From Actinomycetes bacterium (lineage in GTDB: Bacteria; Actinomycetota; Thermoleophilia; RBG-16-64-13), in assembly GCA_024637035.1 (NCBI GenBank), contig JAGXFW010000026.1, positions 1 to 64,000 of the forward strand: DNA of 64,000 nucleotides, given 5' to 3'. Positions 1 through 64,000 of the stretch are shown in pieces. Below the pieces are notes generated by a model. It searched no databases. It was given only the letters and a program-made list of their open reading frames with translations, and was not told the DNA's origin. Both the position numbers and the translations under genes were made by a program. Position 1 is the first letter of the stretch; each line of letters opens with the position of its first letter.

Positions 1-234
1 CTGGCCACCTCCGCCTACATCGACCGCCTGCTGCCCACCTGGGGCTGGACGCAGGCCACCGGGGACGGCCCCGTGGCTACCATCCTGATCCCCTCCCCGG
101 GCGTCTACACGGTGAACCTCTGGATGCGCGAAGACGGAGCCAAGGTGGACAAGCTGGTGCTTAGCACCAACCCAAGCTACGTGCCCACGGGGCTGGGGCC
201 GGCGGCGAATGCGCGGGCGCTGCCTGACAAGTAG
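1..234 (+). CDS. C-terminal fragment of a secreted protein with a carbohydrate-binding-type beta-sandwich
   Basis: This is the last 77 codons of a gene that begins before the window; the frame is open from base 1 to a TAG at 232-234. The fragment holds GVYTVNLWMREDGAKVDKLV followed by a Tyr-Val-Pro-Thr-Gly-Leu-Gly-Pro run. That ending is common in C-terminal beta-sandwich modules fused to large extracellular glycoside hydrolases and other surface proteins. The activity of the full protein cannot be known from this piece. I infer an exported protein with a carbohydrate-binding or related accessory domain at its C-terminus. No terminator is evident downstream. Confidence 0.6.
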   Translation: MATSAYIDRLLPTWGWTQATGDGPVATILIPSPGVYTVNLWMREDGAKVDKLVLSTNPSYVPTGLGPAANARALPDK

Positions 235-388
235 AGCCCCACGCTAACGGACGAGCGGCGGAAGAATCCCGTCGCCGAACTCCACCGAACGCGGAATCGC
301 TAGGCACACACACGCACGGCCAGCCGGGGGTCCACTCCGTGCCTCGGAAGGGTCACCTTCGCCCCCAACCGATGCTGCTGGGCGTGGA

Positions 389-433
389 CACCACCGATCG
401 AGGGTAATTCTGCTGGCACCACCGATTCAGGGT
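389..433. repeat. Pair of near-identical 17-bp direct repeats upstream of the lasso-like gene
   Basis: The sequence caccaccgatcgagggt at 389-405 recurs as caccaccgattcagggt at 417-433, with 15 of 17 bases identical and starts 28 bp apart. Each copy is preceded by a tgctgg block at a slightly different distance. The pair ends 37 bp before the start of the small gene at 471, so it could be a regulator site or a local duplication. The rest of 235-470 shows no convincing gene. Confidence 0.5.
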
Positions 434-470
434 GCAGCTTTCTTTGCCCGAAACTTAGAGGAAGATCACG

Positions 471-647
471 ATGAAGAAACCAAGCCGAACCCTGGCCGAA
501 GAACCCTCAAAGCCGGCGCTCACGACCGGCGACGCACCGTACCATACGCCGCATCTGACCGTGTTCGGGGACATGTCCGTGATAACTCAGCTCACTGGAG
601 ATCGTCCTGGTGGAAAACGTCCTGGCACTTCTGACTTCATCCCATAG
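471..647 (+). CDS. Small protein resembling a lasso-RiPP family precursor peptide
   Basis: A 58-codon ORF starts with ATG at 471, preceded by a good Shine-Dalgarno sequence (AGAGGA at 457-462). The peptide has a polar N-terminus, then YHTPHLTVFGDMSVITQLTG at residues 24-43, then a short tail rich in Gly, Pro, Arg and Asp ending in SDFIP. The spacing Y-x-x-P-x-L-x-x-x-G followed by an I/L-T pair is the leader signature of lasso peptide precursors and of the wider lasso-RiPP leader family, where it is bound by the B1 recognition protein. No B (protease), C (asparagine-synthetase-like cyclase) or transporter gene lies within the window; such genes could lie upstream. The tail has Gly just after the Thr-based boundary but no Asp/Glu at ring position 7-9, so a true lasso core is uncertain. 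Confidence 0.6.
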   Translation: MKKPSRTLAEEPSKPALTTGDAPYHTPHLTVFGDMSVITQLTGDRPGGKRPGTSDFIP

Positions 648-739
648 GCTGGCACCGTGGCCCCTGCGTGGCTAGCTATGATCGCCCGCACGGCGCGGAC
701 GGCCCGGACGCCGACAGCCCCCCTCGTGGATCCTCGTAG

Positions 740-811
740 TGCCCCCGACAGGAATCGAACCTGTGCACGAGGTTTAGGAAACCTCTGCTCTATCCCCTGA
801 GCTACGGGGGC
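740..811 (-). tRNA. tRNA-Arg (anticodon CCT)
   Basis: The reverse complement folds as a full cloverleaf: acceptor stem GCCCCCG/CGGGGGC, D-arm stem GCTC/GAGC, anticodon stem GAGGT/ACCTC around the loop TTCCTAA (anticodon CCT), and T-arm ACAGG-TTCGAAT-CCTGT. It reads AGG codons as arginine. The CCA end is not encoded, since the bases after the discriminator A are CTA. A TAGAAT -10 hexamer (821-826 on the minus strand) sits about 10 bp upstream of the mature 5' end; no clear -35 is seen. Confidence 0.95.
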
Positions 812-1061
812 GCGGAGGGCATTCTACCACCGGCCCGGCAGGCCGGACCACGGTGGCCGAGCGACGTGGCGCCACACGCCGCCGCGGGCGCGCAGACACG
901 GCCCGACGGCGCGCCCGGGTGCGCGGATCTCGCTTGACCGCCGCCGAGAGGTTCCCGGCGCACATGCTGAGCACTTCCGGAGGCAGGCGCATGATTGTAG
1001 ACTGGGTTCCAAGGTCCCGACCGCACGGACCCAGTGCATCGATCCACTCGATCGGGGGCGG

Positions 1062-2669
1062 ATGACGGTGATCTCTACCACCCTGGATGCCGGCTCGGAG
1101 CAGTTCAAGGAGAACGCCCGCGCCATGGCCGCGCTCGTGGCCGACCTCGAGGCCAAGGTGGCCGAGATCGAACTCGGTGGCGGCGAGGCCGCCTGCGAGC
1201 GACACCTGAAGCGAGGCAAGCTGCTGCCCCGGGAGCGCGTGCGACGGCTGCTCGACCTCGGCTCCCCCTTCCTCGAGTTCTCGCAGCTCGCGGCCTGGGA
1301 CATGTACGGAGGCGGGATCGCCGCCGCGGGCATCATCACGGGCATGGGCCGGGTGGCGGGCCAGGAGTGCGTCATAGTGGCCAACGACGCCACCGTGAAA
1401 GGGGGCGCCTACCTCCCGCTCACGGTGAAGAAGCACCTGCGCGCCCAGGAGATCGCCGCCGAGAACAACTTGCCCTGCATCTACCTCGTGGAGTCCGGCG
1501 GGGCCTTCCTGCCCTTGCAGGAGGATGTCTTCCCCGACCGAGACCACTTCGGGCGTATCTTCTACAACCAGGCCAACCTGTCGGCCAAGGGGATACCGCA
1601 GATCGCCGTGGTGCTCGGTTCGTGCACGGCCGGAGGCGCCTACCAGCCGGCCATGGCCGACGAGAGCATCATCGTGCGCAACCAGGGCACCATCTTCCTG
1701 GGTGGTCCGCCGCTGGTGAAGGCGGCAACCGGTGAGATCGTGACGGCCGAGGAACTCGGGGGGGCCGACGTGCATTGCCGCGTCTCGGGTGTCACCGACC
1801 ATTACGCCGAGGACGACGCGCACGCCCTGGCCATCGCCCGGCGGATCGTGGGTACGCTCAACCGCGTGAAGAAGGTCGATCTAGCGCTCCGAGAACCGGT
1901 GGAGCCGGCGCTCGACCCAGCCGAGCTCGATGGAGTCATCCCTACCGACAGCCGTGTCCCCTACGACGTGCGTGAGGTGATCGGCAGGATCGTCGACGGA
2001 TCTGAGTTCGACGAGTTCAAGAAGCTCTTCGGACCCACACTGGTGTGTGGCTTCGCCCACATCTGGGGCTACCCGGTAGGCATCGTGGCCAACAACGGCA
2101 TCCTCTTCTCGGAGTCGGCGCTCAAGGGAGCGCACTTCGTTCAGCTCTGCAGTCAGCGGGGTATCCCGTTGGTGTTCCTGCAGAACGTCACGGGGTTCAT
2201 GGTGGGCAGCAAGTACGAGGCGGGCGGCATTGCCAAGGACGGCGCCAAGATGGTGACCGCGGTGGCCTGCTCGCGCGTGCCCCGGTTCACCGTGGTGATA
2301 GGCGGCAGCTTCGGCGCAGGCAACTACGCCATGTGCGGACGGGGCTACAGCCCACGGTTCCTCTGGATGTGGCCCAACGCGCGTATCTCCGTGATGGGTG
2401 GGGAGCAGGCGGCAAGCGTGTTGGCGCAGGTGAAGCGCGACGCCATGGAGGAGCGAGGCGAGGAGTGGCCGGTGGACGAAGAGGAGGCCTTCAAGGAGCC
2501 CATCCGCGAGACGTACGAGACCCAAGGACACCCCTACTACGCCAGCGCCCGTCTCTGGGATGACGGCATCATCAAACCCACCGACACCCGCACGGTGCTC
2601 GGCCTGGCCATCTCGGCCTCGCTGAACGCGCCGATCGAACCGACCGTCCACGGCGTCTTCAGGATGTGA
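1062..2669 (+). CDS. mccB: Methylcrotonyl-CoA carboxylase, carboxyltransferase (beta) subunit
   Basis: This 535-residue protein moves the carboxyl group from carboxybiotin to 3-methylcrotonyl-CoA, giving 3-methylglutaconyl-CoA, the fourth step of leucine breakdown. It has the full two-half crotonase-fold carboxyltransferase. GGAFLPLQ at residues 146-153, followed by [20 protein letters not shown], and [11 protein letters not shown] near 188-198 are typical of MCC-beta rather than propionyl-CoA carboxylase beta. It is first in an operon with a hydratase 4 bp downstream, then the biotin-carrying subunit and HMG-CoA lyase. A TAGACT hexamer at 998-1003 could be the -10 element. Substrate choice rests on motif resemblance plus the pathway context, which agree. 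Confidence 0.93.
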
Positions 2670-2673
2670 CCTC

Positions 2674-3468
2674 ATGAGCGGAGCCCCCTTGCTGAAGCGC
2701 GTCGACGAACTCGGCCGCGCGACCCTCACCCTCAACCGCCCCGAACTGCGGAACGCCTTCGACGACGAGCTGATCGTCTTGCTGGTTGAGGCGCTCGAAG
2801 AACTCGAGCGCGATTCATCGGTGCGGCTGGTGATGCTCGCCGCCACCGGCACGGCCTTCTCCGCCGGTGCCGACCTCTCCTGGATGCGCCGCATGGCCGG
2901 CTACACGCACGACGAGAACCTGGCTGACGCAGCGGCTCTGGCTGCGCTGATGACCACGCTCGCCGGTCTCAGGAAGCCCACCATCGCACTGGTGCAAGGT
3001 CCAGCGATCGCCGGTGGAGTCGGCCTGGTGGCCTGCTGCGACATCGCTTTGGCCACCGAGAAGGCCATCTTCGGTTTGCCCGAGGTGCGGCTCGGGCTGA
3101 TACCGGCAGTGATCGCCCCGTACGTCGTGGCGGCCATCGGAGTGCGCGCTACTCGGCGGTTCGCCCTCACCGCGGAAGCATTCGACGCTCGCGAAGCGCT
3201 GCGGCTCGGGCTCGTACACGAGGTGCTGCCCGACACCGCGGCTCTCTTGGCGCGGGCCGATTCTCTCAGCAAGGACATCCTTCAGGGTGGGCCGAACGCG
3301 GTGAGGGCCACCAAGGAACTCCTGGAGGAGGTGTACCGCACCCCCCTCGACTACGATCTGATCGCCTGGACGGCGCGGCGCACTGCGGAGATCCGCGCGG
3401 CGGATGAAGCCCGCGGCGGGTTGACCGCCTTCTTCGAGAAGTGCGCGCCGCCCTGGGCGGAGGAGTGA
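2674..3468 (+). CDS. liuC: Methylglutaconyl-CoA hydratase (enoyl-CoA hydratase family)
   Basis: This 264-residue crotonase-family protein probably hydrates 3-methylglutaconyl-CoA to HMG-CoA, the step between the carboxylase and HMG-CoA lyase. The oxyanion-hole segment AFSAGADLSWM is at residues 61-71. The second active-site stretch AIAGGVGLVACCDIA (111-125) matches the LiuC type, in which the usual Gly-Cys-Glu of ordinary crotonases is replaced. Glu137 in FGLPEVRLGLIP is the expected catalytic acid. The gene lies between the two carboxylase subunit genes with gaps of only a few bases, so translation is probably coupled. The specific substrate is inferred from this position. Confidence 0.88.
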   Translation: MSGAPLLKRVDELGRATLTLNRPELRNAFDDELIVLLVEALEELERDSSVRLVMLAATGTAFSAGADLSWMRRMAGYTHDENLADAAALAALMTTLAGLRKPTIALVQGPAIAGGVGLVACCDIALATEKAIFGLPEVRLGLIPAVIAPYVVAAIGVRATRRFALTAEAFDAREALRLGLVHEVLPDTAALLARADSLSKDILQGGPNAVRATKELLEEVYRTPLDYDLIAWTARRTAEIRAADEARGGLTAFFEKCAPPWAEE

Positions 3469-3472
3469 GCCG

Positions 3473-5599
3473 GTGACGCCAAGCGCGCAGGTGGTGTTCG
3501 ACCGCGTGCTCGTCGCGAACCGGGGCGAGATCGCCTGCCGGGTGATCCGCACTCTGCGCCGCCTCGGCATGAGCCCGGTGGCCGTCTACTCGGAGGCCGA
3601 CGTCCGAGCCATGCACGTCACACTGGCGGATGAGGCCTGGCTGATCGGGGGCGCGCCCGCCGTCGAGAGCTACCTCCGCGGTGACGCCATCATCGACGTC
3701 GCTCTGCGCAGCGGGGCCCAAGCCGTACACCCGGGCTACGGCTTCCTTGCCGAGAACCCGAATTTCGCCGAGGCCTGCACGGACGCCGGACTCATCTTCA
3801 TCGGGCCTCCCGCCGCGGCCATCCGGGCGATGGGCGACAAGACCGCCGCCAAGGCGCTCATGGAGCGGGCGGGCATCCCGGTGGTGCCCGGATACCACGG
3901 CGACGACCAGAGCCTCGAGACCTTGCGGGAGGCGGCGATCGGCATCGGTGTGCCTCTCCTGATCAAGGCGAGCGCCGGAGGAGGCGGCAAGGGCATGCGG
4001 GTCGTTGAACACCTCGACGAGTTCGAAGCAGCCCTGACGTCCGCCCGCCGGGAGGCGGCCGCGGCTTTCGGCGACGACCGCGTGCTGCTCGAGCGCTACC
4101 TTGAGCGCCCGCGACACGTGGAGATACAGGTGTTCGCCGACAGCTTCGGCGAGACCGTCCACCTGTTCGAACGCGATTGCTCGATCCAGCGCCGCCACCA
4201 GAAGATCGTCGAGGAGGCGCCCGCCCCCGGCCTGACACCGGAGCTGCGCGAACGGATGGGCTCGGCTGCGGTCGAGGCGGCCCGCGCAGTCGGCTACGTG
4301 GGCGCCGGCACGGTGGAGTTCCTCCTGGCGTCTGACGGCTCCTACTACTTCATGGAGATGAACACCCGCCTGCAGGTGGAGCATCCGGTCACCGAGTTCG
4401 TCACTGGATCGGACCTCGTCGAGTGGCAGTTGCGCGTGGCGGCAGGCGAGCCTCTCCCCCGTCGGCAAGGGGAGCTCGCGTTGCGGGGTCACGCCGTGGA
4501 GGTGCGGGTGTACGCCGAGCAGCCCACCCGCGGCTTCCTCCCCTCCACCGGCACCATCACGCATCTGCGCACACCCGAGGAGGGGCCGCACGTGCGCGTG
4601 GACACCGGCGTCCGCCAGGGCGACGCGGTCACGGTGCATTACGACCCATTGATAGCCAAGCTGGTGGTCTGGGACGAGGATAGGCCCACGGCCCTGCGAC
4701 GGCTTCGCTCGGCGTTAGCCGATTTCGAGGTGGTGGGGCCCGCGACCAACCTGTCGATGCTCGCCGCCGTCGCGGCCCACCCGGCCTACGCCCGTGGGGA
4801 CCTCGATACGGGTTTCGTCGACCGTTTCGTGGACGACCTGCTGGCCGACGCGTCGCCGGCCGAAGACACCCTTGCCCTCGCCTCACTGGGTGTGTTGCTC
4901 GAACGCAGGGCGAGCGCGGAGATGACCGCCCTCGCCTCGGAAGACCCCTGGTCGCCGTGGTGGAGGAACGAGGGCTGGCGACCGAACTCGCCGCCTCAGG
5001 TGGCGCTGGACCTCGGCGCGAAAGGCGCGCCGTCTACCATCCGGGCCCGTCCCGTGTTGGGCGGCTACCGTCTCGACCTGCCCACGGGCGCCATGACCGT
5101 TTTGGGCGAGCTCGATACTTCCGGGGGGCTCACCGCTGCCATCGACGGTCGTCGACGCCGCGTGACCGTGCTGCGACGAGGCTGCGCGCTCACGCTGATC
5201 GATGCGGGCCACGTGACCGAGTTGGCACTCGAGGACCACGAAGCGGCCACCGTAGACGACGAGGTGCCGGGCGGCCGTCTGACCGCCCCTATGCCCGGCC
5301 GCGTGTTGGCGGTGATGGTGGAACCGGGAGCGACCGTACGGAGGGGCCAACCTCTGCTCACGCTCGAAGCCATGAAGATGGAGCACACCATCACCGCGCC
5401 CGCGGACGGCACCGTGCTGGAGGTCTGCTTCCGGGTGGACGACGCCGTGATCGAGGGTCAGGAACTCATACTGATCGAAAGCCGCGCGAGCGGCGCCGGC
5501 GGGGCGCGGGTGCCCGCCTCGGGCGCCTCTGCCGCGAGCGCGCCGAGCACCTCGGGCAACCCCGCCGCGCCCCTCGATCCCGATGCGGATCACCCCTAG
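3473..5599 (+). CDS. mccA: Methylcrotonyl-CoA carboxylase, biotin carboxylase/biotin carrier (alpha) subunit
   Basis: This 708-residue protein starts at GTG, 4 bp after the hydratase stop. It carboxylates its own biotin with ATP and bicarbonate and hands it to the beta subunit. The order is a biotin carboxylase ATP-grasp module (residues 1-450, with KASAGGGGKGMR as the glycine-rich loop and EMNTRLQVEHPVTE), a linker, and a C-terminal biotinyl domain. The biotin attachment motif is EAMKMEHT with Lys635 as the biotinylated residue. An Ala/Ser/Pro-rich tail of about 40 residues follows the carrier domain. The biotin ligase BirA and transporter BioY needed for it are encoded at 16.6-18.5 kb. Confidence 0.95.
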   Translation: MTPSAQVVFDRVLVANRGEIACRVIRTLRRLGMSPVAVYSEADVRAMHVTLADEAWLIGGAPAVESYLRGDAIIDVALRSGAQAVHPGYGFLAENPNFAEACTDAGLIFIGPPAAAIRAMGDKTAAKALMERAGIPVVPGYHGDDQSLETLREAAIGIGVPLLIKASAGGGGKGMRVVEHLDEFEAALTSARREAAAAFGDDRVLLERYLERPRHVEIQVFADSFGETVHLFERDCSIQRRHQKIVEEAPAPGLTPELRERMGSAAVEAARAVGYVGAGTVEFLLASDGSYYFMEMNTRLQVEHPVTEFVTGSDLVEWQLRVAAGEPLPRRQGELALRGHAVEVRVYAEQPTRGFLPSTGTITHLRTPEEGPHVRVDTGVRQGDAVTVHYDPLIAKLVVWDEDRPTALRRLRSALADFEVVGPATNLSMLAAVAAHPAYARGDLDTGFVDRFVDDLLADASPAEDTLALASLGVLLERRASAEMTALASEDPWSPWWRNEGWRPNSPPQVALDLGAKGAPSTIRARPVLGGYRLDLPTGAMTVLGELDTSGGLTAAIDGRRRRVTVLRRGCALTLIDAGHVTELALEDHEAATVDDEVPGGRLTAPMPGRVLAVMVEPGATVRRGQPLLTLEAMKMEHTITAPADGTVLEVCFRVDDAVIEGQELILIESRASGAGGARVPASGASAASAPSTSGNPAAPLDPDADHP

Positions 5600-5601
5600 A
5601 G

Positions 5602-6534
5602 ATGGCCGCGGAGCCCCAGACGGTGCCCACGCCATACCCCGACTTCGTGAAGATCGTCGAGGTTGGGCCGCGTGACGGCCTCCAGAACGAAGACCAAAGA
5701 CTGCCGGCGGAGATCAGGATCGAGTTCATCGAGCGACTGGCCGACGCCGGCCTCACCACCATCGAGGCGGGGAGCCTCGTATCCCCCAGCTGGGTGCCCC
5801 AGATGGCGCAGACCGAACGGGTGCTCGCGGGGCTCCGGCACAGGGAAGGCGTGAGCTACCCGGTGCTGGTGCCGAACATGCGGGGCCTCGAGGACGCCCT
5901 GCGGGCGGGGGCACGGGAGATCGCCGTGTTCGCCGCGGCCTCCGAGACCTTCTCCCAGAAGAACATCAACAACACGATCGCAGGCAGCCTGAGTCGCTAC
6001 GCCGAGGTGGCCGCGGCGGCTCGGGCGGAGGGTGTCGCCGTGCGCGGCTACGTCTCCTGCACACTGGGCTGTCCCTACGAGGGAGAAGTGGCGCTCATCG
6101 CCGTGCGCGAGGTCGCCGGGAGTCTCTTCGACATGGGCTGCTACGAGATCTCACTCGGCGACACCATCGGTGTGGGAACCGCGGAGAAGGCGCGCGCGAT
6201 GGTGCGGGCCGTCTCGGAACGGGTGCCGGTCGCCCATCTAGCCGTGCACTTCCACGACACGTACGGCCAAGCGCTCGCGAACGTGTTGACGGCGCTGCAG
6301 GAGGGTGTCCGCGTGGTGGACGCTTCGGTGGCCGGCTTGGGCGGCTGCCCGTACGCACCCGGAGCCGCGGGCAACCTCGCCACCGAAGACCTGCTCTACA
6401 TGCTCGACGGTCTGGGGGTCCGCAGCGGAGTGGACCTGCGCACCCTGGCCGCGGCCGGGCGGTTCGTCACCGGCAGTCTCGGCCGGACTCCTCGGTCGAG
6501 GGCAGCGCAAGCCCTCGCCGCCACCGAGGAGTGA
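5602..6534 (+). CDS. mvaB: Hydroxymethylglutaryl-CoA lyase
   Basis: This 310-residue TIM-barrel enzyme splits HMG-CoA into acetyl-CoA and acetoacetate, the last step of leucine degradation. The metal- and substrate-binding motif GPRDGLQNE is at residues 22-30. The flexible-loop signature GLGGCPYAPGAAGN places the catalytic cysteine at residue 249. The ATG at 5602, 2 bp after the mccA stop, gives the family's normal length; a longer open frame reaching back to 4957 overlaps mccA and is rejected. The gene ends the leucine operon, and its last codons form the first unit of a 20-bp tandem repeat. Confidence 0.94.
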   Translation: MAAEPQTVPTPYPDFVKIVEVGPRDGLQNEDQRLPAEIRIEFIERLADAGLTTIEAGSLVSPSWVPQMAQTERVLAGLRHREGVSYPVLVPNMRGLEDALRAGAREIAVFAAASETFSQKNINNTIAGSLSRYAEVAAAARAEGVAVRGYVSCTLGCPYEGEVALIAVREVAGSLFDMGCYEISLGDTIGVGTAEKARAMVRAVSERVPVAHLAVHFHDTYGQALANVLTALQEGVRVVDASVAGLGGCPYAPGAAGNLATEDLLYMLDGLGVRSGVDLRTLAAAGRFVTGSLGRTPRSRAAQALAATEE

Positions 6535-6600
6535 CCTCCGCCACCGGTGAGTGACACTCGCCACCGAGGAGTGTGACCCTCTCCACGGAGGAGTGACCTG
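6521..6600. repeat. Four degenerate copies of a 20-22 bp tandem repeat at the mvaB stop codon
   Basis: The units start with ccaccg or ccacgg at 6521, 6541, 6561 and 6583 and resemble ccaccgaggagtgacctccg. The first unit contains the stop codon of mvaB, and most copies carry another in-frame-looking GAG-GAG-TGA or GTGAGTGA. The block fills the whole gap between the converging mvaB and isovaleryl-CoA dehydrogenase genes. Confidence 0.75.
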
Positions 6601-6602
6601 CC

Positions 6603-7769
6603 CTAGGTGCTCTCCTCGAACAGCTCCCTACCGATGAGCCACCGCCTGATCTCGCTGGTTCCGGCCCCGATCTCGTAGAGTTTGGCGTCGCGGAGCAGAC
6701 GGCCCGCCGGGTAGTCGTTGGTGTAGCCGTTCCCCCCCAACGTCTGGACGGTCTCTAGGGCCATCCACGTGGCCCGCTCGGAAGCGAAGAGGATCGCGCC
6801 GGCGGCGTCCTTCCTCGCTGCTTTCCCCCAGCTGCACGCTTCAGCCACGGCATACACGTAGGCCTTGGATGCGTTCATCGTGCAGTACATGTCGGCCAGT
6901 TTGCCCTGCATGAGCTGGAACTCCCCGATCGGATTGCCGAACTGGCTGCGCTCATGCACGTAGGGGAGCACCGTGTCCATGCAGGCCGTCATGATCCCCA
7001 GGGGGCCGCCGGCCAGCACGATGCGCTCGTAGTCGAGCCCTCGCATCAGCACGTACACGCCGTCCCCCACCCCCCCGAGCACGTTCTCCCTGGGAACCTC
7101 GCAGCCGTCGAAGACGAGCTCACAGGTATCCGAGCCGCGCATGCCGAGCTTGTCCAGCTTCTGGGCGGTGGAGAACCCCGGGAAACCCTTCTCGACCAGG
7201 AAGGCAGTGATACCGTGGGACTCGGCCTCACGGTCCGTCTTGGCGTAGACCACGAGCACGTCGGCCTGGGGCCCGTTGGTGATCCACATCTTGGTGCCGT
7301 CGAGCACGTAGACGTCGCCCTTCTCGATGGCCCGAAGGCGCATCGCCACCACGTCGGAACCGGCGTCGGACTCGCTCATGGCCAGCGCCCCCACCCATTC
7401 ACCACTGATCAGCTTCGGCAGGTAGCGCGCCTTCTGGTCGTCGGTGCCGTTCAACACGATCTGGTTCACACACAGATTCGAGTGAGCCCCGTAAGAGAGC
7501 CCCACAGAGGCCGATGCCCGGCTGACCTCTTCCATGGCCACGACGTGGTCAAGGTACGTCATGCCGGCCCCGCCGTACTCTTCGGGCGCCGTCACCCCGA
7601 GAAGGCCGAGAGCGCCCATCTTGGGCCACAGGTCACGGGGGAACAGGTTGTCGCGGTCGATCTCCTCGGCGCGGGGCGCGATCTCGGCCGCCGCGAAGTC
7701 GCGCACGGTCTGCCGAAGCATGTCGGCGGTCTCCCCCAAGCCGAAATCGAAGGGCCTGTACCTCGGCAT
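6603..7769 (-). CDS. ivd: Isovaleryl-CoA dehydrogenase
   Basis: This 388-residue flavoprotein oxidises isovaleryl-CoA to 3-methylcrotonyl-CoA, the substrate of the carboxylase encoded just upstream on the other strand. It has the three-domain acyl-CoA dehydrogenase fold. The FAD-binding segments MSESDAGSD and [11 protein letters not shown] are clear. The catalytic Glu is in [12 protein letters not shown] (about residue 248), the internal position used by isovaleryl-CoA dehydrogenases instead of the C-terminal Glu of short-chain members. The C-terminus has [21 protein letters not shown] at 7769 has a GGAGG sequence 7 bp upstream; the GTG one codon earlier is less likely. It faces the leucine operon tail-to-tail. 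Confidence 0.93.
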
Positions 7770-7903
7770 CACACGACCTCCCCGGATCTCTCGTCGACTC
7801 GCTCCCGCCCCCCCGGGCAGCTCCCCGCGTGCAGCCCGGCGCGAGCCCCGACCGTGGGTCCCCGCATGTGGGCCCCCGACCGTGAGCCACAGTAGCCCAA
7901 GTG

Positions 7904-7909
7904 TATACT
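7904..7909 (+). promoter_or_regulatory. -10 element (TATACT) of a probable leaderless promoter
   Basis: TATACT ends 9 bp before the ATG of the HAD gene at 7919, so transcription would start at or next to the start codon. The bases after it, ggccgggcc, closely match those after the -10 element of the aminotransferase gene at 11828-11833. No good -35 hexamer is seen. There is no Shine-Dalgarno sequence, which fits leaderless expression. Confidence 0.6.
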
Positions 7910-7918
7910 GGCCGGGCC

Positions 7919-8572
7919 ATGATCAGAGCCATCATATTCGATTGCGACGGCACCCTCATCGACACGCGGGACAAGATCGTTCCATTCTACAACCACGTGT
8001 TCGGCGTGCTCGGCCTGCCGCTGATCGACGAGACGGATCGGGCGGTGGTCGATCTGTGCCAAGGCCTGGCGGATCAGGAGGTGTTCAAGGTTCTGCTGCC
8101 CTCGGAGTCCCGCGCGGCGGTCTTCGACTACATCGACTCGCTCGATCCCGCCGACCTGCTTGCGGCCATCGACACCGAACCCTACGCACTCGAGACGCTG
8201 GACGAACTGCGTTCCGACTACCCGCTGGCGATCGCCACGAACCGCGCGGGCGACATGGAGCACATCATGCGCCACTTCGCCTTGGACGAGCGCGTCGGAG
8301 TGGTGGTGACGGCTGCGGATGTGGTCCGCGGCAAGCCGGATCCCGGCATGCTCCTGCTCGCGGCCGAGCGCCTGGGCGTGCCGCCCGAGGACACCCTCTA
8401 CGTGGGCGACACCGACGTGGACAGGGAGGCGGCCGCGGCTGCGGGCATGGACTTCCTGCTCTACGCGCGGCGGTGCGACGGAGATGACGGGGCGGAACCA
8501 GGAGACGGCACCAGCGACGTGATCGGTGACCTGCGTGAGATACGGGGGCGGCTGATCCTGCGGGCCGGCTAG
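7919..8572 (+). CDS. HAD-superfamily phosphatase, phosphoglycolate-phosphatase-like
   Basis: This 217-residue haloacid-dehalogenase hydrolase dephosphorylates a small phosphometabolite of unknown identity. Motif I is [11 protein letters not shown] (residues 4-14, nucleophile Asp and acid Asp). Motif II lies in AIATNRAG, the conserved Lys in [11 protein letters not shown] and motif IV in [13 protein letters not shown] helical cap sits between motifs I and II, as in the Gph/PGP group. ATG at 7919 fits the family start; an earlier frame from 7901 would include the promoter. It diverges from ivd and converges on the DUF89 gene, so it is probably transcribed alone. Confidence 0.85.
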
Positions 8573-8608
8573 GCGCTCGGCGCCGGGCACCCGGCCGCTA
8601 GGAGTCCG

Positions 8609-9565
8609 CTAGGCGTTGTGCACCACGAGCCCGTCGCGCGGCACTCCGAGCGTGTCGCACAAGGGGCCGCACTTGCCCAACAGAAGGAACGTCACCTTCC
8701 CGCGAAGCGCTTCCTCCTCCTCGAGCAGCTCGAAGTTGGCTCCGCCTTTGGACACCACGAGATCCGCGTCGCGCACCAAGACCGCCACCTCCGCTGAGAC
8801 CTCGCTGAGGACCGTGGCAGGCACCGCGAACGAGATACCGTTCTCGATCACACGCACCACCTCGGGCAGCCCGATCTGGCGAGCCTCGGTGAGGGTGGCA
8901 TCGTTGATCACCGGCAACGAACGCACGACTGCGGTGATCTCGGGCCGACCGTGCCCGACGGCGCCGGGCGGGTGGTTGTCGTCGCCGGCGACACCGTCGT
9001 CTCCCCCGAACTCCCCGTACCCGCTCATCACCTCCAGCAGAAGCCGGTCGAAGACGATCTCGCCGCAGTTATCGGTGAAGTAGACCACGGTGCGCGCTTT
9101 CGCCAGACGTTCGCGGAACACCTCGACCTGCGCGTCATCCACCCACCGCGACGACATGCGCTCGAGCAACTCCGACGACGGACCGCCGGCATCCAAGCCG
9201 ATCATGATGTCGAACACGTTCCCGGCTGCCGCGAGCTTCACCGCGGCATACAGCGGGTCGGGCGACGCCAGGACGAACTCCCTGGCCGCGGGCAGGAGAC
9301 TCAGCGCGAGGTCGTTCTGATGGGCTTTGGCTTCCGCCAGCAGGTCATCGTCGCCGGTGAGCGCGACGAGTTCGCGCCACACCTCACCTACACGTTCGGC
9401 CGGCCGCAGGCCGCCGTCACCGGCGGACCGCACCACGGACAGGTCCTGACCCGCGAGCACCTTGTCGAAGAGGCGGGCGACCTCGTCTTCATCGCTCACC
9501 GCAGCCCGGATCGTCTCCAGACTCATACGCAGAACACAGGGCACGCACTCCGGCCAGACCCGCAT
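8609..9565 (-). CDS. DUF89/ARMT1-like damage-control phosphatase
   Basis: This 318-residue protein is in the DUF89 family of metal-dependent phosphatases, which hydrolyse damaged or excess sugar- and cofactor-phosphates. The N-terminal ECVPCVLRMSLETIR has the CxxC of the short prokaryotic/archaeal subfamily. The metal-site stretch YFTDNCGEIVFDRLLLE (conserved Asp-Asn and Asp) is around residue 160, and VVSKGGANFELL near 275 is the second family signature. The actual substrate is unknown. The stop lies 37 bp from the converging HAD gene. The gene follows ddl on the same strand with a 25-bp gap, so they may be cotranscribed. Confidence 0.82.
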   Translation of the reverse strand: MRVWPECVPCVLRMSLETIRAAVSDEDEVARLFDKVLAGQDLSVVRSAGDGGLRPAERVGEVWRELVALTGDDDLLAEAKAHQNDLALSLLPAAREFVLASPDPLYAAVKLAAAGNVFDIMIGLDAGGPSSELLERMSSRWVDDAQVEVFRERLAKARTVVYFTDNCGEIVFDRLLLEVMSGYGEFGGDDGVAGDDNHPPGAVGHGRPEITAVVRSLPVINDATLTEARQIGLPEVVRVIENGISFAVPATVLSEVSAEVAVLVRDADLVVSKGGANFELLEEEEALRGKVTFLLLGKCGPLCDTLGVPRDGLVVHNA

Positions 9566-9590
9566 CGAACCTCCTCCGGCCCGCCCGCTC

Positions 9591-10541
9591 CTATTGGAGG
9601 CGGAAGGCCGACTCCATGATCAGGCCCACCAGATCTTCGAAGGAGAGACCGTCCGCCTCGGCGGCAAGAGGCATGGTGGAGGTCTCGGTGAGTCCGGGTA
9701 TGGTGTTGATCTCGAGGACCCACGGTACGCCGGCTTCGTCGAGGATGATGTCCACGCGCGCGAAGCCGCGGCAGCCGAGCGCCTCGAAGGTGCCGAGCGC
9801 TACCTGATTCACCTGTTCGGTCACGTCGGGGGCAAGCTCGGCGGGCACGGTGAAGTCGGTCTCGCCGGCGGTGTAGCGGGACTCCGTGTCGTAGAAGGCG
9901 TGACCGGAACGAGGCTTCGCCTCGACGATCGGAAGCACCCGGGGGACCCCGTCGTCGATGATGCTCACGGCCAACTCGCGGCCGGCCACGAACTTCTCCA
10001 GCAGCACCTTGCTGTCGAAGGAGAGCGCCGACACCATCGCCCTGGGGAGATCGCGCGCCTCGGCGGCGAAGTTGATACCGAGCGCCGAACCCTGCGCCGC
10101 CGGCTTCACCACGACCGGCAGGCCCAGCTCGGTGGCGATGAGATCGAGCGTGTCCTTGGCGCCCATCTCACGAAAGGCCGCATGGTTGAAGGCATAGAAC
10201 GCCGGAGTCGGGATGCCCACGGCCTCCAGCATGTGCTTCGTGAGCACCTTGTCCATCGCCCGGATGCTGCTGGGCACGTTGGAGCCGGTGTAGGGCACTC
10301 GGAGGATCTCCAGAAGCTCCTGGACGGTCCCATCCTCACCACCCTTGCCGTGCATGGCGATGAATACGCCGTCAGGCTTGACGTCGAGCAGACGCTGCAC
10401 CAGAGATTCATCCACGTCGATCGGAGTGACCGCGTAACCGCCCGCCTCAAGGGCGCGGATCACACGGTGCCCCGTGCTGAGGGACACGTCTCGCTCGAGG
10501 GAACGCCCTCCGAATAGGACACACACGTTCTTGCCGCTCAC
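9591..10541 (-). CDS. ddl: D-alanine--D-alanine ligase
   Basis: This ATP-grasp enzyme (316 residues) joins two D-alanines for the peptidoglycan stem peptide. The N-terminal VCVLFGGRSLERDVSL holds the serine/glutamate substrate motif. AMHGKGGEDGTVQ, VVKPAAQGSALGI (ATP loop) and VDIILDEAGVPWVLEINTIPGLTETS (metal-binding Asp, Glu and Asn) are all present. I chose GTG at 10541 because a GGGAGG sequence lies just upstream; the ATG at 10565 lacks one. A D-Ala-D-Ala rather than D-Ala-D-Lac product is likely but not proven. Confidence 0.92.
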   Translation of the reverse strand: MSGKNVCVLFGGRSLERDVSLSTGHRVIRALEAGGYAVTPIDVDESLVQRLLDVKPDGVFIAMHGKGGEDGTVQELLEILRVPYTGSNVPSSIRAMDKVLTKHMLEAVGIPTPAFYAFNHAAFREMGAKDTLDLIATELGLPVVVKPAAQGSALGINFAAEARDLPRAMVSALSFDSKVLLEKFVAGRELAVSIIDDGVPRVLPIVEAKPRSGHAFYDTESRYTAGETDFTVPAELAPDVTEQVNQVALGTFEALGCRGFARVDIILDEAGVPWVLEINTIPGLTETSTMPLAAEADGLSFEDLVGLIMESAFRLQ

Positions 10542-10578
10542 TGCCGCACCTCCCTGCCTGTCCATCCGGTCCCGGCCC

Positions 10579-11817
10579 TCACAGCCCCAGAGCCCGATAC
10601 AGCTCCATCTGGTCGCTGATCACGGCGCCCAACCTGCGGACGCCTTCCTTGATGCGCTCCTCGTTCACGAAACTGAACGACAGCCTCATACTGTCCGTGC
10701 CGCCACCGTCCTGATAGAAGGCGTCGCCCCGCACGAACGCCACGTTCTCGTCGATGGCCTTCGCCAGCAGATCACCGGTGTGGATACCGGGGATCGTGGC
10801 CCACACGAAGAATCCACCTGCGGGGCGTGTCCACGTGGCCTCGGAGGGGAACTCCTCACTCAACGCCTCCAGCATCGTGTCGCGACGGGACGTGTAGATG
10901 CCGCGGAGGCGCTCGATGTACTCCAGCCATACACCGCTCGCGATCAATCCGTGAACGAACAGCTGGTTGAGCGGACTGGAGCACAGGTCAGTAGCCTGCT
11001 TCCCGAAGACGATCTTCTGATAGATGGCCTGCGGCGCCACGATCCAACCCGAGCGGATACCGGGCGAGATGATCTTCGAGAAGGATCCCAGATACACCAC
11101 GTTGCCCGAGGTATCCAGGGACAGCAGCGTAGGGAGCGGCTCACCCTCGTAGCGCAGCAGGCCGTAAGGATTGTCTTCCAGCACCAAGAGGTCGCGTTCG
11201 GCGGCTATCCGTACGAGACGACGCCGGCGTTCGAGTGACAGCGTCGTGCCGCCGGGGTTGCTGAAGTTCGGCACCGTGTAGAGGAACTTCGGGCGCCGTC
11301 CTTCCGCTTCGAGCCGATCGAGCACGGCTTCGAGTTCCTCCACCACGAGGCCGTTCGCATCCATGGCGATATGGCGCACGTCGGCTTCGTAGGTGGAGAA
11401 CGTGGTCAAGGCACCAGCGTAGGCCGGGCCTTCGGCCAGGACGATGTCGCCCGCGTCGATGAAGGTCTTGGTCACCAGGTCGATGGCCTGCTGACCCCCG
11501 GTCGTGATCATCACGTGGGCGGGATCGACCGACGTGCCCTCGGCGGCCATCACGAGCGCGATGTCTTCCTTGAGGAAGTCGAACCCCTCGGTGGGGCCGT
11601 ACTGCAGCGCGAGGGCGCGCTGGGTGTCGGATATCTCCTGGTTGATCCGCTCGAACACGTCCTGCGGAAAGCTGTCGGTGGCGGGCAGGCCACCGGCGAG
11701 TGAGATCACCTCGGGGCGGGCCGTGAGGCTCATGAGGTCGCGCATGGCCGAGGACCGCATCACCTTGGTGCGCGACGCGTATCTGTCTTCATACCTATCG
11801 GTCTTGCGAGTGCTCAT
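10579..11817 (-). CDS. PLP-dependent aminotransferase, LysN/2-aminoadipate-type
   Basis: This 412-residue fold-type I aminotransferase resembles the LysN/aromatic aminotransferase group related to MocR C-terminal domains, but it has no DNA-binding domain. YTVPNFSNPGG and LEDNPYGLLRY carry the conserved Asn and Asp/Tyr of the cofactor site. The Schiff-base Lys is Lys248 in SFSKIISPGIRSGW. The last Arg for the substrate carboxylate is in MRLSFSFV. ATG at 11817 follows a TATACT -10 element 10 bp away, so a leaderless start is preferred over the ATG 39 bp upstream. The amino donor and acceptor are unknown; leucine or other branched-chain substrates are only a possibility. Confidence 0.85.
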   Translation of the reverse strand: MSTRKTDRYEDRYASRTKVMRSSAMRDLMSLTARPEVISLAGGLPATDSFPQDVFERINQEISDTQRALALQYGPTEGFDFLKEDIALVMAAEGTSVDPAHVMITTGGQQAIDLVTKTFIDAGDIVLAEGPAYAGALTTFSTYEADVRHIAMDANGLVVEELEAVLDRLEAEGRRPKFLYTVPNFSNPGGTTLSLERRRRLVRIAAERDLLVLEDNPYGLLRYEGEPLPTLLSLDTSGNVVYLGSFSKIISPGIRSGWIVAPQAIYQKIVFGKQATDLCSSPLNQLFVHGLIASGVWLEYIERLRGIYTSRRDTMLEALSEEFPSEATWTRPAGGFFVWATIPGIHTGDLLAKAIDENVAFVRGDAFYQDGGGTDSMRLSFSFVNEERIKEGVRRLGAVISDQMELYRALGL

Positions 11818-11827
11818 GGGTCGGGCC

Positions 11828-11833
11828 AGTATA
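11828..11833 (-). promoter_or_regulatory. -10 element (TATACT) of a probable leaderless promoter
   Basis: On the minus strand TATACT is followed by ggcccgaccc and then the ATG of the aminotransferase. The spacing (10 bp) and sequence resemble the HAD promoter at 7904-7909. No Shine-Dalgarno sequence is present. Confidence 0.6.
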
Positions 11834-11983
11834 GGCGTAGCGCACTCGCCGAACAACAGAGCGGTCGGGTGCGCGCCCCTCGAAAGGGCGGTCGGAACCG
11901 CTCCGTCTTGGCGGGCGGTCGCGTTCCGTGGGCTGCGCAGCCGGCCGCGCCGCCGGCCGGAGCCGTGCTACCATGAGCCGCAC

Positions 11984-12589
11984 ATGGATGTGCTGTTCGA
12001 AGGTCTACTCGCAAGCATCGGTCTGGGCGCCGGGCTCTCCAGTCTCTCCGGGCTGCGGGCCTTCCTGCCCATCGGCCTCGTGGGTCTGGTATCCCGCCTC
12101 GGCTGGTTCGGCGCATTCGACCTTGCGGGCACCAGGTTCGCGATCCTCGAGAACCCGTGGGTGATAGGCGCCCTACTCTTCCTCGCGGTGGCTGAGATCG
12201 TGGGCGACAAGGTGCCGGTGCTCGATTCCGCGCTCGACCTCATTGCCACGCCCGTGCGCATCCTCGCCGGGGTGATCGTGTTCGGAGCGGCTCTCGCCCA
12301 GGAGGACACCGCCGTCACAGCCGCGGGCATGGTCGGCGGAGGAGCCATCGCCTTCGCATCCTCGGCGGTCAAGGGCGTGATCCGACCCGGCGCCACCGCC
12401 ACCACCGGCGGCGCCCTCAACCCGTTCATCAGCTTCTTCGAAGATGTGGCTACGTTCGTGGGCACGGCCGCGGTCGTGCTCCTCCCGGTGTTGGGCTTCC
12501 TGTTGATCGCATTCACGATCTTCGTCATCTACAGGTTGCACGCGGTCAAGAACCGCAAGTTCAAAGGCCTCCGTATCCTCAAGGAGTAG
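11984..12589 (+). CDS. DUF4126 family membrane protein
   Basis: This 201-residue integral membrane protein matches the DUF4126 pattern: an N-terminal helix with GLGAGLSSLSGLRAFLPI, an AEIVGDKVPVLDSALD segment between helices, and a glycine-rich GMVGGGAIAFASSAVKGVIR region. About five hydrophobic segments are visible. Its function is unknown. I chose the ATG at 11984: a TACCAT -10-like hexamer at 11969-11974 ends 9 bp before it, which again suggests a leaderless transcript. A frame open from 11504 overlaps the aminotransferase on the other strand and is not used. Confidence 0.8.
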   Translation: MDVLFEGLLASIGLGAGLSSLSGLRAFLPIGLVGLVSRLGWFGAFDLAGTRFAILENPWVIGALLFLAVAEIVGDKVPVLDSALDLIATPVRILAGVIVFGAALAQEDTAVTAAGMVGGGAIAFASSAVKGVIRPGATATTGGALNPFISFFEDVATFVGTAAVVLLPVLGFLLIAFTIFVIYRLHAVKNRKFKGLRILKE

Positions 12590-12647
12590 TCGGTCCACCA
12601 CCTCGCCGGGTCTTCGGGCGAGGGAGTGCCTGCGCCGCTCCGCGTCG

Positions 12648-13604
12648 ATGGGAGCGATCCGTGCCGTGAGTTCCGAGGAGTTCGACGACAGCCGGTTCGA
12701 GCAGTCGCGCCTGCGGATGGTGCAGGAGCAACTGCTCACCCGCGGGATCGCCGACGAGCGCGTACTGGCCGCCATGAGGCGCGTGCCTCGGCACCTCTTC
12801 GTGGACGAGATGGCGCGCCCGGCCGCCTACGAGGACGAACCCCTGCCCATCGGATCCGGGCAGACCATCTCCCAGCCCTACATGGTCGCCCGCATGACCG
12901 AGCTCCTCGAACTCGAGAGCGACTCCCGGGTGCTCGAGGTGGGGACCGGATCGGGATATCAGGCGGCGGTGCTGGCGGAGATCGCCGGGGAGGTCTGGAC
13001 GGTCGAGCGCCACGGCGCGCTCGCCGAGCGGGCGCGCCGCGTCCTCGCACGACTGGGGCACCGCAACGTGCACGTGGAGACCGGCGACGGCTCCCTGGGC
13101 CTGCCGCACCACTCTCCTTTCGACGCCATCGTGGTCACGGCCGCCTCACCCGGCGTGCCCCCCTCTCTCACAGACCAGCTGGCACCAGGGGGACGTCTGG
13201 TGATCCCCGTGGGCGGCCAGGGGACCCAGCGCCTGCGCCTGATCAGGCGCGACCCAAACGGCCTTCAAGAGACCGACGTACTCGGGTGCCGTTTCGTACC
13301 CTTGATCGGCGCACACGGTCACCCCTCGGGAGAGGTGCGCCGCCTGCGCGTGCTCGTGGAGGGCCGGGTGCAGGGCGTGTGGTTCCGCGAGTCCACGCGC
13401 GAGGAAGCCGAACGCCGTGGCGTGCGTGGGTGGGTGCGCAATCTCGCCGACGGGCGCGTGGAAGCCGTGTTCGAGGGCGAGCCCGCCGGTGTCGACGCGC
13501 TGGTGCGGTGGGTCCGGCGGGGTCCCGAGCGCGCCCTGGTCACCGAGGTCACCGTGAGCAGCGAGGCACCGCAGGGCGAACAGGGGTTCCGCGTGACCGG
13601 TTGA
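12648..13604 (+). CDS. pcm: Fusion of protein-L-isoaspartate O-methyltransferase and acylphosphatase
   Basis: One continuous 318-residue frame encodes two enzymes. Residues 15-220 are a protein-L-isoaspartate methyltransferase, which starts repair of isomerised Asp/Asn residues in aged proteins: GSGQTISQPYMVA (69-81), the SAM-binding LEVGTGSGYQ (96-105) and PGGRLVIPVG. Residues 229-318 are a complete acylphosphatase domain: GRVQGVWFR gives the catalytic Arg247, and GWVRN gives Asn265. Both active sites look intact, and a short Gly/His/Pro-containing linker joins the domains. Acylphosphatases hydrolyse carboxyl-phosphate mixed anhydrides. GTG at 12663 is an alternative start. Confidence 0.9.
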   Translation: MGAIRAVSSEEFDDSRFEQSRLRMVQEQLLTRGIADERVLAAMRRVPRHLFVDEMARPAAYEDEPLPIGSGQTISQPYMVARMTELLELESDSRVLEVGTGSGYQAAVLAEIAGEVWTVERHGALAERARRVLARLGHRNVHVETGDGSLGLPHHSPFDAIVVTAASPGVPPSLTDQLAPGGRLVIPVGGQGTQRLRLIRRDPNGLQETDVLGCRFVPLIGAHGHPSGEVRRLRVLVEGRVQGVWFRESTREEAERRGVRGWVRNLADGRVEAVFEGEPAGVDALVRWVRRGPERALVTEVTVSSEAPQGEQGFRVTG

Positions 13605-13624
13605 GCCGCAGGCGCGGTCGGCGG

Positions 13625-14791
13625 CTACTCGGGCCGTTCGCCCAGGGTCACGTCGAAGCTGAGCTCCGCTCCCTTGCGATCCACGACGAGTGAGACGGAG
13701 TCGCCCGGCTTCATGCGTCGGAGGATGGAGTAGAGGTCTGAGTCGCTCTCGATGGCCTGTCCGTCGAACTCGATGATGATGTCTCCCTGCTCGAGACCAG
13801 CGAGTTGCGCCGGCGCTCCGGGCTCAGTGCCGGCAACGAGGACGCCGGTCGAACGAGTCAGGGTGAAGCGCTCGCGCAGGGCCTCGGTCACGGATACGTT
13901 GCTAACACCCAAATAGGCGTGCACCGCGCGGCCCGTAGACATGATCTGCCGGGCCACATCGATCGCCAGGTCGGCCGGTATCGCGAACCCCACGTTCTGC
14001 GCGCCGGTCGAACTCGGAGGCAGGTATGCCACGTTGATGCCGATGACCCGGCCACGCGCATCGACCAGGGCTCCACCGGAGTTGCCTGGGCTGATGGCGG
14101 CATCGGTCTGGATCAGATCGACCAGGGAGAACTGCGAGAAGCCGGGTTGCACCTCGAGGCCGCGGTGCACCCCGCTGATGATGCCCAAGGTCACGGAGTT
14201 CTCGAACCCGAGCGGGCTCCCGATGGCAACGGCGTACTGCCCGATCTGCACCTCGTCGAAGCTGTCGATGAAGGTCGCGGCCGGGAGATCGGACGCCTGC
14301 ACCTCGAGGACCGCGAGATCGGTGAGCGCATCGCGACCGACGATGCGTGCCGCGAGCTCCTCTCCTGTAGCCAGGGTGACGGTGACCTTTTCGGCCTCGA
14401 ACTCCTGCCCCCCGGTCTCCTGGACGACCACGTGGTTGTTGGTGATGATCATGCCGTCCGCGGTCAGGATCACACCCGACCCCTCAGACGCGTAGGTCTG
14501 CTGGCCGCCGAACCCAGGTACGGAGCCCTCCACCGCGACGTTCACGACGCTCGGGCCGACCGCCTCTGCCACGGCTATCGCCGGGCTGGTGAGCGGATCG
14601 TCGGCGAGGACTGATTCGGGGAGCGTTGTGAAAGCGCCCAGCCTGGTGAGGGTCGTGGCGTCGCCTGCCTGCTGACCGACCGTGGTGGTGGTGCCTCCGA
14701 TCTCAGCGATCTCGGCGCACCCGGCGAACAACACCGATGCTCCGAGGAGCACGAGCAACCCGAACGTACGACGCCCCTGTCTGCCGATCAT
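13625..14791 (-). CDS. HtrA/DegP-type serine protease, predicted lipoprotein
   Basis: This 388-residue envelope protease degrades or processes misfolded exported proteins. A signal peptide ends in a lipobox (LFAGC, Cys25), and a Thr-rich stretch follows. The trypsin-like domain has the complete triad: His120 in TNNHVVV, Asp158 in ALTDLAVL, Ser238 in SPGNSGGAL. One PDZ domain occupies about residues 290-385 (VLVAGTEPGAPAQLAGLEQG). Actinobacterial HtrA proteins are usually held by a transmembrane helix, so a lipid anchor is less usual. Upstream (14792-15003) no gene is seen; that region includes a small GAGGCC/GGCCTC hairpin in the leader. Confidence 0.92.
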   Translation of the reverse strand: MIGRQGRRTFGLLVLLGASVLFAGCAEIAEIGGTTTTVGQQAGDATTLTRLGAFTTLPESVLADDPLTSPAIAVAEAVGPSVVNVAVEGSVPGFGGQQTYASEGSGVILTADGMIITNNHVVVQETGGQEFEAEKVTVTLATGEELAARIVGRDALTDLAVLEVQASDLPAATFIDSFDEVQIGQYAVAIGSPLGFENSVTLGIISGVHRGLEVQPGFSQFSLVDLIQTDAAISPGNSGGALVDARGRVIGINVAYLPPSSTGAQNVGFAIPADLAIDVARQIMSTGRAVHAYLGVSNVSVTEALRERFTLTRSTGVLVAGTEPGAPAQLAGLEQGDIIIEFDGQAIESDSDLYSILRRMKPGDSVSLVVDRKGAELSFDVTLGERPE

Positions 14792-15003
14792 GTTCTCCGT
14801 CCTCCTCCAGACGAGAGGCCAAAGGTGGCCTCGCGGTTCTTCTCAGAACAGACTGTACCCGCTCAAGGTCAACCGGATGCAAAGGTATTGTGAGGGAAAT
14901 GTGAAGAACAAGGAGCCGCGCGATGCGACGGCCGCGACGACCCCGTCGGGCAAGTGGCGGACACCCGGATCGCCAAGCCGCCGGCCGGGGCCCCTGGGAT
15001 CGA

Positions 15004-15816
15004 TCAGAGGAGACTGAGCAGGATCACCAGTACCCCGAGTGCGGCAGTGTAGATGGAGAAGACCCGCAGGCGGTGACTCCGGAGGAAACGCAACATGAAG
15101 TGCACGGCGAACAGGCCGGAGAGCAAGGCAGCCACAGCGCCCGCAACGTACACAGCGGTCCCCTCAGAGAAGCCGGCGGAGATGTCCTTGGCGTGGAGCA
15201 GGCCCGCGCCGGCGATGATCGGCACACTGAGAAGGAAGGAGAAGCGCGCCGCCGCCGTCCGGTCGAGCCCGAGGAACATGCCACCAGAGATGGTCGAGCC
15301 AGATCGGCTCAGACCCGGCGCGATCGCCAGAGCCTGGAAGCATCCCACGATCAGGGCGTCGATCAGGCCCATGTCGTCTACGGATCGACTGGTCACGGCC
15401 CTGCCCGAGACGTAGTCGGCCACCGCCATGAGGATCGCGGTGACAACCAGGAACGCGCCGACCGCGAGGGTGCTCTCGAACAGTGATTCGAAGAAGTCGC
15501 CCAGGAACACCCCGGCGAGCCCTGCCGGCACCGTGCCGATCACCAGCCACAGCCCCAGACGCCGCCACTGCTTCACCGAGCCCGGCTTGAGCCGCTTCGG
15601 CCAGAAGAAGGCGCCGGCCATCGAGTAGAGGTCTCGAGCGAAGTACCCGCCCACGGCGACCACGGTAGCCAGGTGGAGCATCACGTCGAAGGAAAGCGGC
15701 GGCGCCGGGATGCCCAGGAACTCCGGCACCAACACAAGGTGCCCGGAACTCGATATGGGAAGGAACTCGGTCAGCCCCTGCACGAGGCCGAGCACGATCG
15801 CTTGGAACACGGTCAC
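15004..15816 (-). CDS. uppP: Undecaprenyl-diphosphate phosphatase
   Basis: This 270-residue polytopic membrane protein removes a phosphate from undecaprenyl diphosphate to recycle the peptidoglycan lipid carrier. GLTEFLPISSSGHLVL near the N-terminus contains the catalytic Glu and Ser-rich motif. LAIAPGLSRSGSTISGGMFL in the middle contains the second conserved motif with its Arg. About eight hydrophobic segments match the family. The start is GTG at 15816. It is on the same strand as htrA, 212 bp upstream of it, and diverges from the UPF0173 gene. Confidence 0.94.
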   Translation of the reverse strand: MTVFQAIVLGLVQGLTEFLPISSSGHLVLVPEFLGIPAPPLSFDVMLHLATVVAVGGYFARDLYSMAGAFFWPKRLKPGSVKQWRRLGLWLVIGTVPAGLAGVFLGDFFESLFESTLAVGAFLVVTAILMAVADYVSGRAVTSRSVDDMGLIDALIVGCFQALAIAPGLSRSGSTISGGMFLGLDRTAAARFSFLLSVPIIAGAGLLHAKDISAGFSEGTAVYVAGAVAALLSGLFAVHFMLRFLRSHRLRVFSIYTAALGVLVILLSLL

Positions 15817-15917
15817 AACGACCCTCGCCCCCCCTCGACAGGTTGCCGGAACAGCGATAGACCGCTACGCTCTTGATGCGGCCACGAGCCGCAGGATACC
15901 AGGAGAAGGGGGTAGGG

Positions 15918-16610
15918 GTGAAACTGACATTCCACGGACACTCGGCTTGGGAGGTCGAGACCGCAGGTGTCCGCGTGTGGATCGACCCGTTCCTCACCGG
16001 GAATCCGCTCGCCGATGTCTCCGCTGATGAGGTGCATGCGGACTTCGTGATCCTCTCCCACGCGCACCAGGATCACCTGGGCGACACGGAGACGATAGCG
16101 GCCCGCAACGGTGCAGTGGTCATTGCGATGAACGAGCTGGCCAATCACCTGCAGACCAAGGGCTTGCGGACCGAGGCATTGCAGATAGGAGGGGGCCAAT
16201 CGTTCCCCTTCGGCCGCGTGAAGCTCGTACCGGCGCTGCACTCGTCATCGGCGGACGGACTCTACATGGGGACAGAAGCGGGCATCCTCCTTCGCGACAT
16301 CGAGGGCACCGTGATCTACCACGCCGGCGATACTGGGCTGTTCTCCGACATGGCGCTCATCGGGCGGGCCGGTCTCGACGCGGCTTTGATCCCTATCGGA
16401 GACAAGTTCACCATGGGCCCGGAGGATGCACTCGCGGCGGTCGAACTGCTCAAACCCCGTCTGGTCGTACCGATGCACTACGACACGTTCGACCCCATCA
16501 AACAGGACGCCCGCGCCTGGAAAGCCGCGGTGGAAGAGCGCACCGGCGTACCGGTGCTGGTGTTGCGGCCCGGGGAGTCCTGCATCGTGACGGCGGGCGG
16601 CGGAGCCTGA
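15918..16610 (+). CDS. UPF0173 metal-dependent hydrolase (MBL fold)
   Basis: This 230-residue metallo-beta-lactamase-fold protein has the UPF0173 pattern: LTFHGHSAWEVE at the N-terminus, the metal motif SHAHQDHLGD, HAGDTG with a further metal-binding Asp, IPIGDKFTMGPEDA and VPMHYDTF with the last His. It should bind two metal ions; the substrate is unknown. GTG at 15918 was chosen because a GGAGAAGGGGG sequence precedes it and the protein then starts directly with VKLTFHGH. It converges on bioY with only 2 bp between stop codons. Confidence 0.88.
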   Translation: MKLTFHGHSAWEVETAGVRVWIDPFLTGNPLADVSADEVHADFVILSHAHQDHLGDTETIAARNGAVVIAMNELANHLQTKGLRTEALQIGGGQSFPFGRVKLVPALHSSSADGLYMGTEAGILLRDIEGTVIYHAGDTGLFSDMALIGRAGLDAALIPIGDKFTMGPEDALAAVELLKPRLVVPMHYDTFDPIKQDARAWKAAVEERTGVPVLVLRPGESCIVTAGGGA

Positions 16611-16612
16611 GT

Positions 16613-17245
16613 CTAGCCCAGTCCTTGCGCCTCGAGTGCGGCCCCCACGGCGCGCACGAGGAAGACGGCAGCGATGGCTTTCAGCGCATCGCCCACCAAG
16701 AACGGCACCATACCGGCGCTGAGGGCCGCAAGCGGGGTCATGCCCGTGACGACGATCAGCCACGGCACGCCCACCGCATAGATGGCGGCGCTCGCAGCCA
16801 GGACTCCCACCCCGAGGGCCGTGGTCATGCGACGCCCGCGCCATCGCCGCGAGCGCGCCATGTCGGCAGCCGATCCCACGACGAACGCGGCCACGATGAA
16901 GCCCACCAGATAGCCGCCCGTGGGTCCAAGCAGCGCACCGACCCCGGCCCCGCCATTCGAGAACACCGGGACGCCCGCGACACCCACCAGCACGTATACG
17001 CCGACACTCACCGGACCCCAGACCCGGCCCAGGAGACCACCGGCCACCAGGACGGTGAGGTTCTGGAGGGTCAACGGCACCGGGTGGAAGGGGATACTCA
17101 CCCACGCGGAGACCGCGAGGACGGCGGCGAACAGCCCGGCGAGCGCCAACTTGGCTACCCGTGCGGAGTCGGTGCCGGCTTGGCCCACGGCTCTCTCAGC
17201 GGAGAGCATGGCGGCCGCTCCAGCGTCTCCGTTCTGCTCCGGCAC
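16613..17245 (-). CDS. bioY: Biotin transporter substrate-binding membrane protein BioY
   Basis: This membrane protein of 210 residues is the biotin-binding S component of an ECF-type vitamin transporter. The family pattern is visible: PVPLTLQNLTVLVAGGLLGR, then GPTGGYLVGFIVAAFVVG and a C-terminal PFLVGDALKAIAAV helix. Six hydrophobic helices can be drawn. No EcfA/EcfT genes are nearby, so it works alone or with a shared energy module. GTG at 17245 was chosen because a GGAAGGGG sequence precedes it. The gene follows birA on the same strand, 203 bp downstream, linking biotin uptake to biotin attachment on MccA. Confidence 0.9.
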   Translation of the reverse strand: MPEQNGDAGAAAMLSAERAVGQAGTDSARVAKLALAGLFAAVLAVSAWVSIPFHPVPLTLQNLTVLVAGGLLGRVWGPVSVGVYVLVGVAGVPVFSNGGAGVGALLGPTGGYLVGFIVAAFVVGSAADMARSRRWRGRRMTTALGVGVLAASAAIYAVGVPWLIVVTGMTPLAALSAGMVPFLVGDALKAIAAVFLVRAVGAALEAQGLG

Positions 17246-17367
17246 GTTCGATCCCCTTCCTGAAGGCGGTAGAAATGGGAAGTCTAGCGCAGCGAGCGGG
17301 GGTCTGTCCACCCACATGTCCTTCTCGGTTGACAACGCCAAGATGCACATGCATCACAGTGTGCAAG

Positions 17368-17448
17368 AGGCCGCGTGTAGGAGCGGCGCGCCGGAGGCCG
17401 CGCGAAGGAGCCGCCTGCAGGCGACCGCGTGTAGGCGGCGGCTTGGAG
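17368..17448. repeat. Three 27-bp imperfect tandem repeats directly after the birA stop codon
   Basis: Units run 17368-17394, 17395-17421 and 17422-17448, sharing a core ccgcgtgtaggagcgg. Units 1 and 2 match at 21 of 27 bases; unit 3 is more diverged. The array abuts the birA stop at 17449 and lies upstream of bioY. Confidence 0.65.
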
Positions 17449-18483
17449 CTAGGCGGAGGCGGCCCGGAGAGTGACGTCCCCCGATATCACCTCATGCACG
17501 GCACCCGAATCGTCTCTCACCAGCAGGCTCCCATCCGAAGCCAGTCCGTCGGCAAGGCCGCAAAGGAACGGATCGCCTCCTCCGGCGCCGGCGCGCACAT
17601 CCACCCGTCGTCCTCGTAGAGAATCGAGTGCTCGAAGCCGGCCGAGCACCCGGTCCCACCCTTCCTCCTCCACCGAAGCGAAGGCCGATCCAAGAGCCTC
17701 GACCAGTCCAACCAGCAGCGGGGTTCGCGGAGTGAAAGAGCCCCGGGCCTCGCGCAATGAGATGGGAGATGGTGCGCCGGGCGGAAGGTCGTGAAGCGAG
17801 ACACCCGCCGCGGGCGTGCCGTTCACATTCAGACCGATCCCAACCACGACCCAGTGCAGCCGATCCATGTCGAGCGCGGCTTCCGACAGGATGCCGCACA
17901 CCTTCCGCCCATCGATCAGCACGTCGTTCGGCCACTTGATCGTGACACGACCTTCAAGATCGCCGAGCGCGAGGATCGTGTCGGCCACCGCGACGCTGGC
18001 GGCCAGGGTGAGACGCGCGACCGACTGCGGCGAAAGATCCGGACGAAGCACCACCGAGAAGGTGAGGTCGAGCCCGGGTTCGCTGGTCCAGCCGCGCCCC
18101 AGTCGACCCCGGCCCGAGGACTGGAAGTCGGTGACCGCCAGGGCGCCGTGAGGAGCGCCGCCACGGGCGGCTTCCTGTGCCACCACGTTGGTGGAGCCGA
18201 TCTCAGCATGGAAGAGGAATGGAGCGCCGAAGGACGGCGCCCGCGGCGCGAGGAGCGGCAGCACGATCTCCGGCGCGAGGATGTCGAAGGGAGGCAGCAG
18301 TTCGTAGCCGGCACCGGGGATCGAGGTGAGGGGCACACCGAGCCCTCTCAAGACGTCGATATGCTTGTGCACGGCCGCCCGCGACACGCCCAGCTGGTTC
18401 GCGAGCAGTTGTCCTGAGACTCTTCCCCCACCCTGCAGCCGAGAGACGATCCGAGCCCTCTGGACCACCCCTGCATCGAACAT
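17449..18483 (-). CDS. birA: Biotin--protein ligase with N-terminal repressor domain (BirA)
   Basis: This protein activates biotin with ATP and attaches it to the carrier Lys of carboxylases such as MccA. Residues 8-60 form a winged helix (LANQLGVSRAAVHKHIDVLRGLG), so it may also repress biotin genes as in the bifunctional BirA class. The ligase domain has FQSSGRGRLGRGWTSEPGLDL (glycine-rich biotinyl-AMP loop) and IKWPNDVLIDGRKVCGIL. A small C-terminal SH3-like domain follows. Starting at ATG 18483 gives 344 residues. ATG at 18594 (381 residues) is also possible; neither has a well-placed ribosome-binding site. It is divergent from vanW. Confidence 0.9.
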   Translation of the reverse strand: MFDAGVVQRARIVSRLQGGGRVSGQLLANQLGVSRAAVHKHIDVLRGLGVPLTSIPGAGYELLPPFDILAPEIVLPLLAPRAPSFGAPFLFHAEIGSTNVVAQEAARGGAPHGALAVTDFQSSGRGRLGRGWTSEPGLDLTFSVVLRPDLSPQSVARLTLAASVAVADTILALGDLEGRVTIKWPNDVLIDGRKVCGILSEAALDMDRLHWVVVGIGLNVNGTPAAGVSLHDLPPGAPSPISLREARGSFTPRTPLLVGLVEALGSAFASVEEEGWDRVLGRLRALDSLRGRRVDVRAGAGGGDPFLCGLADGLASDGSLLVRDDSGAVHEVISGDVTLRAASA

Positions 18484-18646
18484 GCCATGATGCCCCGCGA
18501 ACCACGCGTCCACCAGTTCGAACAGCGTGAGACCCGAGGATCCGAGAACGCCCGATGTCGGGCCCGGGTAGTCGCGGCCGCGATCTTGTGGCATCCTCTC
18601 CACGAATGGTTGTCCCTCTTTTTCCTGGAAGGTGTGTAACGGCACT

Positions 18647-20503
18647 ATGGCCGTAGAATTCTTCGACCGGATAATCCGTGGCGGGTGGAGAGCCCGCCTC
18701 ATCGCTGCAGTCGCGGCGCTCGTGGCCGTGTTCTTGCTGGCGATTCTATTGGATGCGGGCATCTCCTACAATCGAGTGCACCCCGGAGTGTCGATCGCTG
18801 GCGCAGGCGCGGGTCGCATGACGCCCGAAGCGGCGGAGGAAACCCTCACCCGCAGAGTCGAGCGCGCGCGGAACAACAGCATCACGTTGGCCGCCGACAC
18901 CGGCCGGGAGTGGTATCTGCTGCCTTCCGACGTCGATGTCCAGGTGGATGCGGCCGGCACGGCGAAGAAGGCCATGGAGGTCACACGCACCGGGAGCTTC
19001 TTCGCGGACCTCCGCACCAAGTTCGGCCTCTACTTCTCGGGCACCGACGTCCCTCTCAGCGCGGCGCTCGACACCGCACTTCTCGACGAGGTTCTCGCCG
19101 AGATCACGGGCACGCTCGACGTGGAGCCGGTGAACGCAGGTCTCAAGATCAACGGCAAGGACATCGAGGTCATCGAGGGCAAGGACGGCCTCGTCGTCGA
19201 TGAAGACGCGCTCCGCGACGACCTCAAGGAGTTGTTGTTCACGCTCGGTACGGGGCGGATCGACATCGTCATGGTGACCGAGACCCCGGCCATCCAGGCA
19301 GCCGACACCAGCGAAGCGGTGGCCAAAGCCCGCACCATGCTCGATGGCAGCGTGGGGCTCTCGTTCGAAGAGGTCGTGTGGGCTCTCTCGCCTGCCGAGA
19401 TCGCTTCCGCTATGGACTTCACCACCGAAGGCGAGGGTGCGCAATCCAAGCTGGTTCCGTACCTGTCACACGAGAAGCTGGCGGAATTCTTCAAGACGGT
19501 GGCTACGGCGGTCGCGCGCGAGCCGAAGAACGCCACATGGGAGACCGACGGCGAGACGGCGACCTTGATACCGGGATCGCCCGGGCTCGCTCTGGACGCC
19601 GAGAAGACGGCCGAGAAACTCACGCTCGCCGCGCTGTCACCCGACGCCCGCGTCGCGACGGTAGAGGCGGTCGAGACGCAACCTTCACGCAGCACCGAGC
19701 AGGCGAAAGAGATGGGTATCGTCTCCAAGCTCGCCGGCTATACCACCGAGTTCGGCGGATCGGACGGCCGTCGAAAGAACGTGCAGCGCGCGGCCGAGTT
19801 GATCAACGGTACGCTGTTGGCTCCGGGCGAGGAGTTCGATTTCGACACGGTCGTGGGGCAACGGACGACCGCGAACGGCTTCACCACGGCTCCGGCGATC
19901 ATCGCCGGCAAGCTCGAGGATTCGCTCGGCGGCGGCATCTGCCAGGTCTCCACGACCCTCTTCAACGCCGTGTTCTTCGCCGGTCTCGACGTGACGGCAC
20001 GCAGCAACCACTCCATATACATCAGTCACTACCCCACGGGCCGTGATGCCACCGTGAGCTGGGGAGGCCCCGCGTTCCGGTTCAAGAACGACACCCCACA
20101 CTGGGTGCTGATCAAGTCCGCGGCGAGCTGGAGCAGTCTCACCTTCGTGGTCTACGGCACCCCGGTGGGCCGCACGGTCACGTACACGACGGGCGACTGG
20201 TACGGCATCACGTCACCTACCGAGAAGCGCGTGAAGACCGCCGAACTGTTCGTGGGCCAGACGAGGGTGGTCGACGACGGTCAATCCGGCCGCAAGATCA
20301 AGGTCACCCGTACCGTGGTCGAGAACGGCACCACCGTCCACTCCGACTCCTTCGTAAGCAGCTACCCGATGAAGCCGAAGATCATCGAGGAGGGCACCAA
20401 GCCCACCACGACGACCACCACAGCGACGACCACGACCACGAAGCCGCCCGCTTCGACAACGACGACGGCCACGTCCACCACAGCGACGACGGCCGCTCCA
20501 TAA
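18647..20503 (+). CDS. VanW family exported protein with Thr-rich tail
   Basis: This protein of 618 residues has one N-terminal membrane anchor (residues 15-45), two repeats of the peptidoglycan-associated region that often precedes VanW domains (about 60-330), and a VanW domain. The latter shows INGTLLAPGEEFDFDTVVG, GGGICQVSTTLFNAVFFAGL and HYPTGRDATVSW. The last 35 residues are mostly Thr in runs, which suggests a wall-spanning or glycosylated tail. The exact role of VanW proteins is unknown; they act in the cell envelope. I chose ATG at 18647, which follows a possible TTGTCC-N19-TGTAAC promoter; GTG at 18632 is the alternative. Confidence 0.85.
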   Translation: MAVEFFDRIIRGGWRARLIAAVAALVAVFLLAILLDAGISYNRVHPGVSIAGAGAGRMTPEAAEETLTRRVERARNNSITLAADTGREWYLLPSDVDVQVDAAGTAKKAMEVTRTGSFFADLRTKFGLYFSGTDVPLSAALDTALLDEVLAEITGTLDVEPVNAGLKINGKDIEVIEGKDGLVVDEDALRDDLKELLFTLGTGRIDIVMVTETPAIQAADTSEAVAKARTMLDGSVGLSFEEVVWALSPAEIASAMDFTTEGEGAQSKLVPYLSHEKLAEFFKTVATAVAREPKNATWETDGETATLIPGSPGLALDAEKTAEKLTLAALSPDARVATVEAVETQPSRSTEQAKEMGIVSKLAGYTTEFGGSDGRRKNVQRAAELINGTLLAPGEEFDFDTVVGQRTTANGFTTAPAIIAGKLEDSLGGGICQVSTTLFNAVFFAGLDVTARSNHSIYISHYPTGRDATVSWGGPAFRFKNDTPHWVLIKSAASWSSLTFVVYGTPVGRTVTYTTGDWYGITSPTEKRVKTAELFVGQTRVVDDGQSGRKIKVTRTVVENGTTVHSDSFVSSYPMKPKIIEEGTKPTTTTTTATTTTTKPPASTTTTATSTTATTAAP

Positions 20504-20529
20504 CCGCTCCATAGGAATCGTCTCTAGAC

Positions 20530-20552
20530 CGACCGGCCCTCGGAGCCGGTCG
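20530..20552 (+). terminator. Possible terminator hairpin after vanW
   Basis: CGACCGG at 20530-20536 pairs perfectly with CCGGTCG at 20546-20552 around a 9-nt loop. There is no run of T after it, so intrinsic termination is uncertain. The rest of 20504-20742 shows no gene. Confidence 0.35.
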
Positions 20553-20742
20553 ATGCGCCCTCAGCTCTCATCCGCGCGCCCCGGGGACGCACCGCTGGCA
20601 ACGCCACTCCAGCAACCCCCGCCTCACCCTTCCGCCGCGTCCGCCGGCCTGACATCCGACCCGCCCGACACTCAAGCGGTCGGCCCGCGCGGCCGATACT
20701 CGAATAGCGACGTCCGACGGACAAACGAGGGTGGACCCCGGA

Positions 20743-21348
20743 ATGATGCTACCTCTCCCAACGGCTGTTCAAGATACGCCGGCCCGGGACATCTCAGAGG
20801 ACGAGATCAAGCAGATCGCTATGCGGGCTGCCCGCAACGACCAGGAAGCGTTCTCGCGTCTCTACCGTCTATATTTCCCGCAGGTGTTCACCTTCATCAA
20901 CTTCCGGGTGAGCTCGCGCGAAGATGCCGAGGACCTTGCGAACGTCGTCTTCGAGAAGGCTCTGCGCGCAATCGAACGCTACCAACCCAAGCCCGCGCAG
21001 TTCTCCACCTGGCTCTACACCATCGCCAAGAACTGCATCATCGACCACTACCGCCGTCGCAGGCTTCCGGTGGACGACGAGGCCGAGGCATCCGCCATCG
21101 CCTCGATGGACCTAAGTGCCGACCCAGTCGCCCGCCTACTCGACGAAGAGCGCAAGCGGACGCTTCGTGAGGCGCTTCACGTGCTCACCGAGGAGCAACG
21201 TGAGGTCGTGGAATGTCGGTTCTTCTTCGAGTTGTCGATCCAAGAGACGGCGCAGGCGATGGGCAAGACCGAAGGCGCCGTCAAAGCGATGCAGTTCCGC
21301 GCACTCGAGAACCTGCATCGGCTGCTCACCGAGGACATCGTCGGCTGA
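20743..21348 (+). CDS. ECF-type RNA polymerase sigma factor
   Basis: This sigma-70 family protein of 201 residues has the compact ECF layout. Region 2 is at about residues 25-95 (DQEAFSRLYRLYFPQVFTFI, then the -10-binding segment FSTWLYTIAKNCIIDHYRR). Region 4 is at about 135-195 (LTEEQREVVECRFF, then the helix-turn-helix SIQETAQAMGKTEGAVKAMQFRALENL). ATG at 20743 is preceded by GAGGGTGG 8 bp upstream; GTG at 20731 is less likely. No anti-sigma gene follows: the next gene is on the other strand. Its targets are unknown, but the envelope-stress block next to it is a reasonable candidate. Confidence 0.88.
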   Translation: MMLPLPTAVQDTPARDISEDEIKQIAMRAARNDQEAFSRLYRLYFPQVFTFINFRVSSREDAEDLANVVFEKALRAIERYQPKPAQFSTWLYTIAKNCIIDHYRRRRLPVDDEAEASAIASMDLSADPVARLLDEERKRTLREALHVLTEEQREVVECRFFFELSIQETAQAMGKTEGAVKAMQFRALENLHRLLTEDIVG

Positions 21349-21420
21349 CCCGCCGTGGACCCCGTGCGCCCGGTGCGGGCGTCCGTGCGTCCGGTGTCGG
21401 ATCCGCCGGGGGCATCGACA

Positions 21421-23337
21421 CTAGCCCGCGTCGAAACCTCCGCCCCCGCCCCCGCCCGAGTCACCCCCGCCCGAGTCACCACCGCTCCAATCGCTGGAGC
21501 CTGAGCCGGCGTCCGAACTGTTGAAGCCCGCCCACGCGCCCTGAAGTGAATCACCGCTCCCCGGGCCCGCGAGTGCGGCGTCGGACAGCGCCGTCAGTCC
21601 CGCGAACAGACCGGCCGACACCGCGGCGAGGCCGATGCCTGCCCCCACGCCCGAGATGCCCTCACCCGACCCGAGGCCCGATCCAGTCATCCCAGCGTGG
21701 ATTGAGCCTGCTTCCGGCGCGTTCACGTCGGGCAACGGTACGAACCACGTGGGTGCCTCGACTGCTCGCTGGTCGAATCGCCGCGCCCAAGCCTCGGCGA
21801 CTCCGAAGGCGATCGCGTATGGTAGAAAACGATCGAACAGGTGTTGCGCGGGCTCGAAATCGGCAAGGCGCTCGAGGTCGGCAAGATAGTCGCGGAACGC
21901 TTCCCACCGGCTCTTGGCCTCCTGTCCGAGCGGGGTGCGATACGGCATGAACGGGGAGAAGACCAACACGAAGACGGCCGTCACGCCGCCACCCACCCCG
22001 AGGAAGCCCCAGCCCGGCAGTCCCAACGATCCCATCGCCCCGACGGCCGCCACAGTCGCGACGGCGACGGCCAGCGCGACCCGACGCCAGAAACGTCGCA
22101 CAGCGCCAGGGTCCTTGGAGAAGTAGCCGTCTTCAACCAGGGCGCCGTACACCTCGTCTTCGAACTCCTTGCTCATTCGCCTGAAGCGGCCCGTGATCTC
22201 AGTGGCCCGTATGGTGTCCTTCCGCTTTCGAAGGAAGAGGCCGCGAGCTACCACCCGATCCAGGCCCACAAGGTCGTCGGCCACGTCGATCCGCCGTATC
22301 GTCACTTCGACCGCCGACCCCGTGGGCGCCGTTCCACGTCCACGCACGGCTCGTTCGACGATCTCGAAATGGCCGCGACGGGCGAGATCCACCACCGAGG
22401 CGACCACCTCCTGCCTTCCCACGCGCCCGTCCATCAGCCCCCCGGCGACCGCGGGCGGCAACGCGGCGGGCGGTTCGGTCATGTGGCCGGCGTAGATCTC
22501 CGCACCTCTCGCGCCACCCCTCCTTGTGGCGACCACGAGCAGCAGGAATACAAGGGTGAGCAGGGGCAGCGCCAGCCCGGCCTTCGGAGCCATGAACGCC
22601 GCCACCCGCCTCGGAGTCCATCGGTAGTCCACCAGACCTTTGGGGAACCCGGCCACGACCCAGAGTCGGGTGCGGGGAGGTAGGTCGACGGCCTCCACAG
22701 AGAGCCCTTCCGCCGTGGAGGCAACGGAGACGGGAACGACACCGCCGGTGTCGGCTTCCAGAGACACGTCGCTCGCCGACACCGGTCCCGGCAAGATGAT
22801 CTTGGCGCTCAGATAATCCACGGGCACCGGCGTGACGGCATCGAGCACGTGCCAGCGAAGGCGGTCGCCGTTGTCTCCGAACTCCACGGCTCCGCGGGCG
22901 AGATACGAGAGCTTCCAGCTATCGACAGTGTCCGCAAGCGACAGGTGCAGCCGCACGAGCAGTCTCTCGCCCTCGCGGGAGACCTCGTACTCTCCGGGTC
23001 GGTCGCCCCGATCGAGTTCTACTCCCCGATGCTCGACCCGGATCTCCTCGATGGCCTCCACTCCGGCCACTGGTATAGAGCGGGTCACGAAGCTGAACTC
23101 ACCGTCGAAGCGGATGGAGAAGGTCTCGGAGACGAGCACATCTCCGTCGTCACGCACCTCGAGCAACACGTCGTTCCGCTCGACTCGCCATTCCTTGGCC
23201 CACGCGGCGCCGGGCACGACGAGTAGGGCGGTCATGAGCACCGCCGTCACGGCCAGCATGAGGACGGCCCAGGAATACCCGGGCCCAGCGGACCTCAGGG
23301 GCGTCACACGCGTGAAGACGCGCCTGGGAATACGCAT
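21421..23337 (-). CDS. DUF2207 membrane protein, first paralog
   Basis: This large membrane protein (638 residues from ATG 23337, or 653 from GTG 23382) begins with a hydrophobic signal/anchor ending in PGAAWAKEW. It then has an extracytoplasmic beta-rich DUF2207 domain (WRVERNDVLLEVRDDGDVLV, FDGEFSFVTRSIPV), a transmembrane helix (ALPLLTLVFLLLVVA), a cytoplasmic region with MTEPPAALPPAVAGGLMDGR, a further helix pair and a Gly/Ser/Asp-rich tail. It is a paralog of the protein at 24092-25924, with the same domain order. Function is unknown; such proteins accompany SPFH and zinc-ribbon genes in envelope-stress loci. It is last in the minus-strand block. Confidence 0.85.
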   Translation of the reverse strand: MRIPRRVFTRVTPLRSAGPGYSWAVLMLAVTAVLMTALLVVPGAAWAKEWRVERNDVLLEVRDDGDVLVSETFSIRFDGEFSFVTRSIPVAGVEAIEEIRVEHRGVELDRGDRPGEYEVSREGERLLVRLHLSLADTVDSWKLSYLARGAVEFGDNGDRLRWHVLDAVTPVPVDYLSAKIILPGPVSASDVSLEADTGGVVPVSVASTAEGLSVEAVDLPPRTRLWVVAGFPKGLVDYRWTPRRVAAFMAPKAGLALPLLTLVFLLLVVATRRGGARGAEIYAGHMTEPPAALPPAVAGGLMDGRVGRQEVVASVVDLARRGHFEIVERAVRGRGTAPTGSAVEVTIRRIDVADDLVGLDRVVARGLFLRKRKDTIRATEITGRFRRMSKEFEDEVYGALVEDGYFSKDPGAVRRFWRRVALAVAVATVAAVGAMGSLGLPGWGFLGVGGGVTAVFVLVFSPFMPYRTPLGQEAKSRWEAFRDYLADLERLADFEPAQHLFDRFLPYAIAFGVAEAWARRFDQRAVEAPTWFVPLPDVNAPEAGSIHAGMTGSGLGSGEGISGVGAGIGLAAVSAGLFAGLTALSDAALAGPGSGDSLQGAWAGFNSSDAGSGSSDWSGGDSGGGDSGGGGGGGFDAG

Positions 23338-23365
23338 GGGCGCGGCCGAGCCGAGGATCGGAGAC

Positions 23366-24037
23366 CTAGACCGTCGGGCCACCGGGCGGCTGCGAGCCTG
23401 GAAGCGGCTCCGCCAACGGCGACGGGGCCGCCGTGGGCGGTGACGCCGCGGCCGCGGGCGGCGGCTGGGGCGGTGGTGGTGGTTCGACCGGCGGCGGCGA
23501 TGCCACCGCTGGAGCCTGAGCCACGGCGCCCGAAGCGCCGGGCGCCGGTCCCGACAGGTAGGTCTCGGCGCCGCAGAAGGGGCACTTCACCAGACCCTTG
23601 CCCGCCAGTTCCACGGCGCCGCCGCAGCTGGGGCAGCTCCCCTCTTTGATGTTAGCCGCCTCGGCCGAGACCAACTCGCCCCCGTCCCAATCGACGTAGC
23701 CGGTGAAGAGGCCTTTCCCGATCAGATCGTAGATGTAGGCTCGCACTTCGTCGCGGCTCGAGTCGTTCTCGATGGCCAAGTCCGCGATCCCTACGCGACC
23801 ACGAGTGGTCACCGCGTCGAGCATAGAGCGCTGCTTGTCGGCCTTGGTCTGCTGCTTGATCTCACCGCCCGAACGCAGGAGGAAATACGCACCCACCGCG
23901 AAGAACGGCAGCGAGAAGAGCACGAAACCGAGGGCTATGCCCGTGACCGATTTCCCCGTAGCCAGACCGGCACCCAGCCATACGGCTACGCCCGCGCCTA
24001 CGATCATCAATACGATGCCAATCGTCCGGCTCTGCAT
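23366..24037 (-). CDS. Membrane-anchored zinc-ribbon protein with Pro-rich tail
   Basis: This 223-residue protein has two N-terminal transmembrane helices (residues 5-28 and 33-55). A winged-helix-like segment (ADKQRSMLDAVTTRGRVGIADLA, about 65-115) follows. Then comes one zinc ribbon (CPSCGG and CPFCG, near residues 134-155) and a 70-residue tail of Pro and Ala. It lies between the two DUF2207 genes on the same strand. The architecture suggests a cytoplasmic binding platform at the membrane. No enzymatic motif is visible. The stop codon at 23366 is just upstream of the next DUF2207 start or overlaps it, depending on the start chosen. Confidence 0.78.
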   Translation of the reverse strand: MQSRTIGIVLMIVGAGVAVWLGAGLATGKSVTGIALGFVLFSLPFFAVGAYFLLRSGGEIKQQTKADKQRSMLDAVTTRGRVGIADLAIENDSSRDEVRAYIYDLIGKGLFTGYVDWDGGELVSAEAANIKEGSCPSCGGAVELAGKGLVKCPFCGAETYLSGPAPGASGAVAQAPAVASPPPVEPPPPPQPPPAAAASPPTAAPSPLAEPLPGSQPPGGPTV

Positions 24038-24091
24038 CGCGCCTCCTTGCGCTCGATCCCGTGGTCACGCCGTCTGATCTCGCTTCGCGGC

Positions 24092-25924
24092 CTATCCGGC
24101 CCGGAAACCGCCTCCGCCCCCACCTCCGGAGAAGCCGCCGCCGAACCCGCCGCCGAACCCGCCGCTGCTCGACCCCGAACCCGACGGCGACGAGGTGAGT
24201 ACGCTCGACATGCTGTTCAGACTGCTGAAGAGACTGTCGGAGATGCTGTCGAGGCTCGGAACACCGCCGCCCGGGATGCCCGTGGGGAGGCCCGTGTTGA
24301 CACCGCCCGTGTCGGCCCATACCGGGCCGGGCTGGTTCTGACCGATGACCAACGGTCGATACCAGATGGGCGCTGGCAGTTGCATGTCTTCGAAGCGCCG
24401 CACCCAGGAACGTTCCACCCCGAAAGCGATCGCATACGGCAGGTACTTCTCAAAGGTGTCGCGCGCCGTCTGCATGTCCTGATACCTGCTGAGGTCCTTC
24501 AGGTAGTTGCGGAACGCCTCCCATTTTCGCTGCTCCGCCGCCCCCGCGGAAGTCCTTTGCGGCATGAACCGGGAGAAGCCGAGCACGGTGAACCCGGAGA
24601 TGATGCCGCCCGCGAGTAGCCAGCCGAAGCCCGGCACACCGGCAGTGGCCAGCAACACCGACAGCCCGATCCACGCGACGAGCACCAGGACGCCGATCAC
24701 GCTCCAGCGCGTGCGGGTGCTCTTGGGGTTCCGCGGGAAGTAGCCGAGGGTGGTGACCTCTTCGTAGATCTTCTTGGTGATCGGTTCCACGTTCTGGTAG
24801 AACTCGTTCTTCAGATCGCTCGAGTCGACTTCGTCCTTGCCTTTGTCGAAGACCGCCTTGGCGACTTCGTGCTCGAACCCCTTCAGCTCACCGATAGGCT
24901 TGAGCCGTTTGAAAGTCGTGTTGGTCGTCTTGAAGAGCCAGAAGCCCTCGCTCGAATCGGTCATCTCGAGGTAGCCACGTCTCCCTAGGTCGACGATGGT
25001 GGCAAGTATCTCTTTCACCTCCACCTTCTCGTCGATGAGCGCGCCCGCCACGGCGGGTGGCAGGCCGGACGGGGGTTCCGTCATGAACGAGGCGTACACG
25101 GCGGCCGGATCGTCGCGGCCACGGCGGACCCAGATGAGCAGCATGCCCAGAAAGGTGAATATGGGCAGCATGAAGCCGAACCTGGGGAGCACGTACGCCG
25201 CCACCCTTCGGGCCGTCCACGTGAACTTCACCACGTCCTTGGGGAATCCGGCAACCAGCCAGAACCGGGTGTACGGCGCGAAGTCAGAGCCTTCGTAGAA
25301 CAGCACGCCGGGCTCGGGACTCGTGACCGCATCCGACGTGGCGAATCCGGTATCGATCGCCGTGGTCATCTGCTCCATGGCGATCGCGGCAGGCAGACGC
25401 ACGGTGGCCGATGCGTGGTCGATGGGCACCGGGGTGTCCGCGTCGAACACGTACCAGCGCAGTTCGTCTCCCTCGTCGAAGAAATGGATCGCGCCCTTGG
25501 CGAGATACTTGAAGGTCCAGGTGGCGGAGGTGTCTTGCAGGGCGAAGTTCACCTGGATCACCAGGTCGGAGCCTTCGTAGAACGTGTTGTACGTGCCCGC
25601 GGCATCACCGCGCGGCAACTCCCCGCCATCCTGGAACACCTTGATGTCGTCGATGCCTTCGAGGTTACCCGTGGGGATCACCCGCCCCACGAACGTGAAG
25701 GGGCCTTCGAAGGCGAAGGTGACGGTCTCTTCCACGGCGACGTCGCCCTTCTCCTGCACATCGAGCACCACGTCCATGTTCTCGATGCGCCAATCCTTCG
25801 CTTCGGCAGCCCCCGGGAACCCCAGGAGGACGACCAACGCGAGGGTGACGGCCGTCAGAAAGGCGGCCGCCATGACGACGGCCGAGGCCATCGAACGTAT
25901 CCGCGTCAGCACCACGATGCTCAT
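24092..25924 (-). CDS. DUF2207 membrane protein, second paralog
   Basis: This protein of about 610 residues has the same layout as the paralog at 21421. It has a signal/anchor (LVVLLGFPGAAEAKDW), a DUF2207 ectodomain (WRIENMDVVLDVQEKGDVAVE, FEGPFTFVGRVIPTGN), a transmembrane helix (FGFMLPIFTFLGMLLIWV), the cytoplasmic MTEPPSGLPPAVAGALIDEK motif, two more helices and a C-terminal glycine-rich tail (GGFGGGFGGGFSGGGGGGG). ATG 25924 has a GGGGG sequence close upstream; GTG 25930 is the alternative. It lies 9 bp after the SPFH gene, so coupled expression is likely. Tandem duplication within the block is inferred from the shared order and motifs. Confidence 0.85.
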   Translation of the reverse strand: MSIVVLTRIRSMASAVVMAAAFLTAVTLALVVLLGFPGAAEAKDWRIENMDVVLDVQEKGDVAVEETVTFAFEGPFTFVGRVIPTGNLEGIDDIKVFQDGGELPRGDAAGTYNTFYEGSDLVIQVNFALQDTSATWTFKYLAKGAIHFFDEGDELRWYVFDADTPVPIDHASATVRLPAAIAMEQMTTAIDTGFATSDAVTSPEPGVLFYEGSDFAPYTRFWLVAGFPKDVVKFTWTARRVAAYVLPRFGFMLPIFTFLGMLLIWVRRGRDDPAAVYASFMTEPPSGLPPAVAGALIDEKVEVKEILATIVDLGRRGYLEMTDSSEGFWLFKTTNTTFKRLKPIGELKGFEHEVAKAVFDKGKDEVDSSDLKNEFYQNVEPITKKIYEEVTTLGYFPRNPKSTRTRWSVIGVLVLVAWIGLSVLLATAGVPGFGWLLAGGIISGFTVLGFSRFMPQRTSAGAAEQRKWEAFRNYLKDLSRYQDMQTARDTFEKYLPYAIAFGVERSWVRRFEDMQLPAPIWYRPLVIGQNQPGPVWADTGGVNTGLPTGIPGGGVPSLDSISDSLFSSLNSMSSVLTSSPSGSGSSSGGFGGGFGGGFSGGGGGGGFRAG

Positions 25925-25933
25925 GCGCACCCC

Positions 25934-27043
25934 CTACGGTGTGGGAGTGGGTGTTCCCTCGCCGCCCTCTGTCGTCGCGCCGCCCTCAGGGGCGGCAGCC
26001 GGCGCCGGAGCTCCGATCTGCTGTCCGCAGTTGGCGCAGAACTTCGTGCCCACAGCGAGCTTGGCCTGACACTGCGGACAATCGACCGTCGCCTCGAGGT
26101 CTGTGCCACACTCGGGGCAGAACTTGCTTCCGAAGGCGATGTCTTTCGTACAGCTCGGGCAGCGCATCTTCGGCTGGGCCCCCGACTGCATGGCTTGCTG
26201 CATCATGCCCGGGATCATGAAGCCGAGGCCGGCGCCGACGCCCAACCCCACACCCGAGGCCGCCGCGTCTGCGATGCCGCCACCACCGCCACCTTGGGCG
26301 ATATCACCGATAGCCTGAGCAGCCTTGAACTGGAAGTAACGATCCATGCCGCCGATCGCCTCCATGCCGGAGCGCTCGTCTATGGCCTTGAGCACCGCTT
26401 CCGGCGGGGTGATGGCATTCACCACGAAGTCGACCAGGGCAAGGCCGTACTGGTAGAAGTCGTCTTTCACACGGGCCTTGAGACCCGCGCCGATCTCGTC
26501 GTAGTAGCGGGGCAGGTCGAGCACCGAGTCGAGGCTCTCACCGAGCAGGTCGGACAGGCGCCCCACGATGATGCCGCGCAGGAAGTCTTCGATCTGCCGC
26601 ATCGTGTAGATGGATCGCGTGCCCACCAGCTTCAGCACGAGCAGCTTCGGATCGACCACCTGGATGCTGTAGATACCGTTGGCCCGTAGGCGCACCATCT
26701 TGAACTCGGAGTCGCGGAACAGGACGGGCTCCGTCGTGCCCCACTTCTGATCGGTGTAGACACTCCGATTGACGTAGTACACCTCGGCCCGGAACGGCGT
26801 GTCGCCGAAGAGCGGCGTGGTGATGAGCGCGGTGAGGAACGGGATGTTCTGCGTGGAAAGGGTGTGTCTGCCGACGCCGAACGTATCGAGCGCCTTGCCG
26901 TCTCGGAAGAACACCCCCCACTGGTTCTCGCGTACGATGAGCTGCGACCCCATCTTGAATTCGCCGGACCCCGACTCCGGGATGCGGTGGACGATCTCCT
27001 TGCCCGCTTGATCGACAAACTCGATGATCTCCATCAAGGCCAT
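25934..27043 (-). CDS. SPFH-domain protein with two zinc ribbons (YdjI-like)
   Basis: This 369-residue protein has an SPFH/virion-core-like domain (residues 1-240; IVRENQWGVFFRDGKALDTFG, then RGIIVGRLSDLLGESLDS). A glycine-rich hydrophobic hinge (GVGLGVGAGLGFMIPGMMQQ) follows. Two zinc ribbons are next (CPSC..CPEC and CPQC..CANC, about 288-345), and then a Pro/Thr tail. This matches the YdjI family of Bacillus, which works with YdjG and YdjH to place PspA at stressed membranes. A GAGGTAA sequence precedes the ATG. It follows the coiled-coil gene by only 6 bp, so these two very probably form a functional pair. Confidence 0.88.
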   Translation of the reverse strand: MALMEIIEFVDQAGKEIVHRIPESGSGEFKMGSQLIVRENQWGVFFRDGKALDTFGVGRHTLSTQNIPFLTALITTPLFGDTPFRAEVYYVNRSVYTDQKWGTTEPVLFRDSEFKMVRLRANGIYSIQVVDPKLLVLKLVGTRSIYTMRQIEDFLRGIIVGRLSDLLGESLDSVLDLPRYYDEIGAGLKARVKDDFYQYGLALVDFVVNAITPPEAVLKAIDERSGMEAIGGMDRYFQFKAAQAIGDIAQGGGGGGIADAAASGVGLGVGAGLGFMIPGMMQQAMQSGAQPKMRCPSCTKDIAFGSKFCPECGTDLEATVDCPQCQAKLAVGTKFCANCGQQIGAPAPAAAPEGGATTEGGEGTPTPTP

Positions 27044-27049
27044 ATCGCG

Positions 27050-27712
27050 TTACCTCCCCACGCCCGTGATCAAATGCTCCCGCTCGTTGAAACTCAGGTC
27101 GAGCGCCGTGACCCGTTCATCCAGGATCTCGAGGTCGCTGCGCACCGACGGGCTGTCCGCCGACAGCGTGCCCACCAACTCCTCGAGGTGACGCGCGTAC
27201 TCCTGGCTCTGCACGTCGAACCGGTAGAGCAGGTCGAGCTCATCGTCGCCCACCTTCACCGTATCGAAGATGCCGGCGTAGCCATAGTCGGCGTATAGGT
27301 AGCGGTCTTTGACCGTGCGGAGCTTCCGCCCTATGCGATCGATGCTCGAAAGCAGCTGGAGTTCGCCTCGATCGGTCATCTGCAAAGCGACCGACTCGAG
27401 GCTGCGGCGCGCCGTCTCGAGTCGTTCGACCACGTAGTCACGCTGGAGCTTGTCGGCCTCACGACGGAGTTCCTTCTGCTTGTACCCCTTGTAGCCCGGT
27501 ATGTGCTCGGCCGCCCGTTCGAACCAGTTCTTGCTTTCCGTGATGCGCTGCTCCACCCCGTCGATCGGAGGAGCGTCAAGCACAGGAGCTTCGATCGGAG
27601 GAGCGTCGGTAGGGAGCATCTGCTGCGGCGTGCCACCCTCCGCTGCGGGCTCCCCGCCCTGGCCTTCGAAACCGCCCTCGGTGGCGGCACCGTTCGTGAT
27701 CTCGTCCGTCAC
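27050..27712 (-). CDS. Helical coiled-coil protein of unknown function, partner of the SPFH protein
   Basis: GTG at 27712 with GGAAGGAG just upstream gives 220 residues. The first 55 residues are low-complexity Gly/Glu/Pro with repeated APPIDG/APPIEAP units. The rest is mostly charged helix: IPGYKGYKQKELRREADKLQ, then RLETARRSLESVALQ and a second half with RYLYADYGYAGIFDTVKV. No transmembrane segment, enzyme motif or zinc ribbon is seen. The length and helical nature recall PspA-type peripheral proteins, but I see no clear PspA signature. It is first in the operon that continues into the SPFH gene. A perfect 19-bp tandem repeat lies 54 bp upstream of its start. Confidence 0.75.
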   Translation of the reverse strand: MTDEITNGAATEGGFEGQGGEPAAEGGTPQQMLPTDAPPIEAPVLDAPPIDGVEQRITESKNWFERAAEHIPGYKGYKQKELRREADKLQRDYVVERLETARRSLESVALQMTDRGELQLLSSIDRIGRKLRTVKDRYLYADYGYAGIFDTVKVGDDELDLLYRFDVQSQEYARHLEELVGTLSADSPSVRSDLEILDERVTALDLSFNEREHLITGVGR

Positions 27713-27765
27713 GTCAGTCTCCTTCCCGGGATCGCCACGCCTAGTCGCGGCGAACATCCCCCTCG

Positions 27766-27803
27766 ATTCCTACGTGCGTCAGACATTCCTACGTGCGTCA
27801 GAC
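27766..27803. repeat. Perfect tandem duplication of a 19-bp sequence
   Basis: attcctacgtgcgtcagac occurs at 27766-27784 and, identically, at 27785-27803. It lies in the intergenic gap between the coiled-coil gene (start 27712) and the zinc-ribbon gene (stop 27872), both on the minus strand. It could be a pair of regulator sites or a recent duplication. Confidence 0.9.
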
Positions 27804-27871
27804 TACCCTTCCCAGGCATCCAGCCCCCTACGCGTTGCTCCGGCTGCCTCCTCGCTACTATGGCGGCCGCC

Positions 27872-28645
27872 TCAGGCCACCATCCCATCGAACTCTCGAA
27901 GCAGCAGACGCCACCCCGAGTCGCGCACGTAGCGCGGGTCGAAGGATGCCGGCAGAAAGACCAGCTCTCCTCCCGTGAGGTTGAGGTCGTAGTCGATGGA
28001 CCGAAGTCCCTGCGTTGTTCTTGATTCTAATGCCAGATAGACGAAATGCGCCACCACTTCCGCGTCGTCGCGCCCCACCAGCACAGGCGAGAGCATCCGG
28101 TCGTCGGGATCGTGCGCCCACCCTTCGGCAGTCACACTCGCCCGCTCCGACACCGCAAGCGGTCGTGTCGGGCCTTCGTCCGGCAGGCCGTCGCGGAGTT
28201 CGAGTTGCGGCTGGGCCTGGACCAATCCCACTCCGAGTTGCTGCACGAGGCCCCGCGAAAGCGTGAAAGCGGGAGCGAAGAGGAAGGGGGGATCAGGCGC
28301 CGCGACCCGGCGGATCTGCTCCCAGGCACTTTCGGCGGGTGAGGCCCCTGAGAAGCGCTTCTCGACGACCTCCACGGAAGCAAGAAAGCGCCAGACGGCC
28401 AGGTAGCGAACATCGGGGGGGATCGCCAGATCGGAGGTCACCGCAGAGGTGCGCGGCCTTCCCTCCACGAGCGCTTCGCCCTGGACCTCGAACGTGCGAC
28501 CGCACGACCGGCAGGGGAACACCCGCGCACCCTCCAGCACTTCCAAGGCAAGACCACACGACGAGCAGACGAGGGCCAGCAGGTCAGGCGGAGAATGGCT
28601 CGTGGTACTCGACCTCCCTAATGAGTCTGAAACGCCAATAGACAC
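27872..28645 (-). CDS. Soluble zinc-ribbon protein, third of three related genes
   Basis: This 257-residue protein has an N-terminal zinc ribbon (CSSCGLALEVLEGARVFPCRSC, about residues 27-48) and a mixed domain ending with TGGELVFLPASFDPRY. No transmembrane helix is seen. The N-terminus overlaps the 3' end of the upstream zinc-ribbon gene by 62 bp; the start is GTG at 28645, and no other start codon lies before the ribbon. It resembles its two upstream neighbours in layout, which suggests they arose from one ancestor. Function is unknown. Confidence 0.72.
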   Translation of the reverse strand: MSIGVSDSLGRSSTTSHSPPDLLALVCSSCGLALEVLEGARVFPCRSCGRTFEVQGEALVEGRPRTSAVTSDLAIPPDVRYLAVWRFLASVEVVEKRFSGASPAESAWEQIRRVAAPDPPFLFAPAFTLSRGLVQQLGVGLVQAQPQLELRDGLPDEGPTRPLAVSERASVTAEGWAHDPDDRMLSPVLVGRDDAEVVAHFVYLALESRTTQGLRSIDYDLNLTGGELVFLPASFDPRYVRDSGWRLLLREFDGMVA

Positions 28646-29672
28646 CCGAAGCGGCCGTCAAGACAAGCAGCGCCGCGTAGAGTGCCGGTTCTCTGAACCC
28701 CTCCCAAGACTCCCACGCGGAGACCGCCAGAGCAAGCAGGAGTGCTAGTGCGACGTACGACGCGAGTAGCGCAGCGAGGCGACCTCGGTTGTCGGCGGGA
28801 GCGCGGGCAGAGTGGACCAAGCCGTTGCGTCCGTCCACCGCCATCTCGTACACGCGGTCGCGATAGCGGTAGTGGAGTGACCAGATGGGATAGTAGATGA
28901 GTGCTTCGGACTTCCGTATGAGGAAGAGCTTTGTCTGGCGAGTGACCGTGCCGGTGGCTGGGCGAAGGAACGACTCGTGTGCACGCGCCCGCACCAATTC
29001 CACGTCTCGATCGGCCTCGAGCACCACGGCGTCCCGCTCCAGCTCGCCCACGAGATACGGCAACGTGAGCTCCCGACCGGTCATGAGCGGCCTGCTTATC
29101 CCCAACACCGAGATGTCCGCCGCCTCCTGATACATGCGGCGCTCGCCCAAGAACGCGGCTTCAACGCCCTCTTCTACCAGCCGGCTCTGAACCACGTCTT
29201 GGTCGCCGACGCGCACCACCTCCGCCTTGTTCCGCAGCTTCTTGCCGAACTCCCACCCCACCACGTGCGCCCGGATCTCCCAGATGGGCACGTAGAGCAG
29301 GGTGGCGTCGGTGAAGGCCGACTCGGCTATGTCGGAGGGCGTGTCGGGGTGCTCACGAAGCCAGCGTGACGCCCGCCCGACGGCACTCAACTTCTCGACG
29401 CGTGTCGGGTAGAAGCGGCGCTCGAAGCCCCCCCGGGCCGGGGCCAGGAAGGGCGTGCCGCAATGAGAGCAGCGAAGCATATGGTCGCCGTCTCGAACGG
29501 CGAGCGCGCCTGCGCACCGGGGGCACGGCACCGACCGCAAGGTGGCGGAACGCCGCGGCGACCTATCGGCTGCCAACTCAGACAGCGTGTCCGCGGCAGT
29601 GGGGGGGTCGGCGGCCGCGAACGCTCCACCGTCGGCGCGCACTCGAGCATCGGTGCGGAGCGGCTCAGCCAT
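28584..29672 (-). CDS. Zinc-ribbon membrane protein, YdjG-like
   Basis: This 362-residue protein begins with a disordered stretch, then a zinc ribbon (CPRC..CSHC, about residues 50-72). A long soluble domain with SALIYYPIWSLHYRYRDRVYE-type beta strands follows (that segment is SEALIYYPIW then LHYRYRDRVYEMAVDG), and two transmembrane helices end it (LAALLASYVALALLLALAV and ALYAALLVLTAASGVYW). A zinc ribbon followed by membrane helices is the layout of Bacillus YdjG, a partner of PspA. Its start overlaps the stop of the upstream gene by 8 bp (ATGGCTGA), so they are translationally coupled. Confidence 0.8.
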   Translation of the reverse strand: MAEPLRTDARVRADGGAFAAADPPTAADTLSELAADRSPRRSATLRSVPCPRCAGALAVRDGDHMLRCSHCGTPFLAPARGGFERRFYPTRVEKLSAVGRASRWLREHPDTPSDIAESAFTDATLLYVPIWEIRAHVVGWEFGKKLRNKAEVVRVGDQDVVQSRLVEEGVEAAFLGERRMYQEAADISVLGISRPLMTGRELTLPYLVGELERDAVVLEADRDVELVRARAHESFLRPATGTVTRQTKLFLIRKSEALIYYPIWSLHYRYRDRVYEMAVDGRNGLVHSARAPADNRGRLAALLASYVALALLLALAVSAWESWEGFREPALYAALLVLTAASGVYWRFRLIREVEYHEPFSA

Positions 29673-30438
29673 GGCGAGCCACCGCCCACCGCAACATCGG
29701 GTAGAGGCCCGCGGCCGTCACGACGATCGCCACCACGCGAGCAGCCAAACCCGGCACCAAGACGGCTTCGGCGAAGAGTAGGAGCATGGCGCCGGCGGCC
29801 ACACGACGCTCCCCGAGCACCTCGCGTCGAGCAGGTCGGCGCTCCGTGAGCACTCGACCCGACCCGGCTTCCACCACCGCTGTGTAGCGGTCGCCTCGGT
29901 ACGTGTAGCGCACGGGGTAGTAGGCGCGGCGCTCCACCAGCACGTCGTCGACGTCGGGGTCGGCCGCGGCTCGGCGGAGCCCCTCCTTCAGGAGTTCCTC
30001 GTCGATGGGGATGACCCGGGCAGCGGCATCTTCGGCCGCCGCCGGGGGCTCACCATCGAGTTGGGCGGGCACGCCCCCGAGATCGAGCACCTCGGGCGCA
30101 GGCAAAGGTGCCAGCGGCATCACCACGTCGGCGCCCCTCCGTCGGATCCGCAGGAAGTGCACGTAGTGGAGCCCATCGACCTGTGAGACGGCCTCCTTCT
30201 CCAGGTCGCTGGGCCCCGCCGGAGAAGCGAACCACCCACGCAGGAACCCCGCGGCGGCCTCCGGGGTGACTCGCGGCCTCTCGAACAGTCGATGCACCCG
30301 GATGCCCGCACCCCTGCGCAACGATGAGTGGCAGTGGGTGCATGCGAAGGTATCGACCTGATGCGGCACGGCCAACAGGGCGCCGCACTGAGGGCAGGCC
30401 GTCTCTGAAGTGATCAGCTCACGATCGCGCACGTTCAT
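29665..30438 (-). CDS. Zinc-ribbon membrane protein, paralog of the downstream gene
   Basis: This 257-residue protein has an N-terminal zinc ribbon (CPQCGALLAVPHQVDTFACTHC, residues 15-36). It has a middle domain with RAYYPVRYTYRGDRYTAVVE that matches the strand pattern in the downstream protein, and a C-terminal hydrophobic hairpin (AGAMLLLFAEAVLVPGLAARVVAIVVTAAG). It starts the coupled three-gene zinc-ribbon set. Function is unknown; it probably acts with the SPFH and DUF2207 proteins at the membrane. The stop lies within the first codons of the next gene. Confidence 0.78.
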   Translation of the reverse strand: MNVRDRELITSETACPQCGALLAVPHQVDTFACTHCHSSLRRGAGIRVHRLFERPRVTPEAAAGFLRGWFASPAGPSDLEKEAVSQVDGLHYVHFLRIRRRGADVVMPLAPLPAPEVLDLGGVPAQLDGEPPAAAEDAAARVIPIDEELLKEGLRRAAADPDVDDVLVERRAYYPVRYTYRGDRYTAVVEAGSGRVLTERRPARREVLGERRVAAGAMLLLFAEAVLVPGLAARVVAIVVTAAGLYPMLRWAVARHG

Positions 30439-30478
30439 CCCGGTATGGTATCGGCCGCACGCGCAAAAGACCTGAACG

Positions 30479-31609
30479 TCAGGCGTAACGCAGAAGTCCG
30501 CCTATGCCACCCATCGCCTCGAGTTCCGGCACCTGCTCCGCTACGTCGACGAAAGCGCCCTGGATCACGGCGGTACGCACGGCCTCGCCCACGGCGTCTC
30601 CGACGGGCGCCATCGCGCCGCCGCACACCGGACACGTCTCCGCCGGCACCAGGACCACGTTGCCGCAGCCGGCGCAGCGCCAGCCGGGTGGCCGATAGGC
30701 GCGGTCTACCAGCAAGCTCTGCACCTGGCCGCGCCGCAGGGCGGCGAGAGTGTCATCGAAGCCGGCTACGCCTCTTCCATTGGAGCCGAGACCCTCGCTG
30801 ATGCGGTGGGCGATCCCCTCCATGGCGGATCGGCGAGCGGCCTCCAAGGCGGCGCGAGCCGCCACGAGGAGCTGCGGGATCGAGGCTGCCGCGTCGAGCG
30901 GGATCTCTGCCGCCACCACGTCCGCCGCGCGGGCGCTGAGGGTCTTCCGGAAGTGCGCCACGATGTCGTGCTGGCCCGAGAGGACGATGCGGCCGGCGCC
31001 CGTCTCGTCGAGGGTGCGGTCGACAGCAGCCGCCACATCTTTGAAATGCAGGTCGACAAGCGCCTCCTGGCGCGCTGCCGCATAGTATTCCTTGACGGGC
31101 ACGTCGCCGGTCTCCCGGTCGGTGGACTTGAGATACGGCCCGCTGTGCCCTTCCACTCCGACGAGTCGCCACTCGTCGATGCTGTACACCGTGGATTCGT
31201 CGCGGCTCACGCGCACGAACACGAACGGCTCGAGCAGTGACAACGCATGTATCAGCGGCCGTACGTACGGGGTGGACTCCACCACGAGCCGGTTCTGGAG
31301 ACGGAACGGTAGCTCGAAGCGCTCGAAGCTCCCGCTCTCGGCGTCGGCGAAGACCGCGAGGCCCTCGGTGCGGGGACCGACTTCGTATCGGAGGACCTCG
31401 CCGATGTGGTCGAGATCTTCCTGCAGCCGGCGACGAGGCTCCTTCTCCAACGACAACTCCCCGAACACCCGGCCCGATTCGCTGTTGAGGAAGGTCGGCG
31501 CTGTTTGACGCCAGTCGTCGAGCCGGCTGGTCGAGATGAAAGCTGAGACCAAGACTCCGTCAGCGCTGTGGACCGCTGCTAGGCTCTTGAGACTGTTCTG
31601 GTCGATCAT
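30479..31609 (-). CDS. Bacterial eRF1-like protein (baeRF family 10 type) with zinc ribbon
   Basis: ATG at 31609 (GGGAG upstream) gives 376 residues. The N-terminal half (VLVSAFISTSRLDDWRQ, then LEKEPRRRLQEDLDHIGEVL and GLAVFADAESGSFERFELP) and the middle (LEPFVFVRVSRDESTVYSID) match the Vms1/baeRF proteins, relatives of archaeal/eukaryotic release factor 1. The catalytic GGQ loop region is replaced by a degenerate LSGQHDIVAHFRKTL, so peptidyl-tRNA hydrolysis by the usual mechanism is doubtful. A C-terminal zinc ribbon (CAGC..CPVCGG, about residues 315-340) links it to its neighbours. Possible roles are ribosome rescue or binding of stalled chains; this is inference. Confidence 0.78.
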   Translation of the reverse strand: MIDQNSLKSLAAVHSADGVLVSAFISTSRLDDWRQTAPTFLNSESGRVFGELSLEKEPRRRLQEDLDHIGEVLRYEVGPRTEGLAVFADAESGSFERFELPFRLQNRLVVESTPYVRPLIHALSLLEPFVFVRVSRDESTVYSIDEWRLVGVEGHSGPYLKSTDRETGDVPVKEYYAAARQEALVDLHFKDVAAAVDRTLDETGAGRIVLSGQHDIVAHFRKTLSARAADVVAAEIPLDAAASIPQLLVAARAALEAARRSAMEGIAHRISEGLGSNGRGVAGFDDTLAALRRGQVQSLLVDRAYRPPGWRCAGCGNVVLVPAETCPVCGGAMAPVGDAVGEAVRTAVIQGAFVDVAEQVPELEAMGGIGGLLRYA

Positions 31610-31704
31610 GTCGACTCCCTGGAGGTCGGGATCCCGCGCCCCCCGATGCGGCAAGGGGCGCCCATGCACTCTCGCGGGGGCACAACGCCCCACTCAAGTG
31701 CCTC

Positions 31705-32013
31705 CTAGGGGGTCTCCTCGGCCTCGACGCCTTCCGGGGGCGAAGCCTCGGCTTCATCGGCAGACGAGGCCTCGACTCCATCGGGCGCCGAAGCCGATTG
31801 CTCGGCTTTGTCACCCATCGATTGGGCCAGCCGGAATTGCTCGTCTCTGTCGCGGAACCGGTCGAGCAACGCAGACTTGCCCCGATCGTGCACGGCGTCC
31901 GCCACGTTGATCGTGCCGCCGTCGGAGAGTGCAGCGGTCATCTTCTGGGTGGGCGTCGAGGGACGCTCCTGATCAGACGACCGTAGGTTTCGCTCGACCT
32001 TCTTGTCCGCCAT
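31705..32013 (-). CDS. Small acidic hydrophilic protein of unknown function
   Basis: ATG at 32013 has an excellent Shine-Dalgarno (AAGGAGG, 5 bp away) and gives 102 residues. The protein is hydrophilic, has no membrane segment and ends in a 35-residue acidic tail rich in Glu, Ala, Ser and Pro. The middle (VADAVHDRGKSALLDRFRDR) is probably helical. It is not the ubiquitin-like Pup, because it lacks the C-terminal Gly-Gly-Gln/Glu. It lies 95 bp upstream of the baeRF gene on the same strand and may be cotranscribed with it. Confidence 0.65.
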   Translation of the reverse strand: MADKKVERNLRSSDQERPSTPTQKMTAALSDGGTINVADAVHDRGKSALLDRFRDRDEQFRLAQSMGDKAEQSASAPDGVEASSADEAEASPPEGVEAEETP

Positions 32014-32133
32014 GTTGCCCTCCTTGGTCGACACGCCCGACGCCTGGGTGCAGTCGGACCGCCGTTCGGATGATGTCTTATTGGGAGTATCCTGGTACCC
32101 GTCGGACGAGCACGACAAACGGCCGGAGGCGCC

Positions 32134-33885
32134 ATGGGAACACCGCCGACGAACGCACAGCCCACGAACGCGGCACTCGCCGGCGTGCTCGAGACGATCG
32201 CCGACTATCTGTCGCTGGAGGGGGCTTCCGTCTACCGGATCGCGGCCTACCAGCGCGCCGCCGAGAGCTTTCGCGAACATCCCGGCTCGGTCGCCGCGCT
32301 CGCCACGGCGGGTGAACTCCAGAGACTCCCTGGGGTGGGCGAGGCGATCGAGACCAAGGTCTTGGAATACCTGCGGACCGATTCGATCGAACTCCTCACC
32401 CAGATGCGCGCCCGCTATCCGGAAAGCGTGCTCGAACTGATGCACCTCCCCGGAGTGGGCCCCAAGACGGCGCGACGCATGTTCGACACGCTCGGGGTGG
32501 TCGACATCGACGACCTCCGGCTCGCGATCGACACCGGCGACCTCCTCAAGGTGCCGGGATTCGGGGCGAAGTCGATCGAGCGGCTGGCCGGGATCATCGT
32601 GCGCCAGGCGGCGCGACCCGACCGCTCCCTCTTGGGCACGGTCGATCCGCAGGCGGAAGACCTGCTCGCTCGGCTCCGAGAACTCCCCGAGGTCACCGCC
32701 GCCGAAAGCGCCGGCAGCCTACGCCGCCGCCGTTCGACCGTGCGCGATATCGATCTGGTCGCCGCATCGATCGACGCCGAGGCTCTTTTCGACAGCTTCG
32801 CCGCCTTCGGACCCGTCGCCCGAGTGGAGCAGCGTGGTCCGACGAAGCTGGTGGCACGTCTGCAGTCTGATCTGATGGTGGACCTTCGCGTGGTGGCCCC
32901 TGCATCGTTCGGCGATCTACTCCAACACTCCACGGGCAGCGCCGCGCACAATGTCGCGCTGCGAGCCTTGGCACAGCGCCGAGGCTTCAAGGTGTCCGAG
33001 TATCAGGTGGAACACAGCGCTAGCGGAGCCATCCACACTTGCACGTCGGAAGAAGAGGTCTATGCACTCCTCGGTCTAGCATGGATACCCCCCGAATTGC
33101 GCGAGGACCGAGGCGAGCTGCAGGCAGCGGACGAGGGCACTCTGCCGAACCTCCTCCGCCTTCGCGATCTTCGGGGTGACCTGCACGTGCACAGTGACTG
33201 GTCTGACGGGCGGGCGACACTCGAAGAGATGGCACTGGCCGCCCGCGAGCGCGGCTTGGAATACCTCTGCTTCAGCGACCACTCGCAGTCGTTGGGAGTG
33301 GCCAACGGACTTACGCCCGACCGCGTGCGTGCCCAGACCGTGGCGATACGCGAACTCGACTCCCGCCTCGACGGCATCACCGTGCTGTGCGGCATCGAGG
33401 TGGACATCCTCGCCGACGGCTCCATCGATCTGCCGGACGACGTGCTCGCGGAGTTGGACGTGGTGACCGCCAGTATCCACTCGGGGTTCGGACAACCACA
33501 GCCACAGATCCAGGCCCGTCTCGATGCCGCCCTCGAGAACCCGAACGTGCACGTGATCGGGCACCCCTCCGGCCGCCTGCTCACGCGCCGCCCCCCGTAC
33601 GCCCTCGACGCCGAAGCGCTCATCGAGGGCGCCGTACGCACCGGGACCATCCTCGAGATCAACGCCGCCTTCCACAGGCTCGACCTCTCTGCGACGCACT
33701 CCCGCCTCGCTCGAGCGGCGGGCGCCCTGATGGCCGTGAGCAGCGACGCCCACGACCCGACTGGTTTCGACCTACTGCGCTACGGCGTCGGGGAGGCGAG
33801 GCGCGGGTGGCTCGAGCCTTGCCACGTGGTGAATACCCGGCCCCTCCTGGGACTTCGCGAGTGCCTCGGACGATCAAGCCGGTGA
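32134..33885 (+). CDS. polX: DNA polymerase/3'-5' exonuclease PolX
   Basis: This 583-residue repair polymerase fills short gaps during base excision repair. In order: an 8-kDa-like domain with helix-hairpin-helix motifs (QRLPGVGEAIETK, MHLPGVGPKTARR, LKVPGFGAKSIER), a family X nucleotidyltransferase palm (GSLRRRRSTVRDIDLV, catalytic Asp205 and Asp207, third Asp250 in LMVDLRV), and a C-terminal PHP exonuclease/phosphoesterase domain from about residue 345. The PHP metal motifs are HVHSDWSDG, CFSDHSQ, GIEVDI, ASIHSGF, IGHPSGR and SSDAHD. The Arg-rich run before RDIDLV is less conserved than the usual GSYRRGK. It diverges from the acidic protein gene. Confidence 0.95.
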   Translation: MGTPPTNAQPTNAALAGVLETIADYLSLEGASVYRIAAYQRAAESFREHPGSVAALATAGELQRLPGVGEAIETKVLEYLRTDSIELLTQMRARYPESVLELMHLPGVGPKTARRMFDTLGVVDIDDLRLAIDTGDLLKVPGFGAKSIERLAGIIVRQAARPDRSLLGTVDPQAEDLLARLRELPEVTAAESAGSLRRRRSTVRDIDLVAASIDAEALFDSFAAFGPVARVEQRGPTKLVARLQSDLMVDLRVVAPASFGDLLQHSTGSAAHNVALRALAQRRGFKVSEYQVEHSASGAIHTCTSEEEVYALLGLAWIPPELREDRGELQAADEGTLPNLLRLRDLRGDLHVHSDWSDGRATLEEMALAARERGLEYLCFSDHSQSLGVANGLTPDRVRAQTVAIRELDSRLDGITVLCGIEVDILADGSIDLPDDVLAELDVVTASIHSGFGQPQPQIQARLDAALENPNVHVIGHPSGRLLTRRPPYALDAEALIEGAVRTGTILEINAAFHRLDLSATHSRLARAAGALMAVSSDAHDPTGFDLLRYGVGEARRGWLEPCHVVNTRPLLGLRECLGRSSR

Positions 33886-33945
33886 AACAAGCCGCCCACG
33901 ACTTCCGTAGTGCCTAGTGAGTACCACCAAGGAGGAAGGATAGCG

Positions 33946-34341
33946 ATGGACGAGACCCAAGACACGAGCACCCCGAACCCGCCCGCAGAGCCGTGGACCG
34001 ACCCGACCGCCGCCCAGGCACCCGCGCCCGTGGCCGCGGTACCACAGGCCACCCCGCAGCCTCAACTGACGCCGCCCGCCCAACAGCCGCCCGCTCAGGC
34101 GCCGCCCTACCAATCGGCGCCGCCTCAGCAACCCCCGCCGCAAGATCCCCGGCCGAAGGCGCCCGCGCCGCCCGATCAGGCTCCGCCGCCTCGGCCTGAG
34201 CGCGACAAGAACCGGCGTACCGTGGGCATCGTGCTGATCGCGATAGGCGCGGTGTTCCTCGTGAACCAGTTCATCCAGTGGGAGATCTTCTGGCCGGTGT
34301 TGCTCATCGGGCTCGGCGTCTTCTTCCTGCTCAGGAGGTGA
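33946..34341 (+). CDS. Pro-rich protein with LiaI/LiaF-type membrane hairpin
   Basis: ATG at 33946 follows a strong AAGGAGGAAGG ribosome-binding site and gives 131 residues. The first 90 residues are Pro/Gln/Ala-rich and probably disordered. The last 35 (VGIVLIAIGAVFLVNQFIQW, then FWPVLLIGLGVFFLLRR) form the two-helix hairpin seen in LiaI/LiaF-type and DUF5668 proteins. It precedes a LiaF-like gene by 6 bp, so the two proteins probably form a complex in the membrane. LiaI acts as an anchor for PspA-like proteins in other bacteria. Confidence 0.8.
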   Translation: MDETQDTSTPNPPAEPWTDPTAAQAPAPVAAVPQATPQPQLTPPAQQPPAQAPPYQSAPPQQPPPQDPRPKAPAPPDQAPPPRPERDKNRRTVGIVLIAIGAVFLVNQFIQWEIFWPVLLIGLGVFFLLRR

Positions 34342-34347
34342 CAAGAC

Positions 34348-35238
34348 ATGAAGCCCGGTAGATTGGTCCCTGGAGCCATACTGGTGCTCCTGGGCGGGGT
34401 GTTCCTCGCCGCCAACCTGGGCCTGCTGGAATGGAACGTCGTGGCGTCACTCTGGCAGCTCTGGCCGTTGGTGTTCATCCTGATCGGCATCCAACTCCTG
34501 CTCGGCGAACAGAGGCGCTGGCTGGCGACACTTCTCGTGCTGCTCCTGCTCGCGGGGGGCGCCGCGCTGGTGGTGTCCGGCCGCACGTTGATCCCCGGCG
34601 TCGGGGCGGCGTCGCGAACCACCGTCGCAATAGAGAGTCCGTCCGTGGGGGACGTGGAGAAAGCCGTCGCACACCTCGATATCGAGGCAGCCCGCCTGGT
34701 CGTGGGCTCGCAGTCGGGCCCCCTCTTGGCGGCCGGCACCTACGAGACGCGCCACACTCCTGAGGTGACGCACGAGGTCGCCGGCGACACGTACACACTC
34801 GACGTGCGTTCGGAGGCCAAGTGGCGCCTGCCGTTTGGAAAGATCAGCAGTGACAAGGTCACGCTCGAGCTGGTGCGAGGCGTCCCATGGACGATCGCGG
34901 CGAACATCGCCGCCACCGACGCCAACCTCGACTTGAGCGACCTCACGCTTGAGGGCCTGACCCTGAACGCCGACGCGGCCTCATTGGACCTGAGGGTGGG
35001 CCCCGACGTCGTCGACGGGGCCGAAGTTCGCGTCGAATGCAACGCCGCCTCCGTACGGCTGCGGCTGCCTCGTGACCTCGACATCACGTTGAGCACCTCG
35101 AGCGACCTCTCGTCATTGGACGTCGACTCGTCGTTCGATAGGGTCGATGGCGGCTCGTTCCATCACGATGGCGGAAGAGACAGACTGGACGTGTCTATCG
35201 ACGCCAACGTGAGTTCGGTGTCGATCGACCTCTACTGA
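34348..35238 (+). CDS. LiaF-like protein with membrane hairpins and toastrack domain
   Basis: This 296-residue protein has a LiaI/LiaF-type N-terminal membrane hairpin (LVPGAILVLLGGVFLAANLGL, then LWPLVFILIGIQLLLG), one more helix (ATLLVLLLLAGGAALVV) and a C-terminal toastrack beta-repeat domain (residues 110-296; repeating strands such as NLDLSDLTLEGLTLNADAAS and SLDVDSSFDRVDGGSF). LiaF proteins inhibit LiaRS-type envelope-stress signalling in Firmicutes. No LiaRS-type two-component genes are nearby. It is second in a two-gene operon that ends at a strong hairpin shared with the converging operon. Confidence 0.82.
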   Translation: MKPGRLVPGAILVLLGGVFLAANLGLLEWNVVASLWQLWPLVFILIGIQLLLGEQRRWLATLLVLLLLAGGAALVVSGRTLIPGVGAASRTTVAIESPSVGDVEKAVAHLDIEAARLVVGSQSGPLLAAGTYETRHTPEVTHEVAGDTYTLDVRSEAKWRLPFGKISSDKVTLELVRGVPWTIAANIAATDANLDLSDLTLEGLTLNADAASLDLRVGPDVVDGAEVRVECNAASVRLRLPRDLDITLSTSSDLSSLDVDSSFDRVDGGSFHHDGGRDRLDVSIDANVSSVSIDLY

Positions 35239-35244
35239 GTCGTG

Positions 35245-35274
35245 CGGGGCGGCGGCCTCCCAGCCGCCGCCCCG
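35245..35274. terminator. Bidirectional terminator hairpin
   Basis: CGGGGCGGCGGC (35245-35256) pairs with GCCGCCGCCCCG (35263-35274), a perfect 12-bp stem with a 6-nt loop. It occupies the 39-bp gap between two converging operons. T-runs are absent, as is often the case in GC-rich genomes. Confidence 0.75.
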
Positions 35275-35277
35275 ACC

Positions 35278-35613
35278 TCAGCGCTCGAACGTGCCCCCGG
35301 CGTTCTTCATCTCCTGGTATCGCTCGCAGAGATCACGGTAGGCCTGCTTCACGGCCTTCTGGGCGCCTCCGCCGTAGTTCACGCGCAACTCCTCCAGGAC
35401 GCGCTCCTGGTCTGCCGTGAGGTTCGAGCCCACGAGCAGCGATTCCACAAAGGTGCGCGCCACCGGCGTGATCAGGGTGACGGAGGCTTCGAGGATGGTG
35501 TCCGTGGTCTTGTCCACCAGGGTCACGATGGTGAGCATCTGATACACCTGGGCTGCGGCCGTCTGCTGGGGGAGCTTCGCGTAGCCGCACGCGACGCAGC
35601 GATCACCGGTCAT
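35278..35613 (-). CDS. Conserved-looking small protein of unknown function
   Basis: This 111-residue protein has a CVACGY pair near its N-terminus (residues 6-11), a middle hydrophobic segment (YQMLTIVTLVDKTTDTIL) and a helical C-terminus (QAYRDLCERYQEMKN). Its ATG overlaps the stop of the thioesterase gene by 4 bp, so it is very probably translated by coupling. It is the last gene of the acyl-CoA operon. I do not recognise the family. Confidence 0.65.
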   Translation of the reverse strand: MTGDRCVACGYAKLPQQTAAAQVYQMLTIVTLVDKTTDTILEASVTLITPVARTFVESLLVGSNLTADQERVLEELRVNYGGGAQKAVKQAYRDLCERYQEMKNAGGTFER

Positions 35614-36167
35614 GAGGACGTCCCTCGTGTCGCCTGCGGGCCAAGTGCGGCCGCGTTGAGCGCCTCCGCGTCGAGCACCGCCGCGCCGGTGGGCGCCCCA
35701 TCGCTTTCAGATAGATCGCCACCGCCGGTGAGCACGTCGCGCACCCAGGCGGGCACGTCCACGGGCTTGTGGTCGTCGTCCACGCACACGTGCGCCGTCT
35801 CGCCGGTGACCAACAGGCGGCCGGACTCCTCGTGCTCGATCCGGTACTCGAAAGTCACGAACTTCCCCCGCACCTCGCGGACCCGGGTGCGCACCACCAG
35901 TGGGTCGTCGTAGCGAGCCGAAGCCTTGTACTTGAGCTCCGCCCGGGCGACCAGCAGGTTCACGCCCCTTGCCTCGAGCTCACTATAGGGGATGCCGCCT
36001 TTGCGAGCGAGAGCACCGCGACCCACCTCCATGAACACGAGGTAGTTCGCGTGGTACACCACCCCTTGGGCGTCGGTCTCGGCGTAGCGCACACGCAGAT
36101 GCGCGTCCACCCAATCGGCAGCGGCCGCCGCAACGGGGGGCCGTGTTGTGCGCGGGGGCGTCACCAC
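35610..36167 (-). CDS. Acyl-CoA thioesterase, hotdog fold (YbgC/4HBT type)
   Basis: This 185-residue protein has the 4-hydroxybenzoyl-CoA-thioesterase-like hotdog domain at residues 18-145. VRYAETDAQGVVYHANYLVFME has the catalytic Asp of the YbgC type, and VRGKFVTFEYRIEHEESGRLLVTGE follows. About 20 extra residues at the N-terminus and 35 at the C-terminus are low complexity. It hydrolyses acyl-CoA esters; the chain length is unknown. It sits 4 bp after the crotonase gene and overlaps the small downstream gene. Confidence 0.85.
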   Translation of the reverse strand: MVTPPRTTRPPVAAAAADWVDAHLRVRYAETDAQGVVYHANYLVFMEVGRGALARKGGIPYSELEARGVNLLVARAELKYKASARYDDPLVVRTRVREVRGKFVTFEYRIEHEESGRLLVTGETAHVCVDDDHKPVDVPAWVRDVLTGGGDLSESDGAPTGAAVLDAEALNAAALGPQATRGTSS

Positions 36168-36171
36168 GCCT

Positions 36172-36948
36172 TCAGCGGTGCTTGAACTCGGCGGGCCGCT
36201 TCTCGAGGAAGGCCGTCATGCCTTCCTTCTGATCCTCTGTGGCGAAGCAGAGGCCGAAGAAACCGGCCTCAAGACGCAATCCCCCGGCTAGGTCCTGGTC
36301 GAACGCCCGGTTCATGCAGGCCTTGGCGTATTGGATCATCACGCCGCTCTTGCCCGCGATGGTCGAAGCCAATTCGATGGCCTTGCCCATCAACTCGTCC
36401 TGCGGGTACACCGCGTTCACAAGGCCCCAGTGCAGAGCCTCTGCAGCGTCGACCATGCGCCCGGTGTATATCAGCTCGCGGGCGAAACCCGACCCGCACA
36501 GCCGAACAAGCCGCTGGCTGCCACCCCATCCCGGGATGATGCCCAGGTTGATCTCGAGTTGACCGAACCGAGCGTTCTCGGAGCAGATGCGCATGTCGCA
36601 CCCCAACGCGATCTCGCATCCGCCGCCGAGAGCGTAGCCGTTCACTGCCGCGATCACCGGTTGGGGGATGCGCTCCATCGTCGACGTGACCATCTGACCG
36701 AGTTCCGCGAACAGCCGACCCTCGTCGGGAGATTTGTCGCGCATCTCGGCGATGTCCGCGCCGGCGGCGAAGGCCTTCCTGCCCGAGCCGGTGAGGATCA
36801 CGGCCCCCACATCCGTGCGGTGACCTATCGTGACGAACTCCTGCAGCAACTCACGGAGCACCTCGGTGTTGAAAGCGTTGAGCGCGTCCGGCCGGTCGAT
36901 GGTGACCGTTGCCACACGGTCCTCGACGGTGGTCACGATGAAGGCCAT
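36172..36948 (-). CDS. Enoyl-CoA hydratase/isomerase (crotonase)
   Basis: This 258-residue crotonase hydrates short-chain enoyl-CoA, such as crotonyl-CoA. It has KAFAAGADIAEM (oxyanion loop, about 58-69), then NGYALGGGCEIALGCDMRI with catalytic Glu near residue 110, and FGQLEINLGIIPGWGGSQRL with the second Glu near 132. Both catalytic glutamates are present, unlike the LiuC-type paralog at 2674. ATG at 36948 has a GGAGGG sequence 8 bp upstream; a longer frame from 37101 is mostly Pro/Arg-rich and is rejected. Together with the dehydrogenase and thiolase it could run short-chain beta-oxidation or its reverse. Confidence 0.9.
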   Translation of the reverse strand: MAFIVTTVEDRVATVTIDRPDALNAFNTEVLRELLQEFVTIGHRTDVGAVILTGSGRKAFAAGADIAEMRDKSPDEGRLFAELGQMVTSTMERIPQPVIAAVNGYALGGGCEIALGCDMRICSENARFGQLEINLGIIPGWGGSQRLVRLCGSGFARELIYTGRMVDAAEALHWGLVNAVYPQDELMGKAIELASTIAGKSGVMIQYAKACMNRAFDQDLAGGLRLEAGFFGLCFATEDQKEGMTAFLEKRPAEFKHR

Positions 36949-37076
36949 GTGCGGATCCCTCCAGGTTCGTCCGGCGCAAGGCCGGAGATGATGTCTCTGC
37001 CCGCCCGCGCCTCTGCGGCGCGGGGGTCCGGCCCGGCCCGGAGGCTGGACGCGGCAGGGCGCGGCTGCAGGAGTAT

Positions 37077-37481
37077 CTAGGCGGCCGCTCCGGCGACGCA
37101 CGACTCGATGAACGCAACGATCTCCATCGTCGTGGCCCCGGGCGTGAAGACGGCGGAGACACCTTCCCTCTTCAGCTCCTCGTGGTCTTCCTCGGGGATG
37201 GTCCCACCGGCGAGCACCACCACGTCTTCCACGCCCTGCTCACGCAGGAGTCGCGCGACTTTCGGCACCAGGGTCATGTGCGCCCCAGAGAGGACGGAGA
37301 GTCCCACGACGTCGGCATCTTCCTGGATCGCCGTTTCGACGATCTGTTCGGCGGTCTGATGGAGCCCTGTGTAGATGACCTCCATGCCCGCGTCGCGGAG
37401 GGCCCTCGCGATGACCTTTGCGCCTCGATCGTGGCCGTCCAAGCCGGGCTTGGCCACGACCACGCGGATCTTTCCTTTCAC
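37077..37481 (-). CDS. mcmA2: Methylmalonyl-CoA mutase, cobalamin-binding small subunit
   Basis: This 134-residue protein is the B12-binding half of a split methylmalonyl-CoA mutase. The signature [13 protein letters not shown] has His17 as the lower cobalt ligand. [14 protein letters not shown] and [13 protein letters not shown] continue the Rossmann-like B12 fold. It starts at GTG with a GGAGGAGGGA sequence upstream. The large subunit is encoded 47 bp upstream on the same strand. Together they interconvert succinyl-CoA and (R)-methylmalonyl-CoA. Splitting the catalytic and B12 domains into two genes is typical of archaea and many anaerobes. Confidence 0.93.
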
Positions 37482-37528
37482 GTCTTCCCTCCTCCGATGC
37501 GTACCTGTGGCACGACAGGCCGTTGATT

Positions 37529-39187
<1,659 letters not shown>

Positions 39188-39231
39188 ACGGCCTCCTCCG
39201 GCCAGGATACTACGTGGTCCAACAGCCCCGG

Positions 39232-40392
39232 CTACCCGCCCAGCAACTCACGGCTGATGACGATGCGCTGCACCTCCGAAGTGCCCTCGTAGATCTCGGT
39301 TATCTTCGCGTCGCGGTAGAAACGCTCGGCCGGGAACTCCTTGGTGTAACCGTATCCGCCCAACACCTGCACCGCCTCTGCCGTGTGACGGCGGGCCATC
39401 TCGCTGGCGAACAGTTTCGCCTTGGCGCCGGCCGCCGTCACCGGCCGCCCCATCATCTTGAGCCAAGCGGCTCGATACGTGAGTAGGCGCGCCGCATCGA
39501 TATCTCTGTCCATGTCGGCCAGTTTGAAGCGGACCGCCTGGAACTCGGCGATCGGGTGGCCGAACTGCCAGCGGTCCTTGGAGTAGGCCACGGCGGTCTC
39601 CATCGCCGCCTGGGCGATGCCGACCGCCTGCGCGGCGATGCCGATGCGGCCCCCGTCAAGCGTGGCCATGGCTATGCCGAACCCGTCACCTTCGGAGCCG
39701 AGGACCGCGGAGTCAGGCACCCACGCGTCATCGAAGGTGAGGCCGCGCGTAGACGAACTGTTGATCCCCAGCTTCTCCTCTTCCCTCCCGAGCGTGAACC
39801 CCTCAGTCGTGGCGTCGACGATGAAGGCGGTGATGCCCTTGGAGCCTCCCCCGGCCTCGCCGGTGCGTGCCATCACGATGAATACACCGGCGATGCCGGC
39901 ATTCGTGACGAACTGCTTGGCTCCGTTCAGGCGGTATCCATCGCCGTCTCGACGAGCGGTCGTGGTGATCGAGGCGGCGTCGGAGCCCGCACCGGGTTCG
40001 GTCAACGCATAGGCGCCGATCACCTCCCCGCCGGCCAGTCTCGGAACCCACTCCCGTTTCTGCGCCTCGGTGCCAAAGTCGAGGATCGGCAGCGTCGCCA
40101 GGGAGGTGTTGACCGCGACGGTCACACCCAGGCCCGCGTCGCCCCGACTCAGCTCCTCGAGAACGATGATGAAGCTCAGATAGTCGGCTCCCGCACCTCC
40201 GTATTCCTCGGGCACGCACACGCCCCAGAGCCCGAGGCCACCGAGTTCCGCGAAGACCTCTGGAGGGATGCTGTGCTCCCGATCCCACTCTCGTGCCCGC
40301 GGAGCGATCCTCGCGTCGGTGAACTCCCGCGTCATGCGCATGATGTCGCGCTGCTCGTCGCTCAGACTGAGATCCACGTAGCCTCCGCACAT
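39232..40392 (-). CDS. Short-chain acyl-CoA dehydrogenase (butyryl-CoA type)
   Basis: This flavoprotein of 386 residues oxidises a short acyl-CoA to the 2-enoyl-CoA. It has the FAD segments [12 protein letters not shown] and [13 protein letters not shown], then [15 protein letters not shown]. The C-terminal catalytic Glu is in [20 protein letters not shown], the short/medium-chain position, which differs from the isovaleryl enzyme at 6603. I chose ATG at 40392 ([16 protein letters not shown]); the 27 codons before it overlap the thiolase gene. It lies 7 bp after the thiolase stop and 44 bp before the mutase start, so cotranscription is likely. An ETF partner is not in the window. Confidence 0.9.
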
Positions 40393-40399
40393 TCGCTGT

Positions 40400-41584
40400 T
40401 CAAACCTCCACCACCATCGCGTCACCTTGCGCCGTGCCGCTGCATATCGCGGCCACGCCCACGCCTCCGCCACGTCGTCGCAACTCCATGATCAGAGTGA
40501 GGAGTATCCGGGCTCCGCTCGCACCGATGGGGTGACCCAGTGCCACCGCGCCTCCGTTCACGTTCACGCGGTCGGGATCGATGTCGAGCATGCGCACGCT
40601 GTTCACGGCGACCGCCGCAAAGGCTTCGTTGATCTCCCACAGCGCCACGTCGGCGGGCGACAGGCCCGTCTTCTCAAGCGCCGCGAGGGCGGCGCGCGCG
40701 GGCACCCGGGCGAGGTACGGGGGGTCGTCCGCGACCGTCGCCCAGGCGCGGATCACCGCCTGGGGCCGGTAGCCTCTGGCCTCCACGCGTTCCCGCGACG
40801 CCACCACCAGCGCCACCGCCCCGTCGTTGACCCCGGGGGCGTTGCCCGCCGTGGTGGTGCCTCCCTCGCGGAAGATCGGGCGGAGCGCTGCGAGCGACTC
40901 CGCACTCGTGTCACGGCGCGGAGCTTCATCCGTGCGCACCCACTCGACCGCGCCTTTCCGCCCTGGCACCTCTACCGCCACGATCTCCTCGGCCATCACG
41001 CCTGAATCGATGGCGGCGACCGCTCGACGGTGGCTGCGCAGCGCCCAGGAATCCTGCTCCTCGCGCGATATGCCGAACTCGTCAGCCACATCCGCGTTGT
41101 GCACGGCCATGTGGACACCTCGGATGGGGTCGAGGAGCCCATCATGCACCATGGCGTCGAGAAGTTCGCCGTCGCCCATGCGGTACCCGAAGCGGGCTCG
41201 GTCGAGCAGGAAGGGCGCACGCGACATGCTCTCCATACCACCGGCCACGATCACGTGCGCGTCACCGCAGCGGATCATCTGGTCGGCCATTGAGACGGCC
41301 CGAAGGCCGGAGGCACACACCTTGTTCACGGTCTCCGAGGTCACCCCGATCGGCAACCCCGCCAGTACGGAGGCTTGGCGCGAGGGCACTTGGCCCACAC
41401 CGGCCCCCACCACCAGTCCCATGATCGTGTGGTCTACGTCGGAGTCGGGCACGCCGGAACGATCGAGCGCCCCCCTGATGACGGCAGCGCCAAGCGATGG
41501 CGCGCTCAATGTCGCAAGACTCCCGCCCAAACGCCCGAAAGGAGTGCGGGCGCCACAGATGATCACCGAAGCCGACTCCACCAC
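40400..41584 (-). CDS. Acetyl-CoA C-acetyltransferase (thiolase)
   Basis: This biosynthetic-type thiolase of 394 residues condenses two acetyl-CoA or cleaves acetoacetyl-CoA. The nucleophilic Cys is in VNKVCASGLRAVSMADQ (about residue 89). The His is in GGAVALGHPIGASGARIL, and the second Cys is in AAICSGTAQGDAM near the C-terminus. There the usual CGGGG context is changed to CSGTAQG, an unusual variant. GTG at 41584 begins the conserved VVESASVIICGARTPFGR; the frame before it is unlike any thiolase. It leads the acyl-CoA/mutase operon. Acetoacetate from leucine breakdown could feed into it after activation. Confidence 0.9.
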   Translation of the reverse strand: MVESASVIICGARTPFGRLGGSLATLSAPSLGAAVIRGALDRSGVPDSDVDHTIMGLVVGAGVGQVPSRQASVLAGLPIGVTSETVNKVCASGLRAVSMADQMIRCGDAHVIVAGGMESMSRAPFLLDRARFGYRMGDGELLDAMVHDGLLDPIRGVHMAVHNADVADEFGISREEQDSWALRSHRRAVAAIDSGVMAEEIVAVEVPGRKGAVEWVRTDEAPRRDTSAESLAALRPIFREGGTTTAGNAPGVNDGAVALVVASRERVEARGYRPQAVIRAWATVADDPPYLARVPARAALAALEKTGLSPADVALWEINEAFAAVAVNSVRMLDIDPDRVNVNGGAVALGHPIGASGARILLTLIMELRRRGGGVGVAAICSGTAQGDAMVVEV

Positions 41585-41642
41585 GCCCCCTGGCTCAGCG
41601 GTACTGGGATGACCCAGACGATACCCGCATACCCACGGTGCG

Positions 41643-41876
41643 TCAAACCTCAGGCGGTCGCTCCCCGGTTCCAGCGGGCCCGCCCTCGCCCAATACCGCC
41701 GCGAACAGGCGACCGAGCGAAGAATCGGACATCTCCAAGACGTAACACCCGCAGAGCGCGTGGGCGAGAGCATCCAACCGATCGTCGGGCAGGCCGCTCA
41801 GAGCGTCGTCCTCGAGCAGCGGAACCGGCGCCCCGCATCCGGGGCACTCCCTGGTGGTCGTACGGTCATGAGCCAC
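41643..41876 (-). CDS. Small zinc-ribbon-like protein
   Basis: This 77-residue frame starts at GTG 41876 and lies between meaB and the thiolase gene on the same strand. It has a CPGCGAPV knuckle near residue 11 and a single Cys pair (CGC) near 43, so a zinc site is possible. The C-terminus is helical (SSLGRLFAAVLG). No strong ribosome-binding site is seen. Codon use and position favour a real gene, but the evidence is modest and the function is unknown. Confidence 0.5.
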   Translation of the reverse strand: MAHDRTTTRECPGCGAPVPLLEDDALSGLPDDRLDALAHALCGCYVLEMSDSSLGRLFAAVLGEGGPAGTGERPPEV

Positions 41877-41951
41877 TTGCGGATGAGACCTCGCGCTCGA
41901 CGCCTATCGACCCTCGGAGTATCGGCGGAATCGACGTCGGTGTTGAGTCGG

Positions 41952-42022
41952 GCGCGAGCGAGGACGCCGTATCGCGCCGCCCAGTGCGTTCTGGGGGCCA
42001 AGGCTTCGCTCTTCAGCAGCCT
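41952..42022. repeat. Half copy of the palindromic repeat element (right arm only)
   Basis: These 71 bp match the right arm of the 162-bp element at 46721-46882 at 65 of 71 positions. The copy ends in CAGCAGCCT one base before the meaB stop codon. No left arm is found on the other side, so this is a truncated or one-armed copy. Confidence 0.85.
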
Positions 42023-42023
42023 T

Positions 42024-43025
42024 CTAAGCGGATATGTCGAGCACGTCCTTCAGCACGTGCCGCACCGCAGACAAGGGATCGAGCCGGCGTGCACGCACCT
42101 CCTCGAGCACCGAATCGAGCCGCGGGTCTTGACCGATACGCCGCTCGAGCCAGCGCTCCACCTCACGCACGCTGAGGGCGAGCACTTCCTTCTCCAGGTT
42201 CTCGCCTCGGCGACGGTCGAGGTGACCCTCTGCACGAAGGTACTCCTGATGCGCCGCGATCTGCTCCCACACCTCGGCCACACCCTCACCCGTGAGGGCG
42301 TTGGTGGTGAGCAGAGGCGCCTCCCAGCCACCGCGATGGTCGTTCAGAGCTAGGATGCCGCGGATCTCGTTGTAGGTGACGTCCGCCGCCGGGTGGTCCT
42401 TCTTGTTCACCACGATGATGTCCGGTATCTCCATGACTCCGGCCTTCAGTGCCTGGATGGAGTCGCCGGAACCGGGCATCAGAGCAAGTACGACGGTGTC
42501 GACTATGGATGCGACCTCTATCTCGCTCTGCCCGACGCCCACGGTCTCTACGAAGACCACGTCCTTGCCGGCGGCATCGAGCACGAGTGCGGCCTGCAGC
42601 GTGGCCTCGGCGAGCCCGCCCAAGTGACCGCGCGTGCCCATCGAACGGATGAACACACCAGGGTCCAGGAAATGTTCAGAGAGCCGGATCCGATCACCTA
42701 ATACGGCACCCTGGGTGAAGGGACTCGAGGGATCGACCGACACGACGCCGACGGAGAGCCCCTGCGCGCGGCATTCGCGGATCATGCCCGAGAGCAGCGT
42801 GGACTTCCCCACCCCGGGTGGACCGGTCAGCCCGATTGTACGCGCACGGCCGGTGCACTCGTACAGACGGCTCACGACCTCTGCGGAGAGTGCATCTCCG
42901 TCTTCCACAAGCGAGATAGCCCGGGCTACGGCCCTCCGCTCACCGGCGAGGACGCGCTGGGCGAGATCACGAGCCTTCTCGAGCTGTTCCGCGGAGAAGG
43001 TGGGTGGGCGGGAAGGTTCGCGCAC
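42024..43025 (-). CDS. meaB: Methylmalonyl-CoA mutase-associated GTPase MeaB
   Basis: This 333-residue G3E-family GTPase protects the mutase and gates B12 loading. It has Walker A GPPGVGKST (residues 68-76), switch residues in SVDPSSPFTQGAVLGDRIRL, the MeaB signature FIRSMGTRGHLGGLAEAT, Walker B-like DVVFVETVGVGQSE and the guanine-specificity motif NKKD. Its presence in the same cluster as the two mutase subunits supports an active methylmalonyl-CoA pathway. The gene ends immediately at a half copy of the palindromic repeat. Confidence 0.95.
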   Translation of the reverse strand: MREPSRPPTFSAEQLEKARDLAQRVLAGERRAVARAISLVEDGDALSAEVVSRLYECTGRARTIGLTGPPGVGKSTLLSGMIRECRAQGLSVGVVSVDPSSPFTQGAVLGDRIRLSEHFLDPGVFIRSMGTRGHLGGLAEATLQAALVLDAAGKDVVFVETVGVGQSEIEVASIVDTVVLALMPGSGDSIQALKAGVMEIPDIIVVNKKDHPAADVTYNEIRGILALNDHRGGWEAPLLTTNALTGEGVAEVWEQIAAHQEYLRAEGHLDRRRGENLEKEVLALSVREVERWLERRIGQDPRLDSVLEEVRARRLDPLSAVRHVLKDVLDISA

Positions 43026-43066
43026 GAGTCGTGGGAGCGGCCCGAAATCCCGGGCCGCGACTCACT

Positions 43067-43309
43067 CTAGCCGGTCTTCTCTTCTTCCGAGACCTTGGCG
43101 GCTTCGGCGACTTTCGGGGTCTCTACGGCCTCGGGCTCTTCCTTGATAGCCTTGCGGATCTCCCCTTCGCTCTCCTTCAGACCGCGCTTGAACCCGGTGA
43201 TAGCCTTGCCCAGCGAAGAGCCAAGCTCGGGCAACCTTTTCGGCCCGAAGATGACAAGCAGGAGAATCACCAGGATTGCGATCTCCCACGGTCCGATCCA
43301 ACTCGGCAT
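43067..43309 (-). CDS. tatA: Twin-arginine translocase subunit TatA/E
   Basis: This 80-residue protein has one N-terminal membrane helix (WEIAILVILLLVIFGPKRLPEL), the FGPKRLPELG hinge, an amphipathic helix (LGKAITGFKRGLKESEGE) and a charged tail, the standard TatA layout. It forms the pore that exports folded proteins. No TatC is in the window. ATG at 43309 has GGGAG upstream; the GTG one codon earlier is less likely. It precedes meaB on the same strand with a 41-bp gap. Confidence 0.93.
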   Translation of the reverse strand: MPSWIGPWEIAILVILLLVIFGPKRLPELGSSLGKAITGFKRGLKESEGEIRKAIKEEPEAVETPKVAEAAKVSEEEKTG

Positions 43310-43537
43310 CACAGACTCCCTTCGTATCTCGCGCCCATGCCCTACCGCCGGTGATACGACGGCTTGGATGACGAAGCAACGAGGTTCCTAGCAGCAATTG
43401 CCTGTAGTAGTATAGTCCTCGGAGCAACTCGGGGCCACCTCGGGTCGCTCGGTGATTCGTCTCGCGCGCGAGAGGGAGAGAATCCCGAGTCACGAAGCGA
43501 ACCGAATCACAGGCGAAGGCAGTCCTCGGGAGGCGCA

Positions 43538-45307
43538 TTGTCGGGACAAGAAGAGCCGCCGTCGGCAAGAGCGATGGCCCAGCCGGGGGACGAGTCCCCC
43601 GCACAGATGGGCGTTCGCTCAGGGCCCCTCGGTCGTCCGGACTCGGATGAGCGGGCTAGCCATGATCTGGCGACGGAGGCCTGCGCGGCGTTGTACCGGG
43701 CATATCGAGCCGCTCGCTTCTACCCGGCCAACCACCCTGTCGCGGTGGAGAGCCTCGATGCGCTCTCTCAGACATTCGCGAGGACGCTGGACGAGATCGG
43801 CTCGCTGAAGCTCACCGTGATGCCGGAGGCGTTCCTGTTCGGAGACCAAGCGGTGTTCGGCGGCGACGGGATCCGCGACAACATCGCCGAGTTGATGTTC
43901 CGCGACGGGATCCGCTCCCTCACGTTCCACCGGGGCATCGAGCACGAAGAGGTCTCTGAGTTCGTGTGGACCCTGGTGCGTGCGCAAGAGATCGGACGCG
44001 AGGAACAGGATCTAGCCACGATCCTGTGGGACTGCGACTTCGCCCACCTGGACTACAGCGTCACCGACCCCCTTCTCGAAGGCGATGACTGGGAGGGCAA
44101 GGGGCAGGTGCTCGAACGCTTCCGCGCCGACTTGCTCGACAAGGCAGCCCATCCCGAGCACATCGATTTGGGGACGCCAACGGCGACAGGGCCGGGCGAA
44201 GCCGGTTCGCTGGACGACCCTGCAAACTCCATCATCATGCAGGAGTTCTCGTCTGAAGCGATCTCAGGGCAGCTCGAGAACGAACCCGACGTCCTGTTCG
44301 AGTTCCTCGAAGTGCTCACCGAGGTGCTCGTCACGGGTTCGACGGACGAGGAGGTCGGTTCGGCCTCCAAGGCCATCTCGGATGTGCTCAGTTCGTACCT
44401 CGACTGGGGGGAGTTCGGCTCCCTCACGCTGGCGGTCCGCAGACTACAAAGCATCAGCGAGACGACGCCTGCGCGGTCGACCGAGATAACCGGGATCCTC
44501 GATGGGCTGGCATCGCCCGATGCGCTCCGCAAATCTATCTTCGAGCTCGACGGCAAGCTCGCGGAACGTAGACCGCAACTCGAAGAACTCCTGTATCTGT
44601 TGCGTCACGCCGCCTACCCGTCGCTCGTGGAGCTGCTCGCTGAGGCGGGAGGGAAGACGTCTCGGAAGTGCATCCTCAACGTCTGCACGATGGGGGAGGG
44701 CGTCCCACTCCCGCTGGTGACCGCCAAGATGAACGACCCACGATGGTACGTGGTGCGCAACATGGTATTCATGCTCGGGGCTCTCGGTGATCCCGAGGCG
44801 GGATCGCACCTGGAGGGCGCCCTCGACCATCCAGACGAGAGAGTCCGTCGCGAGGCCGTGCGCTCCCTATCGGGGTTGGGCGGACCACGAGCCAACTACC
44901 TCATCACGTCGAGCCTCACAGACCCGGCGCCGTCTGTGCGTATCTTGGCCGCTCGCGCACTCGCCCGACTGGGACAACCCGACGCCGCAGCCGCGATACT
45001 CACCCAGATCACTTCCAAGGACTTCCCTGGTCGCGACGACACTGAGGTCGAAGTGTTCTTCGAAGCGCTCGGTGAAGTGGCCGATGATCGTGCCCTGCCC
45101 TTCCTCCAAGATCTCTGGGGGGGCAAGACGTTCCTGCGAAGCAAGCCGATGGCGATACGCCTCGGCGCTCTCAAGGCGATGGGCAGGATGGCGACGCCGG
45201 AGGCCATGGATATCCTCGCACGTGCATCCCGCGCAGGAGATGAAGAACTCCGCAGGCAGGCCAGACGAAGCCTGCTCGAAGCCGAACGCCGGGCGGCGAA
45301 CCGATGA
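43538..45307 (+). CDS. HEAT-repeat protein with an N-terminal domain shared with the HD-GYP protein
   Basis: The C-terminal half (about residues 380-590) contains HEAT/PBS-lyase-type repeats (NMVFMLGALGDPEAGSHLEGAL, written here in parts: VRREAVRSLSGLGG, VRILAARALARLGQ, LGALKAMGRMATPEAMDIL). The N-terminal 150 residues (FYPANHPVAVESLDALSQ, then LTVMPEAFLFGDQAVFGGDG and FRDGIRSLTFHRGIEHEE) match the N-terminal domain of the downstream protein in pattern. The start is uncertain: TTG 43538 has GGGAGG 4 bp upstream, whereas ATG 43574 has a poor site. It overlaps the HD-GYP gene by 4 bp. It is probably a scaffold for its partner; it has no enzyme motif. Confidence 0.78.
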   Translation: MSGQEEPPSARAMAQPGDESPAQMGVRSGPLGRPDSDERASHDLATEACAALYRAYRAARFYPANHPVAVESLDALSQTFARTLDEIGSLKLTVMPEAFLFGDQAVFGGDGIRDNIAELMFRDGIRSLTFHRGIEHEEVSEFVWTLVRAQEIGREEQDLATILWDCDFAHLDYSVTDPLLEGDDWEGKGQVLERFRADLLDKAAHPEHIDLGTPTATGPGEAGSLDDPANSIIMQEFSSEAISGQLENEPDVLFEFLEVLTEVLVTGSTDEEVGSASKAISDVLSSYLDWGEFGSLTLAVRRLQSISETTPARSTEITGILDGLASPDALRKSIFELDGKLAERRPQLEELLYLLRHAAYPSLVELLAEAGGKTSRKCILNVCTMGEGVPLPLVTAKMNDPRWYVVRNMVFMLGALGDPEAGSHLEGALDHPDERVRREAVRSLSGLGGPRANYLITSSLTDPAPSVRILAARALARLGQPDAAAAILTQITSKDFPGRDDTEVEVFFEALGEVADDRALPFLQDLWGGKTFLRSKPMAIRLGALKAMGRMATPEAMDILARASRAGDEELRRQARRSLLEAERRAANR

Positions 45308-46719
45308 GCCGGCCGATCGCCAGAGACACGGCGACGGACGCGTTCGAACGCCGTCTCGTGCACATGCTTTCGGGCGCCCTCCGAACGGCCGAGTTCCACG
45401 AACGGGACAACCAGGTGGCAGTGGAGGGTGTCGACGGGCTCTACCGTGCTCTGAGAGAGCGCACGGAGACGTTGGGCGCGACCGCCATATCCACCCGCAA
45501 CCGGCACGTCTTCGTCGATGGCGAGCGGGTGCGCATGGGAGCGTCGGACTACCTCAACCTCACATCCTTCATCAAGACTCTCGACAGGTGGGGGGTCGGA
45601 TCGCTCACCGTACTGCCCGGCATCACCCGAGACGAACTCACGGCCTTCATCTATGGTGTGGCCCGCGGGCGGCGCGACGGCGACTTGGCCACCCTCCAGA
45701 AGCGGTTGATCCGTGACAACGTCAGGAGCGTCGAACTGGGAGCCCCGACCGAGGAGGGTTTCGCCGAAGACCCTGAAAGCCTGCCGGTACGCACCTACGG
45801 ATCGTGCCTCGAGGTCATGGGCGAACTGCACACGGCGATCGTCGGTAACCGACAGATCCGCACGCGCCGTGTGAGGCGCGTGACGCAGTCGGTGGTCGAT
45901 CAGATGATGCGCGACGAGTACGCCCTCCTCGCGCTCACTACGATCAAGCGCTTCGACGACCACCTCTTCTCCCACTCGACCAACGTCGCGGTGCTCTCCG
46001 TCGCTCTCGGACAGCGCTTGGGCCTGCAGAAGTCGCAACTTGGCGAGCTCTGTCTGGCCGCCTTCATGCATGATCTGGGGAAGATCGCCGTTCCGAAGGG
46101 CATCCTCGACAAGCCCGGTACGCTCGACGATCACGAGCGCGAAGAGATCAACCAGCACCCCATCCACTCCGTGCACATCCTGTTGAACCAGGGAAACCTG
46201 AGTCAGTCGACCCTGCGCGCGATCATCGGGGGATTCGAGCATCACATCAACTTCGACATGTCGGGCTACCCGCTCCTCTCCCACAAGAAGGGGCTCACCC
46301 TGTTCGGTCGCATCATCACCCTCGCCGATCGTTTTGACGCGATCTCCACTCCACGGGTGTACCGCGAGACCAGCTTCACGCCACACCAGGCCATACGCCA
46401 CGTCATCGAACACGCGGGCACCCAGTTCGATCCCGAACTCGTGGGTGTGTTCGTGCGCATGATCGGGCTCTATCCGCCCGGCACGGTGGTCGGACTCAGC
46501 AGCGGGGACGTGGCGGTCTCGATACAGCCGGGACAAGGGGATCGCAGCGTCGATAGGCCGCTCGTGAGAATAATCAAGGGGAATGACATCGGTGTCTCGC
46601 GCGACCTGAGCGAGACGGATGACGCCGGGGACTACCCGCTCTCCATCGTCGGCGTGTACAACCCGGGCAACGAGGGTCTGTTCCCCGCGATGGATCCAGA
46701 ATCCCTCAGGCACTTCTAG
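45304..46719 (+). CDS. HD-GYP-domain protein, predicted cyclic-dinucleotide phosphodiesterase with altered GYP motif
   Basis: This 471-residue protein has an N-terminal domain shared with the HEAT protein (residues 20-150; HVFVDGERVRMGASDYLNLT, WGVGSLTVLPGITRDEL) and an HD-GYP domain (about 205-400). The HD pair is in FMHDLGKIAVPKGILDKPG (His256, Asp257). The second motif reads HHINFDMSGYP (313-323) instead of the usual HHE-x-x-DGxGYP, so the Glu metal ligand is missing. DRFDAIST is kept. c-di-GMP hydrolysis may therefore be altered or lost. It is translationally coupled to the HEAT gene (ATGA). Confidence 0.85.
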   Translation: MSRPIARDTATDAFERRLVHMLSGALRTAEFHERDNQVAVEGVDGLYRALRERTETLGATAISTRNRHVFVDGERVRMGASDYLNLTSFIKTLDRWGVGSLTVLPGITRDELTAFIYGVARGRRDGDLATLQKRLIRDNVRSVELGAPTEEGFAEDPESLPVRTYGSCLEVMGELHTAIVGNRQIRTRRVRRVTQSVVDQMMRDEYALLALTTIKRFDDHLFSHSTNVAVLSVALGQRLGLQKSQLGELCLAAFMHDLGKIAVPKGILDKPGTLDDHEREEINQHPIHSVHILLNQGNLSQSTLRAIIGGFEHHINFDMSGYPLLSHKKGLTLFGRIITLADRFDAISTPRVYRETSFTPHQAIRHVIEHAGTQFDPELVGVFVRMIGLYPPGTVVGLSSGDVAVSIQPGQGDRSVDRPLVRIIKGNDIGVSRDLSETDDAGDYPLSIVGVYNPGNEGLFPAMDPESLRHF

Positions 46720-46720
46720 C

Positions 46721-46882
46721 AGGCTGTTGAAGAATGGACGCTTCGCCGCCAGGGCGCGATGGGCACGCGTGAGGCAAGGACGAGAGGAAGCGCTCGTAGC
46801 AGCCGCTACGTGCGCGACCGAGGACGCCGCATCGCGCCGTCCAGTGCGTTCTGGCGGCCAAGGCTTCGATCTTCAACAGCCT
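46721..46882. repeat. 162-bp palindromic repeat element with AGGCTGTTGAAGA termini
   Basis: The element starts AGGCTGTTGAAGA one base after the HD-GYP stop and ends TCTTCAACAGCCT-like at 46882 (CTTCAACAGCCT). The arms, about 40-50 bp each, are imperfect inverted repeats; both contain a copy of the ccgccag...gcgcgatg block. A frame of spurious Arg-rich codons crosses it. It has no transposase. Ends of this type are known from non-autonomous palindromic repeats in several phyla; a right half copy is at 41952-42022. Confidence 0.85.
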
Positions 46883-46932
46883 CCCAAGGTTCGGTCTGCC
46901 GAACGGGGACTGAACGGGGATCTGAACAACCC

Positions 46933-46964
46933 GTACCGTTCATGCCCGGCAGCGTACCGTCCAT
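46933..46964. promoter_or_regulatory. Two direct repeats upstream of the 6C RNA promoter, 21 bp apart
   Basis: gtaccgttcat at 46933-46943 recurs as gtaccgtccat at 46954-46964, 10 of 11 bases identical and exactly two helical turns apart. The second copy ends 6 bp before the -35 hexamer. The placement fits a dimeric activator bound next to RNA polymerase. Confidence 0.55.
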
Positions 46965-46970
46965 CACCTC

Positions 46971-46999
46971 TTTACACCCATCCACCACTAGGCTACAAT
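46971..46999 (+). promoter_or_regulatory. Sigma-70-type promoter of the 6C RNA
   Basis: TTTACA at 46971-46976 and TACAAT at 46994-46999 are separated by exactly 17 bp; each differs from consensus at one base. Transcription should start at about 47005-47007. Confidence 0.85.
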
Positions 47000-47005
47000 G
47001 CTCGT

Positions 47006-47092
47006 ACGGCTGGTGGAGAAGTCATCCGCAGCCATTGAGGAGCCCCCCAATGCCGGCCTTTCTCGCCCCCCGGGAAAGGCCGGATCCTTTTC
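47006..47092 (+). ncRNA. Candidate 6C RNA (actinobacterial small RNA with two C-rich loops)
   Basis: Two hairpins carry loops with runs of six C: stem CATTG/CAATG (47033-47037 with 47048-47052, loop AGGAGCCCCC plus the closing C) and stem CCGGCCTTTC/GAAAGGCCGG (47053-47062 with 47074-47083, loop with CCCCCC), followed by TCCTTTT as an intrinsic terminator. This pair of C-loops is the defining feature of the 6C motif (Rfam RF01066), seen in mycobacteria and streptomycetes. It has its own promoter and about 87 nt of transcript. In mycobacteria the C-loops pair with G-rich sites in target mRNAs. The 3' end points toward the converging MBL gene; 47093-47217 holds nothing else I can recognise. Confidence 0.8.
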
Positions 47093-47217
47093 TCCGCTTC
47101 GCGACTCAGGTAGTGGAGATCCGCCCCCTGCACGAAGACCGCGCCGTCCATACCCTCCCGGCAGAGGGCGGTCTGCACACGAGAGATCGGGGACTCAAGC
47201 TCCGAGATGGGGTCGTC

Positions 47218-48216
47218 CTACCTCGGATCCTCCTGCCTCGGCCCTTCCTCACTCTCGCCGGAAGGCCCGTACACGTCGACCTCTCCCTCTCGGGAACGAC
47301 GAAGCACTCCCGCAGTGACCAGTCGCTCCGCGTGACCGAACACCTCGCCCATGGCGAGGAAGCCGTTGATCGGGTCCACCCCAGGGAATAGCCTCATGGC
47401 CGCGCGGAAGATGGTGCTCGTTCCTTCGAAGGCCTTCCGCACGGCCAGGACCCTAAGGTCGAACTGCTCAACGATCTCGCCGATACGCCCCGCCACGGCC
47501 TGGAACGGCCGACCGTGGCCGGGCAGCACCAACGAGACATCCATCGCACGCAGGGCGTCGAGTGACGCCATGTAGTCGCTCAGCCCACTGTCAACGGGGT
47601 CCAGGAACAGATACAGCCCGGGGTTCGGGGTGATGCGCTCAAGGAGGTGGTCTCCCGCGAGCAGCACGCCATCGGTCTCGCGGTAGAGCCCCATGCCACC
47701 CTCTGTATGCCCCGGCAGAGCAAGCACCGTCCACGGATCGCCGAACCCGGTCACGACCTCCCCGGCCGGCAACGCCGCCGCCCTGGAGACGGAGTCTCCC
47801 ATGGTCGCCATCGAGGTCGTCCATGTCTCAAGGGCGCCCAGAAGTGAGGTCGGGACACCCCAGCGAGGCAGCAGCCTCTGTACGGCACCAGAGAAAGCCT
47901 CCACGTGCGCCGGGAAGTCCTGCAGCTTGCTCACGTCTTCGGGCCCCGCCATCACGGCCGCCTCGGAGAATTCGTGCGCTAGCCCGTGGTGGTCGACGTG
48001 TGCGTGGCTGATGAAGACCGCATCTACGTCGCGAGGCTCCAGGCCCAACTCGGCCAGGCCGCGACGAAGGTCGTCGCGCGCCTGCGGGTGCTTCAAGCCG
48101 GTATCGAACAGAGCCACTCTCCGTCCGATGAGGACATAGGCGTTCGTCGGATCGGTGTCGAACGGCGTGAATACCGGCAACCGGAACACACCCGTGGTCT
48201 CTTCAGTGGGAGGCAC
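47218..48216 (-). CDS. MBL-fold metallo-hydrolase
   Basis: This 332-residue metallo-beta-lactamase-fold hydrolase starts at GTG with GGAG upstream. It has the metal motif SHAHVDHHGLA, then ALPGHTEGGMGLY (third His), LLAGDHLLE (Asp) and PGHGRPF (last His), so a two-metal site is complete. An extra C-terminal helical region (HAERLVTAGVLRRSREGEV) resembles the winged-helix tail of the LACTB2-like group, which includes nucleases and thioester hydrolases. The substrate is unknown. Its stop faces the 6C RNA. Confidence 0.85.
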   Translation of the reverse strand: MPPTEETTGVFRLPVFTPFDTDPTNAYVLIGRRVALFDTGLKHPQARDDLRRGLAELGLEPRDVDAVFISHAHVDHHGLAHEFSEAAVMAGPEDVSKLQDFPAHVEAFSGAVQRLLPRWGVPTSLLGALETWTTSMATMGDSVSRAAALPAGEVVTGFGDPWTVLALPGHTEGGMGLYRETDGVLLAGDHLLERITPNPGLYLFLDPVDSGLSDYMASLDALRAMDVSLVLPGHGRPFQAVAGRIGEIVEQFDLRVLAVRKAFEGTSTIFRAAMRLFPGVDPINGFLAMGEVFGHAERLVTAGVLRRSREGEVDVYGPSGESEEGPRQEDPR

Positions 48217-48242
48217 GTGCTCTCCTGGCTCGATGATTGCTC

Positions 48243-48275
48243 GACGAACGGCCCCGCTCGAGGACGAACGGCCCC
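48243..48275. repeat. Direct repeat with a 20-bp period
   Basis: gacgaacggcccc is found at 48243-48255 and again at 48263-48275. The pair lies in the gap between the MBL gene start and the yqeC-mocA stop. Confidence 0.75.
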
Positions 48276-48293
48276 TTCGGAGGCTACCAGAGT

Positions 48294-49790
48294 TCAGCCG
48301 GCGGCGGCACCATCCTCGGCAAGAAGCCCCCGGATGTGGTCGAGATCATCCGGCGAATCCACGTCGAGCGCTTCTCCGCCCCGCGGCGGAAGCGAATGTA
48401 CCCGACCGGCGTATCGCCGAAGTATGTCCCGGGCGCCGGAATCGCCCACGAGCTCCAGCACCATCGGAAGCAGGGAGCGGTGCATCACCACCGGCGGGCC
48501 GACGCCGCCGCTGTCCCCGGCAGCCACTCCCACGATCCCACCGGGCGGGCCGTCCGCCAAGACCGAGCCGCCGGTGCCCAGCCCGACAGCCGCCGCTCCG
48601 CGGCGGCGCGCCTCAGCCCACGCGGCGAGAATACGCTGAAGCGTGGCCGCCGAGACCAGGGGCTGGTCGCCAAGGGCCACGAGGAGATCCCGGGGCTCCC
48701 GCATCGCGCTCACGCCGAGCCGCAGCGATGACGCCATGCCTTCTTCAGGATGCAGGTTCCGCACCATCTCGTACCCTCCAGCGGGAACTTCCTCGCGCAG
48801 CGCACGGCCGAGGGCGTCGGCTTCTCGACCGGCGACCACCACGATGTCTCCGAACGCGCGCGAATCAACAACGGCTCGCACCACGTGCCCGACCACCGTC
48901 CCTTGGCCGAGTCGGGCGAGCACTTTGGGCGCATCATCGCGGCCGCCCCCCATCCTCGAGCCAAGACCGGCGGCGAGGATCACCGCCGCCGGCGCCTGGT
49001 CGATGGGTCGTAGGCACCGCATCTGCACGTCGGGAGACAGACGCCCCGCCCAAACCTCGTCGGCACCCTCGGCGGCGGAGATCTCCAGGTCGGCGGTTGG
49101 GGGCCACCGGTCGGCCTTGTTCAGGTAGACGAGGAACCTGGCTCCGACAGGAACGTGCGAACGGTAGCCACGAACAGCCGCGCGAAGCAGCGCGGAAGCG
49201 GGTATCGGCTCCCCGGCGGCGAGTCCCAGGAGGGAGGCGAGTGCGCCCGGTCGATGCACGTGCGCCCCATCGAGGGGCGCGCCTTGCGCGTCGAGGCCGG
49301 CCACCGAAACCACCAGCGACGCGCAGGATGGCACCACCGGCTCCCACTCCGCCGGCGCCTTCAGCGGGCGCCCGGCGGCACCGTCCGCCTCCACCAACAC
49401 CGCCTCGACACCGGGCACGTCACGAAACGCCCGCACCCACTCCGCATCGATTCCCACGACCTTTCCCTGCTGATCGAGACCGGCACCCACCACAGGGCTC
49501 CCGCCCGTCGAGGCAGATGCGCCGGCAGCGACGAGTCGCCGCACGGAGGAGAGCAGGTCAGGTAGGGAATCGCGAACGACCAGCGGCCGCCCCTCCGGCC
49601 CTGGCGCCAGGATACGCGTGGTGGTGGTCAGCACGACGTGGCGGCCCGCGGCTTCGTAGTCTCTAGCCAAGGCGTCCATCAAGCACGACTTGCCTCCGGC
49701 CCCCACCAGGGCCACCACCTCCGACGGCCCCAGCCGCCACAGATCGGTGATGCGCGCGCGTGCCGTTTCCGCCGTTGCCATGTCGTCCAC
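48294..49790 (-). CDS. YqeC-MocA fusion: selenium-dependent hydroxylase accessory domain plus molybdenum cofactor cytidylyltransferase
   Basis: This 498-residue protein joins two domains. Residues 1-230 match YqeC, a P-loop protein (VALVGAGGKSCLMDALARD, about 27-45; LVEADGAAGRPLKAP) associated with selenium-dependent molybdenum hydroxylases. Residues 265-498 match MocA, which adds CMP to molybdopterin: AVILAAGLGSRMGG (NTP-binding), LLVALGDQPLVSAATLQ and ALDVDSPDDLDHI. It is divergent from the three molybdenum hydroxylase genes and so is the probable cofactor supplier for them. The presence of YqeC suggests a selenium-labile cofactor. The start is GTG 49790 or ATG 49781. Confidence 0.85.
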   Translation of the reverse strand: MDDMATAETARARITDLWRLGPSEVVALVGAGGKSCLMDALARDYEAAGRHVVLTTTTRILAPGPEGRPLVVRDSLPDLLSSVRRLVAAGASASTGGSPVVGAGLDQQGKVVGIDAEWVRAFRDVPGVEAVLVEADGAAGRPLKAPAEWEPVVPSCASLVVSVAGLDAQGAPLDGAHVHRPGALASLLGLAAGEPIPASALLRAAVRGYRSHVPVGARFLVYLNKADRWPPTADLEISAAEGADEVWAGRLSPDVQMRCLRPIDQAPAAVILAAGLGSRMGGGRDDAPKVLARLGQGTVVGHVVRAVVDSRAFGDIVVVAGREADALGRALREEVPAGGYEMVRNLHPEEGMASSLRLGVSAMREPRDLLVALGDQPLVSAATLQRILAAWAEARRRGAAAVGLGTGGSVLADGPPGGIVGVAAGDSGGVGPPVVMHRSLLPMVLELVGDSGARDILRRYAGRVHSLPPRGGEALDVDSPDDLDHIRGLLAEDGAAAG

Positions 49791-49853
49791 AGTACCATCA
49801 CTGCCCTAACCCTGAGCACGGAGAATCTCCCGCGCGACACCGGAGTATCCGGG

Positions 49854-49883
49854 TTGTTCCGGCCCGCAGGGTGGTGCTATAGT
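49854..49883 (+). promoter_or_regulatory. Promoter of the molybdenum hydroxylase operon
   Basis: TTGTTC at 49854-49859 and TATAGT at 49878-49883 are 18 bp apart. The leader to the GTG at 49963 is about 73 nt; it contains a TGGTCGGCCAGTTAACAA stretch with short palindromes that could be an operator, and a GC hairpin. Confidence 0.7.
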
Positions 49884-49962
49884 CTGGATGTTGGTTGGTC
49901 GGCCAGTTAACAAACAGCCCGCGGCGCCTCCCCGGCGCTGCATGCGGGTTGGGGGGTGAGCA

Positions 49963-50835
49963 GTGTTCCTGCCTGATTTCGACTACCACGCGCCTGAGAC
50001 TCTGGCAGAGGCGTGCGATCTCGTGCGCGACCTCGGCCCAAGCGCAAAAGTCCTTGCCGGCGGCACGGACCTGCTGATCAAGTTGAAGCACGGCCTGGTC
50101 ACCCCGACGGCGGTGATCTCCCTCAAGGCGCTCGACGAGCTGAAGACGATCACTCACGTGCCCGGCAGGGGCGTCGTGATCGGCGCGCGAGCCACTCACA
50201 ACGACCTCGTGAACTCGCCGTTGCTCCACGAACGCTTCCTTTCCGTCTCGGAAGCGGCTCACAAGTTGGCGAACAACCAGGTGCGCAACCGGGGTACGGT
50301 GGGCGGCAACCTGGTCAACGCGATCCCCTCGGCCGACCTCCCTCCCATCCTGATCGCTCTGGACGCATGGATCACCCTGGTGGGCTCCAACACGAGTCGC
50401 ACAGTACCTTTGCACAGCTTCTTCACCGGACCGAGCTGCTGCGTCATCGACCCTGTTGACGAGATACTCACCGAGATCGTGCTGCCGGACCAACAGACCA
50501 CGGGAAGCACGTATCTGAAGTTCGCTCTGCGCCGCTCGGGCGCCCTCTCGGTGACCGGCGTAGCCGTGGCTGTCACCATGGACGGCGACACCATCGTCGA
50601 TTCCCGCATCTGCCTTGGCGCGGTGTTCCCGGTGCCGGTCCGTGCCAACGACGCCGAAGACCTGCTGCGCGGCAAGACCTGGAGCGACGAACTCCTGGCC
50701 GAGGCCGGCGAGGCCGCATCCTGCTGTGCGCTCCCGATCACCGACATCCGCGGCACCGCTGAGTATCGCCTCGACCTGGTGCGGGTGCTCACGAAGCGCG
50801 CTCTCAAGCGAGCCATCACGGAGGGTCACGTCTGA
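49963..50835 (+). CDS. Molybdenum hydroxylase, FAD-binding medium subunit
   Basis: This 290-residue protein is the flavin subunit of a xanthine dehydrogenase-family enzyme. It has the FAD pyrophosphate loop LAGGTDLLIKLK (about 34-45) and VRNRGTVGGNLVNAIPSADL (105-125), then a C-terminal CO-dehydrogenase-flavoprotein-type domain. It lacks the extra Cys-rich insertion that carries the [4Fe-4S] cluster in 4-hydroxybenzoyl-CoA reductase beta subunits. GTG start with a GGGGGG Shine-Dalgarno sequence. It overlaps the next gene by one base (TGATG). Confidence 0.92.
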   Translation: MFLPDFDYHAPETLAEACDLVRDLGPSAKVLAGGTDLLIKLKHGLVTPTAVISLKALDELKTITHVPGRGVVIGARATHNDLVNSPLLHERFLSVSEAAHKLANNQVRNRGTVGGNLVNAIPSADLPPILIALDAWITLVGSNTSRTVPLHSFFTGPSCCVIDPVDEILTEIVLPDQQTTGSTYLKFALRRSGALSVTGVAVAVTMDGDTIVDSRICLGAVFPVPVRANDAEDLLRGKTWSDELLAEAGEAASCCALPITDIRGTAEYRLDLVRVLTKRALKRAITEGHV

Positions 50836-51377
50836 TGGAGACCATAGACGACACACGTAAGACCACCGCGGGCCCGAAGCCCAAGCGGTATGTGATCGAC
50901 CTCACGGTGAACGGCGACCCCCGCACTGTGGTGGTCAAGGGAAACGCCCTGCTGGTGAACGTACTCCGCGACGAACTCGACCTCACCGGCACGAAGAAGG
51001 GGTGCGAACTCGGTGACTGCGGGTCGTGCACCGTACTCCTCGACGGCATTCCCGTGGACGCCTGCCTCGTGCTCGCGCTCGAGGCGGACGGATGCGACAT
51101 CGTCACCATCGAGGGCGTCGCGGCGCATGGGGAACTCGACCGCCTGCAGGCCACGTTCGTGGACAAGGCCGCGGTGCAGTGTGGCTACTGCACGCCCGGC
51201 ATGATCCTCTCGGCCAAGGCACTTCTCACCAAGAACCCACATCCCACCGAGCCGGAGATCCGCGCCGCGATCGCGGGGAACCTGTGTCGCTGCACGGGCT
51301 ACGTGAACATAGTCAAGGCCATCGCCGCGGCGGCAGAGATCGAGACAGCAGCAACGGAAAGTGGAGAAGCCCGATGA
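50835..51377 (+). CDS. Molybdenum hydroxylase, two [2Fe-2S] cluster small subunit
   Basis: This 180-residue subunit has a plant-ferredoxin-type [2Fe-2S] site (GCELGDCGSC with Cys57, Cys62 and Cys65, plus Cys77) and a helical [2Fe-2S] site (CGYC, Cys116/119, and CRCTGY, Cys151/153). Electrons pass through these between the molybdenum centre and FAD. About 20 extra residues precede the ferredoxin domain. Start and stop overlap both neighbours, so the three subunits are translationally coupled. Confidence 0.95.
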   Translation: METIDDTRKTTAGPKPKRYVIDLTVNGDPRTVVVKGNALLVNVLRDELDLTGTKKGCELGDCGSCTVLLDGIPVDACLVLALEADGCDIVTIEGVAAHGELDRLQATFVDKAAVQCGYCTPGMILSAKALLTKNPHPTEPEIRAAIAGNLCRCTGYVNIVKAIAAAAEIETAATESGEAR

Positions 51378-53686
51378 GCGAGACGGTGAAACAAGACCAC
51401 GCGGTCATCGGCAAGAGCGTCCCCAAGATCGACGGACGCGAGAAGGTCACGGGTGCCGCTCGGTACACCGCCGACCTCAAGTTCCCCAACATGCTCTTCG
51501 GCAAGATCCTCACCAGCCCGTTCGCCCACGCGCGCATCATCTCCATCGACACGTCGGAAGCCGAGAAGATCCCCGGCGTGCGCGCGGTGATCACCCACAA
51601 GGACGCGCCCACGCTCAAATACGGCATCAGCCCGGCGCGCTGGGACGAGAACATCTTCTGCATCGACACCGTGAAGTTCGTGGGCGACAAGGTTGCCGCG
51701 GTCGCCTGCATAGACGAACAGACATGCTACAAGGCCCTCGCCGCCATCAAGGTGGAGTACGAGGAACTGCCGGCCGTGCTCGATCCACTGCACGCCACCG
51801 ACGAAGACCAGCCCCAGATCCACCCCGAGTTCGTTCGGAACATCAACGCCGAGATCCACCAAGACTTCGGCGACGTGGAGGCGGCCTTCAAAGACGCGCA
51901 CTACGTGCGCACCGACACCTTCGTGGGCAACCGCACCTACCAGACTCCGATCGAGCCCCATACGGCCACCTCCATGTGGGACGGCGAGAAGCTCACCGTA
52001 TATTCGAGCACCCAATCGCCGCACTACTTCCAGTACTACATCGCCCGCGAGTTCGGGCTGCCCATGGGCGACGTGCGCGTGCTCAAGACCTACGTGGGCG
52101 GCGGCTTCGGCGGCAAACTCGAGCCCACCGGCCTCGAGTTCGGCGGTGCGATCCTCGCGAAGATCACGGGCCGACCCGTCAAGATGTTCTACGACCGCGC
52201 CGAGATGTTCGCCCATAACCGTGGCCGTCACCGCCAGTACATGACCATCACCTCAGGCGTCGACAAAGACGGCAAGATCCTCGGCGTGCACGCGGACTTC
52301 GTCATGGACGGAGGCGCCTATACGAGTCTGGGCATCGCCACCGCCTACTACGCGGGCGCCATGCTCACCCTTACCTACGAGTTCGACAACTTCCGCTTCG
52401 ACATGCTGCGGGTGTACACCAACCTGCCCGCGTGCGGAGCCCAGCGAGGCCACGGCGCCCCGCAACCCCGCTACGCGTTCGAGGCCCACCTGGACAACAT
52501 CGCCAAGGACCTCGATATCGACCCGATGGACATACGCATCCTGAACGCGCGCCGTCCGAACACGACCACGCCCAACGAGTTCCTCGTGAACTCGTGCGAG
52601 ATGAAAGCCTGCCTCGAGAAGGCGCGCGAGATCTCGGGTTGGGACGAGAAGAAGGGCAACCTGCCCAAAGGCCGAGGCATCGGCGTGGCCACTGGCAGCT
52701 TCGTCTCGGGCGCCGGCTACCCCATCTACCGCACCGACCTGCCCCACGCCGCCGCCATGATCAAGGTGGGCGAAGACGGCACCGCGGCCACCCTGTACAC
52801 GGGAGCCACCGACATCGGCCAGGGCTCCGACACGGTGCTCTGCCAGATGGCCGCCGAGGCGATGGGCTACACATACGAGCAGATGAAGATCGTGGCGGCC
52901 GACACGGAGACCACGCCCCACGACTTCGGCGCCTACGCCAGCAGGCAGACGCTCATGTCGGGAGCCGCGGTGAAACAGGCCGGTGAGGAAGTCAAGGCGC
53001 AGATGCTCGAGATCGCCGCGGAGATGCTCGACTTCCCGGCCGTCGATCTGGACATCCGCGAGGGTAAGGTCTTCTCCCCTGGCAACGCGAGCGTCACGCT
53101 CACGTTCGAAGAAGTGGCCCGCCACTTCTTCGTCAACCGCGGTCCTTTGGTGGGCAAGGGCTCCTACACGCCGCCCAAGCTGGGCGGGAAGTTCAAAGGA
53201 GCCGCCGTGGGCACCTCGCCCGCATACAGCTTCGCCGCCCAGGTGTCGGAGGTCGAGATCGACGAGGAGACCGGCGAGATCAACGTGCTCGACGTCTGGG
53301 ACGTCCATGACTGCGGCACTGTGATCAACCCCGCGCTGCTCGAAGCCCAGGTGCACGGAGCCCTCTTCATGGGCCTCGGCGAGTCCATCTGGGAAGAGGT
53401 CAAGTTCGACGACAAGGGTCGCATCCTCAACCCGAACCTGTCCGAGTACCGGATCCCCACGGCCGTGGACATGCCGGTGGTGCACTCCGCGCTCGTCGAC
53501 TCCTACGAACCCGCGGGACCGTGGGGCGTGAAGGAAGTGGGAGAAGGCGCCACACTGCCCACGATGGGATGTTTCCGGAACGCGATCTTCGACGCGATGG
53601 GCGTGAGCATCAACAGCCTTCCGCTCGGCTACGAGAAGGTCTGGCGAGCGCTCAAAGAGCGGCGGGAAGAGGGACCGGCGGAGTAG
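51374..53686 (+). CDS. Molybdenum hydroxylase, molybdopterin large subunit (4-hydroxybenzoyl-CoA reductase-like)
   Basis: This 770-residue catalytic subunit binds molybdenum-MCD. TYVGGGFGGKLEP (Mo-site loop), TDIGQGSDT (Gln near the cofactor) and GVKEVGEGATLPT (catalytic Glu about 724) are present. The motif CGAQRGHGAPQPR and the GVKEVGEG context resemble 4-hydroxybenzoyl-CoA reductase alpha subunits more than xanthine dehydrogenase (which has FRGFGxPQ). Substrate is not proven; nicotinate- or purine-type hydroxylases remain possible. ATG at 51374 is used; a longer frame from 51026 overlaps the small subunit. YqeC-MocA divergent to it supports a special cofactor. Confidence 0.9.
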   Translation: MSETVKQDHAVIGKSVPKIDGREKVTGAARYTADLKFPNMLFGKILTSPFAHARIISIDTSEAEKIPGVRAVITHKDAPTLKYGISPARWDENIFCIDTVKFVGDKVAAVACIDEQTCYKALAAIKVEYEELPAVLDPLHATDEDQPQIHPEFVRNINAEIHQDFGDVEAAFKDAHYVRTDTFVGNRTYQTPIEPHTATSMWDGEKLTVYSSTQSPHYFQYYIAREFGLPMGDVRVLKTYVGGGFGGKLEPTGLEFGGAILAKITGRPVKMFYDRAEMFAHNRGRHRQYMTITSGVDKDGKILGVHADFVMDGGAYTSLGIATAYYAGAMLTLTYEFDNFRFDMLRVYTNLPACGAQRGHGAPQPRYAFEAHLDNIAKDLDIDPMDIRILNARRPNTTTPNEFLVNSCEMKACLEKAREISGWDEKKGNLPKGRGIGVATGSFVSGAGYPIYRTDLPHAAAMIKVGEDGTAATLYTGATDIGQGSDTVLCQMAAEAMGYTYEQMKIVAADTETTPHDFGAYASRQTLMSGAAVKQAGEEVKAQMLEIAAEMLDFPAVDLDIREGKVFSPGNASVTLTFEEVARHFFVNRGPLVGKGSYTPPKLGGKFKGAAVGTSPAYSFAAQVSEVEIDEETGEINVLDVWDVHDCGTVINPALLEAQVHGALFMGLGESIWEEVKFDDKGRILNPNLSEYRIPTAVDMPVVHSALVDSYEPAGPWGVKEVGEGATLPTMGCFRNAIFDAMGVSINSLPLGYEKVWRALKERREEGPAE

Positions 53687-53745
53687 CAGCAGCCAGATGC
53701 GAGCCGTGCGGAAGACTGGTTCGCATCCGAGAAGGGGGTGTTGCC

Positions 53746-54416
53746 ATGAGCCGTGGGCTCTTTCTCACCAAGGGCCTGGTCGGCATCGGTGTCCTTGCGA
53801 CACTGGCCGGTGGACTAGTGTTGCTTGACGAACGCACGGATGGGGGCCCGAACAACAATCCGCCGTCCTTCCAAGCCGAACTCAACTTCGAGTATGCGAC
53901 TTTGGAAGGCCAGCTTCGAGACGCCACCGCGGTAATCAGCGGAACCGTGCTGGAAGAGCTGCCCATGACCAAGAATACCGGGAGCGGCTGGACAGATGCT
54001 CCTGGCGTGGAGGTTCTTCCCGTGCGTTATCAAGGGTACGTGGTGGAGGCGAAGCGGTAGTTCGGAGATGGCACCCCCAGCAAGACGATACGGATACTCT
54101 CCCTGGCGCCTAGCGCAGGGAATGGGGCCGGGGCAATGGCTCGGGGGGAGACCTGATACCCCAGCTGAAGCCGGGGCAGGAGATACTCGCCGCGATCAGA
54201 GACAGCAACTACTACGGTGTTCCGATGACTGCGAACGAGTACTGGCTGGTCTCTGACGGGATCGGGATGTCGATTGTCCGGGACGGAGTGGCCGAGGCCG
54301 CAGTGCCGCTCGAGGGGATAGCCCCGCCCGAACTCGGCATCAAAGACAGGACCTCCGTCGATTCCCTGATCCAGCTGACGATCGACCGTGGGTTCGAGGA
54401 GAAGCCGCTCAGATAG
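53746..54416 (+). pseudogene. Decayed exported-protein gene (stop codon and frameshift)
   Basis: ATG at 53746 (GAAGGGGG upstream) opens a frame with an N-terminal membrane/signal segment (GLVGIGVLATLAGGLVLLDE) that stops at TAG 54058 after 104 codons. Reading on in the same frame gives FGDGTPSKTIRILSL up to 54154. From 54153 a frame shifted by two bases continues with PQLKPGQEILAAIRDSNYYG, then YWLVSDGIGMSIVRDG, to a stop at 54416. Together they look like one exported protein of about 220 residues broken by at least two changes. Two small separate genes are the alternative. A sequencing error cannot explain both changes easily. Confidence 0.6.
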
Positions 54417-54502
54417 GGACGTTCGCGGCAGTTTCATCAGGGGTCCGTGCTGACGATCGGTTTCGAGCCATGGCCGGAATCGTCGACCGCCGCAATTACC
54501 TC

Positions 54503-54530
54503 TTGCATTCGAACCTTGTGAACATATAAT
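54503..54530 (+). promoter_or_regulatory. Strong promoter of the miniprotein gene
   Basis: TTGCAT at 54503-54508 and a perfect TATAAT at 54525-54530 are 16 bp apart, the best -10 hexamer in the window. Transcription should start near 54537. Confidence 0.8.
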
Positions 54531-54536
54531 CAAGAG

Positions 54537-54608
54537 TGACATCGCGCGATCGAGGGGGTTCGGGAGCGCGAAGCCCGCAAGGGCACAGGCCAAATGCAAG
54601 GGGGGGCC
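54537..54608 (+). other. Structured 5' leader of the miniprotein mRNA
   Basis: About 70 nt separate the start site from the ATG. The leader holds GCCCGCAAGGGC (a 4-bp stem capped by a GCAA tetraloop, near 54576-54587) and a CGCG/CGCG pairing around it. A G-rich Shine-Dalgarno (AAGGGGGGG) ends it. It does not match any riboswitch class I can identify. Confidence 0.5.
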
Positions 54609-54722
54609 ATGAGTCCGCGTAGCATCCCAGAACGACACAGCCCACGTGCATCCACGACGGTAGCAATCGCGTGCTTCTTCGGAGGGGTCGCGCTCGCGAC
54701 GCTCATGCTGCTGCTGATCTAG
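54609..54722 (+). CDS. 37-residue single-helix membrane miniprotein
   Basis: ATG at 54609 opens 37 codons: a basic N-terminus (MSPRSIPERHSPRAS) followed by one hydrophobic helix (TTVAIACFFGGVALATLMLL). The positive N-terminus suggests it faces the cytoplasm. It has a strong G-rich ribosome-binding site and its own TATAAT promoter, which makes a chance ORF unlikely. It may associate with a membrane complex encoded nearby, such as the TRAP transporter, but this is a guess. It is too short for normal ORF calling. Confidence 0.6.
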   Translation: MSPRSIPERHSPRASTTVAIACFFGGVALATLMLLLI

Positions 54723-54766
54723 GCCGGCGCCGGCCCGTCGTGGAGCCGATCACGAAGCCAGGCCAA

Positions 54767-54790
54767 CTTCTCTATATAGGTATATAAGTT
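54767..54790. promoter_or_regulatory. AT-rich operator-like block upstream of the ligase/TRAP operon
   Basis: The block CTTCTCTATATAGGTATATA (54767-54786), followed by AGTT, is very AT-rich in a GC-rich region and ends next to the -35 hexamer. It matches 17 of 20 positions with the block at 62761-62780 read on the minus strand. A GntR-family repressor or activator site is likely. Confidence 0.7.
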
Positions 54791-54791
54791 C

Positions 54792-54820
54792 TTGACGCTC
54801 CCCAGGGTGACTGCTATGGT
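54792..54820 (+). promoter_or_regulatory. Promoter of the ligase/TRAP operon
   Basis: TTGACG at 54792-54797 and TATGGT at 54815-54820 are exactly 17 bp apart, with TGC just before the -10. The expected start is near 54827, about 69 nt before the GTG at 54896. Confidence 0.8.
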
Positions 54821-54895
54821 TCCTCTACAGGGGGACAGGTAGCGCGTCGGTCTCGCAAGGCTGATCTCTCATCCACACTCACCAGGGGGGACCTC

Positions 54896-56593
54896 GTGGG
54901 AAGTACTGCGAGCGAGACGTTCGAGCGTCTTAGTGAGTACACGGTGTGGCGCGTATTGGACGAAAGCGCGCGCCGGCTGCCCGACAAGATCGCTGTCGTC
55001 GACGGAGACCGCCGATTCACGTACGCGGAGATCCGCGAACAGAGTGAGGATCTGGCGAGAGCTCTTGCCTCACTCGGCCTTGGGAAGGGCAGCATCGCAG
55101 CGGTCTATCTGCCGAACTCCGTCGAACAGATCGTGGTGTTCTACGCCCTCCAGAAACTCGGCGCAGCCATCGCGTGGGTCAACCCCAACTATCGCGAATC
55201 GGAGCTACGCTTCATCCTCGCGAACTCCGGAGCCAGTAGCCTCTTTCTCTTCGAGGAATGGGGCGGCTTCGACGGCCTCTCCGCGGCCGTCGGCCTCGAC
55301 GGGATCCCAGACTTGCAGCACATCGTCGTCGCCAAGCCTCGAGACGGCTTCACCTCCACGGACTCGCGCGTCCTGACCCTGCCGGAAGTGATCGAGAGGG
55401 GCGCGACGGCGGGGGGCCCGGGAATGGACGACGCTGCTCCCGGCGCGACCTCGAAGTACGAGGTATCCCCGGACGACCTCGCCATGCTGATCTACACCTC
55501 CGGCACGACCGCCCAACCGAAGGGCGCCATGATCCGCCAATCGCAGGTGGTGCGGGCCGGGTTCGCGTACTCACTCGGCGTGGATGCCACCGAGGACGAC
55601 GTGTTCATCGGGTTCCTCCCCATGAGTCACTCCTACGGGTGCGGAGCGCTCTTGGTGCAGCCGTTCATACTCGGCGCGACGCTGGCGCTGCTCGACCGTT
55701 TCTCGCCCGAAGCCTCACTCGCTCTGATCGAGCGGGAGAAGGTCACCGTGCAGTACGCGGCTCCCGCTCACTACATCATGCAGCTGGGCTACCCCGGCCG
55801 AGGTGACTTCGACATCTCCAGCCTACGGGCGGGGATGACCGCGGGGCAGCTGGCTCCGGCCGGACTGATCACACGCGTCGAGCAAGAGATGGGCGTCTAC
55901 ATCAGTTCGTTCCTGGGCTCGTCGGAGGTGGGCCCCGGACTTTCGATCATCCTCCCGTATGGAACAGCGCTCGACGTGCGTGAGCGAGCCATCGGCTATG
56001 TGATCCCCGGGACGGAGGCACGGATCGTGAGCCCCGGCACCGGAGAAGAGTTGCCTCACGGAGAACCCGGTGAGCTGGTGCTGAGTGGCTGGCATGTCAC
56101 CCAAGGCTACTGGCGTAACCCCGAAGAGACGCAGAACCAGATCCGCGACGGCTGGCTGCATACGGGAGACCTGGCCAGCCGGGACGAGGAAGGCTGTTTC
56201 AGCATCCTCGGGCGCCTCAAGGATTGCGTCAACCGTGGTGGGTTCAAAGTCATCCCCTCCGAGATCGAGTCTTTGCTCATGGAGTATCCGGGCATAGCCG
56301 AGGTGTGCGTCGTCGGGACACCGAATCCCGTACTGGGGGAATCGGTGTGCGCGTGCGTGGTCGTCGCCGAGGATGCGAACGATCTCACGCTCCAGAACAT
56401 CCGCGACCACCTGCAAGGAAAGCTCGCCGCGTTCAAGCACCCCGACGAGCTGTTGGTGCTGCCCGAGCTGCCCCGCATGCCGGGTGGCGTGAAGGTCAAC
56501 CGGTACAGCGCCGGGGGAGTGGTGGAATTGGCGACCGCCTCGACGGAGAAGCAAACGGTCACGCGTGTCACGAAGAACAGCAGAAAGGACTGA
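54896..56593 (+). CDS. Acyl-CoA ligase (AMP-forming, ANL superfamily)
   Basis: This 565-residue enzyme activates a carboxylic acid with ATP and CoA. It has the P-loop YTSGTTAQPKGAM, then FLPMSHSYGCGALL (A4/A5 region), GYVIPGTEARI, the A7 motif GWLHTGDLASRDEEG and A8 LKDCVNRGGFKVIPSEIE. The A10 Lys region is PGGVKVNR, a variant of the common RTxxGKxxR. GTG start with AGGGGGGAC upstream. The substrate is unknown; the position before a TRAP transporter suggests it activates the transported acid. It is followed by a 109-bp gap to the binding-protein gene. Confidence 0.9.
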   Translation: MGSTASETFERLSEYTVWRVLDESARRLPDKIAVVDGDRRFTYAEIREQSEDLARALASLGLGKGSIAAVYLPNSVEQIVVFYALQKLGAAIAWVNPNYRESELRFILANSGASSLFLFEEWGGFDGLSAAVGLDGIPDLQHIVVAKPRDGFTSTDSRVLTLPEVIERGATAGGPGMDDAAPGATSKYEVSPDDLAMLIYTSGTTAQPKGAMIRQSQVVRAGFAYSLGVDATEDDVFIGFLPMSHSYGCGALLVQPFILGATLALLDRFSPEASLALIEREKVTVQYAAPAHYIMQLGYPGRGDFDISSLRAGMTAGQLAPAGLITRVEQEMGVYISSFLGSSEVGPGLSIILPYGTALDVRERAIGYVIPGTEARIVSPGTGEELPHGEPGELVLSGWHVTQGYWRNPEETQNQIRDGWLHTGDLASRDEEGCFSILGRLKDCVNRGGFKVIPSEIESLLMEYPGIAEVCVVGTPNPVLGESVCACVVVAEDANDLTLQNIRDHLQGKLAAFKHPDELLVLPELPRMPGGVKVNRYSAGGVVELATASTEKQTVTRVTKNSRKD

Positions 56594-56702
56594 TCTACCA
56601 CCACGGGCACGGGGGTGGCCAATGGGGTGATCGACTGGTTCTTGTACGGTTCATGGGCTGAACGGGGCATGTGGTCCCGAGCCCTCCGCTAAGGGGGAAC
56701 GA

Positions 56703-57836
56703 ATGATGATGACATCTCGCAAGACGCTGATCGGACTACTGGCACTCGTGGCGCTCCTTGCCATGGCGCTCGCAGTCGGCTGCGGCGATACCACGACCAC
56801 GACGGTGGCCGGGGAGACTACGACGACGGCAGCCGCCGAGACCACCACGACCGTTGCCGAGATGGACGACACGGTCTACGAACTCTCGCTTGCCCACTTG
56901 TGGCCCGCGACGCACGCGTTCGAGGTAGACGTGGTGCAGCCGATGGCCCAGGAGATCAGCGATGCCACCAACGGGAAGGTCGTGATCACGAGCTTCCCCG
57001 GCGGAACGCTGCTCAAGGGCCCCGAGATCTATCAAGGCGTGGTGGACGGCGTGGCCGACATGGGTACGTCGGTGTACGCGTACAACGCGGGCCGCTTCCC
57101 CGTGGTGGAGGCCTTCCTCCTACCGGGTATCAGCTGGACGACCGCGAAGTCGTCGGGTGCTGCGCTCACAGAAGGTCTGGAGACACTCGCACCTGCCGAG
57201 ATCGACGATGCCAAGTTGCTCATGAGCTTCGCAACCGGTCCCGGCGAGCTGCTCATGAAGGTGCCGATCCGCAAGCTGGAAGACCTCAACGGTGTGGAAC
57301 TCGGCGCCACTGCCGGCCCTCGGGGCGACGGCCTGAAGCTCCTGGGCGCGACCCCGGTGGTACTGCCCATGCCTGAGGTGTACGAAGCACAGTCGCGCGG
57401 TGTCATCAAAGGCGTCGTGGGCCCGTACGAAGCCATGACCGGCTTCAAACTGGCCGACGTCACCGACTACATCACAGACACCCCGTTCCTCTACGTGAAC
57501 TACTTCTTCGTGACCATGAACAAGGACTCGTGGGATGAGTTGCCCGCCCCGTATCAGGAGGCGATCGCGACCGTGAGCAAGAAGTACTACGACGAAGTGG
57601 TGCTCGGTCTGTTCGACCGGCTGAACCAGGAAGCCCTGGACGCTGCACTGGCCGCGAAGGACATCGAGATGATCACCCTGGACGAGGCGGAGCAGACGCG
57701 CTGGAAGGACAAGATGGCGCCTATCTTCACCGACTACCAGAAGGTGCTCGACGACAAGGGGCTTGACGGCGCGGCGATCATCCAGACCGTCCGCGATCTG
57801 TCCGACAAGTACAACGCCATGTATCCGGCTCAGTAG
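56703..57836 (+). CDS. dctP: TRAP transporter substrate-binding lipoprotein (DctP type)
   Basis: This 377-residue extracytoplasmic binding protein has a signal peptide with a lipobox (LAVGC, Cys27) and a Thr/Ala-rich linker of about 25 residues, then a DctP fold. FPGGTLLKGPEIYQGVVDGV and RKLEDLNGVELGATAGPRGD are typical. The family's ligand-binding Arg is expected in the GATAGPRGDGL segment. The protein delivers an organic acid to the DctQ/DctM permease. A Shine-Dalgarno (AGGGGGAAC) precedes the first of three ATG codons. A strong terminator-like hairpin follows the gene. Confidence 0.93.
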   Translation: MMMTSRKTLIGLLALVALLAMALAVGCGDTTTTTVAGETTTTAAAETTTTVAEMDDTVYELSLAHLWPATHAFEVDVVQPMAQEISDATNGKVVITSFPGGTLLKGPEIYQGVVDGVADMGTSVYAYNAGRFPVVEAFLLPGISWTTAKSSGAALTEGLETLAPAEIDDAKLLMSFATGPGELLMKVPIRKLEDLNGVELGATAGPRGDGLKLLGATPVVLPMPEVYEAQSRGVIKGVVGPYEAMTGFKLADVTDYITDTPFLYVNYFFVTMNKDSWDELPAPYQEAIATVSKKYYDEVVLGLFDRLNQEALDAALAAKDIEMITLDEAEQTRWKDKMAPIFTDYQKVLDDKGLDGAAIIQTVRDLSDKYNAMYPAQ

Positions 57837-57848
57837 CAGAACGTTCTC

Positions 57849-57881
57849 AAGAGGGCTCCGGCGAAATGCCGGAGCCCTCTT
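57849..57881 (+). terminator. Intraoperonic terminator/attenuator hairpin
   Basis: AAGAGGGCTCCGGC (57849-57862) pairs perfectly with GCCGGAGCCCTCTT (57868-57881) around GAAAT, then GTTTCT. A 14-bp stem of this kind should stop most transcripts or protect the 3' end of the dctP message. Confidence 0.85.
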
Positions 57882-57920
57882 GTTTCTCACACCTACGCTG
57901 AGAGTCGGCAGGGGGAACCT

Positions 57921-58475
57921 ATGTGGCGGTTGCTGGAGAAGCTGACGAACTCCCTCGACTGGGTCGCGGGCTGGGTCGTACTAGGGACGATGTTCCTCGT
58001 CACGGGGAACGTCATCCTCCGCCCGTTCGACCATCCCATCGGCGGTACGTACGAATGGACGGGCCTCCTTACCTCTTTGGCTGTGGGCCTCGCGCTCTCT
58101 CACTGTGCGATCAAGGGCGGCCACACCATCATCACACTCGCGGTCGATAGATTCCCCGATCGTGTGGCGAAGATAGATCGGACCGTGGTGCGCATCTTGA
58201 CGGCGGCCTTCCTCTTCCTGGCCGCGTGGCGCGTGGCGGACTACGGCGTCGTCACCTGGAAGAGCGGTGAGGTCGCCCCAACGACCAAGATCCCCTTCTA
58301 CCCGATCATGTTCATCGTGGCGGGCGGCATCCTCATCTACGCGATCGTGGAACTGGCCAAGGTCGTGCGCTTCTTCGCCGGCGGGGGGAGATCCGGGGCG
58401 ATGGACTTCTACGCAGCCGCCGCCATCGACTCCTGCCCGATGCCCCCCACCAACCGGCAGGACGGCCAGCTGTGA
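57921..58475 (+). CDS. dctQ: TRAP transporter small permease (DctQ type)
   Basis: This 184-residue membrane protein has four hydrophobic helices (VAGWVVLGTMFLVTGNVILR; EWTGLLTSLAVGLALSHCAI; VVRILTAAFLFLAAWRVADY; FYPIMFIVAGGILIYAIVEL) and the DctQ patterns TYEWTGLL and HTIITLAVDRFPDRV. It is the small transmembrane subunit of the TRAP complex. A 30-residue hydrophilic tail follows the last helix. It overlaps dctM by 4 bp. Confidence 0.92.
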   Translation: MWRLLEKLTNSLDWVAGWVVLGTMFLVTGNVILRPFDHPIGGTYEWTGLLTSLAVGLALSHCAIKGGHTIITLAVDRFPDRVAKIDRTVVRILTAAFLFLAAWRVADYGVVTWKSGEVAPTTKIPFYPIMFIVAGGILIYAIVELAKVVRFFAGGGRSGAMDFYAAAAIDSCPMPPTNRQDGQL

Positions 58476-59782
58476 GCGCCGGCACGATCGGCGCCCTCTC
58501 GGTCATCGTTCTGCTTCTCCTCATGGGACTCGAGGTGCCCATCGCCGCGGCGATGGCGATCGTGGGGTTCGTAGGCTTCGCGCTGGTGGTGTCGCCTGAG
58601 GCCGCCTACCTGGTGGTGGCAAAGGACATCTTCAACACCTTCAACTCCTACACCATGAGCATGCTGGTGATGTTCGTGCTCATGGGCTACTTTGCCTTCC
58701 ACGCGGGGATAGGCTCGCAGCTCTACCAGTTCGCGCACAAGACCATGGGCTTTCTGCCCGGTGGCGTGGCGATGGCCAACGAGGTAGCCTGCGCTCTGTT
58801 CGGAGCCGTATGCGGCTCCAGCACGGCCACGTGCGCGACCATGGGCTGTATCGCGCTGCCGGAGATGCGCAAGCTGCGATACGCCGACTCCCTCGCCACG
58901 GCAAGTGTGGCCGCCGGGGGGACACTCGCGATCTTGATACCACCCTCCGTGATCTTCGTGCTTTACGGTCTGGCGACAGAGCAGTCGATCGGCGCGCTGT
59001 TCCTGGCCGGCATCCTCCCCGGCATCATGCTCACCGTCCTCTTCATGCTCGCCATCCTGATCACGGCTCTGCGCAAACCCGAGCTCGCTCCTCGTCAGGA
59101 GGGTCGTCCGAACCTCCGCGAGATCGTCCACAGCCTCAGGGGCGGCCTGATCGAGACGCTCCTCATCTTCAGCCTGTCTTTGGGAGGTCTGTTCGCAGGT
59201 TGGTTCACCCCCACCGAAGCCGGAGCCATCGGCGCCGCTGGGGTATTCCTGGTGGGCGTGGTCGAGCGGCGGCTGGGCTACGCACAGATACGCAAGGCCC
59301 TCTCGGACACCACGCGCACATCTGCAATGATCCTGTTCCTACTGGCCGGCGCTACCATCTACGGGCGGCTGATCGCCATCAGCCGGATCCCCTACGAGCT
59401 CGCCCAGATACTCACATCGTTGCCCGTTCCCGCATGGGTGATCATGGGTCTGATCCTGCTCATCCACCTGATCCTGGGCATGTTCATCGACGCTATGGCA
59501 ATGATCCTGCTCACCATACCGATCTTCTACCCGCTGGCCGTCGACACGCTGGGCTACGATCCCATCTGGTTCGGCGTGATGATCGTGTTCGTCGTGGCCA
59601 TGGGAGTCATCACTCCGCCGGTTGGCATCAACGTGTACGTGGTGGAGGGGGTCGCCGCCGGCGTGCGCACGCCCACCATCTTCAGCGGCATCTGGCCGTT
59701 CCTCTACGCGATCATTATCGGGACAATACTCCTGATGCTGTTCCCAGAGATCGCGACCTATCTGCCGGAACGCTTCGGGTAG
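58472..59782 (+). CDS. dctM: TRAP transporter large permease (DctM type)
   Basis: This 436-residue membrane protein has about 12 helices and the elevator-type ion-coupling region of the DctM family: FGAVCGSSTATCATMG, ASVAAGGTLAILIPPSVIFV and MGVITPPVGINVYVVEGVA. It uses a sodium or proton gradient to import the acid bound by DctP. GTG start within the dctQ stop (GTGA). It ends the operon; a GC hairpin separates it from the converging methyltransferase operon. Confidence 0.95.
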   Translation: MSAGTIGALSVIVLLLLMGLEVPIAAAMAIVGFVGFALVVSPEAAYLVVAKDIFNTFNSYTMSMLVMFVLMGYFAFHAGIGSQLYQFAHKTMGFLPGGVAMANEVACALFGAVCGSSTATCATMGCIALPEMRKLRYADSLATASVAAGGTLAILIPPSVIFVLYGLATEQSIGALFLAGILPGIMLTVLFMLAILITALRKPELAPRQEGRPNLREIVHSLRGGLIETLLIFSLSLGGLFAGWFTPTEAGAIGAAGVFLVGVVERRLGYAQIRKALSDTTRTSAMILFLLAGATIYGRLIAISRIPYELAQILTSLPVPAWVIMGLILLIHLILGMFIDAMAMILLTIPIFYPLAVDTLGYDPIWFGVMIVFVVAMGVITPPVGINVYVVEGVAAGVRTPTIFSGIWPFLYAIIIGTILLMLFPEIATYLPERFG

Positions 59783-59793
59783 ACGTGTGAGGC

Positions 59794-59817
59794 CCGGGGC
59801 CCGAAGAAGGGCCCCGG
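59794..59817. terminator. Hairpin between converging operons
   Basis: CCGGGGCCC (59794-59802) pairs with GGGCCCCGG (59809-59817) around GAAGAA. It lies between the dctM stop and the stop of the opposite operon; no T-run follows. Confidence 0.6.
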
Positions 59818-59821
59818 TCGA

Positions 59822-60622
59822 CTACACTGCCAGACGCCCGTCCTTGTACGCCTGGATGTAGCGCAGACTGAACCTGTCTCTGCCCGCCAGCGCCTCCGAC
59901 GCGAAGAGGAGGGCGGTGAGCACGCCGTCCAGAGGATCGAGGATCACCGCGTCGAGTCCGCTCGCCACACCGAGGACGGCGAATGCGCGATTGATATGCC
60001 GCCTCTCCGGCAGACCGTACGAGACGTTGCTGAGCCCCGTGACGAAGTGGAGCCCGGGGTAGCCCTCGCCGAGTCGGGCCATGAGTTCCAGAGTGGCGAT
60101 GATCGCCTCAGGGTCGGTGCCGAGAGAACGCACGAGCGGATCGAAGTAGATGTCGCCCACGGCGAGACCGTCGGCCAACAGGCGTTCGACCAGGGCGGCG
60201 CCCACGTCGAACGCCGGGAAGCCGCCTCCAGGGATACCCCGGTCGTCCATGCCCAGAGCGACGACCGAGGAACCGTGCTCCTTCACCAGGGGCAGGACGG
60301 CCGCGTAGCGGGCCTCTTCGCCACTGATGGAGTTGACGATGGCCTTCCCGTCGTGGGCGGCCAGTCCGGCGGCCAGAGCCGCCGGACTGGGGCTGTCGAT
60401 GCACAGCGGCAGGCCCGAGGCGCCCTGTGCCGTGCGCACGAGCCACGCCAGCGACTCGGGCTCTTCCTCCATGGTCACCGAGCCGCAGTTGACGTCAAGG
60501 TAGTGGGCGCCGGCGTCGCGCTGGGCGACCGCCTCAGCCTCCACGGTGCCGGCGTCGCGGGCTACGACGGCGTCGCGGATCTCGTCGCGGGCAGTGTTGA
60601 TGCGTTCGCCGATCAGCAACAT
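59822..60622 (-). CDS. Methyltetrahydrofolate:corrinoid methyltransferase (pterin-binding)
   Basis: This 266-residue TIM barrel matches the pterin-binding family of AcsE, MtgA and MetH folate domains. GERINTARDEI is at the N-terminus, AGAHYLDVNCGSVTMEEEP carries the Asp-x-Asn pterin contact, and IVNSISGEEARY and FDPLVRSLGTD follow. It probably moves the methyl group from the corrinoid protein to tetrahydrofolate (methyltransferase II). It lies 8 bp after the corrinoid protein gene, on the same strand, so the two are coupled. Confidence 0.88.
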   Translation of the reverse strand: MLLIGERINTARDEIRDAVVARDAGTVEAEAVAQRDAGAHYLDVNCGSVTMEEEPESLAWLVRTAQGASGLPLCIDSPSPAALAAGLAAHDGKAIVNSISGEEARYAAVLPLVKEHGSSVVALGMDDRGIPGGGFPAFDVGAALVERLLADGLAVGDIYFDPLVRSLGTDPEAIIATLELMARLGEGYPGLHFVTGLSNVSYGLPERRHINRAFAVLGVASGLDAVILDPLDGVLTALLFASEALAGRDRFSLRYIQAYKDGRLAV

Positions 60623-60630
60623 GCCGCCGC

Positions 60631-61278
<648 letters not shown>

Positions 61279-61323
61279 TCTTCCCCCTAACACAGTGCCA
61301 GCCCAACACGTGGTCCAGCCCGC

Positions 61324-62694
61324 TCACATGGTCCATTGCCACAGCCACGCGTAGGCCATGGCTTCGAGTTGCTCCCAGGGTTCTCGGATCAGACGCTCGT
61401 CGCCCGGCACGCTCCCCCCGAGTTCCCCTTTCTTCACCTGCCACGGCGTAGCCCGCTTGGGAAAAGCGAAAGCGCGCACTTCGATCGGACCGGCCGTGTC
61501 CTTCGGCCGTGGCGCGATGTCGGGTGAGTAGACGCCGAACTCGAGAACGGCGTCGATCATGGCGCGGTAGTTCTCAGGCTTCGTGGTGTAGGGGATGTTG
61601 CACCCCCCACCGATTATGAAGCCACCGCCTTCACCCACCGTTTCACACAGCTCTCGCACACGAGAGCGGATGCCCTCGGGCGTGCCCAGGATGAACTCCG
61701 AGTCCTGGATCCCCCCCGCCAGGCACTGGTGGTGCCCGATGTCCTTCTTCGCCCTGAAGATGTCGCCCTGGTTATCGATATCGCAGACGACGCTGCCCTT
61801 GGGGAGTTCCAGCATATGGTGCCAATGGGCGCCCCAGTCACCCTCCAAATAGGCGCGTACCTTGTACCCCGCGCCGATGAGGATCTCGAGCACCCTCTTG
61901 AACGAGGGCCAGTAGAACCTGTCAAACTGCTCCGGAGAGAGGAAGCACGCCTTGTGCGTGGGCACGAAGATCGGATAGCGCCGGAGTGGGTCGGCGGTGC
62001 TGAGCGCGAAGTTGGCCATCTCCTCCACCAGACGGTCGCACGCCGCCACGACCTTCTCGGGCTGACGAAAGCAGTCCATGATCGCCCCGGTGAGACCCCG
62101 CATAGTGTCGGCCAGCACGTCGAACGGAGCTACGAATGCACCCGTCATCGGCTGGGGCATGCCGCAGACCTCCTGCAGCTGAGCCGAACGGTTGCGCATG
62201 ATCTGCGCGAACATGCTCTGTGCCATGCCGCTCTTGAGGAACGCCAGGTAGGAGCGGGACGAGCCGGGAGACTCGTACTCTCCCAACACACGCGGGAGCC
62301 AGCGCTCGAACATGAACGCGAGCGGGTCTGCGATGAGCTCGTCGTACTCATCGGCCATCATGTATTCCCGCTCGACGAACTGGAACTGGTCTCGAGCAGG
62401 AAGATCGCGGCCGGGCAGCTTGTACGTGCGAAGGCCGATCGCGTCCAACTGCGGGCCCCAGAGGCGGTTGTTGCGAAGCACGTCGGTCTCTGGGAAGTCG
62501 CGGACGAAAGCCATCTCCGCCGCGAGCCACTTCGCCGGATCGTACAGCGTCTCTTGGTTGGTGTTACCCGAGTACACCTCGGCGAAGTAGTTGCTGCCGG
62601 CTGCGATAGGGACGCGATCCGTGGGCTCCAGGGCGATAGCAGCCTGGTACCGCCCCAGGCGGAGGTCGTATAGCGCTCTCGTCTCCTCGGTCAC
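61324..62694 (-). CDS. URO-D-family corrinoid methyltransferase (methyltransferase I candidate)
   Basis: This 456-residue protein has the uroporphyrinogen-decarboxylase-like fold used by methanol-, methylamine- and methoxyaromatic-specific methyltransferases: ALEPTDRVPIAAGSNYFAEV, LAGGIQDSEFILGTPEGIRS and FIIGGGCNIPYTTKPENY. It lacks the HxC of MtaA at the usual place; Cys residues in HHQCLAGG and GGGCNIP with acidic residues in LEGDW may form its zinc site. GTG at 62694 follows a G-rich sequence; a frame back to 62760 overlaps the promoter. The methyl donor is not known. Two corrinoid proteins and a pterin enzyme are encoded alongside. Confidence 0.83.
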   Translation of the reverse strand: MTEETRALYDLRLGRYQAAIALEPTDRVPIAAGSNYFAEVYSGNTNQETLYDPAKWLAAEMAFVRDFPETDVLRNNRLWGPQLDAIGLRTYKLPGRDLPARDQFQFVEREYMMADEYDELIADPLAFMFERWLPRVLGEYESPGSSRSYLAFLKSGMAQSMFAQIMRNRSAQLQEVCGMPQPMTGAFVAPFDVLADTMRGLTGAIMDCFRQPEKVVAACDRLVEEMANFALSTADPLRRYPIFVPTHKACFLSPEQFDRFYWPSFKRVLEILIGAGYKVRAYLEGDWGAHWHHMLELPKGSVVCDIDNQGDIFRAKKDIGHHQCLAGGIQDSEFILGTPEGIRSRVRELCETVGEGGGFIIGGGCNIPYTTKPENYRAMIDAVLEFGVYSPDIAPRPKDTAGPIEVRAFAFPKRATPWQVKKGELGGSVPGDERLIREPWEQLEAMAYAWLWQWTM

Positions 62695-62758
62695 CGTCGC
62701 CCCCTTCCCCCGGTGTCGTGCGCGCCTCGTCGGGCGGTGCGAAACCACCTCCATGAAC

Positions 62759-62787
62759 AATATATATATCTATAGAGAAGGAGTCAA
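62759..62787 (-). promoter_or_regulatory. Promoter of the URO-D methyltransferase operon
   Basis: On the minus strand TTGACT (62787-62782) and TATATT (62764-62759) are exactly 17 bp apart. The start site would be near 62752, giving a leader of about 58 nt to the GTG at 62694. Confidence 0.8.
62761..62780. promoter_or_regulatory. AT-rich operator-like block inside the URO-D operon promoter
   Basis: Read on the minus strand it is CTTCTCTATAGATATATATA, filling the spacer between -35 and -10. It matches the block at 54767-54786 in 17 of 20 positions. A protein bound here would block RNA polymerase, which suggests repression. Confidence 0.7.
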
Positions 62788-62876
62788 ATGCGCAGGGATC
62801 GCGTCGCCGGAAGCCCCGTCAAGAAGAGGATACTGGGGATGCGCGGACCGGTCACGGCGGGAACGAGGCACCTGCT

Positions 62877-63554
62877 TCAGCGGGCGGTGAGTTCCTCACA
62901 GATCCGAACGCCTTCCATAGCGTCGCTCGCCCAGTAGCGAGCCCCCGTGTACCGGGCGACTGTCTCGTCCACGACCACTCCGCCGATGACGATGGGCAGA
63001 TCGGCGAGCTCACCCCCGGCGGCACGGAAGACGTCCACCGTGTCCCTCATCGAGGCGTACGATGCCGACGTGAGCCCCGAGAGCCCTACGACATCTGGGG
63101 CGAAGGCGCCGGCCTCCTCCAGGAATCTCGCCGGCGACACGTCGACGCCCAAGTCGTGCACGCTGAACCCGAACCCCCTCAACACGGTGGCAAGGATGTT
63201 CTTGCCGATGTCGTGGATATCGCCCTGAACCGTGCCGACAAGCACCCGACCGGATGCCCCTCCACTCTGCTCGGCCTCGAGCTCCGGTCCCAACCTGGCA
63301 AGGATGCCTCGAAAGATCTCGCCTGCCATGATGAGTCCCGAGAGGTAGTAGGTGCCCCGCTCGTAGAGCTCACCCACCAGACGCATGCCCTCTTCCCCGG
63401 CCTGTGTGATGGCCAGGGGACTCTCGCCGGCCGCCAGCGCCGCTTCCGCGAGCCCGAGAGCCACGGGCTCATCCAGGTCGGCGATAGCACGCACCAACTC
63501 GTGCATCCTGCGCCCGTCTTCTCCCCCCGACGGGTTCGGCGCGCCGTTACCCAT
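62877..63554 (-). CDS. Corrinoid protein (methyl-carrier), second copy
   Basis: This 225-residue paralog of the protein at 60631 has a helical cap (VGELYERGTYYLSGLIMAGE) and a B12 domain with GTVQGDIHDIGKNILATVLR (His ligand) and VVGLSGLTSASYASM, VIGGVVVDETVARYTGARYW. Its ATG overlaps the stop of the GntR gene (TGATG), so it is coupled to the regulator rather than to the methyltransferase. It may serve another methyltransferase encoded beyond the window or act as an alternative carrier. The 182-bp stretch 62695-62876 holds only the promoter and operator. Confidence 0.92.
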   Translation of the reverse strand: MGNGAPNPSGGEDGRRMHELVRAIADLDEPVALGLAEAALAAGESPLAITQAGEEGMRLVGELYERGTYYLSGLIMAGEIFRGILARLGPELEAEQSGGASGRVLVGTVQGDIHDIGKNILATVLRGFGFSVHDLGVDVSPARFLEEAGAFAPDVVGLSGLTSASYASMRDTVDVFRAAGGELADLPIVIGGVVVDETVARYTGARYWASDAMEGVRICEELTAR

Positions 63555-64000
63555 CACTCTGGCCAGTCCGCGCCGAGTGTCGTGACCAGCTGGAACTCGT
63601 CGCTGAGGAAGTAGAACTGGCCCCAGCTCACCGGGGCCCCATCGAAGTCTTCGAAGGTGTGCTCCAGACAGAATACGGCCGTGCCGGCCGGGCGCTCGAG
63701 ATAGCCGGCAGTCTCGTCATCGAGATTCACCGCGCGAATCGAAAGACGCGCCCTGGCGAATCCCTCACCGCCCGCCGACTTCAGGACTCCATCGAGTGAT
63801 GTGATCTGCAGCTGCGACTCCACCAACGGTCGGCGCGGGTCGTACACCACGAACTCGGAGTGGCACATGAACGGGTGCCCATCGTTCAGGAACAGCCGGC
63901 GCAAGAACACCGCGCTGTCTCCCGGGCCGAGGCCGAGCATGACCGCCACATCTTCCCGCGCGGGCACGATAGACGCGGTGAGCAGGCGGACCTCCGTCGA
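63554..64000 (-). CDS. GntR-family regulator, UTRA ligand-binding domain (5' end beyond window)
   Basis: The last 148 codons are present; the frame is open to the window edge, and the N-terminal DNA-binding domain is missing. The visible part matches the UTRA domain of the HutC subfamily: MLGLGPGDSAVFLRRLFLND, GHPFMCHSEFVVYDPRRP, RLSIRAVNLDDETAGYLERP and FCLEHTFEDFDGAPVSWGQF. These regulators bind a small-molecule effector and usually repress neighbouring catabolic operons. It is the most likely regulator of the AT-rich operators at 54767 and 62761. Translationally coupled to the corrinoid gene. Confidence 0.85.
   Translation of the reverse strand, partial: STEVRLLTASIVPAREDVAVMLGLGPGDSAVFLRRLFLNDGHPFMCHSEFVVYDPRRPLVESQLQITSLDGVLKSAGGEGFARARLSIRAVNLDDETAGYLERPAGTAVFCLEHTFEDFDGAPVSWGQFYFLSDEFQLVTTLGADWPE

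Follow-up and report, generated by a model that had tools for sequence, protein, structure and literature searches.

Organization of the gene block

Ten consecutive genes occupy the minus strand between positions 21421 and 32013 of the window, the 64,000-nucleotide stretch of DNA analysed here, which derives from a genome assembly of 3.57 Mb. This run of genes had been reported by a first-pass annotation made from the sequence, and a check of the open reading frame coordinates confirmed it. Read along the minus strand from 32013 down to 21421, the order is g10, g09, g08, g07, g06, g05, g04, g03, g02 and g01. The genes are tightly spaced: g08 and g07 overlap by 8 bp, g02 and g01 overlap by 17 bp, and a gap of 3 bp separates the SPFH gene g04 from the adjoining DUF2207 gene. 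A scan for promoters and terminators returned nothing above the level of shuffled sequences.

The block begins with g10 (31705..32013), a small protein with the conserved N-terminus MADKKVER in alignments. It had been annotated as acidic, and the protein is indeed present, although its acidity is mild (22 Asp and Glu residues against 13 Lys and Arg residues). It adjoins g09 (30479..31609), a zinc-ribbon protein of baeRF family 10 that is discussed below as a putative Balon-like factor. The next two genes encode paralogs, namely g08 (29665..30438), comprised of a zinc ribbon and a C-terminal transmembrane (TM) segment, and g07 (28584..29672), in which the alignment and an AF2 model reveal a zinc ribbon, a long-stranded β-domain and C-terminal TM helices. 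The zinc-ribbon protein g06 (27872..28645) is probably soluble, judging from Pfam, its cysteine pairs and a hydropathy profile with only a weak segment, located across the zinc ribbon itself. It is followed by g05 (27050..27757; conserved part about 27050-27580), the helical-bundle partner of g04 (25934..27043), which is a YdjI-type SPFH protein (Pfam Band_7_1) bearing two C-terminal zinc ribbons. Two DUF2207 membrane proteins, the conserved copy g03 (24092..25930) and the second copy g01 at the end of the block (21421..23382), each match both DUF2207 and DUF2207_C over cut-off. Between them, g02 (23366..24037) presents two TM helices, one zinc ribbon and a middle region labelled winged-helix-like by eye rather than from a family match.

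The assignments of two DUF2207 proteins, an SPFH protein and a baeRF protein made in the first-pass annotation are thus borne out by Pfam. Its count of seven zinc ribbons in six proteins agrees with the cysteine pairs, two ribbons belonging to the SPFH protein and one each to g02, g06, g07, g08 and g09, and its proposal that at least two of the zinc-ribbon proteins reside in the membrane is in keeping with TM helices in g02, g07 and g08. No report of DUF2207, SPFH and zinc-ribbon proteins occurring together was found in the literature searched.

Two plus-strand features lie on either side of the block. A VanW/peptidoglycan-binding protein and an ECF-like sigma factor (18632-21348) are convergent with it, and are found near it in many relatives. 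About 2 kb beyond the other end are two LiaI/LiaF-TM proteins related to the phage-shock (PSP) response (33910-35238), with relatives nearby in four family genomes (G003, G005, G010 and G014).

Conservation within the actinobacterial family

Orthologs of the SPFH protein were found in 16 other genomes of the actinobacterial family, and the readable block genes stand in the same order in all 16 same-family loci; rather than being scattered in related genomes, the genes stay together. Genomes sampled from other families of the class yielded zinc-ribbon matches and no SPFH orthologs. An automated count placed SPFH downstream of g05 in 14 of 15 family loci, and the remaining locus (L072) has it too, with open frames that overlap beyond the cut-off. 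The spacing between the two genes is 2-12 bp in family loci, with overlaps elsewhere, as measured from automatically chosen start codons.

Other members are less constant. The g03 DUF2207 protein is present in 14/16 family loci, the genus of G010 and G014 having neither DUF2207 nor g02 beside SPFH, and g08 is missing from some relatives. The g01 gene has no adjoining ortholog in G001 or in the other relatives searched, a second DUF2207 protein being confined to this genome. The description of the block as enlarged by paralogs therefore holds for g07 and g08 (hhalign E 2.3e-15), and fails for g01, a single-genome duplicate. Duplicated DUF2207 genes are likewise seen beside g05-SPFH in some Chloroflexota (L118, L120, L131 and L132).

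The flanking PolX, VanW and sigma genes are also kept near the block in many family loci. Because these neighbours are also retained, gene order within the family does not by itself prove that the block constitutes one system, and is weak evidence for the inclusion of g09 and g10.

The g05-SPFH pair beyond the family

The g05 protein belongs to no Pfam family. A profile search of GTDB contigs found 220 stretches encoding relatives, the best 80 of which were fetched for locus analysis; these belong to Actinomycetota, Chloroflexota, Bacillota, Armatimonadota, WOR-3, Planctomycetota, Vulcanimicrobiota, Coatesbacteria and archaea. Among these best 80 of 220, an SPFH gene lies directly downstream of g05 on the same strand in 66/66 readable non-family loci, with a gap between open frames of median 21 bp and at most 905 bp, and no other neighbouring family approaches this frequency. 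Where at least 3 kb was available on both sides (34 non-family loci), g02 was found in 13, DUF2207 in nine, g06-08-like genes in six and baeRF in none. Of 296 genomes of the phylum, the seven that encode g05 are also the seven that encode this SPFH subfamily, with a gap in score in that search (E 1e-183 to 4.5e-69). A tree of g05 sequences only places the actinobacterial, archaeal and Chloroflexota groups in separate clades, although individual sequences have long branches.

Further elements of the block accompany the pair in distant lineages. In Chloroflexota, g02 orthologs and a g03-type DUF2207 protein are encoded beside g05-SPFH, and archaeal loci carry zinc-ribbon relatives of g07. Six archaeal loci (L090, L094, L101, L106, L111 and L135) have two adjoining g07-related zinc-ribbon proteins, with a small membrane protein between them in several. 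The nearest non-family match to the set in the window is on a contig labelled Clostridia (L096:9980-14194), where genes resembling g08, g07 and g06, in that order, come after g05-SPFH.

The closest named family is NCBIfam LIMLP_15305, matched by 79/81 members of the g05 family (best E 2.4e-19), although g05 of the window scores 21.7 bits, far under the cut-off of 210; the term LIMLP_15305 does not appear among the matches listed in the literature search. The AF2 model of g05 is a helical bundle (pLDDT 83) for which Foldseek returned no match under E 0.001, CdvB appearing at E 0.39 (TM 0.29) and the remaining rows being generic helical bundles. Homology of g05 to PspA was considered and rejected, as hhalign of the g05 alignment against the PspA of this genome gave a probability of 0.2% (E 0.26).

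Comparison with the Bacillus YdjGHI system

In Bacillus, YdjI is required for bringing PspA to the membrane, where YdjG and YdjH serve as anchors (PMC8581546). The block resembles the pspA-ydjGHI locus of Bacillus subtilis in encoding a YdjI-type SPFH protein with a C-terminal zinc ribbon alongside membrane zinc-ribbon proteins, but differs in the presence of DUF2207 and in having neither pspA nor the TPM protein (YdjH): Pfam detects no PspA or TPM among the ten block proteins. The genome encodes a single PspA, on another contig (C3), where its only TPM gene lies directly upstream, next to NADH dehydrogenase genes (23452-26367 of contig C3 in genome G000; L052:9453-12368). Thus, the original description of the block as one without PspA was correct.

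The two systems also differ in that the constant SPFH partner here is g05, and in that the block is kept in relatives devoid of any PspA. A PspA gene scores over cut-off in seven of 17 block-bearing family genomes; of the 14 with a completeness of 90% or more, seven have it and seven lack it. No PspA or TPM gene was found in the 83 g05 loci analysed. Eight loci were sampled for the remaining YdjI-type SPFH genes of this phylum; none had PspA nearby in a single-sequence search, and some had a weak g07-like neighbour. In L205, L206 and L208, another YdjI-type SPFH subfamily adjoins such a protein without g05.

Likeness to YdjG and YdjI was drawn from domain content and the published description, which for YdjG comprises two zinc ribbons, a YpeB-related domain and a TM segment, compared to one ribbon, a β-domain and TM helices in g07. 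In the g07 model (pLDDT 85), the zinc ribbon is joined by a long-stranded β-domain and by helices at the C-terminus; a fold search found no match under E 0.001, the rows being mostly β-rich chance matches, and PDB and Pfam profile searches matched essentially the zinc ribbon alone. The comparison with the YpeB C-terminal domain is a weak fold match (Z 6.7), no stronger than those obtained with models that match nothing clearly, and is consistent with the YpeB-related part described for YdjG. Apart from its paralogy with g08, g07 shares only the zinc-ribbon stretch with g06. The YdjG-like pairing of the first-pass annotation accordingly comes down to this chance-range match and the published description, and its equation of the set with Bacillus YdjGHI does not survive, since the YdjH-type TPM protein lies outside the block and the invariant partner of SPFH is g05 rather than PspA. 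With PspA encoded elsewhere and half of the near-complete relatives keeping the block without PspA, the locus is not simply an enlarged YdjGHI set.

The baeRF protein g09 and its neighbour g10

The g09 protein scores 57.0 bits against Pfam baeRF_family10 (gathering cut-off 27.1), and its profile matches the Balon structure of MSMEG_1130 (E 1.4e-7). In the window it bears neither GGQ nor NIKS; one relative has a GGQ string within the zinc ribbon. It resembles Balon, MSMEG_1130 and Rv2629 in these profile matches and absent motifs, but lies far under the NCBIfam equivalog cut-offs, with 55.7, 55.6 and 46.9 bits for the MSMEG_1130, Rv2629 and AOC03_06830 families against 480, 320 and 330, and its neighbours are SPFH and DUF2207 genes rather than RaiA or other listed stress genes. 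Balon homologues inhibit translation and are found in stress operons (PMC10901736), and the profile matches make g09 a Balon-like candidate ribosome-hibernation factor. As family 10 may retain a catalytic glutamine (Burroughs and Aravind), g09 could also have a hydrolytic role.

The zinc ribbon of g09 was considered as part of the zinc-ribbon expansion of the block, a reading that was discarded. The g09 profile also matches archaeal aRF1 over the C-terminal region, where Burroughs and Aravind describe a zinc ribbon in aeRF1, and the ribbon is therefore more likely to be ancestral.

Every one of the 17 block-bearing family genomes encodes a g09 ortholog. It is adjacent to the rest of the block on the same strand in 12, with inserts of 3.5 kb in G001 and about 1 kb in G004; in four others the contig breaks off on the side where it would be expected, and in one, G014, the genes are apart, g10-g09 lying between PolX and the sigma gene and the rest of the block on another contig. 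In family genomes, g10 stands beside baeRF even where baeRF is separated from the other block genes. Six baeRF loci fetched from outside the family contain none of the other block genes. The neighbourhood survey proposed with the first-pass annotation thus found wide co-occurrence of g05 and SPFH, but linkage to baeRF only within the actinobacterial family; the joining of the set to an eRF1-like factor stands inside that family, G014 excepted, and not beyond it.

A possible SPFH-based membrane-stress scaffold

The reading tentatively favoured here, with confidence a little short of even, is that the block encodes a PspA-independent SPFH membrane-stress scaffold with a core of g05, SPFH, g02, DUF2207 and the zinc-ribbon/TM proteins g07 and g08, beside which g09 and g10 are encoded in this family. 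The SPFH protein would oligomerise on the inner face of the membrane together with the helical-bundle g05 as its obligate partner, filling the place that PspA has in Bacillus, and the assembly would be anchored by the zinc-ribbon/TM proteins and DUF2207, whose outward-facing domain may sense envelope damage. In the actinobacterial family, the Balon-like g09 could, with g10, silence ribosomes under envelope stress, a coupling hypothesized from the gene order of this one family. The membrane-stress role, already proposed by the first-pass annotation, is retained as the best inference because of the function of YdjI (PMC8581546), the nearby Lia-type genes and the phenotype of a Streptococcus mutans DUF2207 mutant, which is sensitive to acid and peroxide; susceptibility of this mutant to cell-envelope antimicrobials is unchanged (PMC10457818).

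Two other readings of the SPFH module compete with this one. The zinc-ribboned, YdjI-type SPFH protein, the weak resemblance of g07 to the YpeB-like part reported for YdjG, and the side-by-side PspA and TPM genes on another contig would all suit a split YdjGHI-PspA system, in which the module is a membrane platform recruiting the genome's own PspA in trans. This is unlikely given the seven of 14 near-complete block-bearing relatives without PspA, the 83 g05 loci with none nearby, and a constant partner without sequence similarity to the PspA of the genome. Only slightly more plausible is that SPFH, g05 and the zinc-ribbon proteins assemble for the quality control or sorting of membrane proteins, much as HflKC-FtsH or the ESCRT-linked SPFH loci of archaea, rather than as a damage-response scaffold. 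SPFH proteins are described as forming domed assemblies tied to protein quality control, the g05-SPFH pair is present in archaea, and archaeal SPFH proteins with a coiled coil and zinc ribbon, like those of the block, occur in an ESCRT/adaptin context (PMC10936438). However, the block contains no ESCRT or adaptin genes, no protease or ATPase is found among its ten genes by Pfam, and none recurs beside g05 loci except generic ABC ATPases.

The place of g10-g09 is a separate matter, and it is quite conceivable that they form an independent ribosome-hibernation unit, lying beside the SPFH module merely by inherited gene order. The separation in G014, the insert in G001, the similar retention of flanking genes and the absence of baeRF near g05-SPFH outside the family all favour independence, which is countered by same-strand adjacency in 12/17 block genomes, the expected-side contig breaks in four more, and the agreement of baeRF and SPFH presence patterns within the family. 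A more far-reaching version of the favoured scaffold, in which g05-SPFH is an ancient bacterial and archaeal membrane-repair pair, g05 does the work of PspA/ESCRT-III, and family-specific wiring of a Balon-type factor lets damage directly trigger ribosome hibernation, seems improbable.

SPFH proteins are widespread and their partners mostly unknown, and g05, a protein without a Pfam entry, is a concrete partner candidate in both bacteria and archaea. The relatives without PspA indicate that this type of SPFH protein exists not only for positioning PspA. Should the link to baeRF be functional, envelope stress and ribosome hibernation would be joined in a single locus.
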